From Oscillospiraceae bacterium (lineage in GTDB: Bacteria; Bacillota; Clostridia; Oscillospirales; Acutalibacteraceae): 64,000 bases of DNA. The DNA lies in assembly GCA_015065885.1 (NCBI GenBank), contig SVPJ01000006.1, positions 1-64,000 of the forward strand. Direction: 5' to 3'. A program made the position numbers and the translations under genes. Shown here in pieces: positions 1 to 64,000 of this stretch (its first letter is position 1; every line of letters starts with the position of its first letter). A model generated the notes under the pieces. The model had not been told where the DNA came from. It worked only from the letters and a program-made list of their open reading frames with translations, and made no database searches.

Positions 1-123
1 GAGTAGAATTTCGTGCGATTTTTGGTGCGGCGAAGGTGGCAAGGCTGTCGCCTGCCACCGACAACAAATCAAAAAGCGCGGAAATTATGCCGTTTTAGGC
101 GTGTTCGGATGCGCCTCCTCTGC

Positions 124-987
124 TTACAGATCGTAATGCGGATACATCGACTTGTGGTCGCGCATCCAGTCGCCCAGTTCTCTCACCATCGTTTCGTAAT
201 CGGGGATCACGTAGTCAAACCCGTCGAACCGCGTGCGGACGAGCGACTTGTCCGCCACAAAACGCTCGAGCGGCTGTACCTCGATCGGCGCACGGCGAAT
301 GTGCTTGTTAAAGAGACACAGCAGATCGTACTTGTTGATGGAGGAGGCGGGCACGGTGTTGTACAAGCCGTGCGCGCGGGTGCGGGCGGCGACTTCCATC
401 GTTTTCGCGAGCTGCAGAGTGGTCTGACCCGTCCAGATAGCGCCCGTAAACCCGTTCACGGGGCCTTCCTGCTTCATAAACCAGTTGAGCAGACCGATAC
501 CGTTTTCGTTGATATCGGGGCCGATGATGGAGTTGCGCAGGGTGATGTTCTTTTCGTCGTCCAGTTCGCCGATGGCTTTGGATTTATCGTAAAACAGCGT
601 CCCGTCGGGCACGGCGTCCTCGGTGTAGCCGCCCGTTTTGCCCGAAAACACGCAATCGGTGCTCATGTGGATGATCTGCGTTTCGGTCTCGCGGGTGATG
701 TGTGCCAAAAAGTGCGGCAGATAGCCGTTGAGCAACACCGCCATCGGGTGATTGTTTTCTGCAAATTGGTTTAAGAGGCCGATGCAGTTGATGACCGCGT
801 CGTATTCGCCTTCCAGCACCATTGTTTTAACGTCGTCGAAACGGGTAGCATCGCCCACGATGGTGGTGACGTACCGCGACGGCTCCATGGCAAAGCCGGT
901 CACGTCGTGCCCTTGCTCTTTCAAGTAGAGCGAGATCATGTGTCCCGCCATACCGTTACAGCCCATAACCAGGAATTTCATACGCAT
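124..987 (-). CDS. RmlD-like SDR / sugar-nucleotide reductase
   Basis: 287 aa; N-terminal Rossmann motif GCNGMAGHM; STDCVFSG and YDKSK resemble the SDR active-site region. Confidence 0.8.
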   Translation of the reverse strand: MRMKFLVMGCNGMAGHMISLYLKEQGHDVTGFAMEPSRYVTTIVGDATRFDDVKTMVLEGEYDAVINCIGLLNQFAENNHPMAVLLNGYLPHFLAHITRETETQIIHMSTDCVFSGKTGGYTEDAVPDGTLFYDKSKAIGELDDEKNITLRNSIIGPDINENGIGLLNWFMKQEGPVNGFTGAIWTGQTTLQLAKTMEVAARTRAHGLYNTVPASSINKYDLLCLFNKHIRRAPIEVQPLERFVADKSLVRTRFDGFDYVIPDYETMVRELGDWMRDHKSMYPHYDL

Positions 988-993
988 TCTCCT

Positions 994-1758
994 TTATAAC
1001 CCGAACAGCTGACGGGTGTTTTGTTCCGTTTGTTTTAACAGTGTATCGACTTCTATACCGCGTGCAGCGGCGATCACCGCCGCCGTGTGCGCGATCATAC
1101 GGGAATCGCACCGATGTCCGCGGCAGGGGACGGGTGCCATATACGGCGCGTCCGTTTCGAGTAACAGACGGTCGGCGGGCACCGCCGCCGCCACTGCCAA
1201 CGGTTTTTTCGCACCTTTAAAGGTCGCGGCGCCGCCGAGCCCGATAGACATGCCGAGTTTTACCACTTCCTGCATCATCTCCACACTGCCCGAAAAGCAG
1301 TGGAGAACGCCCCGCGGGCGATATTTCTGCAACAGCGTGAGGGTATCCTCGTGCGCGTCGCGGTCGTGTACGATGACGGGTAGTGAGAGGCGGTTGGCAA
1401 GTTCCAGTTGCGCTTCAAAGCAGGTGCGTTGCACTTCGCGGGGCGGGTTGTCCTCCCAGTGGTAGTCCAGCCCGATCTCCCCGACGGCGACCGCCCGCGG
1501 ATGTGCCGCGAGCCGTTCCAACGTTGCTGTTGCGTCAGCCGTGTAGGTGTTTGCCGCTTCGGGGTGGATACCCACCGCGGCGTAGAAATACGGATAGGTT
1601 TCCGCAAGCGCCAACGAACGGCGGGCGGATTCCACATCCGACGCGGCGTTGATCACGCCGCACACCCCACCTGAAGGCAGAGCGGCGAGCAGTTCGTCAC
1701 GGTCGGTGTCGAACGCCGCATCGTCGTAATGCGCGTGGGAATCAAAGATCCGTGCCAT
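994..1758 (-). CDS. tatD: TatD family hydrolase (DNase)
   Basis: Starts MARIFDSHAHYDD; GEIGLDYHW, HDRDAHEDT, LHCFSG, LLETDAPYMAP motifs; start chosen inside the longer ORF, adjacent to the metG stop. Confidence 0.9.
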   Translation of the reverse strand: MARIFDSHAHYDDAAFDTDRDELLAALPSGGVCGVINAASDVESARRSLALAETYPYFYAAVGIHPEAANTYTADATATLERLAAHPRAVAVGEIGLDYHWEDNPPREVQRTCFEAQLELANRLSLPVIVHDRDAHEDTLTLLQKYRPRGVLHCFSGSVEMMQEVVKLGMSIGLGGAATFKGAKKPLAVAAAVPADRLLLETDAPYMAPVPCRGHRCDSRMIAHTAAVIAAARGIEVDTLLKQTEQNTRQLFGL

Positions 1759-1759
1759 A

Positions 1760-3733
1760 TCAGCGCAGTTTGCTGCCGATGGGCAGATTGTCCACAAACA
1801 GGACGCGTGCCGCATCTTCGCCGTTTTCATCCAGCGTGTCGGCGGCGAGGATCATACCCGCCGATTCCACACCGCACAGCACGGCGGGCTTCAAGTTTGC
1901 GACCACCACCACACGGCGGCCTTTCAATTCGTCGGGGGTGTACCACTTGGCAATACCCGAACACACGGTGCGGGGGGTGCCGCTGCCGTCGTCCAGGGTG
2001 AGTTTCAACAGTTTCTTCGCCTTCTTCACCGGCTCGCATTCCACGACCTGTGCCACGCGCAGGTCGATCTTGCCGAAATCGTCAAAGGCGATCTCGGGCA
2101 GAATGGGGGCGAACGCGGGCGCGTCCGGCTCTTTTGCGGCGGCCGCCGCTTTCATCTTCGCCTGCAGTTCCGCTTCCAGTTCCGCCAGCACCTTTTCGGC
2201 GTCCAAACGCTGGAACAGCGGCTTCGCTTCGCCCACCGTGAAGGTGTCGGTCGTGCCGAAGGTGAGGGTGTCGTAATTCATCGTGTCACGCGAGACCTGC
2301 AACTGATCGAAGATGGCTTCGGCGGTTGCGGGCATAAACGGCGCCATCAAAATGGCGAGCACGCGAATGCTTTCCAGCAGGTTATACAGCACCGCCGAAA
2401 GACGCGGGTGGTCTGCTTCATTCTTGGCAAGCACCCACGGGGCGGTCTCGTCGATATACTTATTGCAACGGCGGGCAAGATTCATCAGCACGTCCGCCGC
2501 GTCGGCGTTGTGATAGGTGTCCATACGGGCGGCGAAATCCCGCACCGTATCCGCCACGGCACGGCGCAGGTCTTCATCGAGCGGCTCAACAGCCGCAGGG
2601 CGGACGACCGTGCCGCCGAAATATTTATTGGTCATCGCGATGGAGCGGTTGACCAGGTTGCCCAGCGTGTTCGCAAGGTCGGTGTTGAACTTCGCGATGA
2701 ACGCTTCATAGGTGATGGTGCCGTCTTGCGCAAACGGGATCTCGGAGAGCAGGTAGTAACGCACCGCGTCGGTGCCGAAACGTTCGGCAAGCTCGTCCGC
2801 GTACACTACGTTGCCCTTGGATTTGCTCATCTTGTCCTCGCCGAACAGCAGCCACGGATGACCGAGCACCTGCTTCGGCAACGGCTCGCCCAGTGCCATC
2901 AGAATGATGGGCCAGTAGATGGTGTGAAACCGCACGATATCCTTGCCGATGACGTGCAGGTCGGCGGGCCAATAGCGGTCGTACAACTCACCGCAGCCGT
3001 CGGGATGATACCCTACGCCCGTGATGTAGTTGGACAGCGCATCCAGCCACACGTAGGTGACGTGGCGGGGATCGAACTCCACGGGAATGCCCCAGGTGAA
3101 AGAGGAACGGGAGACGCACAAGTCTGCCAGACCCGGCTTTAAGAAGTTGTTGATCATCTCGTGCTTGCGGGATTCGGGCTGGAAGAAGTCGGGGTTTTCC
3201 TCGTAATACTTGAGCAGACGATCCTGATACTTCGACAGGCGCAGGAAATACGCCTCCTCCTTCGCGTCGGTCACGGGGCGGCCGCAATCGGGGCAGCACC
3301 CGTCTTTCAGTTGCGAGGCGGTGAAGAAAGATTCGCACGGTACGCAGTATTTGCCTTCGTACTCGCTCTTATAGATATCGCCTTGATCGTACAGCTTCTT
3401 GAAGATGGCTTGGATCGCTTTCACGTGATCCTCGTCGGTGGTGCGGATGAAACGGTCGTAGGTCACATTCAGCGAATCCCACACCGCTTTGATCTGGGCG
3501 GACATACCGTCCACGTATACTTGCGGGGAAAGTCCCTGCTCACGGGCGGCGTCCTCGATCTTTTGACCGTGTTCGTCCGAGCCGGTCAGAAAATGCACGT
3601 CATAGCCGCAAAGACGCTTGTAGCGTGCGATCGCATCCGCCAACACGATATCGTAACAGTTGCCGCAGTGCGGTTTGTAGGACGCGTAGGCGATAGCGGT
3701 GGTTAAATAAAACTTCGGTTTTTGAGTATCCAC
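1760..3733 (-). CDS. metG: Methionyl-tRNA synthetase with C-terminal tRNA-binding (EMAP-like) domain
   Basis: FYLTTAIAYASYKPHCGN, CxxC zinc knuckles, KMSKSKGN, C-terminal IDLRVAQV...NLKP; likely GTG start at 3733. Confidence 0.95.
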   Translation of the reverse strand: MDTQKPKFYLTTAIAYASYKPHCGNCYDIVLADAIARYKRLCGYDVHFLTGSDEHGQKIEDAAREQGLSPQVYVDGMSAQIKAVWDSLNVTYDRFIRTTDEDHVKAIQAIFKKLYDQGDIYKSEYEGKYCVPCESFFTASQLKDGCCPDCGRPVTDAKEEAYFLRLSKYQDRLLKYYEENPDFFQPESRKHEMINNFLKPGLADLCVSRSSFTWGIPVEFDPRHVTYVWLDALSNYITGVGYHPDGCGELYDRYWPADLHVIGKDIVRFHTIYWPIILMALGEPLPKQVLGHPWLLFGEDKMSKSKGNVVYADELAERFGTDAVRYYLLSEIPFAQDGTITYEAFIAKFNTDLANTLGNLVNRSIAMTNKYFGGTVVRPAAVEPLDEDLRRAVADTVRDFAARMDTYHNADAADVLMNLARRCNKYIDETAPWVLAKNEADHPRLSAVLYNLLESIRVLAILMAPFMPATAEAIFDQLQVSRDTMNYDTLTFGTTDTFTVGEAKPLFQRLDAEKVLAELEAELQAKMKAAAAAKEPDAPAFAPILPEIAFDDFGKIDLRVAQVVECEPVKKAKKLLKLTLDDGSGTPRTVCSGIAKWYTPDELKGRRVVVVANLKPAVLCGVESAGMILAADTLDENGEDAARVLFVDNLPIGSKLR

Positions 3734-3800
3734 GGAAAAGTCTCCTAACTGTAAAAACGTTCTTTTTGTATTGTAACAGATTTTCAAAAAATTACAAGTA

Positions 3801-6800
3801 TCAGTTTTCGGCGGGGAATTTGCTGATCTTCCGAACGGCGTACTGTAATATAAGTCGCGCATCGGTGGAGTCCGCCTTGCCGTCTCCGTTCACGTCCGCC
3901 ACGGTAGTATCGATAGCATCGGCTGCGATCTTTTTCACGGAATATTGCAAGGTGAGACGCGCGTCGGTGGAATCTACCTTATCGTCCCCGTTCACATCGC
4001 CGAGCAGCGCGGTCGGCGGGGGCAGCAATGCGAGCGTGTCCATCGCCGCTCGCAGTGCCGCCAGCGCGTCTGTCACGGCGAGCAGGGATGCGGGCGGGGT
4101 CTGCCCGTACACCGCGCGGGCGTTTTGCAACACCAGTTCGAGTGTCGCCGCCGAGGCAACGGTAAAGGGAGTAAGGTCGATCGCTTCTGCCTCGCGGATC
4201 GCATTGAGCAGATCGTCGAAGGAGGCAAACGCGTCGGGGGCTTCGGCGTTCACGGCAGCGTCCGTCACCGCGGGCGCGGTCAAGCCGAAGGAGAACGCAT
4301 CAAAGAACAGTGTACCGCTACCGTCCGCCGTGCCCTTAAAGGTGGCACCGCTGATCCCGTTCAGCACGGTTTTGGGGTTGGCGACGGCGTTGCCGTTCAA
4401 GGTCAGTTTATCCAGCGCAAAAGTGTATACCTTGAACTTGGTGCCGCCCGAAAGGAGTTCGGCACTGCCGCCGTCGAGCAGGGGCACGTCGTATTGCTTC
4501 CCGCCGCTCGTTAAGGTGAGCGAAAGGCTCACGTCGGTGGCGGAGGGGTTGAGCAGGCTGACCGACAGCGTTTTGAAGTTGCCCCATTTCCCCGCTGTTT
4601 GCGGATAAGAGAGAATGGGGGATACGGCAAAGTCGTCTTCGAAATCCACCCGCAGTGAAGCCGTACCTTCCGCCTTGATATTGGTATCGTAGGCGTATGT
4701 ATTGCCCGACACCTTGAAGGAGGGGCGGTAGCCGTACTTGTAGTTTTCGGTATTGGCTTCGTCGTACACCCACACGTCACGGTCGGCGTACATCCAATCC
4801 TGCGCGGTGAAGCGGGTGCTGTTTTTATCCTGCGCGTTCACCGTGTCGTTCGGTTTTGCGGTGCGGAAGGGGGCGGCAGGAATGCCGACGGAGTTGCCGA
4901 GATTGGCCGCCTGCGCAAAGTCGTCGAAGGCGTACATCACGTTTTGGGGCTCTGCCACGTAGCGGTTCCAAACCTTCACGGTGTCCTCGTCTACGGCGGC
5001 CGCCTCGGCGTTCACATAGATACCGTCTGCACCTGCCACGGTAAAACCGTGCAGTTCGGCACTGCCGTCCAGACTGCGCAAACCCTCACCCACGCGGTCG
5101 AAGGTGACGTACACCGCACCGTCCCGCACTTCCATCGACTTATACACGGGAGCGGTGTATTCACCGTGTCCGCCGTACACCATGTTCAGCGCCGCCAGCG
5201 CGTACCGCTCACCCACGGGGGTCTTGATACGCGGGTGGAGGGGGTCGGAAGTGTTGGAGCCGAGCATATGCTCGAGCGGCAGGTCGTACAGCGGGAGCAT
5301 CGCGGTGGTGGCGGCATCGCACACCGCCCAACCGCGTGCCATATATTCCGAAAGGTAACCGATGGTCGCCTTGCCGATGCCGTAGTTATAGGGCGAGATC
5401 TGCGCGAAGATGAGCGGCATATCCCCGTCGGGATACCCGAACACATCGCCCCAACTGTCCTTCAGGACGGCGATCGCGTCGTCGTACATATCCGAGTAAC
5501 TGCTGTTGCTCTCACCCTGGTGCCAGATGGTGCCCGCGATATTCATCCCCTCAAGCGGGGCGATCTTCGCGTTGTACCACGTGGTCATAATACCCGCGGT
5601 GCTCGGCCACCAATCGGCGTCGTAATATTTGTTGTGATCCTTCAGTGCCTTTTTCAGTGCGGCGTTTTGCTCGATCGCTTCGCGGGAGAGCCACGCTTCA
5701 ATGACGGTGGCACCCAGTGCCGCGTTGACGATGCCGACCGGCACGTCCAGTTCTTCCTGCAGTTCCTTGGCGAAGGTGTAGGCAATGGAGGAGACGTTCG
5801 AAAGCGCCGCCTTATCGTTGCCGAGGCACCAGTACGCGGCACCCACGTCGCGGGACGGGGTGGGGGAAGTACCGCCGTTCGCACGCAACGGCTCGCAGAA
5901 CACGCGAATGGCGGTGTTGTTTGCCGCGTCCAGAATGGCGGTGGCATCCATATCCCGTCCGATCCACAGTTCCATATTGGACTGGCCGCAGGCGATCCAG
6001 AGTTCACCCACCAGCACGTCGCGGATCGTCCAGTCGTGATCGCCCACCGTGATGCGGATGGTGTAGGGGTCGTATCCGCCCTCGCGGGCGGCAAACGCCG
6101 CATCCCAACGTCCGTCTTCCGCCACGGTGGCGGTGGCGGTCTCGAGCAAGGTCTCGCCCTTGTAGAGTTCTGCCGTGACCGCAGAGCCTGCGTCACCGAA
6201 GCCCCACAGATTCATCGGTTTGTTCTGCTGGAACAGCATACCGTCCGAGAACAGGGTGGGCAGGATCGGCGCACCCGCCGTATCCACCAAACGCACGTTA
6301 CTCACCGTAATATGCAATTTGTCGTAGAAATCGTCCTGCCAGTTGTTCATGTATATACGCATATAGTTGATGGCGGAAAGGTCGAGAACGCCGCCTGTCG
6401 TGCCGAAGGAGGACAGCGGCAAGGCGTATTCGTAGGTGCCCGACCGCCAACGCAACTGCGTGGTGCTGAAGTTTGCTTCGTTAATATCGCACCCGCCCGA
6501 CGAGGTGAGTTCGATCTGGCCGCCCGCCAAAATGGGCGGGGTGAAGTCGTCGGGATCGGTGAGGTTTTCGAAGGTGATGTCCATCAGCAATACCAACGTT
6601 TCGGGGTTGTGCTTGGAGGCATCGATGGCGGGAAATTTCTTTTCTGCCGCAACGGTCGCGGTGGCGTTGCCGCTGCCCGTGAAGGTCTTGTTCATCGTGA
6701 AGGGGATCTCGCCCACGAGATAGGTGGTGTCCCATTCCGTTTCTTCCTCTTTCACGGCAGGGCGGGAGGTGTCCACCACGCACACGTCCGACATACGTAC

Positions 6801-7325
6801 GGTGTAAGTGGAGGTGGTGACACCCGAAAACTCCATCCACCAGAAGGTGAAGGTATCGCTCGCAAAATTCCACGCGGAGTAACCCGTACCCGTGGAGAAA
6901 GGCAGCAGGATCTCGTTCCACTCGCCGGGCACGAGGGCACCGCCGTCCACCGCTTTCAGTTCCTTGATCTTCCACGACAGGCGTTTACTGCCGCAGAAGG
7001 TATCCGAAAAATAGATGACGTTGCCCGCGTTTGCCAAAAGATCGGTATTTTCGGGATCTTCGCTGTCTTCAAAGAAAAAGCGCATCGACAGCGCGAGGTG
7101 TTCGGCAGGTGCCGCCGAAAGCGGGATGGAGAGCCCGTTCACCCAGCCGTTACCGTACACCTTTGAGGCGGCGATGTAATCGAACTGTTTCTTTTCGTGG
7201 ATCGTGTAGAGAACATAGTTATCCATGGGATCCTTCTCCTCTGCCGTGATGGTGAACGTGCCGCCGAAAACGGTGATGAACAGAACCGCGCACAGCACGA
7301 CCGAAAGTAAACGTCGCCGGACCAT
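3801..7325 (-). CDS. Secreted sialate O-acetylesterase-like (SASA) protein with C-terminal type I dockerin-like module
   Basis: Signal peptide; GELWIACGQSNMELW and WHQGESN motifs; C-terminus GDVNGDDKVDSTDARLTLQYSVKKI...ADVNGDGKADSTDARLILQYAVRKI (duplicated dockerin Ca-binding repeats). Confidence 0.88.
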   Translation of the reverse strand: MVRRRLLSVVLCAVLFITVFGGTFTITAEEKDPMDNYVLYTIHEKKQFDYIAASKVYGNGWVNGLSIPLSAAPAEHLALSMRFFFEDSEDPENTDLLANAGNVIYFSDTFCGSKRLSWKIKELKAVDGGALVPGEWNEILLPFSTGTGYSAWNFASDTFTFWWMEFSGVTTSTYTVRMSDVCVVDTSRPAVKEEETEWDTTYLVGEIPFTMNKTFTGSGNATATVAAEKKFPAIDASKHNPETLVLLMDITFENLTDPDDFTPPILAGGQIELTSSGGCDINEANFSTTQLRWRSGTYEYALPLSSFGTTGGVLDLSAINYMRIYMNNWQDDFYDKLHITVSNVRLVDTAGAPILPTLFSDGMLFQQNKPMNLWGFGDAGSAVTAELYKGETLLETATATVAEDGRWDAAFAAREGGYDPYTIRITVGDHDWTIRDVLVGELWIACGQSNMELWIGRDMDATAILDAANNTAIRVFCEPLRANGGTSPTPSRDVGAAYWCLGNDKAALSNVSSIAYTFAKELQEELDVPVGIVNAALGATVIEAWLSREAIEQNAALKKALKDHNKYYDADWWPSTAGIMTTWYNAKIAPLEGMNIAGTIWHQGESNSSYSDMYDDAIAVLKDSWGDVFGYPDGDMPLIFAQISPYNYGIGKATIGYLSEYMARGWAVCDAATTAMLPLYDLPLEHMLGSNTSDPLHPRIKTPVGERYALAALNMVYGGHGEYTAPVYKSMEVRDGAVYVTFDRVGEGLRSLDGSAELHGFTVAGADGIYVNAEAAAVDEDTVKVWNRYVAEPQNVMYAFDDFAQAANLGNSVGIPAAPFRTAKPNDTVNAQDKNSTRFTAQDWMYADRDVWVYDEANTENYKYGYRPSFKVSGNTYAYDTNIKAEGTASLRVDFEDDFAVSPILSYPQTAGKWGNFKTLSVSLLNPSATDVSLSLTLTSGGKQYDVPLLDGGSAELLSGGTKFKVYTFALDKLTLNGNAVANPKTVLNGISGATFKGTADGSGTLFFDAFSFGLTAPAVTDAAVNAEAPDAFASFDDLLNAIREAEAIDLTPFTVASAATLELVLQNARAVYGQTPPASLLAVTDALAALRAAMDTLALLPPPTALLGDVNGDDKVDSTDARLTLQYSVKKIAADAIDTTVADVNGDGKADSTDARLILQYAVRKISKFPAEN

Positions 7326-7336
7326 AAGACCGCCTC

Positions 7337-7615
7337 CTTAGGGTGAGCATTCAAACCCGAACTCCGTTTTTGGAAGGCGGATTTTCACTCACCCATTGTT
7401 AAAATACTCGCCAATACGGGAGTATTGGCTGCGTTTTCGCCTCGGTTGAGCGAAAATCCGCTCTTTCAAAAATCTGCGACCGCAAAGCGAGGAGATTTTG
7501 AGGGGTTTTTGCTTCAGTCGGGCGAAGGAATGCTCGCGCCTTGCGAGCACGAGTGAAGCAAAAAGCACCGAAATACCCCGCTTCGCGGCGGGTTCGAGTT
7601 TAAATGCTCACCCTA
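7337..7615. repeat. Intergenic ~280-bp element bounded by ~25-bp imperfect terminal inverted repeats (MITE-like candidate)
   Basis: Left TAGGGTGAGCATTCAAACCCGAACT; right end (reverse complement) TAGGGTGAGCATTTAAACTCGAACC; internal inverted repeat gctcgcgccttgcgagc. Confidence 0.6.
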
Positions 7616-7731
7616 TTTTTATATACATAAAATATCACATTTGTTTTCGGTTTGCAACACCCAAACAAGAGGGTTGTGCGATTTTGGCAAAAAGCACCAA
7701 AAGAAATGTGAAAATTTTTCTGTCAAAAGGC

Positions 7732-7760
7732 TTGCAATTTTTTGAAGAAGTGGGTATAAT
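7732..7760 (+). promoter_or_regulatory. Candidate sigma-70-type promoter of the mraZ/dcw operon
   Basis: TTGCAA - 17 nt - TATAAT upstream of mraZ. Confidence 0.65.
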
Positions 7761-7769
7761 GTTCCTATG

Positions 7770-7816
7770 GTGGGGAAAAGTGTATCTCAAAACCACCGTT
7801 GTGGAGAAAAGTGGAG
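7770..7816 (+). promoter_or_regulatory. Candidate MraZ-binding direct repeats
   Basis: GTGGGGAAAAGTGT (7770) and GTGGAGAAAAGTGG (7801) just downstream of the predicted -10 and upstream of mraZ. Confidence 0.5.
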
Positions 7817-7885
7817 GTTTTCCACCTTTTCAACACGTTTTCAACAACAGACGGTTTGCATATTGCGATAAAGGAGGGAGAAACG

Positions 7886-8314
7886 GTGACCAAAGGGTTT
7901 TACGGACGGTATCAGCACACGATCGATGCCAAGGGGCGCGTGTTCGTGCCGGTGAAGTTCCGCGATAAGCTCGGCAGCGGTTTTATTGCCGCGGCGGTGC
8001 TGGATCACTGCATCTCCCTGTACTCGTTTGAAGAATGGGACAAGTTGATGGAGGGCATCAACGCCCTGCCCGTGTCCAAAGCGCGCGACTTACAGCGCGC
8101 CCTGTCCTCCAACGCCATCGACGTGGAAGTGGACGCACAAGGGCGTATCCTGCTTCCGAAGCATTTGGTGGCGTACGGTTACCTTGAAAAAGAGGTGACG
8201 GTCATCGGCGCGGGCAACCACGCCGAAATTTGGAACGCTGCCCGTTTGGCTGAGCGCGAAAGTGCGATGACCGACGAAGCGTTGGAAGAGAAGTTTGTTG
8301 AACTCGGATTTTAA
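7886..8314 (+). CDS. mraZ: Transcriptional regulator MraZ
   Basis: YQHTIDAKGRVFVPVKFRDKLG; second repeat DAQGRILLPKHL; GTG start behind aaggaggg. Confidence 0.95.
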   Translation: MTKGFYGRYQHTIDAKGRVFVPVKFRDKLGSGFIAAAVLDHCISLYSFEEWDKLMEGINALPVSKARDLQRALSSNAIDVEVDAQGRILLPKHLVAYGYLEKEVTVIGAGNHAEIWNAARLAERESAMTDEALEEKFVELGF

Positions 8315-8327
8315 AGGAGGGCGCACC

Positions 8328-9272
8328 GTGGCGCAGGAGGTTTCGGGCTATCACCGTCCGGTGTTGCTGGGCGAAACGTTGACGGCGCTCGCACCCCGCC
8401 CCGACGGGATCTATCTGGACGGTACGGCAGGCGGCGGCGGACACTCCTTTGCCATTGCCTCGCGGCTCACGACGGGACGGCTGATCGCACTCGATCAGGA
8501 TCCCGACGCCATTGAAGCGGCGTCCGCACGGCTCGTCGGCCTGCCCGCTACGGTGGTGCAGTCCAATTTTGCACAGATGGATGCGGTGCTCGCATCGTTG
8601 GACATTCCCGCGGTGGACGGCATCTTGCTCGATATCGGCGTATCCTCCCACCAGTTGGATACGGCGGAGCGCGGATTTTCCTATCACATGGATGCGCCGC
8701 TGGATATGCGGATGAGTCAAAGCGGTACCACCGCCGCCGACTTGGTGAACACCTTGTCGGAAGCGGAACTGATGAAGATATTTTACGATTACGGTGAGGA
8801 GAAGTTTTCCCCCCGCATCGCCCGCGCGGTGGTGGCGGCAAGAGCGAAAGCCCCCATTCTCACCACCATACAACTGGCGGATATCATCCGCGATGCCGTT
8901 CCTGCCGCGGCGCGGCGGGACGGGCACCCCGCACGGCGGGTGTTTCAGGCGTTGCGCATTGCGGTAAACGGGGAACTGGACCGTCTGTCCGAAGCGTTGG
9001 ATACCGCATTCGATTGCTTAAAGGACGGCGGCCGACTCGCCGTTATCACCTTCCACTCGCTGGAAGACCGCATCGTGAAGCAACGGTTTAACGAATGGCG
9101 GCAAGGGTGTACCTGCCCGCGGGAATTCCCCGTGTGCGTGTGCGGTAAGACCCCTGCTGCTGCCGCGGTCGGCAAACCGTGGGAGGCTTCCGAAAAAGAA
9201 CTCGCAGAAAACCCGCGTGCCCGCAGTGCAAAGTTGCGGTGTGTGGAACGGATACACGCAAAAAACAAGTAA
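8328..9272 (+). CDS. rsmH: 16S rRNA (cytosine1402-N4)-methyltransferase
   Basis: YHRPVLLGETL, DGTAGGGGHS, DIGVSSHQLD, FHSLEDRIVK; GTG start after aaaggaggg. Confidence 0.96.
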   Translation: MAQEVSGYHRPVLLGETLTALAPRPDGIYLDGTAGGGGHSFAIASRLTTGRLIALDQDPDAIEAASARLVGLPATVVQSNFAQMDAVLASLDIPAVDGILLDIGVSSHQLDTAERGFSYHMDAPLDMRMSQSGTTAADLVNTLSEAELMKIFYDYGEEKFSPRIARAVVAARAKAPILTTIQLADIIRDAVPAAARRDGHPARRVFQALRIAVNGELDRLSEALDTAFDCLKDGGRLAVITFHSLEDRIVKQRFNEWRQGCTCPREFPVCVCGKTPAAAAVGKPWEASEKELAENPRARSAKLRCVERIHAKNK

Positions 9273-9298
9273 GTCAAGGATAAAACGGAAAGGACGGG

Positions 9299-9814
9299 AT
9301 GAACATGGCAATGCAAACGCCGGTACACGGTACCGAAGCGTACGATCTGTCGTTGTTTGAAGAACGTCCCGCCCGCCTGAAAGAGGTAAAACCGAGCAAA
9401 AAGGTGCAAAAAGCACGGCGCCGCACCGCACGTCTGCAATCCGTCATCAACGTGGCGGTGACCCTGCTTGTGACGACCGCGGTGTGTGCGGTGGTCGCCT
9501 TGATGATCTTCGACCGCGTGCAGATCACCGAGATCAATGACGAGATCATTCAAAAGCAGGAAACGCTCGATATTTTGGAAAGCGAGACCATTCGTCTGTC
9601 GAACGAGCTTGCGGCGCAGACCTCGGCAGAACAGGTGGACGCCTACGCCGCCGCGAACGGAATGCAGAAGATCGACAACTATCAGTTGCAGTATATTACG
9701 GTGGAAGCGGGCGACAAGCTGGAAGTGACGGATGACGGCGAGCAAGGCTTTTTTGAAGCGGTTGCCGCGGGTATCGGCGACTTCTTCCACTGGGTGAAAT
9801 ATTTGTTTGAGTGA
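9299..9814 (+). CDS. ftsL: FtsL/DivIC-like division protein
   Basis: Short single-TM protein with a coiled coil after the TM; located between rsmH and the division PBP. Confidence 0.7.
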   Translation: MNMAMQTPVHGTEAYDLSLFEERPARLKEVKPSKKVQKARRRTARLQSVINVAVTLLVTTAVCAVVALMIFDRVQITEINDEIIQKQETLDILESETIRLSNELAAQTSAEQVDAYAAANGMQKIDNYQLQYITVEAGDKLEVTDDGEQGFFEAVAAGIGDFFHWVKYLFE

Positions 9815-9901
9815 GACGGTATGTATGACCGTTTTGCGTAATATGCTGTTATCGGTTCACCCTGGAGGCTGGCACTCTGCGATTTCGGCAAGGAATCCCA
9901 T

Positions 9902-9937
9902 CGAGAGTTGAGATGTGCGCACCTCAACTCTCGTTTT
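9902..9937 (+). terminator. Intrinsic terminator/attenuator-like hairpin inside the dcw cluster
   Basis: CGAGAGTTGAG-atgtgcgcac-CTCAACTCTCG followed by TTTT. Confidence 0.5.
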
Positions 9938-9967
9938 GCACTTATAACGAACGAAAGGACGGTTTTC

Positions 9968-12232
9968 ATGGCGGTTTCGGATAAAAAGGGTACGCCCGAA
10001 ATACATACGCGCGCACCGGTACGCGGAATGAAATTGCGCGCAGCAGCCGTGTTGATATTCGTTGTGGTGATCGCCTTCGGCGGCGTGATCGGCAAACTGT
10101 TTCACTGGCAGATACAAGAGGGCGACTCGCTGCAGCAGGAGGCGGTAGCACAGCAGCTCAGCGATACCGTCACCTCTCCGAACCGCGGTAAGATCTTCGA
10201 CCGCAACGGCAGTACGCTGGTAGAATCGCAACTGGTGTGGACGGTCATTATGTCTCCCGCCGCTATTGAAACGGACGAAGACCGTGTAACGATCGCGGAC
10301 GATATCTCCGCATTGTTGGAGGTGGATCGGGACACACTGTATGCAAAGACGCAAAAGACGTACTCGCAGTTTGAGTATGTGAAAAAGAAGATCCCGCGTG
10401 CGAAGGTGGAGGAACTCGCGGCGTGGGTAAGCGAAAAAGAGATGGGCGGCGTCTTCCGCGTCATCACCGACTACAAGCGGGTGTATCCCTACGGTTCGCT
10501 TGCCTCCACCGTACTCGGGTTTACGGGCGCGGAGGGCACGGGTCTGTACGGTCTTGAAGCACTGTATGAAAACACGCTGGCAGGGGAAGCGGGACGCGTT
10601 ATCACCACCCAAAACGGGTGGGGCGAAAAAATGCCTAACACCTTAAGTTACGAAAAGACCATCGACGCGACCGACGGCAGCAGTTTGGTACTCACCATCG
10701 ACCAGACCATTCAGCACTACGCCGAAAAGTATCTGGAGGAAGCGGTAAAAGCAACGGGTTGCACCAACCGCGGTCTGGCGGTGGTGATGGACGTGAACAC
10801 CGGCGGCATTTTGGCGTTGGCGGTGAAGGGGGATTACGACCCGAACGACCCGTTCACCATTGCCGACCCCGACGTGCTGGCGGAATTGGCAGAACTTTCG
10901 GGTGACGAAGAATCGACCGCCCGTTCGGCGGCGTTGCAAAAGCAGTGGAACAACAAGGTGGTATACGATTTCTACGAGCCGGGTTCGGTATTCAAGGTGT
11001 TCACCTCGTGCATGGGCATTGAGGAAGGGGTCGCGAATGAGAGCACTTCCTTCCACTGCGGCGGCTCGCTGACGGTACTCGGGCGCAAAATGAACTGCCA
11101 CGTGTATCCGTCGGCGCACGGTACGCAGACCTTCGCACAGGCGATCTCCAATTCCTGCAACCCTGCATTTATGAATCTCGGTCTCTCCATCGGTGCGAAA
11201 AACTTCTTCAAATATTTTGTCGGTTTCGGCTTTACCGAACTGACCGGCATCGATATGCTCGGTGAGTCGCAGGTGACCTCGGCACTGTATTACGACGATA
11301 CGATGGGTGACGTGTCGCTTGCGACCAACGCCATCGGTCAGACCTTTAAGATCACCCCCATTCAGATGATCACCGCCATTTCCGCCGTGGCGAACGGCGG
11401 CGACCTGATGACCCCGTACGTGGTGGCGGAGGAACTGGACAGTGCGGGCAACGTGCTGAAAGTCACCACTCCGACGGTGCGTCGGCAGGTCATTTCAAAG
11501 GACACCGCCGCCCGCGTGAGTGCGATGCTCGCGGCGTCGGTCAACGGCGGCGGCTCACGCAACGCCTACGTGGCGGGTTATCGCGTGGCGGGTAAGACGG
11601 GCACGTCGGATAAGACCGAACGACCCGAAGATAATAACGTGTGGGCGTCCTTTTCGGGCTTTGCTCCTGCGGACGATCCGCAGATCGCCATTTTGGTGGT
11701 GCTTGACGAGCCGCACAGTGCCATTCGTTACGGCGGTACCATCTCCGCTCCCGTGGCACAGAAGATCTTAGCGGACGCCCTGCCGTATCTCGGCATTGAG
11801 CCGGTGTATACCGATGCGGAACTTGCGAATATGAACAGTGCGACCCCCGCGGTGGTGGGCAAAGAGGTAAATACCGCGGCGTCGCTCGTGAAGAGCCAGG
11901 GGCTGGAATATTACATCGTGGGCGAGGGCAGTACGGTACTCAAACAAGTGCCCGACGGCGGCGCGACCATTCCGAAGGGCGGTCAGGTGGTGCTGTACAC
12001 CGAAACGACGGTGGCGGACAAAACGGTCACCGTGCCGAATTTTGAAGGCATGACCCTGTCACAAGCAAATCAAGCGGCGGCGTCAAGCGGTGTGAACATT
12101 CTCATCAAAGGGTTGGTCACGGGTGCTTCGGGCGACCCGAAGGTGTCCACCCAGAGTGTCGCGGGCGGTACGACCGTGCCGCGGGCAACGGTGGTCACCG
12201 TGAACTTTATCTATGCGGATGCTATCGAATAA
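9968..12232 (+). CDS. Division-type class B penicillin-binding protein with PASTA domains (FtsI/SpoVD-like)
   Basis: YEPGSVFKVFT (SxxK), GKTGTSDKT (KTG), two C-terminal PASTA-like repeats. Confidence 0.92.
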   Translation: MAVSDKKGTPEIHTRAPVRGMKLRAAAVLIFVVVIAFGGVIGKLFHWQIQEGDSLQQEAVAQQLSDTVTSPNRGKIFDRNGSTLVESQLVWTVIMSPAAIETDEDRVTIADDISALLEVDRDTLYAKTQKTYSQFEYVKKKIPRAKVEELAAWVSEKEMGGVFRVITDYKRVYPYGSLASTVLGFTGAEGTGLYGLEALYENTLAGEAGRVITTQNGWGEKMPNTLSYEKTIDATDGSSLVLTIDQTIQHYAEKYLEEAVKATGCTNRGLAVVMDVNTGGILALAVKGDYDPNDPFTIADPDVLAELAELSGDEESTARSAALQKQWNNKVVYDFYEPGSVFKVFTSCMGIEEGVANESTSFHCGGSLTVLGRKMNCHVYPSAHGTQTFAQAISNSCNPAFMNLGLSIGAKNFFKYFVGFGFTELTGIDMLGESQVTSALYYDDTMGDVSLATNAIGQTFKITPIQMITAISAVANGGDLMTPYVVAEELDSAGNVLKVTTPTVRRQVISKDTAARVSAMLAASVNGGGSRNAYVAGYRVAGKTGTSDKTERPEDNNVWASFSGFAPADDPQIAILVVLDEPHSAIRYGGTISAPVAQKILADALPYLGIEPVYTDAELANMNSATPAVVGKEVNTAASLVKSQGLEYYIVGEGSTVLKQVPDGGATIPKGGQVVLYTETTVADKTVTVPNFEGMTLSQANQAAASSGVNILIKGLVTGASGDPKVSTQSVAGGTTVPRATVVTVNFIYADAIE

Positions 12233-12251
12233 TCAGTAAGGAAGTGGCTGT

Positions 12252-13670
12252 ATGATGCGGTTATCGGCTCTGCTTGGGGGCACACTACCGATTGCGGACC
12301 GTGATATTGCGGGGATCACCTGCGACTCACGCCGTGTGGAGAGCGGATTTGCGTTCGTGTGTATTCGCGGTACGGCGCAGGACGGGCACGTATACGCCGC
12401 CGATGCGCTGAAAAAGGGGGCGGCGGTGGTCATCACCGAAGAGGCGCAGGGCCTTTTCGACGAAGTCACCGTTTCGGATACGCGGCAGGTGTGGGCACAG
12501 ATGTGTGCCCGTTGGTTCGGTAATCCTGCGGAACGCCTGCATTTGATCGGCGTGACGGGCACCAATGGCAAGACCACCGTCACGTGGCTCCTGAAGGCGG
12601 CGCTCACCGCCTGCGGTCACAAGGTGGGGCTTCTCGGCACCATTCAAAATATGATCGGCGAGCGGGTGTTGCCTTCGGGGCACACCACCCCCGACCCGTA
12701 CGAACTGCAAAGTCTGTTGGCGTTGATGGTGGCGGAAGGGTGCGATTACGCGGTGATGGAGGTCTCTTCCCACGCGCTGTGCCAGAATCGCGTGGACGGT
12801 TGCGTATTTGACGCCGCCGTTTTCACCAATTTGACCCAAGACCATCTCGACTATCACGGTACGATGGAAGCGTACGCCGAGGCGAAAAAACGATTGTTTT
12901 CGCAGGCGAAATGCGCCATCATCAATGCGGACGACGCGTGGGCGGCGACCATGTGCGACGGTATCACCATCCCCGTGACGACCTTCTCGGCTAAAACGAC
13001 GGCGGATTACACTGCCCGTGAGATCACGGCGCGTCCCGACGGGGTGGATTTCCTTTTGCAAGCGGGGGATACTGCTGCGCGGGTGCATTTTGCCATCCCC
13101 GGTATGTTTTCGGTGTATAACGCTTTGGCGACCGCGGCGTGTCTGCTCGCGCTTGGTTTTCCGTTGTCCGCAGTGGCGGCGGCACTGGAGGCGGCACGCG
13201 GCGTGAAAGGTCGCGCGGAGATCGTGGAAGGCCCCGCGGGTGTCACGGTGGTCATCGACTACGCGCACACCCCCGACGGGCTTGCCAATATCTGCCGCAC
13301 CTTAAAAGAGTGCTGTGCAGGGGAACTCATCACCGTGTTCGGTTGCGGCGGTGACCGCGACCGCACCAAACGCCCGAAAATGGGGCGCATCGCGGCAGAA
13401 CTGTCCGACCGCGTGGTGGTCACCTCCGATAATCCGCGTTCGGAAGACCCGATGGGCATTATTGAAGAGATTTTGGTCGGCGTACGGGAAGTAGACGTCC
13501 CGTACATCGTGGAGGAAAACCGTGCCCGCGCCATTCACGCGGCACTGGCGGTCGCCCGTCCGGGCGATACGGTGTTGCTTGCAGGCAAAGGACACGAAAC
13601 GTATCAGATCTTGGCGGACGGCGTGATCCATCTCGACGAACGGGAGATCGTGGCGGAGGTAAGGGGGTAA
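12252..13670 (+). CDS. murE: UDP-N-acetylmuramyl-tripeptide synthetase
   Basis: GVTGTNGKTTVTWLL, TTPDPYELQ, DNPRSEDP. Confidence 0.95.
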   Translation: MMRLSALLGGTLPIADRDIAGITCDSRRVESGFAFVCIRGTAQDGHVYAADALKKGAAVVITEEAQGLFDEVTVSDTRQVWAQMCARWFGNPAERLHLIGVTGTNGKTTVTWLLKAALTACGHKVGLLGTIQNMIGERVLPSGHTTPDPYELQSLLALMVAEGCDYAVMEVSSHALCQNRVDGCVFDAAVFTNLTQDHLDYHGTMEAYAEAKKRLFSQAKCAIINADDAWAATMCDGITIPVTTFSAKTTADYTAREITARPDGVDFLLQAGDTAARVHFAIPGMFSVYNALATAACLLALGFPLSAVAAALEAARGVKGRAEIVEGPAGVTVVIDYAHTPDGLANICRTLKECCAGELITVFGCGGDRDRTKRPKMGRIAAELSDRVVVTSDNPRSEDPMGIIEEILVGVREVDVPYIVEENRARAIHAALAVARPGDTVLLAGKGHETYQILADGVIHLDEREIVAEVRG

Positions 13671-13673
13671 ATC

Positions 13674-14699
13674 ATGGATATTCGACAGACCGTTTGTTTT
13701 TTGCTCACCGCAACGGTGGCGTTCGCGGTCAGCGCCCTTGCGGGCCGATGGCTGATCCCGTGGTTGCACCGCCTGCGTTTTGGACAGACGATTCGTGAAG
13801 TCGGCCCTTCGTGGCACCAAAAAAAGCAGGGCACCCCTACGATGGGCGGTATGCTGTTCTTGGTCGGTATGACGGCGGCACTGTTGGCGGCGGTGCCGAT
13901 CTGCTGTCTGCTTGCGCCCAAGGTGCCCGCACTTGCGCTGTTTCGCACCAACGGGGCGATCACCCGCTTTTTTGCAGGCGTATTGCTCGTGTTCGGCTGT
14001 GCCGCCATCGGTTTTGCAGACGACTACATCAAGGTGGTCAAAAAGCGCAATCTGGGACTCACCGAACGGCAAAAACTGGTGTGTCAGTTGGTGGTCGCGG
14101 CAGGCTACGTGACCTCGCTCTTTTTGTGTAACGAAGGCAGGATGTACGTTCCCTTCGCGGGGGAGGTAGCTCTCGGTTGGTGGTACATACCGCTTGGTAT
14201 CTTCATCGTGGTGGGCGCGACCAATGCGGTCAATATCACCGACGGTGTGGACGGCCTGTGCGGCAGTATCACCGTGATCGCGCTGATCCCGCTGTTGGTG
14301 CTTGCGGGGTATTACGGCGCGATGGGGCAAGGGCTCATTGCGGCGGCCATGATCGGCGGTATTCTGGGCTTTTTGGTGTGGAACCTGCACCCCGCGAAGG
14401 TGTTTATGGGAGACCTCGGCTCCCTTGCTCTCGGCGGCGTGCTGTGTGCGGTGGCGTTCGGTATCGACCGTCCGCTGCTCTTGATTCCCGTGGGTATCGT
14501 GTATATTGCAGAAACGCTTTCGGTCATTTTGCAGGTGACCTATTTTAAGTTGACTCACGGTAAACGGCTCTTTAAAATGAGTCCCATCCACCATCATTTT
14601 GAGATGTGCGGGTGGAGTGAGACCACCATTGTCACCGTGTTTTCGGCGGTGACACTTATCGGCAGTATCGGTGCATTGCTGCTCGCCTGGTACGCTTAA
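13674..14699 (+). CDS. mraY: Phospho-N-acetylmuramoyl-pentapeptide transferase
   Basis: HQKKQGTPTMGG, NAVNITDGVDGL, PIHHHFE. Confidence 0.96.
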   Translation: MDIRQTVCFLLTATVAFAVSALAGRWLIPWLHRLRFGQTIREVGPSWHQKKQGTPTMGGMLFLVGMTAALLAAVPICCLLAPKVPALALFRTNGAITRFFAGVLLVFGCAAIGFADDYIKVVKKRNLGLTERQKLVCQLVVAAGYVTSLFLCNEGRMYVPFAGEVALGWWYIPLGIFIVVGATNAVNITDGVDGLCGSITVIALIPLLVLAGYYGAMGQGLIAAAMIGGILGFLVWNLHPAKVFMGDLGSLALGGVLCAVAFGIDRPLLLIPVGIVYIAETLSVILQVTYFKLTHGKRLFKMSPIHHHFEMCGWSETTIVTVFSAVTLIGSIGALLLAWYA

Positions 14700-14731
14700 A
14701 TTTTTGAACTTTAACACACGGAGGTGACCGT

Positions 14732-15931
14732 ATGGCTACGAACGGACAAGAGGCGGCACGCACGACGGGTACGCCTGCAAAAAAGAAAAAGCGCAGTTAC
14801 GGTCTGCTCGCGGTGGGCGGCTTTGATATGCCGTTTTTGATCTTGCTGTTGCTCGTGCTGTCCATCGGACTGATCTGTATGTTTTCCGCAAGTTTCGTGT
14901 ACGCCTATTACAACGACGGTGACAGTTACTTTTATATCAAAAAGCAGATGATCTTTGCGCTTATCGGCGTGGTGGCGATGCTCGCGTGTTCCTGCGTGGA
15001 TTACCACTGGTGGCATAAGGCGGCACTGCCGCTGATGGGTGTTTCGTATATTCTGCTCATCATCGTGTTTCTTCTGCCCTCTGCGAGCGGCATCCGCCGT
15101 TGGATCCGTCTGCCGGGTATCGGGCAGTTTCAGCCGTCGGAAGTGGCAAAATTTGCCCTTATCGTGCTGTTTGCACATATGATATCGCTGAATCAAAAGC
15201 GGATGAAGAAGCTGACGGTCGGCTTTTGGCCGTTCCTCTTGGTGCTTGGTACGGTGTGCGGTCTGGTGGTCGTTGAGCCCCACCTGTCGGGTACCATTCT
15301 GCTCGCCGCCATCGGACTGGTGATGATGTTCGTCGGCGGCAGTAACCTTATCGCACTCGGCGGCTTGCTGGCACTCGGTGCCGTTGGCGCGTATATCATG
15401 GTGTTTAAGCTGGGATACGAATACGACCGTATTCTGGTATGGCTCGAGCCGTTCGAAAGCTATGCGGGCGAAATGCGCGACCAGGCGTGGCAAACGGTGC
15501 AGTCGCTCTATGCCATCGGATCGGGCGGCCTTCTCGGGCAGGGGCTGGGCAACTCGCGGCAGAAGCATCTGTTCTTGCCCGAACCGCAAAACGACTTCGT
15601 GTTTGCGGTGGTGTGCGAGGAACTCGGCTTCGTGGGCGCGGTCATCATCATTTTGTTGTTCGCCGCCTTGATCTGGCGCGGTTTCGCCATCGCGATGAAA
15701 GCCAAAGACAAATTTGGATTTATGCTCGCTATCGGGCTTACCGCGCAGATCGGTCTGCAGGTGGCGCTCAACTTGGCGGTGGTATCCAACCTCTTCCCCA
15801 ACACGGGCATCAGCCTGCCGTTCTTCAGTTACGGCGGCACGTCGCTCGTGATGTTGCTCGGACAAATGGGGATCATTCTGTCGATCTCTCGCGGGCAAAA
15901 TCGCCTGCATCAAGACCTTATCGAGGAGTAA
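14732..15931 (+). CDS. ftsW: FtsW/RodA/SpoVE family lipid II flippase/polymerase
   Basis: Polytopic; FQPSEVAKFALI, LPEPQNDFVFAVVCEELGF, PFFSYGGTSL. Confidence 0.94.
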   Translation: MATNGQEAARTTGTPAKKKKRSYGLLAVGGFDMPFLILLLLVLSIGLICMFSASFVYAYYNDGDSYFYIKKQMIFALIGVVAMLACSCVDYHWWHKAALPLMGVSYILLIIVFLLPSASGIRRWIRLPGIGQFQPSEVAKFALIVLFAHMISLNQKRMKKLTVGFWPFLLVLGTVCGLVVVEPHLSGTILLAAIGLVMMFVGGSNLIALGGLLALGAVGAYIMVFKLGYEYDRILVWLEPFESYAGEMRDQAWQTVQSLYAIGSGGLLGQGLGNSRQKHLFLPEPQNDFVFAVVCEELGFVGAVIIILLFAALIWRGFAIAMKAKDKFGFMLAIGLTAQIGLQVALNLAVVSNLFPNTGISLPFFSYGGTSLVMLLGQMGIILSISRGQNRLHQDLIEE

Positions 15932-15936
15932 TTGGT

Positions 15937-17055
15937 ATGCGCGTGTTAATGACGGGCGGCGGTACAGGCGGACACATTAACCCGGCGTTGGCGATCGCCG
16001 CCATTTTGCGCCGTCGCTATCCCGATGCCGAGTTTTTGTTCGTGGGTGCGAGGGGGCGTATGGAAGAAACGCTCGTCCCTGCGGCAGGCTATACCTTAAA
16101 AACAGTGGACGTGCGCGGCTTTCAACGGCGTTTGTCGCTGAAAAACGTGGGCCGAAACATCGCGGCGGCGTGGTGCGCCGTAACGGCAACGGCCGCTTGC
16201 ACCCGTATTTTGAAAGAGTTTCAGCCCGACATCGCCATCGGCACGGGCGGTTATGTCAGCGGTCCCATTCTGCGTCGTGCGGCACAGATGGGCATTCCCG
16301 TGGCGGTACACGAATCCAACGCGTTTCCGGGTGTGACGGTCAAAATGCTCGCGAAGTGGGCGGACGTTATCATGCTGTGTGACGAAGCGGCGGCAAAGCA
16401 TCTGCCGCCCGAGGCGAAGGTCGTGGTGACGGGCAATCCCATTCACCAAGGGTTCCAAAGTACCGACCGCACAACTGCGCGGCGGGAACTGGGACTGGAC
16501 GAACGCCCGCTGGTGCTGTCGGTGGGCGGCAGTCTCGGTGCCCGCCGTATCAACGAAACGATGATCGAAGTGCTGTGCCGCAGTCATAAAGAAGGCGGCT
16601 TACAGCACATCCACGCAACGGGCAAGCGTGAATACGAAGAGACCAAAGCGGCACTTTGTGCGGCGGGCGTGCCCCTTCACGGTGACGGCATTTGGGTGCG
16701 GGACTACATCGACGATATGCCGCGGTGTATGGCGGCGGCGGATGTGGTGGTCTCCCGCTGTGGGGCGATGACCCTTACCGAACTGCCAGCAGCGGGCAAA
16801 CCTGCCGTGCTGATCCCTTCGCCGTACGTGGCGGAAAATCACCAATATCACAATGCGATGGCACTCGTGAATAAGGGCGCCGCCGTATGTGTTGAAGAAA
16901 AAGATCTCACGGGGGATACCTTGTGGGAAGCGTTGCAGAGTATTTTGTCCGATCCCGCAAAGCGGCAACAAATGGCGGAAAATGCCGCCCGTGCCGCTAT
17001 TCGGGACGTAGATGACCGCATTTTGGCGGCACTCGAGCCGTTGATAAAACAATAA
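15937..17055 (+). CDS. murG: UDP-GlcNAc: lipid I GlcNAc transferase
   Basis: MTGGGTGGHINPALAIA, HESNAFPGVTVK, SVGGSLGARRINE; start placed inside the longer reported ORF. Confidence 0.95.
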   Translation: MRVLMTGGGTGGHINPALAIAAILRRRYPDAEFLFVGARGRMEETLVPAAGYTLKTVDVRGFQRRLSLKNVGRNIAAAWCAVTATAACTRILKEFQPDIAIGTGGYVSGPILRRAAQMGIPVAVHESNAFPGVTVKMLAKWADVIMLCDEAAAKHLPPEAKVVVTGNPIHQGFQSTDRTTARRELGLDERPLVLSVGGSLGARRINETMIEVLCRSHKEGGLQHIHATGKREYEETKAALCAAGVPLHGDGIWVRDYIDDMPRCMAAADVVVSRCGAMTLTELPAAGKPAVLIPSPYVAENHQYHNAMALVNKGAAVCVEEKDLTGDTLWEALQSILSDPAKRQQMAENAARAAIRDVDDRILAALEPLIKQ

Positions 17056-17145
17056 CACGGCGTTCTCCTTTGGCATAAGATGGGATGCAGGTGCATAGGA
17101 TATCCTTTGCGCCGAGTTTCAGGCTTTTCCGAAGGAGTGCGGAGT

Positions 17146-18561
17146 ATGGAGCGGCTGAGAATCGAAGGTGGCCGTCGGCTGGAAGGTACCGTTGCAATAC
17201 ACGGTGCCAAAAACAGCGCTCTGCCGCTGCTGGCGGCGACGCTGCTTTGCAAAGACGAATGTGCGTTACATAACTGTCCGCGATTGTCGGACGTGGACGT
17301 CGCGATGCGTATTTTGGAGCATCTCGGGTGCCGTGCTACGCGGCAGGACGGTACGGTTACGGTGCGGGCGGAGGCGGTCTCTCACCACGATGTTCCCGAA
17401 GGGTTGATGCGGGAGATGCGCTCCTCCATCGTCTTTTTGGGGGCGATACTGGCGCGGTGCGGAGAGGCGGCGTTGTCCTTCCCCGGCGGGTGTGAACTCG
17501 GACCGCGTCCGATCGATCTGCATCTGTCGTCACTGCGCCGCATGGGTGCCCTGATACGGGAGGAGTTCGGCGTACTCCGCTGCCGCGTGCCGAAAGGCTT
17601 GCACGGTGCCGCCATCACCCTGCCGTTTCCCAGCGTGGGAGCGACCGAAAACGTGTTGATCGCGGCGGCGACCGCAAAAGGCACCACCGTGCTGCGCAAT
17701 GCCGCGCGGGAGCCCGAAATATGCGATCTGTGCGCCTTTCTCACACGGTGCGGCGCACGCATTCACGGTGCGGGGGAAAGCACCGTGACGGTGGAGGGCG
17801 TGGAAGCACTTCACGGGTGTGAGCATCGGGTAATACCCGACCGCATCGAAGCCGCGACCTATATGGCGGCGGCCGCCGCCACGGGCGGTACGGTGGTGCT
17901 GAAAAACGTGGAGACCGAACATTTGATGCCGGTGTTGCCCGCGTTTGAGGAAGCGGGGTGTCGGCTGACGCTGTGGGGAGACTCCCTGCTTGTCAGTGCG
18001 CCGCCGCGGCTTCACCGTGTGCGTACCGTGCGCACCATGCCGTATCCGGGTTTTCCCACCGATGCGGCGGCACCCCTGCTTGCCATGTGCTGTGTGGCGG
18101 AAGGCACGGGGGTGTTCGTGGAAACGATATTTGAAAGCCGTTACAAATACGCGGGCGAGCTTCGCCGTATGGGTGCTTGCATCAAGGTGGAGGACCGCGT
18201 AGCGGTGGTGGAGGGTCGTCCGACCTTGTTCGGCACGGGCGTTGCTTGCACCGACCTGCGCGGCGGCGCCGCGTTGGCGGTGGCGGCACTGGCGGCGGAA
18301 GGGGTCACCGTGATCGGTGAACTTCACCATCTCGACCGCGGGTACGAGGATATGGAACGGACGCTGACGGCGCTCGGCGGGACGGTAAAACGAACGGAGG
18401 CAGAACATGGCACAGCAGACACGGACCAAAGTGAAGAAGAAACGGCGTGTCAGCCGCTTTACGACGGTGTGCATCCTATTCGGTATGGTCGTGGCACTGA
18501 TCCTGGCGAACGTGCTGGTGGACGTGGCAGTGAAGGGAAACGGCAAGCCTCAGACGAGTGA
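17146..18561 (+). CDS. murA: UDP-N-acetylglucosamine 1-carboxyvinyltransferase, C-terminus extended into ftsQ
   Basis: MERLRIEGGRRLEGTVAIHGAKNSALPLLAATLL; TDLRGGAALAVAALAAEG; LDRGYED near C-terminus. Confidence 0.92.
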   Translation: MERLRIEGGRRLEGTVAIHGAKNSALPLLAATLLCKDECALHNCPRLSDVDVAMRILEHLGCRATRQDGTVTVRAEAVSHHDVPEGLMREMRSSIVFLGAILARCGEAALSFPGGCELGPRPIDLHLSSLRRMGALIREEFGVLRCRVPKGLHGAAITLPFPSVGATENVLIAAATAKGTTVLRNAAREPEICDLCAFLTRCGARIHGAGESTVTVEGVEALHGCEHRVIPDRIEAATYMAAAAATGGTVVLKNVETEHLMPVLPAFEEAGCRLTLWGDSLLVSAPPRLHRVRTVRTMPYPGFPTDAAAPLLAMCCVAEGTGVFVETIFESRYKYAGELRRMGACIKVEDRVAVVEGRPTLFGTGVACTDLRGGAALAVAALAAEGVTVIGELHHLDRGYEDMERTLTALGGTVKRTEAEHGTADTDQSEEETACQPLYDGVHPIRYGRGTDPGERAGGRGSEGKRQASDE

Positions 18562-19306
18562 GAAAAAAGACTCGATGTTTGCGCTCAAAGAGATCACCGT
18601 ATCGGGAGACACGCGATACTTAAAAGAGGCGATCGTACAGCAAAGCGGGCTTGCGGTCGGACAGAGCATCTGGTCGGTGGATAAGGTGAAAGCGGGCGAG
18701 CGGGTACTGGCGGCATTTCCGTATATTCAGGACGTAAAGGTGACCAATACCGCGTACAACAAGCTGAATATCGCGGTGAGCGAGACCGACGAGATCGGCG
18801 TGATGTACGGCGGCGGCAAATGGCTTGCGGTCGGATCAAACGGACGCATTTTGGAGGTGACGGCGGTGGAATCCGACCGTCCGCTCCGTGCGCTCTACTT
18901 AAAAGGTGCCGAAGCCGTCGGCACGGCGGTGGGTGAACAGGCGATGGACGACCGCTCATTTGCCATCGTGACCGAATTGCTTGCGGCGTTCGGGGAATAC
19001 GAACTCGACGGCGTGTGTGAGATCGACCTTTCGAACAAGAGCGATCTGCGGCTGAACTGGAACAACCGCATCACAGTGAAACTCGGCAACGACTCCAACC
19101 TCACCCACGAGATCGGGGTGGTGAAATCCGCGTTGCCCGGCATTGAGCGGCAGTACGGTGAACACGCGGTAGGGCAGCTCGACGTCAGTTCGTTCTCGGA
19201 GGACGGCACCATGGCGGTGTTCACTCCACGGGATCTTTTGACCACCACGACTACCGCGACCACCACCTCGCCCGACGGAGAAACGACCACCACGACAACA
19301 ACGTAA
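18407..19306 (+). CDS. ftsQ: FtsQ/DivIB-like division protein with poly-Thr C-terminal tail
   Basis: Basic N-terminus, single TM, POTRA-like FALKEITVSGDTRYLKEAIVQQSGL; C-terminus TTTTTATTTSPDGETTTTTTT; located between murA and ftsZ. Confidence 0.85.
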   Translation: MAQQTRTKVKKKRRVSRFTTVCILFGMVVALILANVLVDVAVKGNGKPQTSEKKDSMFALKEITVSGDTRYLKEAIVQQSGLAVGQSIWSVDKVKAGERVLAAFPYIQDVKVTNTAYNKLNIAVSETDEIGVMYGGGKWLAVGSNGRILEVTAVESDRPLRALYLKGAEAVGTAVGEQAMDDRSFAIVTELLAAFGEYELDGVCEIDLSNKSDLRLNWNNRITVKLGNDSNLTHEIGVVKSALPGIERQYGEHAVGQLDVSSFSEDGTMAVFTPRDLLTTTTTATTTSPDGETTTTTTT

Positions 19307-19310
19307 AAAC

Positions 19311-19341
19311 AAGGCGGCGTGCCGAATGCACGCCGCCTTAT
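19311..19341 (+). terminator. Intrinsic terminator-like hairpin after ftsQ
   Basis: AAGGCGGCGTGC-cgaat-GCACGCCGCCTT. Confidence 0.65.
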
Positions 19342-19391
19342 TGATTGTTTAAAAAAGTTTACAAATTTTCAAAAAAATGCGTAAAAACCTG

Positions 19392-19420
19392 TTGAATTTA
19401 TTTGCGGTATATGTTAGAAT
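19392..19420 (+). promoter_or_regulatory. Candidate ftsZ promoter
   Basis: TTGAAT - 17 nt - TAGAAT in an AT-rich spacer upstream of ftsZ. Confidence 0.45.
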
Positions 19421-19492
19421 GATAACAGTGTAATTGTAAATTAGGGTACGTGTTTGCCCACGGAAAAATAAAGTGTGCAGGAGGAAAAAGCA

Positions 19493-20560
19493 ATGGCTTT
19501 TCAGTTTGACGACGAATTTATGGATGGTATTCAAATAAAAGTGGTCGGTGTCGGCGGCGGCGGCGGTAACGCGGTGGATCGCATGGTGCGTTCGGGCGTG
19601 GCCGGTGTCGAGTTCGTGGCGGTGAATACCGACCGTCAGGCGCTCAACCGTTCGCAGGCGACGATGAAGATCCAGATCGGTGAGAAACTGACGCACGGCT
19701 GGGGCGCAGGCGCCAATCCCGAAAAGGGTCAGCGTGCGGCGGAGGAAAGCCACGACGAGATTATGAACGCTCTCAAGGGCACCGATATGGTGTTCATCAC
19801 CGCCGGTATGGGCGGCGGCACCGGTACGGGTGCCGCTCCTGTGGTGGCGGAGATCGCGCGCGATATGGGCATCCTCACGGTGGGTATCGTGACCAAGCCC
19901 TTCCTGTTTGAAGGACGCAAGCGTATGGAGCAGGCGGAAGCGGGCATTGCCAATCTGCGTGAGCACGTGGACAGCCTGATCGTGATCCCGAACGAGCGCT
20001 TGAAGCAGGTGAGCGACGTGCGCATCACGCTGGCTAACGCGTTCGATATGGCGGACGACGTGCTGCGTCAGGGCGTGCAGAGCATTTCCCAACTCATCAA
20101 GACCAATGCGATGGTCAACCTGGACTTTGCGGACGTGACCGCGATCATGAAGGATGCGGGCTACGCACACATGGGTATCGGCCACGCGGAAGGCAAGGAG
20201 AAGGCGGAAAACGCGGCGAAGGAAGCGATCGCCAGCCCCCTGCTCGAGACCTCGATCGACGGTGCACACGGCGTGATCATCAACATCACCGCTTCGGTGG
20301 ATATCGATATGGAGGACGTGGACGTCGCCTCCTCCATGATCTCCCGTGCGGTGCATCCCGACGCGACCATCATCTGGGGTGTTGCGCTGGATGAGAAGCT
20401 CAGCGACGAAATGTTCATCACGGTGATCGCCACGGGCTTCGAGGGCGGCTCGTCCGATGCGGGTACCACCCTTGGCGGCGTGACGCCGCCGTCCGGCTCG
20501 GTGGACGAAGGCGATCTTTTGGATATCTACGGTATTTTCGAGAAAAAGAACCAAGGCTGA
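19493..20560 (+). CDS. ftsZ: Cell division protein FtsZ
   Basis: [34 protein letters not shown] after aggaggaaaaagca. Confidence 0.97.
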
Positions 20561-20572
20561 TAGTACGAACAT

Positions 20573-20607
20573 ACGGTGACCTGTCGAAAGACGGGTCACC
20601 GTTTTTT
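20573..20607 (+). terminator. Intrinsic terminator after ftsZ
   Basis: ACGGTGACCTGTC-gaaa-GACGGGTCACCGT followed by T run. Confidence 0.85.
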
Positions 20608-20716
20608 ATCCTTTAAATAAAGTGTAAATTTTCCCTGTTCGGATATTGCCACGGCGGGACATATATGATATAATAATTTAAATATAAGTAGTTTTACCGT
20701 GGGGAGGTGGCGCTTG

Positions 20717-21247
20717 GTGATCATTTTGGGTATTGACCCCGGTTACGCGATCGTCGGCTGGGGTTGCGTGCGATACGAACACGGGCGGTTTACCCCGTTG
20801 GCGTTCGGCGCCGTGACCACCCCTGCAGGTATGGATTTTGCGGTGCGGCTGGAATACATCTATGAAGAGCTGCAACTTTTGTGTGCGAAGTATACGCCCG
20901 ATGCGGCGGCGGTGGAGCGGCTGTATTTTCAAAACAACCAAAAGACCGCCATCGACGTGGCGCAGGCGCGCGGTGTTACCTTGCTGGCACTTAAAAAAAG
21001 CGGCGTGCCCGTGTTCGAATACACCCCGCTTCAGGTGAAATCGGCGGTGTGCGGTTTCGGGCGCGCGCAAAAACCGCAGGTGATGGAAATGACCCGCCGT
21101 CTTTTGAATTTAAAAGATGTGCCCCACCCCGACGATACCGCCGACGCGCTGGCGATCGCCATTTGTCACGGGCAGACGGGTGGTACGCTTTTGAAACGGA
21201 ATCTACTGAAACAACGAATGGAACAGCAAAGGGGGCATGACAAATGA
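20717..21247 (+). CDS. ruvC: Holliday junction resolvase RuvC
   Basis: VIILGIDPGYAIVGWG, VERLYFQNN, PDDTADALAIAICH. Confidence 0.94.
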   Translation: MIILGIDPGYAIVGWGCVRYEHGRFTPLAFGAVTTPAGMDFAVRLEYIYEELQLLCAKYTPDAAAVERLYFQNNQKTAIDVAQARGVTLLALKKSGVPVFEYTPLQVKSAVCGFGRAQKPQVMEMTRRLLNLKDVPHPDDTADALAIAICHGQTGGTLLKRNLLKQRMEQQRGHDK

Positions 21248-21843
21248 TCTACAGTGTACGCGGAACGCTCGTGCATATTGAACCGCGCCTGGCGGTGGTG
21301 GAATGCGGCGGCGTGGGAATGGCGTGCCAGATCACCATGAACACCGCCCGTCAGTTGCCCGCGCAGGGCGAGGAGGTCATGCTGTATACCGTCTTGAACG
21401 TGCGGGAAGACGCGATGGAATTGTTCGGCTTTGCGGATACGGCGGAGCGCCGTTGCTTTGGGCAGTTGACCACCGTCAGCGGTGTCGGCCCGAAAGCCGC
21501 CATTGCCATTCTTTCGGAACTTTCGCCCGATAAGTTGGCGCTTGCTATTGCGACGGGCGATCACAAGACCATCACCCGCGCGCAGGGGGTCGGCCCGAAA
21601 CTGGCACAGCGTGTGGTGCTGGAGTTGAAGGATAAAATGGGCGCTTCGATGAGCGACGGTGACACAGTGATGCCGCAGGGCACTGTTTCTGCCGCGGGCA
21701 ACGCCGCCGAAGCGGTGAATGCGCTGACGGTGCTGGGATTTTCGGCGGCGGAGGCTTCCGCCGCGGTCGGCCGCTTAGACAGTGCCCTTTCGGTGAACGA
21801 GTTGGTGCGCGAAGCACTGAAAAGCCTTGCGAAAAGGGGGTAA
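21244..21843 (+). CDS. ruvA: Holliday junction helicase subunit RuvA
   Basis: MIYSVRGTLVH, VSGVGPKAAIAILS, GVGPKLAQRVVLELKDK. Confidence 0.95.
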   Translation: MIYSVRGTLVHIEPRLAVVECGGVGMACQITMNTARQLPAQGEEVMLYTVLNVREDAMELFGFADTAERRCFGQLTTVSGVGPKAAIAILSELSPDKLALAIATGDHKTITRAQGVGPKLAQRVVLELKDKMGASMSDGDTVMPQGTVSAAGNAAEAVNALTVLGFSAAEASAAVGRLDSALSVNELVREALKSLAKRG

Positions 21844-21849
21844 CGGGTC

Positions 21850-22872
21850 GTGGAGATGGATTTTGAAAACCGTATGGTGACCACCGAATATATCCCCGAG
21901 GATGAGGCGGAAAACTCCCTGCGTCCGCGTGCCCTCGCGGAATATATCGGACAGGAAAAAGTAAAAGAAAACCTGTCGGTGTTTATCGATGCGGCAAAAC
22001 AGCGCGGCGACGTGCTGGATCACGTGTTGCTGTACGGCCCTCCGGGGCTGGGTAAGACCACCCTTGCCGCCATTATTGCGAACGAGATGGGCGTCAATTT
22101 CCGCATTACCTCGGGCCCTGCGCTGGAACGTCCGGGCGATCTTGCGGCAATGCTCACGAACTTGGATGTGGGGGACGTCTTGTTTATCGATGAGATACAC
22201 CGTTTGCCCCGCGCGGTGGAGGAGATCCTCTACCCTGCGATGGAGGATTTTGCCATCGACATTATGAACGGTAAGGGGCAGGGGGCAATGTCCATTCACC
22301 TGCCGTTGCCGAAGTTTACGCTGATCGGCGCGACGACAAGGGCGGGGCAACTTTCCGCCCCCTTACGCGACCGTTTCGGTGTGATCTCCCGCCTGGAGTT
22401 GTATACGCCCGAGGAACTGGCGTTGATCGTGCGGCGGAGTGCGGGGATACTGGATATCCCCTGTGATGAGGACGGCGCACTGGAGATCGCGTCGCGGTGC
22501 CGCGGCACCCCGCGTATTGCCAACCGCATGCTCAAACGGGTGCGTGATTTTGCGCAGATACTGAACGGCGGCGTGATCAGTGCCGCGGCGGCGCAGACGG
22601 CGCTTGACCGCTTGGAAGTGGACGAGTTGGGACTGGATATGGTGGATCGCCGTATGCTTACGGCGATGATCGACCATTATAACGGCGGCCCTGTGGGCCT
22701 CGATACGCTTGCGGCGGTGATCGGGGAGGAAGCAGTCACCATCGAAGATGTGTACGAGCCGTATCTGATGCAGATCGGATTCCTCTCCCGCACGCCGCGC
22801 GGACGCGTGGTGTTGCCTGCGGCATACGCGCATCTGGGTATCCCGCAGCCGGGGCAACAGACTTTCGGATAA
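21850..22872 (+). CDS. ruvB: Holliday junction helicase RuvB
   Basis: [55 protein letters not shown]. Confidence 0.97.
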
Positions 22873-22884
22873 GGATGTAATGTT

Positions 22885-24231
22885 ATGGGGCGACTCTTTG
22901 GCAGTGACGGCGTGCGCGGCGTGGCGAACGCGGGTCTGACCTGCGAGACTGTAATGAATATCGGCCGTGCCTGTGCGGCGGTGCTTTGCGAGAGCAATCC
23001 CCGTCCCCGCGTACTGATCGGGTGGGATACCCGCGCCTCCTCGGAAATGATGGTCGCGGCACTCACGGCGGGGCTTTGCTCGGTGGGGGCGGACGTGGAA
23101 CTGCTCGGGGTGATACCTACTCCCGCGGTGGCGTACCTCACCCGCGTGCGGGCGGCGGAACTCGGTGTTTCGGTGGCAGCCTCGTACACCCCGTGTGAAT
23201 ACAGCGGATTGAAACTGTTTGACGGGGCAGGACGGCTGTCGGCAGAGAACCTGCAACGCATCGAAGCGGTGCTGCTCGACGGCGCGGGGACGATCCCCTG
23301 CCCCGTCGGGGGTGAGATCGGACGGGCAACGACCCTGCCGCGCGGGGCGGAAGAGTACCTTTGGTATCTCGCCTCCACCGCGGCGGATCTGCGCGGTATG
23401 CGGGTGGCGGTGGATTGTGCCAACGGTGCGGCAGGTGCTTCGGCGGTACAACTGCTTACCGATCTGGGGGCAACCCCCGTGCCGCTGAATAACGAGCCGA
23501 ACGGCCGCAATATCAACGAACGGTGCGGCGTGGCACACGCGGAAAGCCTGGCGGACTACGTAAAAGCGCACAAATGCTTCGGCGGTATCGCGCTGGACGG
23601 CGATGGCGAGCGATGCGTGGCGGTGGACGAAAAAGGCAATCTGCTGGACGGCGACCGCTTGCTTGCCGCCTTTGCGCTTGACCGTAAAGAGAAGGGGACG
23701 CTGCACGGGAACACGGTGGTGACCACCCCGCTTGCAAACCTTGGCTTTTTCCGCTTCTGCGAAGCACACGGCATTGCGGTGCAGAGCGTCCAAGCGGGAG
23801 AGGTGGCAGAAAACATGCAAACGAGCGGTGCCGCACTCGGCGGCGATTCCACGGGTGCGTTGGTGCTGCGGGAATTTTCGCCCGTGGCGGACGGTTTGCT
23901 CACCGCGGTACAACTGCTTACCCTTTGCCGCGAAAAAGGATGTAAACTGTCGGCTCTCGGAGCGCAGATGCCCCGCTCACCGCAGGTGCTGCTCACCGTG
24001 AAGGCGGACGACCGCACGAAAGCCGCGTACGTGGCGGATAAAGCGCTTGCGGCACACATCGAAAAGCTGAACGCGTCACTCGGCGGCGAAGGACGGGTGA
24101 CGGTACGTCCATCCGAGACCGAGCCGCTCATCCGCGTGATGGTGGAAGGGCGCGAGTTTGACGAGATCAACCGGGTGGCACTCACGCTCGCAGAAACGAT
24201 AAAACAGGCAATTGGAGCTTATACGATATGA
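22885..24231 (+). CDS. glmM: Phosphoglucosamine mutase-like protein
   Basis: GRLFGSDGVRGVAN; DGDGERCVAVD; C-terminal RPSETEPLIRVMVEG. Confidence 0.88.
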   Translation: MGRLFGSDGVRGVANAGLTCETVMNIGRACAAVLCESNPRPRVLIGWDTRASSEMMVAALTAGLCSVGADVELLGVIPTPAVAYLTRVRAAELGVSVAASYTPCEYSGLKLFDGAGRLSAENLQRIEAVLLDGAGTIPCPVGGEIGRATTLPRGAEEYLWYLASTAADLRGMRVAVDCANGAAGASAVQLLTDLGATPVPLNNEPNGRNINERCGVAHAESLADYVKAHKCFGGIALDGDGERCVAVDEKGNLLDGDRLLAAFALDRKEKGTLHGNTVVTTPLANLGFFRFCEAHGIAVQSVQAGEVAENMQTSGAALGGDSTGALVLREFSPVADGLLTAVQLLTLCREKGCKLSALGAQMPRSPQVLLTVKADDRTKAAYVADKALAAHIEKLNASLGGEGRVTVRPSETEPLIRVMVEGREFDEINRVALTLAETIKQAIGAYTI

Positions 24232-25100
24232 GAGAAGCAAAAAATTGGGTAGACTATGAATTGCTCGACGCTTCCGATGGGGAACGCTTGGAGCGGTGGG
24301 GTGAGTTTATTCTCATCCGCCCCGACCCGCAAGTGGTGTGGGCGACACCCAAGACCCACCCGATGTGGAAGCGGGCACACGCGCACTATCACCGCTCGAA
24401 CAGCGGCGGCGGTCATTGGGAGACGTTGCGTCCTCTGCCCGACAGTTGGCAGATCGGGTGGGAAGGTCTGCGTTTCAACTTGAAGCCGATGGGTTTCAAG
24501 CACACGGGGTTGTTCCCCGAGCAGGCGGTCAACTGGGCGGATATGGCGGCACAGATCCGTGCGGCAGGCCGTCCCGTGAAGGTGCTGAATCTGTTCGGTT
24601 ACACGGGCGGCGCCACCCTCGCCTGCGTGGCGGCGGGTGCCCACGTGACCCACGTGGATGCGTCCCGCGGAATGGTTGCGTGGGGGCGCGAAAACGCGGT
24701 GGAGTCGGGACTTGCCGACCGTCCGATGCGTTGGCTGGTGGACGATTGCGGCAAGTTCGTGCAACGGGAGATGCGCCGCGGTAACAAGTACGACGCCATT
24801 TTGATGGACCCGCCCTCCTATGGGCGCGGACCGAACGGCGAAGTGTGGAAACTGGAGGATCAGATCTTCCCCTTGGTGCGGGATTGCGTGTCGCTGTTGT
24901 CCGATGCCCCGCTGTTCTTCTATATCAATTCCTACACCACGGGGCTCTCCCCGTCGGTGATGCGGTACATTTTGCACGCGCTGATACCGCCTGCGCTCGG
25001 CGGCACGGTGGATGCGGACGAGATCGGCTTGCCGGTGACGGCAAGCGGGCAGGTGTTGCCCTGCGGCTCGACCGCCCGTTGGCGCGCAGACGGTAAGTAA
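24228..25100 (+). CDS. Class I SAM-dependent methyltransferase (RlmI/RlmL-like)
   Basis: VLNLFGYTGGATLACVAAGAHVTHVDAS; DAILMDPPSYGRGPNGE. Confidence 0.85.
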   Translation: MREAKNWVDYELLDASDGERLERWGEFILIRPDPQVVWATPKTHPMWKRAHAHYHRSNSGGGHWETLRPLPDSWQIGWEGLRFNLKPMGFKHTGLFPEQAVNWADMAAQIRAAGRPVKVLNLFGYTGGATLACVAAGAHVTHVDASRGMVAWGRENAVESGLADRPMRWLVDDCGKFVQREMRRGNKYDAILMDPPSYGRGPNGEVWKLEDQIFPLVRDCVSLLSDAPLFFYINSYTTGLSPSVMRYILHALIPPALGGTVDADEIGLPVTASGQVLPCGSTARWRADGK

Positions 25101-25113
25101 TCGGGAGGTTACG

Positions 25114-25953
25114 ATGGCAACGATGATCGATGCACGACAGGTGTCCTTTTCCTACGCGACCGAAGACGACCCGCACGAAGTGCTGTGCGGGGTGTCGCTT
25201 TCGGTGAAAGAGGGCAGTTTCACGGCGTTGCTCGGGCACAACGGCTCGGGCAAATCCACCATGGCAAAACTCTTCAACGCCCTGCTTTTGCCGAGCGGCG
25301 GACAGGTGTTGGTGCAAGGTATGGACACCGCCCGTGAGGAAAACAAGTACGACGTGCGCCGCACGGTGGGTATGGTGCTGCAAAACCCCGACAACCAGTT
25401 GGTCTCCACCGTGGTGGAGGAGGACGTGGCGTTCGGTCCCGAAAATTTAGGAGTACCGCCTGCCGAAATTCGGGAACGGGTAGAGGCGGCGCTCCGTGCG
25501 GTGGACATGTGGGAGTTTCGCGAACACGCGCCCCACAAACTTTCGGGCGGACAGAAACAGCGGGTGGCGATCGCGGGGGTACTCGCGATGCAACCGCAGT
25601 GTCTGGTGCTGGATGAACCAACGGCTATGCTTGACCCGCAGGGCCGCCGCGAAGTGATGGAAACGGTGCGCCGTTTGAATCGCGAGCAGGGTATGACGGT
25701 GGTACTCATCACCCACTATATGGAAGAAGCGGCCAAAGCCGACCGTGTGGTGGTGATGGATGGCGGCGCCATCGTGATGGACGGCACCCCGCGCGAAGTG
25801 TTCCGCGAAGCGGAACGCCTGCGTGGGTTTCAACTCGACGTTCCGCAACCCACCGAACTGTGTCATGTACTGCGCAAGGCGGGAGTTAACCTGCCGCCCG
25901 ACGTACTGACGGTAGATGAATGTGTAGAGGCGTTAGCCTCGATGATGGAGTAA
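25114..25953 (+). CDS. ecfA1: ECF transporter ATPase A1
   Basis: GHNGSGKSTMAK, LSGGQKQRVAIAG, LVLDEPTAMLDP; adjacent to second ATPase and EcfT. Confidence 0.93.
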   Translation: MATMIDARQVSFSYATEDDPHEVLCGVSLSVKEGSFTALLGHNGSGKSTMAKLFNALLLPSGGQVLVQGMDTAREENKYDVRRTVGMVLQNPDNQLVSTVVEEDVAFGPENLGVPPAEIRERVEAALRAVDMWEFREHAPHKLSGGQKQRVAIAGVLAMQPQCLVLDEPTAMLDPQGRREVMETVRRLNREQGMTVVLITHYMEEAAKADRVVVMDGGAIVMDGTPREVFREAERLRGFQLDVPQPTELCHVLRKAGVNLPPDVLTVDECVEALASMME

Positions 25954-25957
25954 GACT

Positions 25958-26821
25958 ATGACCATTTTGGAAGCCGAAAATCTAACCTACGCGTATTCCG
26001 ACGGCTTGCCGACGGCGCGTGCGGCGGTGAACGACGTGTCGCTTTCGGTGGAGGCGGGCAGTTTCGTGGGGGTCATCGGCCACACGGGGTCGGGCAAATC
26101 CACCTTGATACAGCACTTCAACGGGCTGTTGCGTCCCACGGGTGGCCGCGTGTTGCTCGGCGGCAAGGATATTTGGGCAGATCCGAAAAAGGTCCGCGAG
26201 GTGCGTTTTCGCGTGGGGCTGGTGTTCCAGTATCCCGAATATCAGTTGTTTGAAGATACCGTGCGGCGCGATATCGCCTTCGGCCCGCGCAACATGGGAC
26301 TTTCGGAGGACGAGATCGCCGCGCGGGTGGAAGAAGCGGCGGCGTTCGTGGGGTTGCCCGCGGCACTGCTGGACAAATCCCCCTTCGATCTGTCGGGCGG
26401 CGAAAAGCGCCGTGCGGCGGTGGCAGGCGTGATGGCAATGCGCCCCGAAGTGCTTATTCTGGATGAGCCGACCGCGGGCTTGGACCCCGCGGGGCAGGAA
26501 CATTTACTGAGCCAGGTGAAGGCGTATCAGCAGGAGCGCGGATGCACCGTGTTGCTCGTCTCCCACCGCATGGAAGACGTGGCGCGTGTGGCAGACCGCG
26601 TGTTGGTGATGGACGGCGGCCGCGTGGCGATGTACGACGAAACGGCGGCGGTGTTCTCCCGCGCGGAGGAATTGCGGGAGATCGGTCTTTCGATCCCCGC
26701 GGTGACGCGGGTGTTTATGGGCCTGCGCGCCCGCGGGCTGGATGTGGGAGACAACGTGTACACCGTCGAGCAGGCGGCGGCGCGTCTTTTGCCTCTCCTG
26801 CGCCGCGGAAAGGGGGAATGA
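25958..26821 (+). CDS. ecfA2: ECF transporter ATPase A2
   Basis: GHTGSGKSTLIQHFNGLL, LSGGEKRRAAVAG, LILDEPTAGLDP. Confidence 0.93.
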   Translation: MTILEAENLTYAYSDGLPTARAAVNDVSLSVEAGSFVGVIGHTGSGKSTLIQHFNGLLRPTGGRVLLGGKDIWADPKKVREVRFRVGLVFQYPEYQLFEDTVRRDIAFGPRNMGLSEDEIAARVEEAAAFVGLPAALLDKSPFDLSGGEKRRAAVAGVMAMRPEVLILDEPTAGLDPAGQEHLLSQVKAYQQERGCTVLLVSHRMEDVARVADRVLVMDGGRVAMYDETAAVFSRAEELREIGLSIPAVTRVFMGLRARGLDVGDNVYTVEQAAARLLPLLRRGKGE

Positions 26822-26824
26822 CCG

Positions 26825-27640
26825 ATGTTACGTGACATTACCATCGGGCAGTATTTCCCCGTGTCTTCGCCGATGCACCGATTGGATCCGCGGGTAAAAC
26901 TGGTGCTTACCGTGTTGTATATCGTGGCGTTGTTTCTGCCCAAAACGTGGGTGGGCCTTGCGATCGCGGTGGCACTGCTCGCGGCGGCGTACGCACTGGC
27001 GCGTATCCCGTTTTCCATGGTCGTCAAAAGCGTGCGACCTATTCTATTGCTCGTGACCCTGACGGCGGCACTCAACCTGTTTTATAACAAAGACGGCACG
27101 GTGCTGTTTCAGTGGTGGATCTTCACCGTGACCGACGCGGGGCTCGCCAAAACGGCGTTTATCATCGTGCGTATTCTCTGTCTCATCGTGGGCAGTTCAC
27201 TCCTGACCTATACCACAACTCCCACGGCGCTCACCGATGCGATCGAACGCCTGCTCTCGCCGCTGAAAGCGGTGGGACTGAACGTACACGAACTGGCGAT
27301 GATGATGACCATCGCGCTCCGTTTTATTCCTACCTTGATCGAAGAAACGGATAAGATCATGTCGGCGCAAAAGGCGCGCGGGGCGGATATGGAATCGGGC
27401 GGACTTCTCCGCCGTATCCGTTCCCTGCTGCCTGTGCTGATCCCGCTGTTCGCCTCCTCCTTCCGCCGTGCCTACGAGTTGGCACTGGCGATGGAGTGCC
27501 GTTGCTATCGCGGCGGTGAGGGGCGCACGCGGATGAAGCGGCTGCAACTGGCGGCGCGGGACGGAGTGGCGCTCGGCGTTACGGCGGTGACGGTGGCGTT
27601 GCTCGTGTGGCTCAATTTTGTGTTTCCCAGGGTGATTTAG
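26825..27640 (+). CDS. ecfT: ECF transporter transmembrane protein T
   Basis: MHRLDPRVKLVLTVLYIV; KARGAD and ECRCYRGGEGRTRMK coupling motifs. Confidence 0.93.
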   Translation: MLRDITIGQYFPVSSPMHRLDPRVKLVLTVLYIVALFLPKTWVGLAIAVALLAAAYALARIPFSMVVKSVRPILLLVTLTAALNLFYNKDGTVLFQWWIFTVTDAGLAKTAFIIVRILCLIVGSSLLTYTTTPTALTDAIERLLSPLKAVGLNVHELAMMMTIALRFIPTLIEETDKIMSAQKARGADMESGGLLRRIRSLLPVLIPLFASSFRRAYELALAMECRCYRGGEGRTRMKRLQLAARDGVALGVTAVTVALLVWLNFVFPRVI

Positions 27641-27641
27641 T

Positions 27642-28382
27642 ATGAGACGGCTGATGCTGACCTTACAATACATCGGCACAAACTATCACGGCTGGCAGGT
27701 GCAACCCAATGCCGTGACGGTGCAACAGTGCGTGCAGGATGCCATCGAACGGGTGACGGGTGTGCGCTCGCCGCTTACGGGGTGCAGTCGCACCGATGCG
27801 GGAGTACACGCCGAGATGTTCTGCTGTGTGACCGAGACGGAAGCGACGATCCCTTGCGATAAACTGGTCGCGGCACTGAATGCGTGGTTACCGCTCGATA
27901 TGGCGGTCACCGACTGCCGTGAGGTGACGGCGGATTTTCACCCGCGGTACGATGCGCGGGGCAAACAGTATCAATACCGCATTTGGAACCGTCCCGCCCG
28001 CAACCCCTTCTTGGAAGGGCGCGCACTGCACGTGAAACGTCCGCTCGACGTAGCAAAGATGCAACGTGCGGCAAAGGATTTTTTAGGAAAACACGACTTT
28101 TCGGCGTTTTGCGCCGTTGGCAGTGAGGTGGAAGACCGTGTGCGCACGGTCACACAAAGCACCGTCACCGCCGAAAACGGCATGGTCACCTTCACGGTGG
28201 CGGCGGATGGATTTCTCTACAATATGGTGCGCATCATGGTCGGCACGCTGCTGGATATCGAAAGCGGCAAGCTGGCAGAGGGTTGCATTCCCTCTCTGCT
28301 TTCGGCGGGCGACCGCGAGGCGGCAGGGCACACCGCCCCTGCGTGCGGACTGTACTTAACGCAGGTGTATTACGACGGGTGA
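27642..28382 (+). CDS. truA: tRNA pseudouridine(38-40) synthase
   Basis: LTLQYIGTNYHGWQVQPNAVTVQ, GCSRTDAGVHA, FLYNMVRIMVGTLLDI. Confidence 0.95.
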   Translation: MRRLMLTLQYIGTNYHGWQVQPNAVTVQQCVQDAIERVTGVRSPLTGCSRTDAGVHAEMFCCVTETEATIPCDKLVAALNAWLPLDMAVTDCREVTADFHPRYDARGKQYQYRIWNRPARNPFLEGRALHVKRPLDVAKMQRAAKDFLGKHDFSAFCAVGSEVEDRVRTVTQSTVTAENGMVTFTVAADGFLYNMVRIMVGTLLDIESGKLAEGCIPSLLSAGDREAAGHTAPACGLYLTQVYYDG

Positions 28383-28398
28383 AAGGAGGCGCGGCAAG

Positions 28399-29664
28399 AT
28401 GGCAAGTAAACGGGACCTCACCATTAAGAAACGGCGGGTAACGGCAACCGAAGAGCCGATGCCCGAAAACACGGCGACCGAAGCCAAAGGGCGGCGTCCT
28501 TCCCGAAAAAAGCGGGCACGCCGTCGCGGGCGTTCGGTAATATGGGCGGTGCTGTTCCGTCTGACGCTCGTGGTGGCGGTGGTGTTGCTCGGCGTGCTGT
28601 TGTGGCGCAACTGGGATACTCTGGCACCCGCCGCGCTGACCGAATGGTTTGACCGCACGGTCACGGGCGGCGACGGCGGCGACGGTTACCCCGTGGATAT
28701 CAGCGGAGACGGCGTGGTGTCGATGCAGGCCTTCGGCAACAACGCGGCACTCTTGACCGATACGTCGCTGCTCGTATACAACTCCTCGGGTGCCGAGACG
28801 GTGGATCGCGGGCACACCTTTGCCGATCCGTTGCTTTGCACGGCGGGCGACTATATGCTGGTGGCAGAACTCGGCGGCAACCGCTACACCTTGCACAACA
28901 AAAAAGAGGCGGTGCGGGACGGGGCGGCAATCGGTACCGTCGTCAGTGCCGCCGTTAGCGAAAACGGGCAGGTCGCACTTGCCACCGAATCTTCCCAAAG
29001 CTATATGTCCGAGGTGCTGGTGTTTGACCGCAAGGGAAATGAGGCGTTTCACTGGTACAGCGCCGACCTGATGGTGGTGGACGTGGCGTTCAGTCCCCGT
29101 CAAAAAGAGATCGCGGTACTCGGTCTTTCGGCGGTGGGCGGCGATATGTGTTCGACGTTGCACGTCTTTTCGCTGAGCGGTAAGGAGGAGGGACCCACCC
29201 ACACTTACCGCGCGACGGGGGCGATGATGACCGCTCTCAACTACTTCGATAACGGCCGTGTGGCGGCGGTGGGAGATACTGCCGTGTGGGTGTACGACCC
29301 CGATAAGAACGAGACGGCGGTGACCGATTTCGAGGACGCCGTGTTGCTCGGTTACGCGTTCAGCGACGAGGGGGTCGGCGCGGTCACGCGAGATTACGGC
29401 GAAAGCCGCGGCGGTATGCTCCGCGTGATCACCACGGTGGGCAACCCCGTGCGGGAGATCACCTTTGCGGGGAATTACCGCCACGTTACCGCGGCGGATC
29501 GCGGGTTTTACCTCTTGACGGAGGATACGCTGTATCAGGCGGACGGTGCAGGCATTGCGAAGCAAACGGCGGTGTCGGCAGACAGCCTGATGACGGTGGA
29601 GATGAACGGCAAACCTTTGGTTTTGCATTTGAGTATGCTGACCCGCTGTACGTGGGAAGAATGA
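28399..29664 (+). CDS. Single-TM protein with beta-propeller-like ectodomain (DUF5711-like)
   Basis: Basic N-terminus, one TM, repetitive beta-strand-like extracellular region; no catalytic motif recognised. Confidence 0.6.
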   Translation: MASKRDLTIKKRRVTATEEPMPENTATEAKGRRPSRKKRARRRGRSVIWAVLFRLTLVVAVVLLGVLLWRNWDTLAPAALTEWFDRTVTGGDGGDGYPVDISGDGVVSMQAFGNNAALLTDTSLLVYNSSGAETVDRGHTFADPLLCTAGDYMLVAELGGNRYTLHNKKEAVRDGAAIGTVVSAAVSENGQVALATESSQSYMSEVLVFDRKGNEAFHWYSADLMVVDVAFSPRQKEIAVLGLSAVGGDMCSTLHVFSLSGKEEGPTHTYRATGAMMTALNYFDNGRVAAVGDTAVWVYDPDKNETAVTDFEDAVLLGYAFSDEGVGAVTRDYGESRGGMLRVITTVGNPVREITFAGNYRHVTAADRGFYLLTEDTLYQADGAGIAKQTAVSADSLMTVEMNGKPLVLHLSMLTRCTWEE

Positions 29665-29694
29665 CGCGCAACAGGCGATGAAGGAGGAGACACG

Positions 29695-30420
29695 GTGAGC
29701 TTTTTAGTAGATATCGTGTTGATCGGCATTTTGGCGGCGGTGGTGACCGTCTATGCGCGCAAGTCCATTTTCTCGGCGGGGATGGGCACGCTCGCAACGG
29801 CGGTCGCGATCGTGGCGGCAACCGTTTTGGCGCCGCTTGCAGCACCGCCCGTGGCGGCGTATACCGTAACGCCGTTCGTTGAAAAAACGGTGGCGGGGGA
29901 GATCGCGGACATGCATTCTGCACCGCATCTTTCAACGGCGGGGGAAACGGTGGCGGCGTTGCCGCTCGGCGATATGATCACCGAGCGATCGGACGGGTAT
30001 TTGCACCTGCTTTCGAAATACCACGTGACCCCCGAGGCGGTGGAGACCGTGTGGCGTACGGAAGGGTCGGGTGTCGCCGTGGTGCGGTGTATAGCGGCGC
30101 CGCTCGCGGCAGTACTCGCCGAAACGGCGGTGTTTTTACTGCTGTGTTTGGTACTGATGTTGGTCTTGCAACTGATCGTACGCCGCGTGGAGCAAAACCT
30201 GCCGCCCTTGCGGCGGTATCGCGGCGTCAAGCGTGCAGTGCCGCTTCTGTTCGGCGTGCTGTGCGGGTTGTTGTGGTCGTGGGTCGCAGCAGCGGTGCTG
30301 GCACGGGTGGTGCCGCAAACGGCGGAGCAGTTGGTGTTTCTCACCCCCGAAGTGCTTGAAAAGACCGATTGGTACCGTTGGTTGCAAAGCGTCAATCCGT
30401 TAACGCTGATAAGGGGGTAA
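29695..30420 (+). CDS. CvpA-family-like membrane protein
   Basis: Multi-TM; followed directly by a second gene of similar architecture. Confidence 0.5.
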   Translation: MSFLVDIVLIGILAAVVTVYARKSIFSAGMGTLATAVAIVAATVLAPLAAPPVAAYTVTPFVEKTVAGEIADMHSAPHLSTAGETVAALPLGDMITERSDGYLHLLSKYHVTPEAVETVWRTEGSGVAVVRCIAAPLAAVLAETAVFLLLCLVLMLVLQLIVRRVEQNLPPLRRYRGVKRAVPLLFGVLCGLLWSWVAAAVLARVVPQTAEQLVFLTPEVLEKTDWYRWLQSVNPLTLIRG

Positions 30421-30424
30421 AAGA

Positions 30425-31117
30425 ATGGCATACGTGTTGGATATAGCGGTCATACTTATCGTAGCGTTCTGTGTGTGGCACGGATGGCGGCACGGACTTA
30501 TTCGCACCGCCGTGATGCTGGTGGGTTTCATACTGGCGGCGTTCGTGGCGGCACAGGTGGCGGCACCCGTGGCACGGGGGATATACGACACGGCGGTGGC
30601 ACCGCGTGTGGAAGCGGCGATCACCGCACGGGTCGAAGAGATCGGTGAGAGTGAGATCACCGTCGGGTTGGATACGCTGTTTGGTGAAGAGTCGGGGATC
30701 ATCCCGTACTTTGAGAGCATGGGTTGGGATACCGCGGTGACCGTGCCGTTGGGCGACCGTTCGGAAGAGGCGATACGCGAAGCGGTGATCCCCGCCGTCC
30801 GACAGGTGTTGGAACCCGTGCTGATCTATCTGATCGAAGCCGTGGTATCGTTCCTCTTGTTCATCGTGTTGTTGATCGCGGTGTTCCTGATCTCCCGCTT
30901 GTTGGACGCGGTGTTCAAACTCCCCGTACTCAAGCAACTCAATCAGTTTGGCGGCTTGGCGGCAGGGCTGTTGCAGGGTGTGTTTTGGGCAATGGTGTTT
31001 ACCGCTGTGCTGCAATTCGCGATCGGTTGCGGCTGGCTCGGCACCGTCGTTACCCTCGAGACGGTGAAGGAATCTTTGTTAGTTTCAAAACTGGCCAATT
31101 GGAATTGGTTGTTTTAA
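30425..31117 (+). CDS. CvpA family membrane protein
   Basis: VLDIAVILIVAFCVWHGWRHGLIRTAVMLVGFILAAFVA; C-terminal GLLQGVFWAMVFTAVL. Confidence 0.65.
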   Translation: MAYVLDIAVILIVAFCVWHGWRHGLIRTAVMLVGFILAAFVAAQVAAPVARGIYDTAVAPRVEAAITARVEEIGESEITVGLDTLFGEESGIIPYFESMGWDTAVTVPLGDRSEEAIREAVIPAVRQVLEPVLIYLIEAVVSFLLFIVLLIAVFLISRLLDAVFKLPVLKQLNQFGGLAAGLLQGVFWAMVFTAVLQFAIGCGWLGTVVTLETVKESLLVSKLANWNWLF

Positions 31118-31138
31118 AGAAAGGTTTGGCGACCTCGT

Positions 31139-31714
31139 ATGAAATCGATAAATGTTACATGGCAGTGGACGGTGCCGAACGTGCTGTCACTCGTCCGCAT
31201 TGCGCTCATTCCCGTGTTCGCATTGCTGTATCTGAACAGCAACGCGCATCCCGCCCTGCTGTGGTGGGCGTTCGCGGTGGTGGTGGTGTCAGGTCTTACC
31301 GACCTGTTCGACGGCTGGATCGCGCGCCGCTTTAACCAGATCAGCGAAGCGGGCAAGCTACTCGACCCGTTGGCGGACAAGCTGACGCAACTTACGGTGG
31401 TGATCTGCCTTGCCACGCAGTTTCATGAGCTGGTGTGGCTGATGGCGCTCTGCCTTTTGAAAGAGGCGGCGCAGGTGATCGGCGGATTGTTGTTGCTTCG
31501 TCGCGGTGACGAGGTGCGCGGCTCACAGTGGTTTGGCAAGATCTGCACCTTCGTGTTTTATTCCGCGATGGCGGCGATCGTGCTGTTTGACGATATGCCC
31601 TCTGCCGTGCGTATCGGCTTGGTGGTGCTGGTCGGTGTGCTGATGCTGATCACTTTCTTCGGCTATCTTTCCACCTACATCGGTGCGCGCAAGGCACTGC
31701 CGGATAAGGAGTAA
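31139..31714 (+). CDS. pgsA: CDP-alcohol phosphatidyltransferase (PgsA-like)
   Basis: NVLSLVRIALIPVFA; SGLTDLFDGWIARRFNQISEAGKLLDPLADKLTQ (D-G-x2-A-R-x8-G-x3-D-x3-D motif). Confidence 0.9.
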   Translation: MKSINVTWQWTVPNVLSLVRIALIPVFALLYLNSNAHPALLWWAFAVVVVSGLTDLFDGWIARRFNQISEAGKLLDPLADKLTQLTVVICLATQFHELVWLMALCLLKEAAQVIGGLLLLRRGDEVRGSQWFGKICTFVFYSAMAAIVLFDDMPSAVRIGLVVLVGVLMLITFFGYLSTYIGARKALPDKE

Positions 31715-31721
31715 AATAAGT

Positions 31722-33992
31722 ATGGTTTGTTCACGTTGTAAACAACGCCCCGCCACGGTGTTCATCACCCGCATGGAAGGGGATAAAACGATAAACGACG
31801 GTTTGTGCCTCGTCTGTGCGAAAGAGATGGGCATCAAGCCGGTGTGCGATATCATTCAGCAGTTTGGGATGAGTGACGACGACCTCGAATCGGTGGATGA
31901 GCAGATCTCGGGGATGATGGAAGCGATGGGCGGCGATGACGAAGACGGGTTCAAACCCGGCGGTGCCGCGACCTTCCCGTTTTTGCAAAACCTGTTTCCC
32001 CATATGGGGGATACCGCCGAAAAGCCGCAGGAGGCGAACGACGGAGAAAAGAAAGAAAAGAAACGCGACAAGCAGTCCCGTCGTCCGTCCGCTCTCGAGC
32101 AATATTGCACCGACCTTACCGCGCGCGCGCGCGACGGCAAACTCGGCCGCATCATCGGGCGCGAGCGGGAACTCTACCGTGTGACCCAGATCCTCTGCCG
32201 CCGCACCAAGAACAACCCGTGCCTGATCGGTGAGCCGGGCGTCGGTAAGACCGCCATCGCGGAAGGGCTTGCTTTGCGTATTGCTGCAGGCGAAGTGCCG
32301 CCGCGCCTTCAGGAAAAGGAGATCCATCTTTTGGATCTTACGGCATTGGTCGCCGGTACCCAGTTCCGCGGTCAGTTTGAAAGCCGCATTAAGGCGTTGG
32401 TGGACGAAGTGCGTGCCAAGGGGAACGTCATTCTCTTTATCGACGAGATACACAATCTGGTTGGCACGGGGGATGCTGAGGGCAGTATGTCGGCGGCGAA
32501 CATTTTAAAGCCCGCACTTTCCCGTGGGGAGATCCAGGTCATCGGCGCCACCACCTTTAACGAATATCGCAAACATATCGAAAAGGACGCCGCACTGGAA
32601 CGCCGTTTTCAGCCGGTCACGGTGGAGGAGCCGTCGGTGGAAGAGGCGAAAGCGGTGCTGCGCGGTATCAAGGAATATTACGAGCAGTTCCACGGTGTGC
32701 GTGTGAGCGAGGAGATACTTGCCCGCGCGGTCACCCTCTCGGAGCGATATATTACCGACCGCTTCCTGCCCGATAAAGCGATCGACCTTCTGGACGAAGC
32801 GTGTGCCGCAGCGGCACTGGAAAACAAAGAGGCGGATCGCTTTGCCGCCTATCAGCGGGAGATCGCGCTGATGAAAAAAGAGGAAGAACGCCACATGGCG
32901 GCAGAAGCGGTGGATTACGAAGCGCTTGCCCGCGTGCGTGCGGAGTTGATGAAGACGGAACAGGCGGCGGACGCCATTCGCGAAGCCGCGACCGAAGCAC
33001 CGCTCCTCGACCGCCATTTGGCGAAGGTCATCGAACTGTGGACGGGTATCCCCGCCGCGAAGGTGCAGGAGAGCGAACTCTCGCGTTTGAGCGGGATGGA
33101 GGAACGGCTGTCTGCCCGCATCATCGGGCAGGATGAAGCGGTGAAGTTGGTGGCGGCGGCGGTGCGCCGCAGTCGGGTGCAGATCAGCCCTCGCCGCCGT
33201 CCGGCATCCTTCTTGTTCGTCGGTCCCACGGGCGTGGGTAAGACGGAACTTGTGAAGGTGTTGGCACGTGACCTGTTCGATACGCCCGATGCGCTCATTC
33301 GGCTGGATATGTCGGAGTTTATGGAGAAGCACGCGGTGTCGCGTCTCATCGGCTCGCCTCCGGGATACGTCGGTTACGACGAAGCGGGGCAACTGACCGA
33401 AAAGGTGCGCCGCAAGCCCTACTCGGTGCTGTTGTTCGACGAGATCGAAAAGGCGCATCCCGACGTCTTGAACGTTCTGTTGCAAATTTTGGATGAAGGG
33501 CGCGTGACCGACGCCCACGGCCGCACGGTGAATTTTGAAAATACCGTGCTGGTGATGACCTCCAACGCAGGCAGCGACGTGAGCGGTGCGTTGATGGGCT
33601 TTGGTAAAAACGCGGGCGAAGCCGGGCGCGACAAGGCGATGAAAGCGTTGTCGGATTTCCTGCGCCCCGAATTCTTGAGCCGTGTGGACGAAGTGGTGTA
33701 TTTCCGCCCGCTGGTCGCGGAGGACTACACCCGTATTGCGGCGCTGCTGCTGGATGAACTGTGCGACCCGCTTGCCGAGCGGGGTATCACCTTCCGTTAC
33801 GACGAGGCAGTGCCCGCCGCCTTGGCAGCCCGGGCCGCCGACGGTAAGCGCGGCGCACGCGACCTCAGGGTCGCCATCCGCCGTGAGGTGGAGGATAAAC
33901 TCGCGACGTTGCTGGTCGAACGCTGTGAACAACCGCCCACGTCGGTCACGGTCGGCGTGAACGACGGTGTCATCACCCTGACGGCGGTGTGA
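31722..33992 (+). CDS. ClpE-like AAA+ Clp ATPase with N-terminal zinc finger
   Basis: N-terminus [13 protein letters not shown]...[10 protein letters not shown] (two CxxC); two AAA+ modules ([27 protein letters not shown]). Confidence 0.9.
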
Positions 33993-34017
33993 AAAAATAA
34001 GATATATAGGTAATAAG

Positions 34018-34050
34018 AAAGACTACGCGAAACGTTCGCGTAGTCTTTTT
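34018..34050 (+). terminator. Intrinsic terminator after the ClpE-like gene
   Basis: AAAGACTACGCGAA-acg-TTCGCGTAGTCTTTTT. Confidence 0.85.
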
Positions 34051-34108
34051 GTTGCGGCGGTAGGGCGGGGCTCGGCTCCCGCCGTTTTGGATGATCATTA
34101 GAGCCTTC

Positions 34109-34142
34109 CCCTCAAGGGGAAGCCTTTAACGATACAGCCTAT
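34109..34142. repeat. Intergenic repeat copy A: CCCCTCAAGGGGAAGcCTTTAACGATACAGCCTA
   Basis: Near-identical copy at ~36793..36826. Confidence 0.75.
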
Positions 34143-34196
34143 GGGTGGTAACCCCTTGCGGTAGGGGCGAACGGTGTTCGCCCGCGTGGGTACCCA

Positions 34197-34418
34197 TCAC
34201 CCGCGGCGGTATTCCTTCGGAATGTCCAACAGATAATCGGCGGACACCTTAAAGAAGCGGCAAAATTCCACGATGTCCTGTAAACTCGGTTCATACTTAC
34301 CGCATTCAATATAGGAAACCTTCCGTTGGCTCATATGCACCGCCAAGCCTAACTCGGTTTGATTCATATCCATATCTTCCCGCAAGTTGCGAATCTTCTC
34401 GCCAAACGTCAATGTCAT
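34197..34418 (-). CDS. XRE-family (Cro/CI-type HTH) transcriptional regulator, 73 aa
   Basis: FGEKIRNLREDMDMNQTELGLAVHMSQRKVSYIECGKYEPSLQDIVEFCRFFKVSADYLL. Confidence 0.92.
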   Translation of the reverse strand: MTLTFGEKIRNLREDMDMNQTELGLAVHMSQRKVSYIECGKYEPSLQDIVEFCRFFKVSADYLLDIPKEYRRG

Positions 34419-34483
34419 TTCCGTCACCTCTAAAGTATAGTGTACCTTAGACAGAAAGTTTCTATTGACAAATAGAAGCAAAG

Positions 34484-34505
34484 CGTCTAAAATGTTGTTT
34501 AGACG
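34484..34505. promoter_or_regulatory. Perfect inverted repeat, candidate operator in the divergent regulator/LRR intergenic region
   Basis: CGTCTAAA-atgttg-TTTAGACG; further TTAGAC / TCTAAA half-sites nearby. Confidence 0.6.
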
Positions 34506-34606
34506 GAAACTATCTAAAGCGTATCAGCACCGTGAGAATCATACGTGAGTGGGTGTCAGGCGACGTGTGGCGGTGTGCAGTGCGACGTGGAAAAGGAGAT
34601 GGAGCT

Positions 34607-36556
34607 ATGAAAATGAAAAAGTACTTTGTGTGGGCCTTGACGGTGGCATTACTGTTGGCAACCGTGCCGGCGGGAGTAACGTCTGTAACAGCGGAAACGG
34701 AAGGATTTTATTATACTTACGAGGTAAGCGATGGTACGGCGACAATCGTGCAGGTCGATGAATCCATTAACGGAAAAATATCCGTTCCGTCCACGCTTGG
34801 CGGGTATCCCGTAATCGGTATTGGGAACGAGGCGTTTAAAAATTGCTACTCTCTGACGGCGGTAACTTTGCCGTACGGTGTAACCGAAATTGGTGACAGA
34901 GCATTTGAAAACTGTTACTCGCTTGTAGTCGCAGAAATTCCGAGTAGCGTAACCAGTATTGGTGAGTATGCGTTTGCAGGCTGTGGCCTCACGGCGGTGA
35001 CCGTTCCCGATAGTGTAAAGACGATAGGTGCAGAAACTTTTGCTTCGTGTCATTCGCTTGAAACCGTGATTCTTGGGAATGGCATAGAGAAGTTGGAGAG
35101 ATCGGTGTTTGAAAGCTGCACGTCACTCGCTTCCGTAACGATACCGAATAGTGTTACGGAGATTGCCGACCGCGCGTTTTGGGATTGTGCTCTTACGACC
35201 ATTGTGATACCAAACAGAGTGACGTCCATTGGCGATGAAACATTTCAATGCTGCTTTTCGCTGACTTCGGTGACCATACCGGATAGCGTGACAAGTATCG
35301 GTGTGCACGCGTTTGACTCTACGGGGGTAGAAAATGACAATTCCAATTGGAGTAATAACGTGTTGTATATCAATAATCATCTGATTAAAGCTCGTAAATA
35401 TGAAACAGAGGGTATATATGCAGTAAACGCGGGCACGAAGACGATTGCCGACGCTGCTTTTGAGGGGTGTGAGTCGCTCACGGCGGTGACACTGCCCGAC
35501 AGTATTACAAGTATCGGGTGTTATGCATTTCGGTATTGTGAATCCCTGCAATCTGTGACAATACCCCATAGTGTGGTAAATATAGGAAAGGGCGCATTCA
35601 GCGATTGTACTGCGCTTCAAACGGCAACGCTGCCGTCACGGGTAACAACTATCGCCGAAGAACTATTTTCACGCTGTGTTCAACTTGAGTCGGTGACGAT
35701 GGCGGATGGCGTAACGGAGATAGGGGCGTGCGCATTTGATGCGTGTTCGGCGCTGGCAGTGTTGGAGATTCCAAGCAGTGTGAGAAAAATTGGTGAACGT
35801 GCATTTTATCGGTGCGCGGCACTCAATGAAATTACTCTTTCTGATGCGGTTACCTCTATTGGAGTAGAGGCGTTTGTGGGGACGGGGTATTTTAATCAAA
35901 GCGAGAATTGGGAAGGAAAAGTACTGTATATTGACCGCCACTTAGTTGGTGTCACGCCTGAGCTCAACGGTGAATACACGATAAAAGAAGGCACTAAGAC
36001 GATTGCAGGAGGAGCGTTCGACGGACAAGAGGGGCTTGTGTCCGTAACGATTCCCCCAAGCATAGTAACGGTGGGTGACCGTGCGTTTAAGGGATGTCAT
36101 TCACTGACCGAAGTGACGATTCCCGACGGCGTAACGACCATAGGAGAGCGTGCGTTTTTTGATTGTGCACTTGTTTTAGTGAAACTGCCGGTGTCTGTGG
36201 TCGAGATCAAGAACGAATCTTTCGATTGGTGCTTTTCGCTTACCGATGTGTACTATGCCGGATCAAAAGAAGAAGCGGAATGTATTGCTATAGGTGAGCA
36301 GAACGGAGATCTTTTTGATGCCACGTGGCATTACAACAGCGGCGCGGTGCATCTCGGAAACGTAGACGGCAACGATGGGGTAAACTCCACCGATGCGCGT
36401 TTGGTATTGCAGTATGCGGTGAAGAAGATCGATGCTGCGGCGTTGAACGTGGCGGCCGCCGACGTGGACGGCAACGGTGCGGTGGATTCCACCGACGCGC
36501 GCCTTATATTACAGTACACCGTTCGGAAAATCACCGACTTCCCTGCTTCCGCTTAA
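34607..36556 (+). CDS. Secreted BspA-type leucine-rich repeat protein with C-terminal dockerin-like module
   Basis: Signal peptide; repeated (C)xSLTxVTIPDSVTSIGxxAFxxC LRR units; C-terminus LGNVDGNDGVNSTDARLVLQYAVKKI...DVDGNGAVDSTDARLILQYTVRKI. Confidence 0.9.
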   Translation: MKMKKYFVWALTVALLLATVPAGVTSVTAETEGFYYTYEVSDGTATIVQVDESINGKISVPSTLGGYPVIGIGNEAFKNCYSLTAVTLPYGVTEIGDRAFENCYSLVVAEIPSSVTSIGEYAFAGCGLTAVTVPDSVKTIGAETFASCHSLETVILGNGIEKLERSVFESCTSLASVTIPNSVTEIADRAFWDCALTTIVIPNRVTSIGDETFQCCFSLTSVTIPDSVTSIGVHAFDSTGVENDNSNWSNNVLYINNHLIKARKYETEGIYAVNAGTKTIADAAFEGCESLTAVTLPDSITSIGCYAFRYCESLQSVTIPHSVVNIGKGAFSDCTALQTATLPSRVTTIAEELFSRCVQLESVTMADGVTEIGACAFDACSALAVLEIPSSVRKIGERAFYRCAALNEITLSDAVTSIGVEAFVGTGYFNQSENWEGKVLYIDRHLVGVTPELNGEYTIKEGTKTIAGGAFDGQEGLVSVTIPPSIVTVGDRAFKGCHSLTEVTIPDGVTTIGERAFFDCALVLVKLPVSVVEIKNESFDWCFSLTDVYYAGSKEEAECIAIGEQNGDLFDATWHYNSGAVHLGNVDGNDGVNSTDARLVLQYAVKKIDAAALNVAAADVDGNGAVDSTDARLILQYTVRKITDFPASA

Positions 36557-36616
36557 TGCGGGCGCAACGTTTGCCGAAGGCAAACTTGCAGAACAAGGGC
36601 AAGCCCTTCGTTCGGT

Positions 36617-36655
36617 ATGCCGGTGAAGAAGATCGACAAATTTCCTGTAGCGTAA
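36617..36655 (+). pseudogene. Short remnant resembling a dockerin C-terminus (PVKKIDKFPVA-stop)
   Basis: ccggtgaagaagatcgacaaatttcctgtagcgtaa downstream of the intact dockerin gene; same motif as VKKI/VRKIxxFPA in the two dockerins. Confidence 0.45.
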
Positions 36656-36668
36656 CACGACATAACAA

Positions 36669-36708
36669 GACCGCCCGAAGATGGTTCCCATCTTCGGGCG
36701 GTCGTTTT
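36669..36708 (+). terminator. Strong hairpin terminator
   Basis: GACCGCCCGAAGATGG-ttc-CCATCTTCGGGCGGTC followed by GTTTT. Confidence 0.8.
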
Positions 36709-36792
36709 GCAGTATAGGAAATGAGAATGCGATAACGGACAGCCGAGGACGGCTGTCCCTACGCGCACCGTTTTGAACGACCGCCATCGTTG

Positions 36793-36826
36793 TCCCCTCA
36801 AGGGGAAGACTTTAACGATACAGCCT
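36793..36826. repeat. Intergenic repeat copy B: CCCCTCAAGGGGAAGaCTTTAACGATACAGCCTA
   Basis: Matches the copy at ~34109..34142. Confidence 0.75.
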
Positions 36827-36890
36827 ACGCGTTGGCGTCATTCCTGCAAACGCGCGATGCGCGCCCCTACCGTGCGTAATTCGAATCGCG

Positions 36891-37448
36891 CTATCCCCGC
36901 ACCGTTTTCCCTGCGGTGCGGGCGGCGTCGAGTACCGCCGCCGAAAGCGGGGCGCGGTCGGTCGCGTCCGCGTGTACGCACACGGCGGGGGCGCTGTTTA
37001 AGACCGTCAGCGTGGGGGCGAGTTGCTTTTCCAAATACACCCCGTCCGCACGGTCGGCACCCGCGGCGGTGAGCAATATTGTCTTTTTCGGCACCGCGAT
37101 GGGCGGGCGCACCCCGCGCACGAAGCGTGTCGACCAATACCGTTGCAAGCGGTCGAGCATCGTTTTCAGCGGGGCGGGAAACGCGCGGTTATACACGGGG
37201 GTGGCGATCACCAGTACGTCCGCCGCTTCGAGTGCTTCGTAAAACGCATCCAGATCACGGTGACGGCAACCGTTCACCTCACGGCAGTAGCCGCAATCGT
37301 CGCACGGGGCGGCGGTGACGGCAAAGGCGTCGAATTGCGTGAGGGTCGCCGCTCCGATGCCGCCAAGACAAGCGGCAAGCAGGCGAGCGGTCGCACCGTC
37401 TTTATGGGGAGAGCCGAACAGCACCACAACCTGCGGCATTCCGTTCAC
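36891..37448 (-). CDS. NAD(P)H-dependent FMN reductase / flavodoxin-like protein
   Basis: VVVLFGSPHKDGATARLL; CDDCGYC; ADVLVIATPVYNRAFPAPLKTMLDRL. Confidence 0.87.
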   Translation of the reverse strand: MNGMPQVVVLFGSPHKDGATARLLAACLGGIGAATLTQFDAFAVTAAPCDDCGYCREVNGCRHRDLDAFYEALEAADVLVIATPVYNRAFPAPLKTMLDRLQRYWSTRFVRGVRPPIAVPKKTILLTAAGADRADGVYLEKQLAPTLTVLNSAPAVCVHADATDRAPLSAAVLDAARTAGKTVRG

Positions 37449-37449
37449 C

Positions 37450-40400
37450 TCATTCCCACACGGGCAGTACGATGGTGTACCGCCCGCCGTCGGTCAGCGA
37501 ATAGTAGTGGTTCAAAATCTCGCGCCAGGTCCAGCCTTCCTCGTTGGCGTAACCGATGGCACCGTATTGGCTGAGGCCCAGCCCGTGCCCGTGTCCGCGG
37601 GTGGTAAAGGTGATGCGGTCGGTCACGGCGTCATAAGAGACGGTGAAACTATGGGAGCGCAACGTGCCTGAGCCGATGGCTTTGCGGATATCGATACCGC
37701 GCAGATATACCCGCTCACCTTCATGTTCGTAATACGCATTGGTATCCACCACGTAGCCGCCCGCACCGTCGAAGGTCTTTCCGAACAGCGGGGTGTCGCC
37801 CTCTTCGAACAGCACGGTGGTTACCGCACCGTCGGTCTCCTTTGCGACGTACGCCGAAAGCAGTGCTTTCAGTTGGGTGAAGGTGAGGGAATGGGTGGCA
37901 ACGAGGTTGTCGTTGCCCGAATATTTTTGGATATAGTCTTCCGTATCGTAGCGGCTTTCGACGCTTTGCAGATACGGAAGAGCGGCGGTATACACGTGCT
38001 GGCAACTGGCGGTAGCACCGCCGGTACTGGCGGAATACATCGCGCACAGCGGCATTTTGCTCTTTACCGTCTGGGCGGTATCCGCCATCTTCACGCCGAC
38101 CACCTCGCCGACGGCATCGTACAGTTTGCGGTCGTTCGCGTCCGCAAGGTCGATACGGGAGGAGATGGAGAAGGTGCCGCCGTTCATGCAGGAATACAAC
38201 ATATACGTATAACTCGCTACCGCCTGCGCCTTTTGCGCTTCGGTGGAGTTTTGCATACTGCGGGCGGCGCCCATTTCGGTCTTCACCGCACACGCAACGG
38301 CGTATTGCAGGTCTTCCCGCGTTTGCAACGCCGTCTCCTCACCGCCCGCAATGCGCACCTTGATACCACGGAAGAACGCGGTCTCTGTGTCCGTATTCGA
38401 CGTGCCGTTCGGTGCGGTGGTCGTGGTGGTGACGGGTTCTTCGGTGGTCGTCGCGGCGGTCGTAGTGGTTACCGCCGTCGTGGTGGTGACTTCGGTCGTG
38501 GCGGTCGTTGCCGACGAGGCGGTCGTTGTCGCATCGTCCTCGGCCGAGGTGGTCGTTTCGGTTGCCACCGTGGTTGCGGTGGTGGTTGTCGTCGCAGTTT
38601 CGGCCGAGGTGGTCGTTTCGGTGGCCACCGTGGTTGCGGTGGTGGTGTTGGTTTCGGTCGCGTCGGGCACGGGCAGTTCGATATCAGGCACGATATCGCT
38701 GCTGTCGTATACCGTCGTGGTGGTCGTGGTGGTGGTCGCCGTCGTGGTCGCGTTTTTCAGCATCGCGGCGGGATACACCGTGTGCGGGTTATAGGAGATG
38801 ACCACGTCCTCGTCGGCGGATTCGCCGAGCGAGAGACGGCGTGCCGCCACGATGAGACGGATGCCTTCCGTTTTGGTTTTGGCGGAGGCGTCGGTCTCAA
38901 GCAACAGCAGGGTGTCATCCTTTTGCGGTTTCACCGAGGTGATGAACAGCGAGCGCGCCTCCAGTGCTTCGGTGAACGCCAAAAAGTCCTCGCTGCCGTC
39001 GAACGCCGTCGTGCGGTAATCGAACGACGGGTCGTTTTCATCCACGTACAGCACCGCGAACACCTGAAACGTGCCGGTGGTGTAGAGGGTGTTCATCTCC
39101 ACTGCCGTGTGGCGGAGAAGGAAGTTTGCGTCGGTGTAACGGATGAGATCGGAAAACATCTGCCCGTCCTCCGTGTTGTTGCCGTGAATGATGTACGAAC
39201 GGTTGACCGAAGTGATGGAGGATACCGCGACCGTATCGTCAAAATAGGGTACGCCGTAGTGGGACGCTTGCCCCGAAAAATCGGTCTTGGTGTAGTCGTA
39301 CAGTCCGTTTTGCATCACGGGATAACTGATGCCCGTGTCGGCAATGCGTATCCAGCCGCGGATATCGTCATTCTTCTGATACAGTGCATAAAAACGCGAC
39401 AGCATACCGCGCGGGAAATCAGCGGCATCGAAACTGCCGTCGTGTTCGCGGTCGTACAAAAGTTCCAACGATACGTACTGTTCGCGGTTTTGTGCGGGGT
39501 CGATGACGTAGGCATCGAGCAGCAGCCAGCCGCCCACGCAGAATGCGATCACCGCAAGCCACAGACATATCTTTCTTACCCACACGGCGGGGCGGTCGCC
39601 GCGCCACGGCAGAATGAAAGGCAAAAAGTGACGGCGCCCCGTGGCTTCGCCCGCGGGAATGGCGGGTGTGTGATCGATCGCTTCGAGCAGTTGACCGCCC
39701 GCCATCACGGTGGGATACGCCTCCAAATAACGGCGGGTGAGGTCGAGTGCCTGCGCGGTCGCAACGGCACGCACGGTGTCGCGGTCGACGCCCGTGGCAA
39801 GCAGTTCTTTTACCCACACGCGGCGGCTGTCCGCCAACGCGATGAACACCGTGCCGACAGGTTTTCCCTCGCTTGACGTGGGCCCCGCTTCTCCCGTAAT
39901 ACTCACGCCGAGGTCGCTGCCTCCCACGCGGCGCACACCGCATGCCATCGCGTGGGCGGTGTCTGCCGATACGGCACCTTGCGTTTCAAGGATGTCTTCG
40001 GACACGCCGAGTACGTCGTGTTTGATCTCTTTCGAATAGGCGGCGATACCGCACTCAAACACCGACGAAGCACCCGCCACTTGGGTCAGTTTACCTGAAA
40101 GCAGACCCGCAGTGCAGGATTCGGCGGTAGCGATCTTCATTTTTTTCTCTTTCAAAAGGTGAACGACTGCCGTTTGCAAGTCGTCCACGTCCACCCCGAA
40201 CACGTACGCGCCGAGCCGCTCGCACACGGCGGCAACGCACGGCTCACACAACGCGGCGGCTTCGTCCGCGGTTGCGGCGTGGGCGGTGATGCGCAACAGC
40301 ACCTCGCCGCCCGCACGGGCGGTGAGAGTCACGGCGGGGTCATCCCCTCTGAGCAGGTCGGCTACCCGTTCGTTCACCGCCGCAGAGGAAAGACCGAACA

Positions 40401-40830
40401 CGCCCACCGTGCGGGAGTAATACGCGCCGTCACCTTTTTCGCTCAAGAACGGAAGTACCGCCCGTCGAAGCAAGGGAGATAGCGTTTCTTCCGCCGCGGG
40501 AAGACACAAAAACAGTTGGGCATATTTTTCCAGTGCAAAGCCGCGAATGGCGGCGGCTTCATCGTAAAACGGCACGGCACCGCGGGGGAGGTCCTCCTCC
40601 CACGGCAGACCGAGCAGGACCGTGAGTTCCTTGTGTGCCTCTTCTGCAGCGCACAGCACCACGCAATCCGCACGGCGCATGGCACTTTGCAGTGCTTCGC
40701 GGAGCACCGCGCCCGTGGTGTCGACGTTGACGGGTGTGCCAACGGTGAGTCCGCACGCGGGCAATTCGCGCGACAAAAACGCGGTGACGGTCGACGGTAC
40801 GGCACCGACGGTAACGATCTCTGCCTTCAT
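37450..40830 (-). CDS. CinA-like / TM / degenerate class B sortase-like / Thr-rich linker / SpoIID-LytB fusion, 1126 aa
   Basis: CinA-C motif IATAESCTAGLLSGKLTQVAGASSVFECGIAAYSKEIK...GVSITGEAGPTSSEGKPVGTVFIAL; TM KICLWLAVIAFCVGGWLLLDAYVI; SrtB-like SYIIHGNNTEDGQMFSDLIRYTD; Thr-rich linker; SpoIID motifs (AVKTEMG...EAQKAQAVASYTYML, RGHGHGLGLSQYGAIGYA). Confidence 0.87.
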   Translation of the reverse strand: MKAEIVTVGAVPSTVTAFLSRELPACGLTVGTPVNVDTTGAVLREALQSAMRRADCVVLCAAEEAHKELTVLLGLPWEEDLPRGAVPFYDEAAAIRGFALEKYAQLFLCLPAAEETLSPLLRRAVLPFLSEKGDGAYYSRTVGVFGLSSAAVNERVADLLRGDDPAVTLTARAGGEVLLRITAHAATADEAAALCEPCVAAVCERLGAYVFGVDVDDLQTAVVHLLKEKKMKIATAESCTAGLLSGKLTQVAGASSVFECGIAAYSKEIKHDVLGVSEDILETQGAVSADTAHAMACGVRRVGGSDLGVSITGEAGPTSSEGKPVGTVFIALADSRRVWVKELLATGVDRDTVRAVATAQALDLTRRYLEAYPTVMAGGQLLEAIDHTPAIPAGEATGRRHFLPFILPWRGDRPAVWVRKICLWLAVIAFCVGGWLLLDAYVIDPAQNREQYVSLELLYDREHDGSFDAADFPRGMLSRFYALYQKNDDIRGWIRIADTGISYPVMQNGLYDYTKTDFSGQASHYGVPYFDDTVAVSSITSVNRSYIIHGNNTEDGQMFSDLIRYTDANFLLRHTAVEMNTLYTTGTFQVFAVLYVDENDPSFDYRTTAFDGSEDFLAFTEALEARSLFITSVKPQKDDTLLLLETDASAKTKTEGIRLIVAARRLSLGESADEDVVISYNPHTVYPAAMLKNATTTATTTTTTTTVYDSSDIVPDIELPVPDATETNTTTATTVATETTTSAETATTTTTATTVATETTTSAEDDATTTASSATTATTEVTTTTAVTTTTAATTTEEPVTTTTTAPNGTSNTDTETAFFRGIKVRIAGGEETALQTREDLQYAVACAVKTEMGAARSMQNSTEAQKAQAVASYTYMLYSCMNGGTFSISSRIDLADANDRKLYDAVGEVVGVKMADTAQTVKSKMPLCAMYSASTGGATASCQHVYTAALPYLQSVESRYDTEDYIQKYSGNDNLVATHSLTFTQLKALLSAYVAKETDGAVTTVLFEEGDTPLFGKTFDGAGGYVVDTNAYYEHEGERVYLRGIDIRKAIGSGTLRSHSFTVSYDAVTDRITFTTRGHGHGLGLSQYGAIGYANEEGWTWREILNHYYSLTDGGRYTIVLPVWE
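38541..38646 (-). repeat. 60-bp-period direct repeat encoding part of the Thr-rich linker
   Basis: cggccgaggtggtcgtttcggt(t/g)gccaccgtggttgcggtggtggt at 38541 and 38601. Confidence 0.8.
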
Positions 40831-40851
40831 GCGGCACCTCCTTTTCAGAAA

Positions 40852-42048
40852 TTACACTTCGTCGTCCGCGGCATCCACCGTGATACGGCGCATACCGGCA
40901 ATGGCTTCTTCGATCCATTCCTCCACGGGCAAACAGCGTTCCGCTTCTTCCAGCATCGCCACGGTCGGGCGGGTGCGGGGATGCCGCGGGGTGAACACCG
41001 TACAGCAATCTTCGTACGGCTGAATGGAAATATCAAAGGTGTCGATACGGCGGGCAATGCGGATGATCTCCTCTTTATCCATACCGATCACGGGACGGAA
41101 CACGGGAACGGTACACACCGCGTCGGTCACGGCAAGGGCTTGTGCCGTTTGACTTGCGACCTGCCCCAAACTCTCGCCCGTGATGAGCGAATGGCAGCCG
41201 TCCGCCACCGCCACCCGTTCGGCGATACGCATCATAAAACGGCGCATCAACAGAGTGAACAGTTCTTCGGGACAGCGGCGGCTGATCTCTTCTTGAATTT
41301 TTGTAAACGGGACGATATTTACCGAAATGCGTCCCGCGTAGTTCGCGACTTTGCCGAGCAGGGAGAGTACTTTCATTTCGGCGCGCTCACTGGTGTACGG
41401 CGGGGAGGCAAAGTGGACAGCGGTCAACTGCAGGCCGCGCTTCGCCATCATATACGCCGCAACGGGAGAGTCGATGCCGCCCGAAATGAGCAAGCCCGAA
41501 CGGCCCGCCGTGCCCACGGGCATACCGCCTGCACCCGGCAACTGCGCCGCGTGGATGTACGCACCGAAATCGCGGATCTCCACCATAATGAGCAGTTCGG
41601 GATCGCGCACGTCCACTTTCAAGTGGGGGAACTGCGCGAGTACCGCACCGCCCACTTCCGCACAGATAGCAGGAGAGCCGAGCGGGAAGGTTTTGTCGCT
41701 GCGCTTGGCTTCCACCTTAAAGGTCTTGGCGGTGCGCAGTTGGTCGGCGAGGTAGCGCGGGGCTTCTTCGCAGATCACGGTAATGTCTTTTGCCACCACC
41801 CGCGCGCGGGAGAAGGCGGAAATGCCGAACACGTGTGCCACGCGGTCGGCGGCGGTGTCAAGGTCGATGCCGTCCGCTTGCGGTTCGATATAGATGGTGG
41901 ATTGCGCGCGACGGATCTGGAATGAGCCGAGCGGGCGCAGACGGCGGCGGATATTCTTCACCAGCACGTCTTCAAAACTGCTGCGGTTTAAGCCCTTCAG
42001 CGCCAACTCACCGTTTTTGATAAGCAGAATTTCTTCGGGTATGTACAT
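40852..42048 (-). CDS. thiI: tRNA 4-thiouridine synthetase ThiI
   Basis: EILLIKNGELALKGLNRSSFE; THUMP region; SGGIDSPVAAYMMAKRG; GESLGQVASQTAQ. Confidence 0.94.
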   Translation of the reverse strand: MYIPEEILLIKNGELALKGLNRSSFEDVLVKNIRRRLRPLGSFQIRRAQSTIYIEPQADGIDLDTAADRVAHVFGISAFSRARVVAKDITVICEEAPRYLADQLRTAKTFKVEAKRSDKTFPLGSPAICAEVGGAVLAQFPHLKVDVRDPELLIMVEIRDFGAYIHAAQLPGAGGMPVGTAGRSGLLISGGIDSPVAAYMMAKRGLQLTAVHFASPPYTSERAEMKVLSLLGKVANYAGRISVNIVPFTKIQEEISRRCPEELFTLLMRRFMMRIAERVAVADGCHSLITGESLGQVASQTAQALAVTDAVCTVPVFRPVIGMDKEEIIRIARRIDTFDISIQPYEDCCTVFTPRHPRTRPTVAMLEEAERCLPVEEWIEEAIAGMRRITVDAADDEV

Positions 42049-42061
42049 GGTCGTATCTCCT

Positions 42062-43456
42062 TTAGGGTGTTGCCGCCTTTGCGGTCGTCGTGGTCGTAGT
42101 CGCAGGCTTTGCGGTCGTCGTGGTTACGGTGACTTGCGCGGTCGTTGCGGTCGTCGTCACCCGGGCGGTCGTGGTCGTACCCTTACCCGTCGTGGTGGTC
42201 ACCCCTTTTTGGGTGGTGGTTACAGCACCTTTGGCAGTCGTGGTGGTCGCACCTTTTTTGGTAGTGGTCGTAGCACCTTTCTTGGTGGTGGTCGTAGCAC
42301 CTTTTTTGGTGGTGGTCGCGGAAGTCGTTTCGCTCTTGCCGTACACGCTGTGCGGTGTCTTCTTCTGCGCGGTGTACCAGCGATAGGGCATAATGACATC
42401 CTTGTTCGTTGTGACGTTGGCAGACACGGTGGCCGTCTCTCCCGGACGCACTTTGCGGGCAACGACCGCCAAACGGGCGTCGTCAAAATGAGCAATGCTC
42501 TTGGGGGTGCAGGTGTAGAGAATGAGCAACTCGTCGCTCGCCTTCACGTCCACGTCGTTGAAATCGTACAGCGAGCGGTCCCGTAAGCCGTTTACGTATT
42601 TCATAAACTGGTCGTGATTTGTAAACGAGGTCTCCTGAATGGAGTAGTAGTGTTCGACCTTCGATTTGGAGTCCTGCATCACCACCGCAAAGATCTTGTA
42701 TTGCGAGGTGTAAAACAGCGTATCCAACGTGATGATCTGGTTGGCACTTTTCATATACGCCAGCGAATTTGCGAGGTTGTTGAGTTTCGCAAACATCTGA
42801 CCGCTCGCCATATTGTGACCGTAGATCACGAGACTTTTGGAGGACGCCGTGGGGGTATCCAGTTTGTTTTTGGCGTCAAAGAACAGCGCGCCGTTCTTGT
42901 TTTTGTTTTTGTAGAAATCGTGGGTGAGATAGTAGTCGTTGTCGTTGCTGTGCATCACTTCACGGTCGATACCGCAGGCGGAATATTTCAGCCAGCCGCG
43001 AATATCGCTGTTCAGGTAATACAGCGTTTTCAGATCGTCCTGAATGCCCGCGGGATAGCCGTCCCATTGTTGAGCTTCCGCGGTCAGTTCGGCGTCCTGC
43101 TTGCCGTAGCGGATATTGGTCAACTCTTCCGCGAGCGCGGTGTTCTGTTGCGGAATGATGAACGATTCGTTCACCAGCACGGCGGTGGTGCCGATGAACA
43201 CGAGCAGGGAGAGAAGCAACAGCAGTTTACGGGCGATCTCACGGATGGGATCGTCGTGATACGGAATGAACGCCGCGAGCGGGCGACGGCGACGGCGGCG
43301 CTTTTGCGGAGGTGCTTTTTCCGCCAACGTCGAAAGCGAGACGGTGTCCTGCTTTTGCAGGTTTTCCACGAACGCCAACGCTTCGTCCAATTCGGCGTCG
43401 GCAACGGTCGGGATACTGTCTAAAAACTCTTGTTCACGGTCAGACATAGGTTGCAT
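42062..43456 (-). CDS. Class B sortase with repetitive Thr-rich C-terminal tail
   Basis: Basic cytoplasmic region then TM; LVIYGHNMASGQMF; catalytic LLILYTCTPKSIAHFDDARLAVVARK; tail with KKGATTTT repeats. Confidence 0.9.
   Translation of the reverse strand: MQPMSDREQEFLDSIPTVADAELDEALAFVENLQKQDTVSLSTLAEKAPPQKRRRRRRPLAAFIPYHDDPIREIARKLLLLLSLLVFIGTTAVLVNESFIIPQQNTALAEELTNIRYGKQDAELTAEAQQWDGYPAGIQDDLKTLYYLNSDIRGWLKYSACGIDREVMHSNDNDYYLTHDFYKNKNKNGALFFDAKNKLDTPTASSKSLVIYGHNMASGQMFAKLNNLANSLAYMKSANQIITLDTLFYTSQYKIFAVVMQDSKSKVEHYYSIQETSFTNHDQFMKYVNGLRDRSLYDFNDVDVKASDELLILYTCTPKSIAHFDDARLAVVARKVRPGETATVSANVTTNKDVIMPYRWYTAQKKTPHSVYGKSETTSATTTKKGATTTTKKGATTTTKKGATTTTAKGAVTTTQKGVTTTTGKGTTTTARVTTTATTAQVTVTTTTAKPATTTTTTAKAATP
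42220..42320 (-). repeat. 24-bp-period tandem repeat encoding KKGATTTT units
   Basis: Reiterated gtggtggtcgtagcacctttcttg-type units. Confidence 0.8.
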
Positions 43457-43465
43457 CCCCTTTCA

Positions 43466-44635
43466 TTAGCGGTTTGGACGGCGGAACGCCGCCACGCGGG
43501 TGAGGGTATCCACCGCTTCCCGCATCGCCGCCAAAAAGCGGTCGATATCGTCTTCAGTGGTGGTGTGGCAAAAACTGATACGCAAGGCACTGTCGATCTC
43601 CGCCGCGGGGAGCCGTAACGCCTGCAAAACGGAACTGTGCTTCCCCTTCGAGCAGGCGGACCCGCTTGAAACAAACACGTCGCGCTCCGCCAAAAAATGC
43701 AACAGCGTTTCACTGCGCAGACCGGGGAAGGAGACGTTCACAATGTACGGTACGTGCGATTTCGGCAGATGCAGCCGCGCTTCGGGGAAGGCGGACAGCC
43801 CCGAAGTCAAGCGGTCGCACAACGCGGTGTAGCGCGCGTGTGTGTCGCCCATCGGGGGGAGCGCAGTCACCGCCGCACCGAAGGCGGCAATGGCGGGCGC
43901 GGCTTCGGTGCCCGCACGCAGCGTCCGTTCCTGCTCGCCGCCCAGTGCGCGGGGCAACACCCGCACGCCGCGGCGTATGTACAAAGCGCCCACCCCTTTG
44001 GGTGCGTGCAGTTTGTGACCGCTCACAGTCAAAAGATCCACGCTCCACTTTTGCGCTTTGATGGGGAGTTTTCCCGCGGCTTGTACCGCGTCAGTGTGAA
44101 ACAGCGCGCGGGGGGCGATGCGTTTGACGGCGGGGGCGATCTCTTCCACGGCGAAGCGTGCCCCCGTTTCGTTGTTCACCGTCATCACGCTGACAAGCGC
44201 GGTATCGTTGCGGCAGACAGCGGCGACCGCTTCGGGGGTGATGTTGCCGTCTTCGTCAGGTAAAAGGCGGGTGACTTCCCACCCCTGCTTTTCCAATTCA
44301 TCAAACGCGGCAGCGACGCTCGCGTGTTCCATTGCGGTGGTGACGGCGTGTTTTCCCACACGGAAATTGGCGGCAGCACCGCCCAAAACCGCGAGATTGT
44401 TTGCCTCCGTCCCGCCCGAGGTGAAGACAAGGTCTTCCGCGGGCACGCCGATCAAAGCGGCGACCGCACGGCGGGCGGCGGTAAGTTCGCGTTCCGCCGC
44501 AATGCCCGCCGTATGCAGGGAGGAGGGGTTGCCGAACGCCTCGGTCATCATATACAACGCCTTGTCCGCCGCCGCTTGGCAAACGGCAGTGGTGGCGGCG
44601 TTATCCAAATAGGTCGTAAAGATCCCTCCTTCCAA
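43466..44635 (-). CDS. Cysteine desulfurase (NifS/IscS family)
   Basis: YLDNAATTAVCQ, GGTEANNLAVLG, FHTDAVQAAGKLP, VSGHKLHAPKGVGALYIRRG, SSGSACSKGKHS. Confidence 0.93.
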   Translation of the reverse strand: MEGGIFTTYLDNAATTAVCQAAADKALYMMTEAFGNPSSLHTAGIAAERELTAARRAVAALIGVPAEDLVFTSGGTEANNLAVLGGAAANFRVGKHAVTTAMEHASVAAAFDELEKQGWEVTRLLPDEDGNITPEAVAAVCRNDTALVSVMTVNNETGARFAVEEIAPAVKRIAPRALFHTDAVQAAGKLPIKAQKWSVDLLTVSGHKLHAPKGVGALYIRRGVRVLPRALGGEQERTLRAGTEAAPAIAAFGAAVTALPPMGDTHARYTALCDRLTSGLSAFPEARLHLPKSHVPYIVNVSFPGLRSETLLHFLAERDVFVSSGSACSKGKHSSVLQALRLPAAEIDSALRISFCHTTTEDDIDRFLAAMREAVDTLTRVAAFRRPNR

Positions 44636-44749
44636 TAGATAGATATATCATACCATACATTTCAAAAATATACAACCCACTATTTTGTGGCAAAATAGTT
44701 ACAATATTGTTACGCTTTTTTCGGGGAATGGGTGTATACTTATCTTGTA

Positions 44750-45079
44750 CTAACCTGTGTAATCCTCAAGTAAGCGTTGCAGGGCGGTTTCACTGTATAC
44801 GGGGATGCCGACATACAGCGCTTCCTGCTCGGCGGCGGGCAGAGAGGAGACGAACACGTCGTACACGGCGGCAGGTGTGTCGCCGTGCGGCGAAAAGACC
44901 GCGAGCCGCCCTTCAAACACCCCCACGACGGCGTGCGGGTCGGCGGTGCTGACGGTGGCGGCGTCTTCCCCCGTTTTCGCGGGTGCGTCGGGGCGGGTGA
45001 GTGCGAGGAGGATACCGCTTGCCACCGCCAAAAGGATGACGAGGACGTAAAACCGTTTCCAAAGCGGATGCGTCTGCAT
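44750..45079 (-). CDS. Small single-TM protein with BofC C-terminal-like domain
   Basis: TM at N-terminus; VVGVFEGRLAVFSPHGDTPAAVYDVFVSSLPAAEQEALYVGIPVYSETALQRLLEDYTG. Confidence 0.65.
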   Translation of the reverse strand: MQTHPLWKRFYVLVILLAVASGILLALTRPDAPAKTGEDAATVSTADPHAVVGVFEGRLAVFSPHGDTPAAVYDVFVSSLPAAEQEALYVGIPVYSETALQRLLEDYTG

Positions 45080-45161
45080 ACAAAAACTCCCCTTTTTCTG
45101 CTGTTTTTGAAAAAAGTGTGCCCCGTCGTGCGGAAAATATGCCCACTTGCGGTATTATGAT

Positions 45162-45189
45162 TTGACTTTTGGGGATTTTATGGTAAAAT
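45162..45189 (+). promoter_or_regulatory. Candidate promoter of the PBP1A gene
   Basis: TTGACT - 16 nt - TAAAAT. Confidence 0.45.
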
Positions 45190-45223
45190 AAAGTGATAAC
45201 AGTGACTCGGAAAGGATGCGACG

Positions 45224-47524
45224 ATGCCAGTGAAAAAAGCAAAGGCGTTTTTTAAGAGCCTGCCCGTGCGTATCATCGGGAAGACGGTCGGTGCGTTGCT
45301 GAAGTGTATCATAACGATCTTACTCATCGGTGTCATCACCTTCACGGTGGTGGCGTCGGTGATGGTGGTGTACGTCCTTGCGAACTTCGACGGCACCGAA
45401 GGGTTGCCCGATTTGGAAGACCTGTCGATCAACGAGACGAGTATCGTCTACACCATGGCGGAGGACGGTACCTGGCAGGAACACCAACGGTTGGAGGGGA
45501 ACGACAGCATTTGGGTGGACCTTGAAGAGATCCCGCTCAATATGCAACACGCGGTCGTGGCGATCGAAGACAAGCGGTTTTACGAACACGACGGCGTGGA
45601 TTGGCGGCGTACCATTGCCGCTTCTGCCAACTTGGTGTTGCACTTCCAATCGGTGGAGTTCGGCGGCTCGACCATCACCCAGCAGCTCATCAAAGTGTCC
45701 ACGGGTGAGGACGACCAGACCATTGAACGCAAGATCACCGAAATTATGCGTGCGCTTCGCATGGAGAAGTCGCTTGACGGCTCCAAAGCGGACGTAAAGG
45801 ATCAGATATTGGAATCGTACTTGAACATTCTGCCGCTCAGCCGTAACGTCATCGGTGTGGGTGCGGCGGCGAACAGTTTCTTCGGCAAGGAAGTGGAAGA
45901 CCTGACCCTTGCGGAGTGCGCCGCGATCGCGGGTATCACCCAAAATCCCAGCAAGTACGATCCCTTCTCCCACCCCGAAAATCTGCGTGACCGCCAGCGC
46001 ACCGTGCTGCGTGCCATGCTGAATCAGAAACTTATCACCGAGGATGAATATATCCAGGCGGTGAACGAGGAGTTGCATTTTAAGAGTTACGCGTCGCAGA
46101 GCATGTTGCAGGACTATTACGTGGACTTGCAGGTGGAGGAGATCGCGGAAGACCTGATGGAGAAATACGGCTATTCCTACAACCAGGCCATTTCGAAGAT
46201 CTATCGCGGCGGTCTGTCCATCTATTCGTATGAAAACGTGGATCTGCAAAAGAAGGCGGAGGCGATCTACGCTGACGAGTCCAATTTCCCCACGCCGATC
46301 GAATCGGACGACCAGGATCCGCAGGGCGCGATCTTCGTCATCGACTACGACGGACATGTGGTGGCGACGGTGGGCGGTCGCGGCAAGAAGGACAGCGACC
46401 GCGTGTACAACCGTTCGACCGACGCGCGCCGTCAGTGCGGTTCGTCCATTAAGCCGCTGGGCAGTTACGGCCCCGCGATCGATAAAAATCTGGTACACTT
46501 CTCCTCCCTCGTGCCGGATGCGCCCATTACGCTCGCCAACGGTAAGAAGTGGCCCCCCAACTACGGTTCCTCTTCCACGAGTGACCGCGGCACCGTGACG
46601 GTGGCGTATGCCTTGAAGCGCTCGCTCAACACGGTGGCGGCACAGTTGGTGGAAAAGCTGACTCCCGCCGAAAGCTACAGTTTTTTGGTGAACAAACTCG
46701 ACTTTACGTTGGAAGCGCCCGATAAAGACTACAGTGCCATGGCACTGGGTGGCTTCCACAAGGGCGTTACCTGCCGCGAAATGGCGGAAGGATATCAGAT
46801 CTTCGGTAACGGCGGGCTTTACCGCGAGACCTCCACCTATGCGTATGTCAAGCAAGGGGACGAAGTGTTGCTCGAAGCCAAATCCGTGCCCGTCCGTGTC
46901 ATCGGCGAGGACAGTGCCTACGTGATGAACCGCCTGATGCAACTCGTGGTGCGTGAAGGTACGGGTGCCAACATTTCGGGCGACTGGCGCGGCGGTTGGG
47001 AAGTTTTCGGTAAGACGGGTACGTCGGGTACCAGCCGCAGCGGCAGTGACTACAACGTATATTTTGCGGGCGGTACGCCCCAGTACGTGGCGGCTTCGTG
47101 GTTCGGTTACGACTACGACAAGGCGCTCAACAGCAAACAGACCGGCTACGCACGCTCGCTTTGGAACAAGGTGATGATCGCCCTGCGGGACGACAGCGTT
47201 GATGCGGCAGAAAAGGGCTTCGGCGGTGTGAAAGCCGACCTTATCAACCGCGAAATGATCGTGGAAGCGACCTACTGTGAAGAGTCGGGTATGCTGGTGG
47301 GCGAAAACAACACCTGTACTGCGAAGAAGACGGGCGTGTACAAGACCTCGTTTATGCCCGGTTTCTGTACCGAGCACGTGAAGGAAGGGACCACCACCAC
47401 GCCGGACGGCGGGGTGATCGGAGGGGAATCCACCACGACGGGAACGACGCTGGATCTGAGTGAGATCTACGGCACCAACCCGACGACGACCACCACGACG
47501 GTCGCAACGACCACGGCTCCGTGA
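45224..47524 (+). CDS. Class A penicillin-binding protein (PBP1A-like) with Thr-rich tail
   Basis: AIEDKRFYEHDGVDWRRT; GGSTITQQLIK; RQCGSSIKPLGSY (SxxK); FGKTGTSG; C-terminus NPTTTTTTVATTTAP. Confidence 0.93.
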   Translation: MPVKKAKAFFKSLPVRIIGKTVGALLKCIITILLIGVITFTVVASVMVVYVLANFDGTEGLPDLEDLSINETSIVYTMAEDGTWQEHQRLEGNDSIWVDLEEIPLNMQHAVVAIEDKRFYEHDGVDWRRTIAASANLVLHFQSVEFGGSTITQQLIKVSTGEDDQTIERKITEIMRALRMEKSLDGSKADVKDQILESYLNILPLSRNVIGVGAAANSFFGKEVEDLTLAECAAIAGITQNPSKYDPFSHPENLRDRQRTVLRAMLNQKLITEDEYIQAVNEELHFKSYASQSMLQDYYVDLQVEEIAEDLMEKYGYSYNQAISKIYRGGLSIYSYENVDLQKKAEAIYADESNFPTPIESDDQDPQGAIFVIDYDGHVVATVGGRGKKDSDRVYNRSTDARRQCGSSIKPLGSYGPAIDKNLVHFSSLVPDAPITLANGKKWPPNYGSSSTSDRGTVTVAYALKRSLNTVAAQLVEKLTPAESYSFLVNKLDFTLEAPDKDYSAMALGGFHKGVTCREMAEGYQIFGNGGLYRETSTYAYVKQGDEVLLEAKSVPVRVIGEDSAYVMNRLMQLVVREGTGANISGDWRGGWEVFGKTGTSGTSRSGSDYNVYFAGGTPQYVAASWFGYDYDKALNSKQTGYARSLWNKVMIALRDDSVDAAEKGFGGVKADLINREMIVEATYCEESGMLVGENNTCTAKKTGVYKTSFMPGFCTEHVKEGTTTTPDGGVIGGESTTTGTTLDLSEIYGTNPTTTTTTVATTTAP

Positions 47525-47534
47525 GGTGAAAACG

Positions 47535-48146
47535 ATGAAATTGTGGGATATTTCCCGTGAATTGACCGCGGCGGCGGTATACCCCGGTGACCCTGCACCG
47601 CAGGTGACGCGGATACAACAATTGGAATTCGGCGACACCTGCAATCTATCTGCTCTGTCACTGTGCGCACACAACGCCACCCATTTGGACGCGCCGCTTC
47701 ACTTTGTGCCGCACGGCGACGACGTTGCGGCGGTGGCACTGTCTCATTGCTGCGGCAGTTGCCGCGTGGTCTGCTTTGACGGCGTGCTTACGGGGGACGT
47801 GGCGGAGCGCATCGTTGCCCGCTACCCCACCGAGCGTTTGCTGTTCAAGGGGGATATGACGGTGGATATCTCGGCGGCGTACGTGCTGGCGGATGCGGGC
47901 GTGCGCTTGGTCGGTGTGGAAGCACCGTCGGTCGCGGCGGCAGACCGCAGTGAGGCGGTACATCGCCACCTGCTCGGCAGCGGCGTGCTGATCTTAGAAG
48001 GCTTGGATCTTTCGGATGTGTGCGAGCGGGAGTATTTCCTCTTCGCCGCACCCATCAAAATTGCAGGGTGTGACGGCGCACCCGTCCGCGCGGTGTTGCT
48101 CGACGACGAATCGCTCGACGTGGAGCCGACATTTCAGCGTCGGTAA
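47535..48146 (+). CDS. Cyclase / kynurenine formamidase-like family
   Basis: WDISRELTAAAVYPGDPAP; HNATHLDAPLHF (HxGTHxDxPxHF-like metal motif). Confidence 0.85.
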   Translation: MKLWDISRELTAAAVYPGDPAPQVTRIQQLEFGDTCNLSALSLCAHNATHLDAPLHFVPHGDDVAAVALSHCCGSCRVVCFDGVLTGDVAERIVARYPTERLLFKGDMTVDISAAYVLADAGVRLVGVEAPSVAAADRSEAVHRHLLGSGVLILEGLDLSDVCEREYFLFAAPIKIAGCDGAPVRAVLLDDESLDVEPTFQRR

Positions 48147-48155
48147 AAAGCAACA

Positions 48156-48193
48156 AAACGGCGGTCTGTTCCGATCGGAACAGACCGCCGTTT
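48156..48193. terminator. Perfect 38-bp palindrome, bidirectional terminator between convergent genes
   Basis: AAACGGCGGTCTGTTCCGA|TCGGAACAGACCGCCGTTT between the cyclase (+) and groL (-). Confidence 0.85.
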
Positions 48194-48210
48194 GTTGTTT
48201 GCGTCTTTTT

Positions 48211-50240
<2,030 letters not shown>

Positions 50241-50369
50241 TCAAGAGGAAAACGTGAACTTTTTTCGGAATTTACAATTTTTTAAATTTCGTTCGTTGTA
50301 AAATTGCACAACTCTTTTGCGGTTTAAAGTGGCAAATTGCCGAAAGTTGTGGTTTTTGAAAAAAAGGGG

Positions 50370-50398
50370 TTGCATAATACGGGGACGGGTGCTATAAT
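50370..50398 (+). promoter_or_regulatory. Candidate promoter for the symporter/iorAB operon
   Basis: TTGCAT - 17 nt - TATAAT. Confidence 0.6.
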
Positions 50399-50535
50399 AG
50401 CGGCATGTCCAAAAGCATTGTCCACTTTGCTCCGCGTAATGTCTTTCAACACACGGGTAGAAGCCCATTTTTTTGTGGTCAAAGATTTTAGCGCTTTAAA
50501 GTGGCGATTTGGCAGACTGATAGGAGGCGCATCGT

Positions 50536-52092
50536 ATGTTGTTGAAGATCTTGTTTTTGGTCGTGTTCTTTGCGATGATGATCGTGATCGGTGTTTACTA
50601 CCGCAAGAGCGCGGCGGACGTAAAAGGGTTTGTACTCGGCGGACGCAACGTCGGCCCGTGGCTCACGGCGTTTGCCTACGGTACGTCCTATTTTTCCGCG
50701 GTCATCTTCGTGGGGTACGCGGGGCAGTTCGGTTGGCGTTTCGGTGTGGCGTCCACGTGGATCGGCATCGGCAACGCCTTGATCGGCTCGTTGCTTGCGT
50801 GGGAGATACTGGGGCGGCGCACCCGCATTATGTCGCAACACCTTGGCAGTTCCACCATGCCCGAATTCTTCGGCAAGCGGTTTGACAGCACATCCCTCAA
50901 AGTGGCGGCGTCGGTCATCACCTTTTTGTTTATGATCCCGTACACCGCATCGCTGTATAACGGGCTGTCCCGTCTGTTCCAGATGGCATTTAATATCGAT
51001 TATATCTGGTGTGTACTCGGTATGGCGGTACTCACGGGTGTCTATGTGATCGTAGGCGGCTATATGGCGACCGCCATGGCGGATTTCATTCAAGGCATCA
51101 TTATGCTCGGCGGTATCATTGCGGTCATCGCGGCGGTGCTGAACAGCAACGGCGGTTTCACCGCGGCGATGACATCGCTCTCGCAAGTGGCGGCGGAGGA
51201 GACGGCGATGCAAGGCGCGTTTACTTCTTTCCTCGGCCCGAAGCCGCTGGAACTCGTCGGCGTGGTGTTGCTCACCTCGCTCGGCACGTGGGGCTTGCCG
51301 CAGATGGTGCAGAAGTTCTACGCCATCAAGAACGAAGGCTCGATCCGTAAGGGGACCATGATCTCCACCATTTTCGCATTGGTGGTGGCGGGCGGCTGTT
51401 ATTTTCTCGGCGGTTTCGGCCGTTTGTATCAGCCTGAAATGAACGCCGCGGGCGGCGTGGTGTACGACAGCCTGATCCCGAAGATGCTCGAAGGCTTGCC
51501 CGACGCCATCATCGGTATCGTCATCGTGTTGGTGCTGGCGGCATCCATGTCCACACTGTCGTCGCTGGTACTTGCGTCCTCCTCCACCATTACACTGGAC
51601 TTTCTGCAACCCGTTTCTAAGAAAGTGTGGAAAGAAAAGACCTCGGTGCGGACGATGCGCGTGTTCATCGTGTTTTTCATTGCCGTTTCGGCGGTGCTGG
51701 CGATCGTGCAGGCAAGCTCGCCCGTCACCTTTATTGCGCAGTTGATGGGTATCTCGTGGGGCGCAATGGCAGGTGCGTTCCTGGCGCCGTTCCTATTCGG
51801 CCTGTACTGGAAAAAGACCACGAAGGCGTCGGTGTGGATGTCCTTCATCGTGGGCGTCGGCGTGATGCTGGCGAATATGATCTGCACGTTCCTCAAAGTG
51901 CCGTTCATCAACGCCTACTTCTCGTCCCCCATCAATGCGGGCGTGCTGTCGATGGCACTGGGACTGGTGTTGGTACCCCTCGTGAGTTTGTTTACGCGAA
52001 AAATGGATAAAACGCTTGTCGAACGGATGTATATGTGCTATAATAGAAAGGTAAACGTACCGGCGAAAGATGCACTTGAAGACGAAGTGTGA
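50536..52092 (+). CDS. Sodium:solute symporter (SSS family)
   Basis: Polytopic; YYRKSAADVKGFVLGGRNVGPWLTAFAYGTSYFSAVIFVGYAG resembles SSS N-terminal signature. Confidence 0.9.
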   Translation: MLLKILFLVVFFAMMIVIGVYYRKSAADVKGFVLGGRNVGPWLTAFAYGTSYFSAVIFVGYAGQFGWRFGVASTWIGIGNALIGSLLAWEILGRRTRIMSQHLGSSTMPEFFGKRFDSTSLKVAASVITFLFMIPYTASLYNGLSRLFQMAFNIDYIWCVLGMAVLTGVYVIVGGYMATAMADFIQGIIMLGGIIAVIAAVLNSNGGFTAAMTSLSQVAAEETAMQGAFTSFLGPKPLELVGVVLLTSLGTWGLPQMVQKFYAIKNEGSIRKGTMISTIFALVVAGGCYFLGGFGRLYQPEMNAAGGVVYDSLIPKMLEGLPDAIIGIVIVLVLAASMSTLSSLVLASSSTITLDFLQPVSKKVWKEKTSVRTMRVFIVFFIAVSAVLAIVQASSPVTFIAQLMGISWGAMAGAFLAPFLFGLYWKKTTKASVWMSFIVGVGVMLANMICTFLKVPFINAYFSSPINAGVLSMALGLVLVPLVSLFTRKMDKTLVERMYMCYNRKVNVPAKDALEDEV

Positions 52093-52121
52093 TCTTTGCC
52101 GCAGATAAAGGAGAAGTTTAA

Positions 52122-53849
52122 GTGAAAGAATTGATGATCGGTAACGCGGCGGTCGCACGCGGTCTGTACGAAGCGGGCTGCACCGTGGTGTCGAGTTATC
52201 CCGGTACTCCGAGTACCGAAATAACCGAGTATGCCGCCGAATACAATGAAATGTACTGCGAATGGGCGCCGAATGAAAAGGTTGCGATGGAAGTCGCGTT
52301 CGGTGCGTCGATGGCGGGGGCACGCAGTGCCTGTGCCATGAAACACGTTGGGTTGAACGTGGCGGCCGACCCGCTGTTCACCATGTCCTACACGGGCGTG
52401 AACGGTGGTTTGGTCATCTGCGTGGCGGACGATCCCGGCATGCACTCTTCGCAGAACGAGCAGGACTCCCGTCACTATGCCGTGGCGGCGAAGGTGCCGA
52501 TGCTTGAGCCCGCCGATTCGGCGGAGTCGCTTGCCTTTGCGAAGGCGGCGTTCGCGCTCTCGGAAGAGTTCGACACCCCCGTGATCTTGCGTATGTGCAC
52601 CCGTATTGCCCACGCACAGAGCATCGTGGAAACGGGCGCACGTGACGAGCGGGACAACCGCCCCTACGTCAAAACCCCCGAGAAGTACATCATGATGCCC
52701 GGCAACGCGAAGAAGTGCCACCCCGTGGTGGAGGCGCGCACCGCGTCGCTCGCCGCCTTGGCGGAGGATTGCCCTTTCAACCGCGCGGAGATGGGGGAGA
52801 AGGCACTCGGCATCATCACCTCGGGTGCGTCCTATCAGTACGTGCGCGAGACTTTCGGTGAGTCGGTAAGCGTGCTGAAGATCGGTATGGTACATCCCCT
52901 GCCGACGAAACTGATCCGCGATTTCGCCGCCGCGGTGGACCGCGTGGTGGTCATTGAAGAACTCGACGGTATGCTCGAAGCACACTGTACCGCCATCGGC
53001 GTTACGGTGGAGGGCAAAGAACTGTTCACCAACATCGGTGAGTTTTCTCAGCGTACGGTGGCCGAGGTGTTCGGTCTGCCGCAGAAGGAACACGTGGCGC
53101 TCGATACCGCTATCCCCGTGCGCCCGCCCGTCATGTGTGCGGGTTGCCCGCACCGCGGTATGTACTATACCTTGGCGAAGAACAAGGTGACGGTCATCGG
53201 CGATATCGGCTGTTATACCCTCGGTGCCCAACCGCCGCTGTGTGCGCTGGATTCCACCCTTTGCATGGGCGCTTCGGTGTCGGGTCTGCACGGCTTTAAC
53301 AAAGCGGGTAACGAAAATCCCGCCGTCGCCGTGATCGGGGACTCCACCTTTATGCATTCGGGTATCACGGGTCTCGTGAATATTGCGTACAACAATTCCA
53401 ACTCCACCGTCATCATTTTAGACAACTCCATCACGGGTATGACGGGACATCAGCAGAATCCCACCACGGGGTACAACATCAAGGGCGACCCTGCGGCGAA
53501 GATCGATCTGGAAACGCTGTGCCGTGCGGTGGGTATCCGTCGCGTGCGGGTGGTCGATCCGTACGACCTTGCGGCGTGCGAAGCGGTGTTAAAAGAAGAA
53601 CTTGCGGCGGACGAAGCGTCGGTCATCATCTCCCGCCGTCCGTGCGTGCTTTTGAAATCGGTCAAGACCAAGCCGCCCGTCACGGTGGATGCCGACAAGT
53701 GCCGCAGTTGCAAGAAGTGTATGAAACTGGGTTGCCCCGCCATTCGTATGCGGGACGGTAAAGCGGACATCGACGCGACCCTTTGCGTGGGTTGCGGCGT
53801 GTGCGAACAACTCTGTGCGTTTGATGCCATCGGGGAGGTGAGCGAATGA
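52122..53849 (+). CDS. iorA: Indolepyruvate ferredoxin oxidoreductase, alpha subunit
   Basis: GNAAVARGLYEAGCTVVSSYPGTPSTEI; MCAGCPHRGMYYTL; TPP motif GDSTFMHSGITGLVNIAYNNSN; C-terminal CxxCxxC clusters. Confidence 0.95.
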   Translation: MKELMIGNAAVARGLYEAGCTVVSSYPGTPSTEITEYAAEYNEMYCEWAPNEKVAMEVAFGASMAGARSACAMKHVGLNVAADPLFTMSYTGVNGGLVICVADDPGMHSSQNEQDSRHYAVAAKVPMLEPADSAESLAFAKAAFALSEEFDTPVILRMCTRIAHAQSIVETGARDERDNRPYVKTPEKYIMMPGNAKKCHPVVEARTASLAALAEDCPFNRAEMGEKALGIITSGASYQYVRETFGESVSVLKIGMVHPLPTKLIRDFAAAVDRVVVIEELDGMLEAHCTAIGVTVEGKELFTNIGEFSQRTVAEVFGLPQKEHVALDTAIPVRPPVMCAGCPHRGMYYTLAKNKVTVIGDIGCYTLGAQPPLCALDSTLCMGASVSGLHGFNKAGNENPAVAVIGDSTFMHSGITGLVNIAYNNSNSTVIILDNSITGMTGHQQNPTTGYNIKGDPAAKIDLETLCRAVGIRRVRVVDPYDLAACEAVLKEELAADEASVIISRRPCVLLKSVKTKPPVTVDADKCRSCKKCMKLGCPAIRMRDGKADIDATLCVGCGVCEQLCAFDAIGEVSE

Positions 53850-54418
53850 ACACGGTACGTTTGATGATCGTCGGTGTCGGTGGGCAGGGCTCTCTGCTCG
53901 CCAGTAAATTGCTCGGCCGTCTGTTGGTGGACGAAGGGTACGACGTGAAGGTGTCGGAAGTACACGGCATGAGCCAGCGCGGCGGTTCGGTCGTCACCTA
54001 TGTGCAGTTCGGCGATAAGGTGTATTCCCCCGTCATTGAACAAGGTGAAGCGGATTTCATCGTGTCGTTCGAAAAGTTGGAAGCGGCACGCCACGTGGCT
54101 TGCCTCAAAAAAGGCGGTACCGTGATCGTGAACACCCAGCAGATCGACCCGATGCCCGTGATCACGGGTGCGGCAACTTATCCCGAAACGGTGCTGGACG
54201 AGATGACCGCCGCAGGTGTCAAAGTGGATGCGCTGGATGCGCTGTCCCTCGCACAGAAAGCGGGCTCCGCCAAGGCGGTGAACATCGTCTTGATGGGCCG
54301 TCTTGCCAAATATTTCTCGATGGACTACGACAAATGGATCGCTGCGATCGAAAAGAGTGTGGCACCGAAATTTGTTGAGATGAACAAAAAAGCGTTTGAA
54401 CTCGGTTACAATGCGTAA
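53846..54418 (+). CDS. iorB: Indolepyruvate oxidoreductase, beta subunit
   Basis: MIVGVGGQGSLLASKLLGRLLVDEGYDVKVSEVHGMSQRGGSV. Confidence 0.94.
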   Translation: MNTVRLMIVGVGGQGSLLASKLLGRLLVDEGYDVKVSEVHGMSQRGGSVVTYVQFGDKVYSPVIEQGEADFIVSFEKLEAARHVACLKKGGTVIVNTQQIDPMPVITGAATYPETVLDEMTAAGVKVDALDALSLAQKAGSAKAVNIVLMGRLAKYFSMDYDKWIAAIEKSVAPKFVEMNKKAFELGYNA

Positions 54419-54422
54419 GGAG

Positions 54423-55742
54423 ATGGGCTCAGTGTCAGAACAGCGTTATTATCAGCCGGAGATCGAAACGATGCCGGTGGAGGAACTGAAAAAACTCCAG
54501 TCTGAAAAATTGGTCAAGCAAGTGCGCCACGTCTACGATAACGTGCCGTATTATCGCGCCTTGATGGAGGAAAAAGGGGTCACCCCCGACGATATCCACG
54601 GCATTGAGGATCTGCACAAACTTCCGTTTTTGACCAAAGCGGATCTGCGGGATGCTTATCCCTACGGCTTGCTTGCCAAACCGCTTTCGGAATGCGTGCG
54701 TATCCAGTCCACGTCGGGTACGACGGGTCGCCGCGTGGTGGCGTTTTATACCCAGCACGACGTGGATCTGTGGGAAGACTGCTGTGCGCGCGCCATCGTG
54801 GCGGCGGGCGGCACCAACGAGGACGTGTGTCAGGTGGCGTACGGCTACGGCTTGTTCACGGGCGGTCCCGGCTTGAACGGCGGGTCGCACCGCGTGGGAT
54901 GTCTCACGTTGCCGATGTCGTCGGGTAACACCGAGCGCCAGATCCAGTTTATGACCGACCTTTCGGCGACCATTCTCTGCTGTACTCCGTCGTATGCGGC
55001 GTACATCGGTGAGACGTTGAAGGAAAAGGGGATGGGTCCCGACGATATTCCGCTGAAGGCGGGTATCTTCGGTGCGGAGCCGTGGACCGAAGAAATGCGT
55101 CGCGGAATCGAAGAGACTCTCGGTATCAAGGCGTACGACATTTACGGGTTGACCGAAACGTCGGGTCCCGGTGTGTCTTTCGAATGCGCGGAGCAGACGG
55201 GCATGCACATCAACGAAGATCACTTCCTGGCGGAGATCATCGACCCCGACACGGGCGAGGTGCTTCCCGAAGGCAGCAAGGGCGAACTCGTGTTCACCGC
55301 GCTGGACAAGGAAGCGTTCCCGCTGTTGCGTTACCGCACGCGTGACATCTGTGTGCTGACCCGCAAGCCCTGCTCCTGCGGGCGTACCCACATCAAGATG
55401 AGCAAGCCGATGGGTCGCAGTGACGATATGATGATCATCCGCGGTGTCAACGTGTTCCCGAGCCAGATCGAAACGGTGCTTTTGAACGAGGGGTATCAGC
55501 CGAACTATCAGATCGTGGTGGATCGCGAGAAAAACAACGATACCTTCGACGTATACGTGGAGATGAATCCCGATCAGGCCATCGACACGGTGCGCGGTGT
55601 GGCGGCGCTGGAAAAGGCACTCGCAGGTGCGATGAAGACGATGCTCGGCATTAACCCGACGGTGCATCTGGTGGCACCGAAGAGTATTGCCCGCAGTGAA
55701 GGAAAAGCGGTGCGCGTGATCGATAAACGTAAATTGGTGTAA
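54423..55742 (+). CDS. Phenylacetate-CoA ligase family
   Basis: QSTSGTTGRRVVAFYT; DIYGLTETSGPGVSFEC; YRTRDIC; GRSDDMMIIRGVNVFPSQIE. Confidence 0.94.
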   Translation: MGSVSEQRYYQPEIETMPVEELKKLQSEKLVKQVRHVYDNVPYYRALMEEKGVTPDDIHGIEDLHKLPFLTKADLRDAYPYGLLAKPLSECVRIQSTSGTTGRRVVAFYTQHDVDLWEDCCARAIVAAGGTNEDVCQVAYGYGLFTGGPGLNGGSHRVGCLTLPMSSGNTERQIQFMTDLSATILCCTPSYAAYIGETLKEKGMGPDDIPLKAGIFGAEPWTEEMRRGIEETLGIKAYDIYGLTETSGPGVSFECAEQTGMHINEDHFLAEIIDPDTGEVLPEGSKGELVFTALDKEAFPLLRYRTRDICVLTRKPCSCGRTHIKMSKPMGRSDDMMIIRGVNVFPSQIETVLLNEGYQPNYQIVVDREKNNDTFDVYVEMNPDQAIDTVRGVAALEKALAGAMKTMLGINPTVHLVAPKSIARSEGKAVRVIDKRKLV

Positions 55743-55756
55743 GGAGGCTGTTCGTT

Positions 55757-56194
55757 ATGACCATTAAGCAACTTTCGGTCTTTGTGGAAAACAAAAAGGG
55801 TAAGCTCGCCCAGATCATGCAGATCTTGGCGCAAAACGGCGTGGACATCCGCGCACTTTCGCTGGCGGACACCACCGATTACGGCATTTTGCGTATGATC
55901 GTGAACGATACCGCAAAAGCGGTCGCGGCGTTGCAGGCGGAGCACTGCGTGGTGTCGGTGAACGAGGTGCTGGGTGTGGCGGTGGACGACACTCCCGGCG
56001 GGTTTGCCGCGGCGGTGCAGGCGCTTTCGGACAACGAGGTGAATCTCGAATACGTCTATGCGTTCATCACCCCGCAAAAGGGTTACGCCTACGTCGTGAT
56101 GCGGGTGACGGACAACGACGCTGCCACCAAAATTCTGCAAAATGCGGGCGTCAAAGTGCTGGATGACGAAGAACTGCACGCCATGTTCCGCTGA
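55757..56194 (+). CDS. Tandem ACT domain protein
   Basis: QLSVFVENKKGKLAQIMQILAQNGVDIRALSLADTTDYGILRMIV; typical partner of arylacetate-CoA ligase genes. Confidence 0.87.
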   Translation: MTIKQLSVFVENKKGKLAQIMQILAQNGVDIRALSLADTTDYGILRMIVNDTAKAVAALQAEHCVVSVNEVLGVAVDDTPGGFAAAVQALSDNEVNLEYVYAFITPQKGYAYVVMRVTDNDAATKILQNAGVKVLDDEELHAMFR

Positions 56195-56270
56195 AAATTT
56201 TCGAAAAACACTTGCAAAGCGTTGCAAATTCGTGTATACTACCTATGCCCGCCAAACGGCGGGCATATAT

Positions 56271-56347
56271 CCGCCCGTGGCGAAGCTGGATATCGCAGTG
56301 GATTCCGATTCCAAAGGCCGGGGGTTCGAATCCCTCCGGGCGGGCCA
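56271..56347 (+). tRNA. tRNA-Arg(CCG), CCA encoded
   Basis: 7-bp acceptor CCGCCCG/CGGGCGG; D-arm GCGA AGCTGGATA TCGC; anticodon loop TTCCGAT; T-arm GGGGG TTCGAAT CCCTC; 3' GCCA. Confidence 0.9.
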
Positions 56348-56349
56348 AA

Positions 56350-56384
56350 ACAAAAACAGCAACCGAAAGGTTGCTGTTTTTGTT
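56350..56384 (+). terminator. Terminator-like hairpin after tRNA-Arg
   Basis: aaaaacagcaacc-gaaa-ggttgctgttttt. Confidence 0.8.
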
Positions 56385-56657
56385 TTGGCCCCCCCTTAAG
56401 AGGGATTCGAAACGAGCTCCAAGCGTGAGGCGTGAAGCGCCGAAGGCTTGGGAGAAAGCCCCGGTGGGGCTTTCGTTCGCGAGAGGAGAATCCCTCCGGG
56501 CGGGCTGCGCGCGCTATGCTGTTTGTCACACGACCGAACTCTCCACCACCACCGTGAGCGTAAGTGAACAATTTCACAAAATGGTATTTTGAAGGAATAT
56601 AGGGGAGTCAAAAGGGTAGTCAAGGTGGGTCAAAAGGTGGGTCAAAAATTTTGTTCA

Positions 56658-56726
56658 TAACGAAGAAAGATGCAACGCAAAGAACTTCCAGCAGCACTGT
56701 GCCTTCAGTGTTAAACGATGCATCTT
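56658..56726. repeat. 69-bp repeat, copy 1, with internal terminal inverted repeat AAGATGCA...TGCATCTT
   Basis: aacgaagaaagatgcaacgcaaagaacttccagcagcactgtgccttcagtgttaaacgatgcatctt. Confidence 0.85.
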
Positions 56727-56913
56727 CCGAGGAAAATATACCACGTTTTACGTGGGGTGTCAACTACAAAGGAATGCGTTTCGCCGGCTCGGTAGAGCAA
56801 GCGGGTCAATGCCCATTGGCAAAACACATTCTTTTGTAATTATATCACAACTGTACTGCTGTCGTCAACCCTCGGTGCATCGATGCCCCGCGGAAACATG
56901 CGCGAATTCGGAC

Positions 56914-56972
56914 GGACGGGTCGGGAGACCCGTCCCTACAACGCCACCGTGGGTGTGCGGTCGGTCGTGGGA
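56914..56972. repeat. GC-rich hairpin repeat, copy 1
   Basis: ttcggacggacgggtcgggagacccgtccctacaacgccaccgtgggtgtgcgg. Confidence 0.75.
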
Positions 56973-57206
56973 AACGGGCGCGTGATGCCGGACGGCACGG
57001 TGTTGTACTTAAACGAAGACGAAAAGAGAACCCGAAAATGGTTCCAAGTCTGCGACCACACTGTGCCGTTAGAGGGAACCAAATTCGTGCTCATTCGTAG
57101 TATAGCATGCGTGAGTGATGGTGTCAAGCACGGAGGAGGGCGTTGTTCCTCAAGTTGTGGACGTCCACGATTGGAAAAGATGCGGGCGGTTTCAAAAGAT
57201 CGCGCG

Positions 57207-57275
57207 TAACGAAGAAAGATGCACCGCAAAGAACTTCCAGCAACACTGTGCCTTCGGTATTAAACGATGCATCTT
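57207..57275. repeat. 69-bp repeat, copy 2
   Basis: About 4-5 mismatches to copy 1 at 56658..56726. Confidence 0.85.
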
Positions 57276-57463
57276 TTGAGCAGAAACGCCATGTTACCAT
57301 GGCGGGTCAAAAGACCCCCAACGCAGGCAGGGCGTTTCTGTAAAAAACAGTGTACCATATTCCGCCCCCGTTGTCAACCTATTCCCAAGTTATGCCGTTT
57401 ATTACACGATCGAACTCTCCACCACAGAGGGTGTGACCGTGCCGCCGGGGGAAATCTGCGCAA

Positions 57464-57520
57464 ATTCGGACGGACGGGTCGGGAGACCCGTCCCTACAAC
57501 GCCCACCGTGGGTGTGCGGC
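57464..57520. repeat. GC-rich hairpin repeat, copy 2
   Basis: ttcggacggacgggtcgggagacccgtccctacaacgcccaccgtgggtgtgcgg. Confidence 0.75.
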
Positions 57521-57583
57521 ATCGTCGCGGGACTTGATATAATGTACGGTTTCTGCTATAATCTAATGAAAGGCGGTGACTTT

Positions 57584-58132
57584 ATGGAGAATGTTTTGTA
57601 TGAATACCAACTGAATATTACGGACTATCTATGGAATCTTATTCCCCTTTTTGTTGGTGTAGGGTTTCTGTACAACTCGATACTTACAATGAAGGCGGGG
57701 GATAGAGAAAAAGGTTGGGAGGGTTTCATTACTTCCTTTTTCAAGATTGCCGGGTTTGTTGTGGCACCGATAGGGGTCGGGATATTTCTTTTGTCAACCA
57801 TTGGTATGTCTGCAGAACATAAAGAATACAAAGAAAAACTCGCTAATAATGATGTTTTTATTGTAGAGGGATATGTGGAAAATTTCCACCCTATGCCATA
57901 CGAAGGGCACGATACCGAGCGTTTCGAAATCAATGGGATACATTTTGAGTATTCGGATTATTATATAACAAATGGATATCACAAATCGGCATCGCATGGT
58001 GGTGTCGTTAAGAAAAACGGTCAGTATCTCAAAGTGAAGTACGTTGTGGAAGAATTAGAAGGAGAACACGAAAACATCATCTTATACATAGCAGAAATAA
58101 CAGACCGGTCAGGCAACGCTTGCGATTCTTAA
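57584..58132 (+). CDS. Hypothetical two-TM membrane protein
   Basis: 182 aa from MENVLYEYQ; two hydrophobic segments then a soluble domain; lower GC than surrounding genes; RBS-like aaaggcggtgac. Confidence 0.65.
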   Translation: MENVLYEYQLNITDYLWNLIPLFVGVGFLYNSILTMKAGDREKGWEGFITSFFKIAGFVVAPIGVGIFLLSTIGMSAEHKEYKEKLANNDVFIVEGYVENFHPMPYEGHDTERFEINGIHFEYSDYYITNGYHKSASHGGVVKKNGQYLKVKYVVEELEGEHENIILYIAEITDRSGNACDS

Positions 58133-58288
58133 CAAAAACCGTGGTGTAAAAAAAGAGGAGAAATTCTCTGCCGATTCAAGAGTGGTGGTTGGTGCCTTTT
58201 TCGTGGAACGGACGCGCGATGCACGCCCCTACCGCACGGCGGCGGTTGTGCGTCGTGCAACAAAAAAACACGGATTTTCATTTTTTAC

Positions 58289-58317
58289 TTGCAATGCGCT
58301 GCTTCTTTTGTTATAAT
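58289..58317 (+). promoter_or_regulatory. Candidate promoter of the TAXI-TRAP operon
   Basis: TTGCAA - 17 nt - TATAAT. Confidence 0.65.
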
Positions 58318-58357
58318 GTATACTAACGCAATCTTTATTTTGAGGAGGACTATACCT

Positions 58358-59314
58358 ATGAAACGCATTTTCTCTGTTTTGTTAGTGCTGGCGATGGTGT
58401 TCTCGCTGGCAGCGTGCAGCGGCGGCACCACCATGACGATGGGTACCGGCAGCCCGACGGGTACCTACTACGCTTACGGCGGTATCGTCGGTCAGTACAT
58501 CACCAACAACGCGGGCATTAAGGTGAACGCGGTCTCCACCGGCGGCTCCAAGGACAACATCCAGGGCATCGATGCGGGCGACTATCAGCTTGGTACGGTG
58601 CAGTCGGACGTTATGCACTACGCATGGAACGGCACCCGCTCCTTCGAGAAGGACGGCAAGATCGAGACCTTCCGCACGGTGGCGGGTCTGTACGCGGAAG
58701 CGGTGCAGCTCATCACGGTCAACCCTGAAATTCAGTCGGTTGCCGACCTGAAGGACAAAAAGGTCTCCATCGGCGCTCCCGGCTCGGGTGTGTACTTCAA
58801 TGCGATGGACGTGCTCGCGGCAGCGGGTCTTTCCGAAAACGACGTGAAACCTCAGTATCAGAACTTTGACGAGAGTGCGGACGCGCTGAAGGACGGCAAG
58901 ATCGATGCGGCGTTCATCGTGGCAGGCGCGCCCACTCCCGCGATCACCGAGCTTTGCATGACCAACGCGAATACCCGCCTGGTGCCGATCGACGGTGCGA
59001 TCGCGGAAAAACTGATGAAGGACAACACCTTCTACTCGGTGTACAAGATTCCCGCCAACACCTACAAAAATCAGGCTGCCGACGTGACCACCGTCACTGT
59101 GAAGGCGACCCTGATCGTGAGCGCGGACGCGGATGAAGAGGCGGTATACAAACTGACGGCCGCCATCTTTGACAATATCGAAGCCATTTCCAAAGAACAC
59201 GCCAAAGGCGCGGAGCTGAGCCTCAAGAACGCGACCGAAGGTTTGACCGTCCCGTTCCATGCGGGTGCGGCGAAGTACTTCAAGGAAAAGGGCATTGATG
59301 TGAACGCGGGTTAA
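58358..59314 (+). CDS. TAXI-family TRAP transporter solute-binding lipoprotein
   Basis: Lipobox LAACSGG; TGSPTGTYYAYGGIVGQYI; GAPGSGVYFNAMDVLAAAGL. Confidence 0.93.
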   Translation: MKRIFSVLLVLAMVFSLAACSGGTTMTMGTGSPTGTYYAYGGIVGQYITNNAGIKVNAVSTGGSKDNIQGIDAGDYQLGTVQSDVMHYAWNGTRSFEKDGKIETFRTVAGLYAEAVQLITVNPEIQSVADLKDKKVSIGAPGSGVYFNAMDVLAAAGLSENDVKPQYQNFDESADALKDGKIDAAFIVAGAPTPAITELCMTNANTRLVPIDGAIAEKLMKDNTFYSVYKIPANTYKNQAADVTTVTVKATLIVSADADEEAVYKLTAAIFDNIEAISKEHAKGAELSLKNATEGLTVPFHAGAAKYFKEKGIDVNAG

Positions 59315-59333
59315 TTTCCAAAGCAACTTCGGA

Positions 59334-59382
59334 CGGTCTGACAACTGCGGCCTATTCCGTCGCAGTTGTCAGACCGTTTTTT
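59334..59382 (+). terminator. Hairpin terminator between TAXI binding protein and permease
   Basis: CGGTCTGACAACTGCG-gcctattccgt-CGCAGTTGTCAGACCG-TTTTTT. Confidence 0.8.
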
Positions 59383-59400
59383 ACGGAAAGGTGTGAGTTT

Positions 59401-61356
59401 GTGCTTTTCTCAAAAAAGAAAACGGCCGTGCCCGAAGCGCCGATGGATCTGGACGCGGTCATGAAAAAATTTGACCGCGAATCCAACACGCGCGTGTGGG
59501 AAGGCAAAGCCCGTTGGGTCGTGAACAGCATTTTGGCGGTGTTTTCGCTGTTTTGCATTTACGTGACCTTCTTTGCCACGTGGCTGGACGTGGTGCGACT
59601 GTCCAGTTTTGTGGGGTGCATCATGCTGATCGGTTTTCTCGTGTATCCCGCGAAGAAGGGGATACAAAAAGCGAACAGTATGCCGTGGTACGACGTGGTG
59701 CTGATGGTGATCGGCTCGTCCTCCTTCTTCTACTACACGGTGGACGCGGTGAACATCATTCAGCAGGGCAACAAGTTTGAGTGGTATCAGATCCTGATCG
59801 GTGCGATCGGTATTCTTTGTCTGCTCGAACTCTGCCGCCGTTGCGTAGGTATTCCGATCATCGTGGTGGCGGTCGCCTTTATCGTGTACGCCATCTTCTG
59901 GGGACTCAGTAACCCCGACATTCTGCGGCGTGTGGAAGGCCTGGTGGGTAAACTGTTTTACACCACCACTTCGGGCATCCTTTCGGTGCCGGTGAACACC
60001 TGCTCGAAGTACATTGCCATCTTCATCATCTTCGGTGCGTTTCTGGAGCGCACGGGCATTGCGGATTTCTTTATTAAGATCTCCAATGCGGTGGTCGGCG
60101 GCTTCTCGGGCGGCCCTGCTAAAGTGGCGGTGGTCGCGAGCGCGATGGAAGGTATGGTTTCGGGCTCGTCGGTCGCGAATACGGTCGGCTCCGGTTCGGT
60201 CACCATTCCGCTGATGAAGCGGACGGGCTACAAGCCCGAATTTGCCGCCGCCGCCGAAGCGTCGGCGTCTACGGGCGGACAGATCATGCCGCCCATCATG
60301 GGTGCTGCTGCCTTCCTGATGGCGGAAAACATCGGCGTGCCGTACAGCAACATCGTGGTGCGCGCGATTTTGCCCGCATGCCTCTATTTCCTCGGCGTGT
60401 TTATCGCGGTGCATCTGGAAGCGAAAAAAGAGGGTTTGCGCGGTCTTACCCGCGAGGAATTGCCCTGCTTTTTGCCGCTCCTGAAGCAGGCGTACTTACT
60501 GCTTCCCTTGCTTTTGCTGATCGTGCTGGTCAGCTCCGGCTCCCGTTCCATCGCGTACGCGGCGGCGGTGGCGATCGTGGCGGCGATTGTGGTCGGCTTG
60601 TTTAACAAGGAAAACCGCATTACCCCGAAGCGCATCTGGGAAGCGCTTGCGGCGGGCGGACAAGGCATGGTCACCGTGGCGGTGGCGTGCGGCGTGGCGG
60701 GTATCATTGCGGGTACCATCACCATGACGGGTCTTGCCACCATGCTGATCAACGGTATTTTGACGTTGGCGGGCGACAAGGTCATCATTGCCTTGTTCCT
60801 TACGATGCTCACCTGCATCGTGCTTGGCATGGGTGTGCCCACCACCGCAAACTATTGCATTATGGCGGCGACCTGCGCTCCCATCCTCATCAAGATGGGG
60901 GTGCCGGATCTCGCGGCACACTTCTTCGTGTTCTATTTCGGTATTGTTGCCGACTTGACTCCTCCCGTGGCGCTGGCGGCGTATGCAGGCGCGGCGATCG
61001 CGCAGGCAAACCCGATGAAGACGGCGTTCACCGCAACGAAACTTGCCATCGGCGCATTTATCGTGCCGTACGTGTTTGCGCTGAATCCCGCTATGTTGTT
61101 TATTGATACGACGGCGTGGGAAGTGGTGCTGATCTGCATCACCTCGTGCGTCGGCATATTCGGTGTGTCAGCGGCACTGGAAGGATACTTCCTCAAAACG
61201 ATGGCGTGGTATGAGCGCCTGCTCAGCGCGGCAGGCGGTCTGTTGCTGATCTATCCCGGTCTCGTCACCGACGTCGTCGGTTTGGCACTGGTGGCAACGG
61301 TGCTGACGATCCAGTTGCTCAAAGGTAAGAATACCAAAACGGCGTTGCCTGCATAA
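59401..61356 (+). CDS. Fused TRAP transporter permease (DctQM-type, TAXI-associated)
   Basis: 651 aa polytopic; GGFSGGPAKVAVVASAMEGMVSGSSVANTVGSGSVTIPLMKRTGY; GQIMPPIMGAAAFLMAE. Confidence 0.93.
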   Translation: MLFSKKKTAVPEAPMDLDAVMKKFDRESNTRVWEGKARWVVNSILAVFSLFCIYVTFFATWLDVVRLSSFVGCIMLIGFLVYPAKKGIQKANSMPWYDVVLMVIGSSSFFYYTVDAVNIIQQGNKFEWYQILIGAIGILCLLELCRRCVGIPIIVVAVAFIVYAIFWGLSNPDILRRVEGLVGKLFYTTTSGILSVPVNTCSKYIAIFIIFGAFLERTGIADFFIKISNAVVGGFSGGPAKVAVVASAMEGMVSGSSVANTVGSGSVTIPLMKRTGYKPEFAAAAEASASTGGQIMPPIMGAAAFLMAENIGVPYSNIVVRAILPACLYFLGVFIAVHLEAKKEGLRGLTREELPCFLPLLKQAYLLLPLLLLIVLVSSGSRSIAYAAAVAIVAAIVVGLFNKENRITPKRIWEALAAGGQGMVTVAVACGVAGIIAGTITMTGLATMLINGILTLAGDKVIIALFLTMLTCIVLGMGVPTTANYCIMAATCAPILIKMGVPDLAAHFFVFYFGIVADLTPPVALAAYAGAAIAQANPMKTAFTATKLAIGAFIVPYVFALNPAMLFIDTTAWEVVLICITSCVGIFGVSAALEGYFLKTMAWYERLLSAAGGLLLIYPGLVTDVVGLALVATVLTIQLLKGKNTKTALPA

Positions 61357-61364
61357 TGGTATCA

Positions 61365-61402
61365 AGAAAAAACCGTTCTTCGTTTTTGAAGAGCGGTTTT
61401 TT
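61365..61402 (+). terminator. Hairpin terminator/attenuator immediately upstream of the AcnX start
   Basis: AAAAAACCGTTCTTC-gttttt-GAAGAGCGGTTTTTT. Confidence 0.75.
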
Positions 61403-61404
61403 AT

Positions 61405-62694
61405 ATGGGTAAGCAGAGGATGATACTAACGGCAGAACAGCAAGCGATATTGAACGGCGAAAAAGGCGAAACGCTTGCGAAGGTGATGAAAACATTGGTG
61501 ATGTACGGCGAGGCGTTTCACGCGGAAAAACTGGTGCCCATCACCTCGAAGTACAACCATTTGGTGACCTCCTTCGGTTTGAAGGTGATGTCGCCCGTGT
61601 ACGACCTGATGCAGCAGTTGCTGGATGCAGGGGTCTGCTCCGAACAGCAATTTTCGGTAGACCCCCGTCCGCTGGATAAAAAGGTGCCGGCGAACGTCTT
61701 GCAGAATTTCGTGTTCAACAAGTTTATGTATACCAAGCAGGACTTTTATGAAGACCAGTTGACCAAACTGGGACTGATGGATAAGGACGCGTTCAGTTGC
61801 ACCTGCTATATGGACGAGATGGGCAACAAGCCGCAAAAGGGCGAGGTGCTTTCGTGGGCGGAATCCTCGGCGGTGGTGTACGCAAACTCGGTGCTGGGTG
61901 CGCGGTGCAACCGCAATTCGGGCATTATCGACATTATGGGGTCTATCGTGGGGTACGTGCCGTATTTCGGCTTGCTGACCGACGAAGGTCGCCGCGCCAC
62001 GTGGGTGGTGCGGGTCGAGACCACCAAAAAGCCCGAAGCGCAACTGCTCGGCTCGGCAATCGGTATGAAGGTGATGGAGGACGTGCCCTACGTCGTGGGA
62101 CTCGACCGTTGGCTCGGCACCGAACTTTCGGACACCGCCTGTGCGTATCTGAAGGATTTCGGTGCGGCAACCGCGTCGAACGGTGCGGTGGGCCTCTACC
62201 ACATTGAAAATCTCACCCCCGAAGCGGTGGAACAAGGCAAAGCCTTGATCGCTGAAGGTGCGCGCGAATACGTGATCGACGACGCGGAACTGGAACGCGT
62301 ACAACGGGAATATCCCGTGATGTGGAAGAATCCCAATGCCACTCCGAAACTTTGTTTCGTCGGCTGTCCGCATCTGTCGCTTCAACAGCTGAAGGACTGG
62401 ACCGATGCGGTGGAAGCGGGACTGCGTGCGAGCGGGCGCAAAACGGTGGCGATCCCCACCGTGTTCACCGCCGCGCCGCGGGTACTCGAAGCGTTTGAAA
62501 AAACGCCGTATGCGGCACGGCTGAAAGCCACGGGCGTCATCACCTCCTACATTTGTCCGCTGATGTATATGAACAATCCCTTGTGCAAGACCATGCCGGT
62601 CATCACCTCCTCCAACAAACTGCGCACCTACACCAGTGCGCGGTACTACACCGACGAGCAGATCCTGCACGCCATTACGAAGGAGGGGAAATAA
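61405..62694 (+). CDS. Aconitase X catalytic (large) subunit (DUF521)
   Basis: LVPITSKYNHLVTSFG; SVLGARCNRNSGIIDIMGSIVGYVPYFGLL; C-terminal YICPLMYMNNP; start could also be ATG at 61420. Confidence 0.88.
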   Translation: MGKQRMILTAEQQAILNGEKGETLAKVMKTLVMYGEAFHAEKLVPITSKYNHLVTSFGLKVMSPVYDLMQQLLDAGVCSEQQFSVDPRPLDKKVPANVLQNFVFNKFMYTKQDFYEDQLTKLGLMDKDAFSCTCYMDEMGNKPQKGEVLSWAESSAVVYANSVLGARCNRNSGIIDIMGSIVGYVPYFGLLTDEGRRATWVVRVETTKKPEAQLLGSAIGMKVMEDVPYVVGLDRWLGTELSDTACAYLKDFGAATASNGAVGLYHIENLTPEAVEQGKALIAEGAREYVIDDAELERVQREYPVMWKNPNATPKLCFVGCPHLSLQQLKDWTDAVEAGLRASGRKTVAIPTVFTAAPRVLEAFEKTPYAARLKATGVITSYICPLMYMNNPLCKTMPVITSSNKLRTYTSARYYTDEQILHAITKEGK

Positions 62695-62695
62695 G

Positions 62696-63139
62696 ATGAA
62701 ACAGTTTCAAGGTCGTGTGATCACCCCCGGTGAGGTGACCGCGCCCGCGGTGGTGACCACCGAAGGATTCAACACGCTGGCTTCGTTGCAAATGGCGTTG
62801 CAGTTCGGGGATAAAGAAGCGAAATGCGGCGATCAAAACAACAAAGAGTTGCACGGCAAACCGCTGTGCGGGCGGGCGCTCTGCCTGCCGCAGACCATCG
62901 GCTCCACCACGGGCGGGTTGGTGCTCTACTGTGCTTGCGCCATGGGCAGAAACCCCGCGTGTATGCTGTTTGCCAATCCCATTGATTCGTTGGCGGCGGC
63001 CGGCGCGGTGCTTGCGGACGTGTGGGTGGACGGCGTGGCTATGCCGGTTGTGGATTCGCTGGGCGAAGAATTTTTGCAGTATGTGAAAGACGGTATGACC
63101 GTGACGGTGAAGGAAAACGGTGTCGTCGAAGTTGAATAA
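62696..63139 (+). CDS. Aconitase X swivel (small) subunit (DUF126)
   Basis: FQGRVITPGEVTAPAVVTTEGFN; GRALCLPQTIGSTTGGLVLY; FANPIDSLAAAGAVLADVW; follows the large subunit. Confidence 0.9.
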   Translation: MKQFQGRVITPGEVTAPAVVTTEGFNTLASLQMALQFGDKEAKCGDQNNKELHGKPLCGRALCLPQTIGSTTGGLVLYCACAMGRNPACMLFANPIDSLAAAGAVLADVWVDGVAMPVVDSLGEEFLQYVKDGMTVTVKENGVVEVE

Positions 63140-63227
63140 CGGTGAGGGGCGGTTGCTTTGCGCAGCCGCCCCTCTTGTCAAATGCTGAGATACGTGGTAT
63201 ACTGTGAAACGAAATGAGGTGTAAATT

Positions 63228-64000
63228 ATGAGTGTTGCAAAGTATCCGTGGAACGGGCGCGGGCTGTGCCTGTTTGCCCCCCTGCCCGATGAAGTCGATA
63301 TCTTCTGCCGCTATGTGGAAGAGGAACTGACGGCCGATAAGATCGATACCCTCGTATTGATTATCCGTTATAATTACGAATTCCAAAGCCATCCCGAATG
63401 CCGCGGTGAGCATCCGCTCTCCCGTGCGGACGTGGAAAAGATGGTGGCGACCTGCCGCCGCTGCGGCATCGAATTGATTCCCGACATGAACCTGCTCGGT
63501 CATCAAACGGTGCAGGATACCCATCGTCCCGACGGCCTTTTGAAAGGACACCCCGAATTTTCCGAAACGCCGGTCGACCAGGAGCCGGAATACTGCTACA
63601 GCATTTGTTCCACCAACGATCAGGCGTTCGAAGTGGTGTGTGACTTGATGGAGGAAGTAATGGATGCGTTTGATGCGCATTATATGCACGTCGGTATGGA
63701 CGAGGTGTTTTATATCGGCGATTGCGATCGTTGCAAAGCCACGGGCAAAGATAACGGCGAACTGTTTGCCGATTGGTGCAACCGTTTGGCGGCACGCATC
63801 AAGGCGAAGGGCGCGATCCCGATGATGTGGGGTGACCGTCTGCTCAATTCTTCCGATTTCGGCTACGGTCCGTGGGACGCCAGCCAAAACGGCACCTGGA
63901 CGGCATTGCCGCTGTTGGATAAGGATTATATTATTACCGACTGGCACTATCACAACTGGCCGCACTTCCGCTCGGTGGAGGTGTTTGCCGAAGCGGGGCT
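63228..64000 (+). CDS. GH20-like (beta-hexosaminidase superfamily) protein, truncated by window end
   Basis: Open frame from ATG 63228 (MSVAKYPWNGRGLCLFAPLPDEVDIF...) without a stop; GIELIPDMNLLGH; MHVGMDEVFYIGDCDRCK; MMWGDRLL. Confidence 0.7.
   Translation, partial: MSVAKYPWNGRGLCLFAPLPDEVDIFCRYVEEELTADKIDTLVLIIRYNYEFQSHPECRGEHPLSRADVEKMVATCRRCGIELIPDMNLLGHQTVQDTHRPDGLLKGHPEFSETPVDQEPEYCYSICSTNDQAFEVVCDLMEEVMDAFDAHYMHVGMDEVFYIGDCDRCKATGKDNGELFADWCNRLAARIKAKGAIPMMWGDRLLNSSDFGYGPWDASQNGTWTALPLLDKDYIITDWHYHNWPHFRSVEVFAEAG

Follow-up and report, generated by a model that had tools for sequence, protein, structure and literature searches.

A class B sortase domain lacking its catalytic His and Cys, fused to CinA and SpoIID domains in Clostridia

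Pseudoenzymes paired with active paralogues are a known general kind of protein, in which the active site has been lost and the fold kept. Among the sortases, the closest described relatives of the domain reported here are the class B enzymes (SrtB), which are recognized as enzymes by a His-Cys-Arg triad and a sorting-signal groove. The roles of the groove residues have been described (PMC5118464, PMC11987632): L106 (baSrtB numbering) contacts the signal (PMC11987632), and the catalytic Arg together with nearby residues positions it (PMC11987632). SpoIID represents a second relevant system, in which E101 of the Clostridioides difficile protein is required for glycan cleavage and SpoIIP must first remove the stem peptides (PMC6221140). 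The two systems have been linked in Clostridium acetobutylicum, where a SpoIID-like protein is named as a predicted sortase substrate in the passage of PMC4877998 that cites an earlier prediction.

Architecture of the fusion gene and its operon

The window analyzed here is a 64-kb stretch of DNA from an Oscillospiraceae bacterium, and one of its genes joins both systems on a single polypeptide:

37450..40830 (-): fusion gene, 1126 aa, reading degenerate MoCF, CinA_KH, PncC (CinA C-terminal), transmembrane helix, pseudo-sortase B, Thr-rich linker, SpoIID/LytB
40426..40830 (-): degenerate MoCF (CinA N-terminal) domain, residues 1-135
40189..40425 (-): CinA KH domain, residues 136-214 (PF18146, E 2.9e-15)
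39715..40188 (-): PncC/CinA C-terminal domain, residues 215-372 (PF02464, E 6.1e-50)
39508..39570 (-): single predicted transmembrane helix, residues 421-441 (hydropathy maximum)
38815..39444 (-): pseudo-sortase B domain, residues 463-672
38386..38751 (-): Thr-rich linker (49% Thr), predicted disordered, residues 694-815
37453..38385 (-): SpoIID/LytB domain (lytic transglycosylase fold), residues 816-1126 (TIGR02669, E 2.2e-28)
38275..38277 (-): Glu852, at the catalytic Glu position of SpoIID by family motif and alignment, conserved in 49/49 relatives

Pfam and NCBIfam matches were placed at residues 139-212 (CinA_KH), 217-369 (CinA C-terminal/PncC), 421-661 (class B sortase) and 848-1111 (SpoIID/LytB). 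The same continuous frame occurs in a sister species (G001, locus L034) and 14 further genomes, and the full CinA-Srt-SpoIID fusion is also present in Clostridia and Clostridiales metagenome-assembled genomes (MAGs; L075-L080). Basic residues preceding the transmembrane helix suggest an N-in, C-out orientation, which would leave the CinA/PncC part in the cytoplasm and hold the sortase fold and SpoIID domain outside the membrane.

The PncC domain scores 169.3 bits against PF02464 (cut-off 23.5), which places it within the CinA/PncC amidase family. It was the sole CinA-family domain found in the genome (a single genome match), so the fusion polypeptide would also carry that cytoplasmic function. 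The protein does not qualify as a full two-domain CinA enzyme with an intact, GGLGPTxDD-bearing MoCF domain, as approximately 35 aa have been deleted from its MoCF domain, which has neither the GTELLLGDI loop nor the GGLGPTxDD motif. Both elements are deleted in the source genome and the sister species, and MoCF is intact in L035, L036 and others with the same fusion. The polypeptide thus carries two degenerate domains, MoCF and the pseudo-sortase.

At the other end of the protein, the SpoIID domain scores 99.9 bits against TIGR02669 (cut-off 83.3) and matches the SpoIID structure 5i1t at E 3.3e-14 by sequence and E 5.1e-13 by Foldseek. Motif and alignment put Glu852 at the position of E101 of C. 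difficile SpoIID (PMC6221140), and the domain is predicted to cut glycan strands. The genome also encodes Spo0A and a separate SpoIID-family gene (C36, 342 aa), so the sporulation role has candidates besides the fused domain.

The fusion gene lies in an operon with the following neighbors:

43466..44635 (-): iscS/nifS-type cysteine desulfurase, conserved neighbor in relatives (PF00266, E 2.5e-74)
42062..43456 (-): intact class B sortase (His/Cys/Arg) with a Thr-rich tail, same operon
40852..42048 (-): thiI, conserved neighbor in relatives (PF02568, E 2e-67)
36891..37448 (-): FMN reductase-like gene immediately downstream, probably closing the operon (PF03358, E 1.7e-20)
36669..36703 (-): terminator-like 16-bp stem-loop after the FMN reductase-like gene (consensus match only)

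The repetitive tail of the intact SrtB (42062..42360, (-), 46% Thr) resembles the linker of the fusion protein. An intact SrtB is encoded in 40/40 loci carrying iscS together with thiI; seven loci without one miss iscS, thiI or both, consistent with contig truncation. A pattern search for sorting signals across the 64-kb window and loci L034-L073 returned none. Candidate substrates of the operon SrtB were also sought using Gram_pos_anchor, which retrieved only LPxTG-type proteins beside two other sortases on contig C31 and no evident SrtB substrate. Those two sortases and their LPETG/LPESG-type surface proteins form a pilus-like cluster (G000, contig C31, 16866-21095; L001, L002, L217, L221). 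Elsewhere in the window, 34532..36556 (+) encodes a BspA-type leucine-rich-repeat protein; its C-terminal dockerin, of type I, hints at a cellulosome-like surface complex in this organism.

Catalytic residues, fold and sorting-signal groove

The sortase domain was matched to Bacillus anthracis SrtB (2oqw) with E-values of 1.2e-18 (phmmer) and 1.7e-46 (profile), and to the operon sortase with 26% identity (BLASTP E 4e-20). TIGR03064, the NCBIfam class B sortase model, was detected in the fusion protein at E 5.9e-28 and in the operon sortase at E 3.4e-36, both below the equivalog cut-off, and a search with Pfam PF04203 did not detect the dead domain. An AlphaFold2 model built from 49 sequences has a pLDDT of 93.7 and a pTM of 0.91 for the pseudo-sortase. 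Most of the Thr-rich linker is predicted with a pLDDT below 50. Foldseek ranked SrtB structures first for the sortase model (S. aureus SrtB 4lfd, E 3.0e-19, TM ~0.76). By homology and fold the domain belongs with the class B sortases, whereas the two features of the enzyme, the triad and the sorting-signal groove, are not preserved. The triad positions are as follows:

39178..39180 (-): Asn551, codon AAC, at the catalytic His position
38890..38892 (-): Asp647, codon GAC, at the catalytic Cys position
38857..38859 (-): Arg658, retained at the catalytic Arg position (alignment to SrtB)

A first-pass annotation of this DNA had proposed that Asn and Asp replace the catalytic His and Cys. Both codons were read directly, and alignments to 2oqw and to the operon sortase agree on the two substitutions. 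The same annotation described the Arg as retained, which is correct for Arg658 in this protein but does not extend to the clade: the equivalent Arg243 (baSrtB numbering) is kept in 20/24 members of the subclade in which the dead sortase is fused to CinA, and in few members of the other subclade. There is no Cys within residues 432-846 of the fusion protein, and thus no substitute thiol, and no conserved Cys column exists across the dead clade. The structural model shows a confident SrtB fold and offers no thiol elsewhere; no other residue was found that could stand in for the catalytic Cys or His. H549 (IIHGNN) was considered as a catalytic His and rejected, as it aligns with the Tyr of the YGH motif, a position where most dead-clade relatives have Tyr or Phe. 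That the sortase domain of 37450..40830 has lost transpeptidase activity, as the annotation had held, is strongly supported by these comparisons: both catalytic residues are gone, no Cys could take over, and in none of the dead-clade members is the His or the Cys intact.

An enzyme that remains active through an atypical nucleophile or another kind of chemistry is very improbable. Strong conservation of the fold and an Asn at the His position in 35/50 dead domains would suit such an enzyme. The Cys position varies with no consensus (D, N, P, E, T, S, K, Y, Q or G), and neither a conserved Cys nor a common replacement for the catalytic pair is present, which argues against it.

In order to assess selection on the fold, the source genome was compared with the sister species, whose pseudo-sortase is 85% identical. 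The dN/dS values were 0.076 for the pseudo-sortase, 0.074 for the intact SrtB, 0.053 for PncC, 0.092 for SpoIID and 0.28 for the linker, all approximate, as they derive from one species pair with a high dS (~1.2). Positions of the fold core are equally or more conserved in 50 dead domains than in 97 active ones (L483, G492, P504, G526 and F610 reach 1.00 in the dead set), and conservation drops at the His, Cys and Arg positions and at one Leu and one Asp close to the active site. The domain is not a decaying copy but a predicted fold maintained by purifying selection. As the genomes are draft assemblies and many of them are MAGs, a degrading pseudogene or an assembly artefact behind the fusion and substitutions has to be considered. 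This explanation can hardly be credited given the open frame of 1126 codons, the low dN/dS, the recurrence of fusion and substitutions in the sister species and of the fusion in 14 further genomes, and a single clade of 50 loci.

The groove has been altered together with the triad. The L106 equivalent is hydrophobic in 96/97 active domains and is mostly R, K, E, A or another polar or small residue in the dead clade, where N102 (S. aureus Asn92 by alignment), I192 (Ile182) and S231 (all baSrtB numbering) are also altered. These changes indicate that the canonical signal site is gone, and they argue against the capture of sorting signals; canonical signal binding by the pseudo-sortase appears unlikely. 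Capture of uncut signals, by which surface proteins would be held for the intact SrtB or contested with it, does draw on the retention of Arg in the CinA-fused subclade, where the Thr before the lost Cys is also mostly kept, and on the positioning role of Arg and its neighbors in known SrtB (PMC11987632). The replacement of the four groove residues, often by charged ones, and the loss of Arg from most of the other subclade make this reading improbable, and the sorting signal, which had been put forward as one possible binding partner, is accordingly disfavored.

Origin and distribution of the dead clade

The locus order in the window's family is iscS - (srtB) - thiI - cinA - srtB - SpoIID, and these genes are fused in various ways. 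Sortase domains were aligned across 101 loci. Neither His nor Cys is present in any CinA-Srt-SpoIID protein (n = 16) or Srt-SpoIID protein (n = 24), such that both are missing from 40/40 SpoIID-fused sortase domains of this family. The residues are intact in 34 of 43 CinA-Srt proteins, and four of the nine others end at a contig edge, so that a SpoIID part may follow; 63 of 71 free-standing sortases are intact. When a tree of 36 rows was constructed without the His, Cys and Arg columns, the dead domains tested fell on one side of one branch (support 99/94), and a larger, quick tree grouped 50 dead domains from 50 loci of one family (SH-aLRT 95). On these trees the dead sortases are one old clade, with the loss of His and Cys placed in an ancestor within the window's family. 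Beyond the main dead clade, His and/or Cys have also been lost in L038, L043, L048, L052, L060, L205 and L263; in L038 (G028) the affected copy lies between iscS and thiI.

The clade comprises two subclades. In the one that includes the window, the gene for an intact SrtB separates iscS from thiI, and the dead domain follows CinA on one polypeptide (19 loci in which the intact gene is visible). The second subclade mostly joins CinA to an intact SrtB (22 loci) and has the dead sortase together with SpoIID in the gene that comes next. The N-termini of these Srt-SpoIID proteins (L042:6970-7449, L169:5162-5641 and others) are a remnant of CinA MoCF without KH and PncC (hhalign probability 98.9). 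A reading of these MoCF matches as low-complexity noise was dismissed on the hhalign result. The remnant suggests that both fusion types may descend from a duplicated CinA-Srt unit.

In other families of the order, SrtB and a separate SpoIID gene are adjacent in the same iscS-thiI-cinA locus; in one such family the locus has one to four SrtB genes. The sortase-SpoIID link is thus older or wider than the fusion, and its occurrence beyond the dead clade supports a functional tie between anchoring and wall cutting. Two loci of the latter family, L255 (G560) and L261 (G647), encode SpoIID-fused SrtB with His, Cys and Arg intact. Orthologues with intact His and Cys, which would have spoken against the annotation, are absent from the dead clade; these two fusions fall outside it and apparently arose independently. 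A rule that fusion to SpoIID always kills the sortase, which would fit 40/40 proteins of the window's family, is refuted by these intact triads, which indicate that fusion alone does not require catalytic loss.

A proposed docking role and comparison with known systems

We favor, with a probability of about one half, a pseudo-sortase that has no catalytic part and serves to dock or position a membrane-anchored SpoIID-type wall enzyme, perhaps at the intact SrtB. On this reading, the sortase fold, after both catalytic residues had been lost in an ancestor within the family, was kept under purifying selection inside a membrane protein whose extracellular output would be a peptidoglycan lytic domain. 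The pseudo-sortase would neither cleave nor anchor sorting signals. It would instead bring lytic activity to the site where intact SrtB anchors proteins, by docking to SrtB or to the substrate on which SrtB draws, the wall or a lipid precursor, and surface-protein anchoring would thereby be coupled to local opening of the wall. The paralogous sortase and peptidoglycan had both been suggested as partners, and the constant pairing with intact SrtB and the fusion to SpoIID fit either. The pairing is confined to one locus, so linkage of the genes may account for it without a physical partnership; the intact triads of L255 and L261 and the flexible Thr-rich linker between pseudo-sortase and SpoIID also count against docking. 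A stronger version, in which intact SrtB and its dead paralogue with the lytic transglycosylase form a complex that anchors proteins at wall openings, with a cytoplasmic NAD-salvage enzyme attached, is a tentative proposal. Less likely than docking is a partnerless spacer or regulatory lid, in which the sortase fold sets the distance of SpoIID from the membrane or keeps SpoIID off. The conserved core with its released active site, the long disordered linker and the SpoIID fusion, more constant in the clade than any other feature, agree with a spacer or lid, but a 210-residue enzyme fold at a dN/dS of 0.076 exceeds the needs of a spacer, and an intact SrtB is always present.

The docking role would matter beyond this locus. 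A sortase fold free of catalysis has been kept family-wide, always next to an active SrtB and in most cases joined to a wall-lytic domain, and this suggests a separable binding role. The lineage offers a direct handle on how gut Clostridia, some of them with dockerin/cohesin surface complexes, coordinate surface-protein anchoring with wall remodeling. Its strict pairing with SrtB and the fusion to CinA are oddities that can be tested.

Compared with class B sortases (SrtB; TIGR03064, peptidase C60B; 2oqw, 4lfd, 5b23), the pseudo-sortase has the same fold at ~25% identity and is likewise predicted to be membrane-anchored with an extracellular sortase domain; unlike them, it has no catalytic His or Cys, has an eroded groove and is embedded in a larger fusion. 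With the SpoIID lytic transglycosylases (5i1t, 4rwr; TIGR02669) the C-terminal domain has the catalytic Glu position and the GHGxGxSQxGA motif in common, but it is joined to a pseudo-sortase and CinA. The CinA/PncC nicotinamide-nucleotide amidases share the KH and PncC domains, and NMN deamidation in the cytoplasm is a likely activity of the fusion protein, which differs in its added membrane and extracellular part and in a MoCF half that is degenerate in this genus. The C. acetobutylicum SpoIID-like protein, as presented in the cited passage, is also linked to a sortase, but as a candidate substrate, whereas SpoIID is here fused to a dead sortase. Neither a catalytically dead sortase lineage nor a sortase-SpoIID fusion was found in the openly searchable literature (subscription papers were outside its scope). 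Within that literature, and as far as we searched, a pseudoenzyme with an active paralogue is new for sortases; the pseudo-sortase and the intact SrtB share with other such pairs the loss of one active site, the kept fold and the active paralogue.
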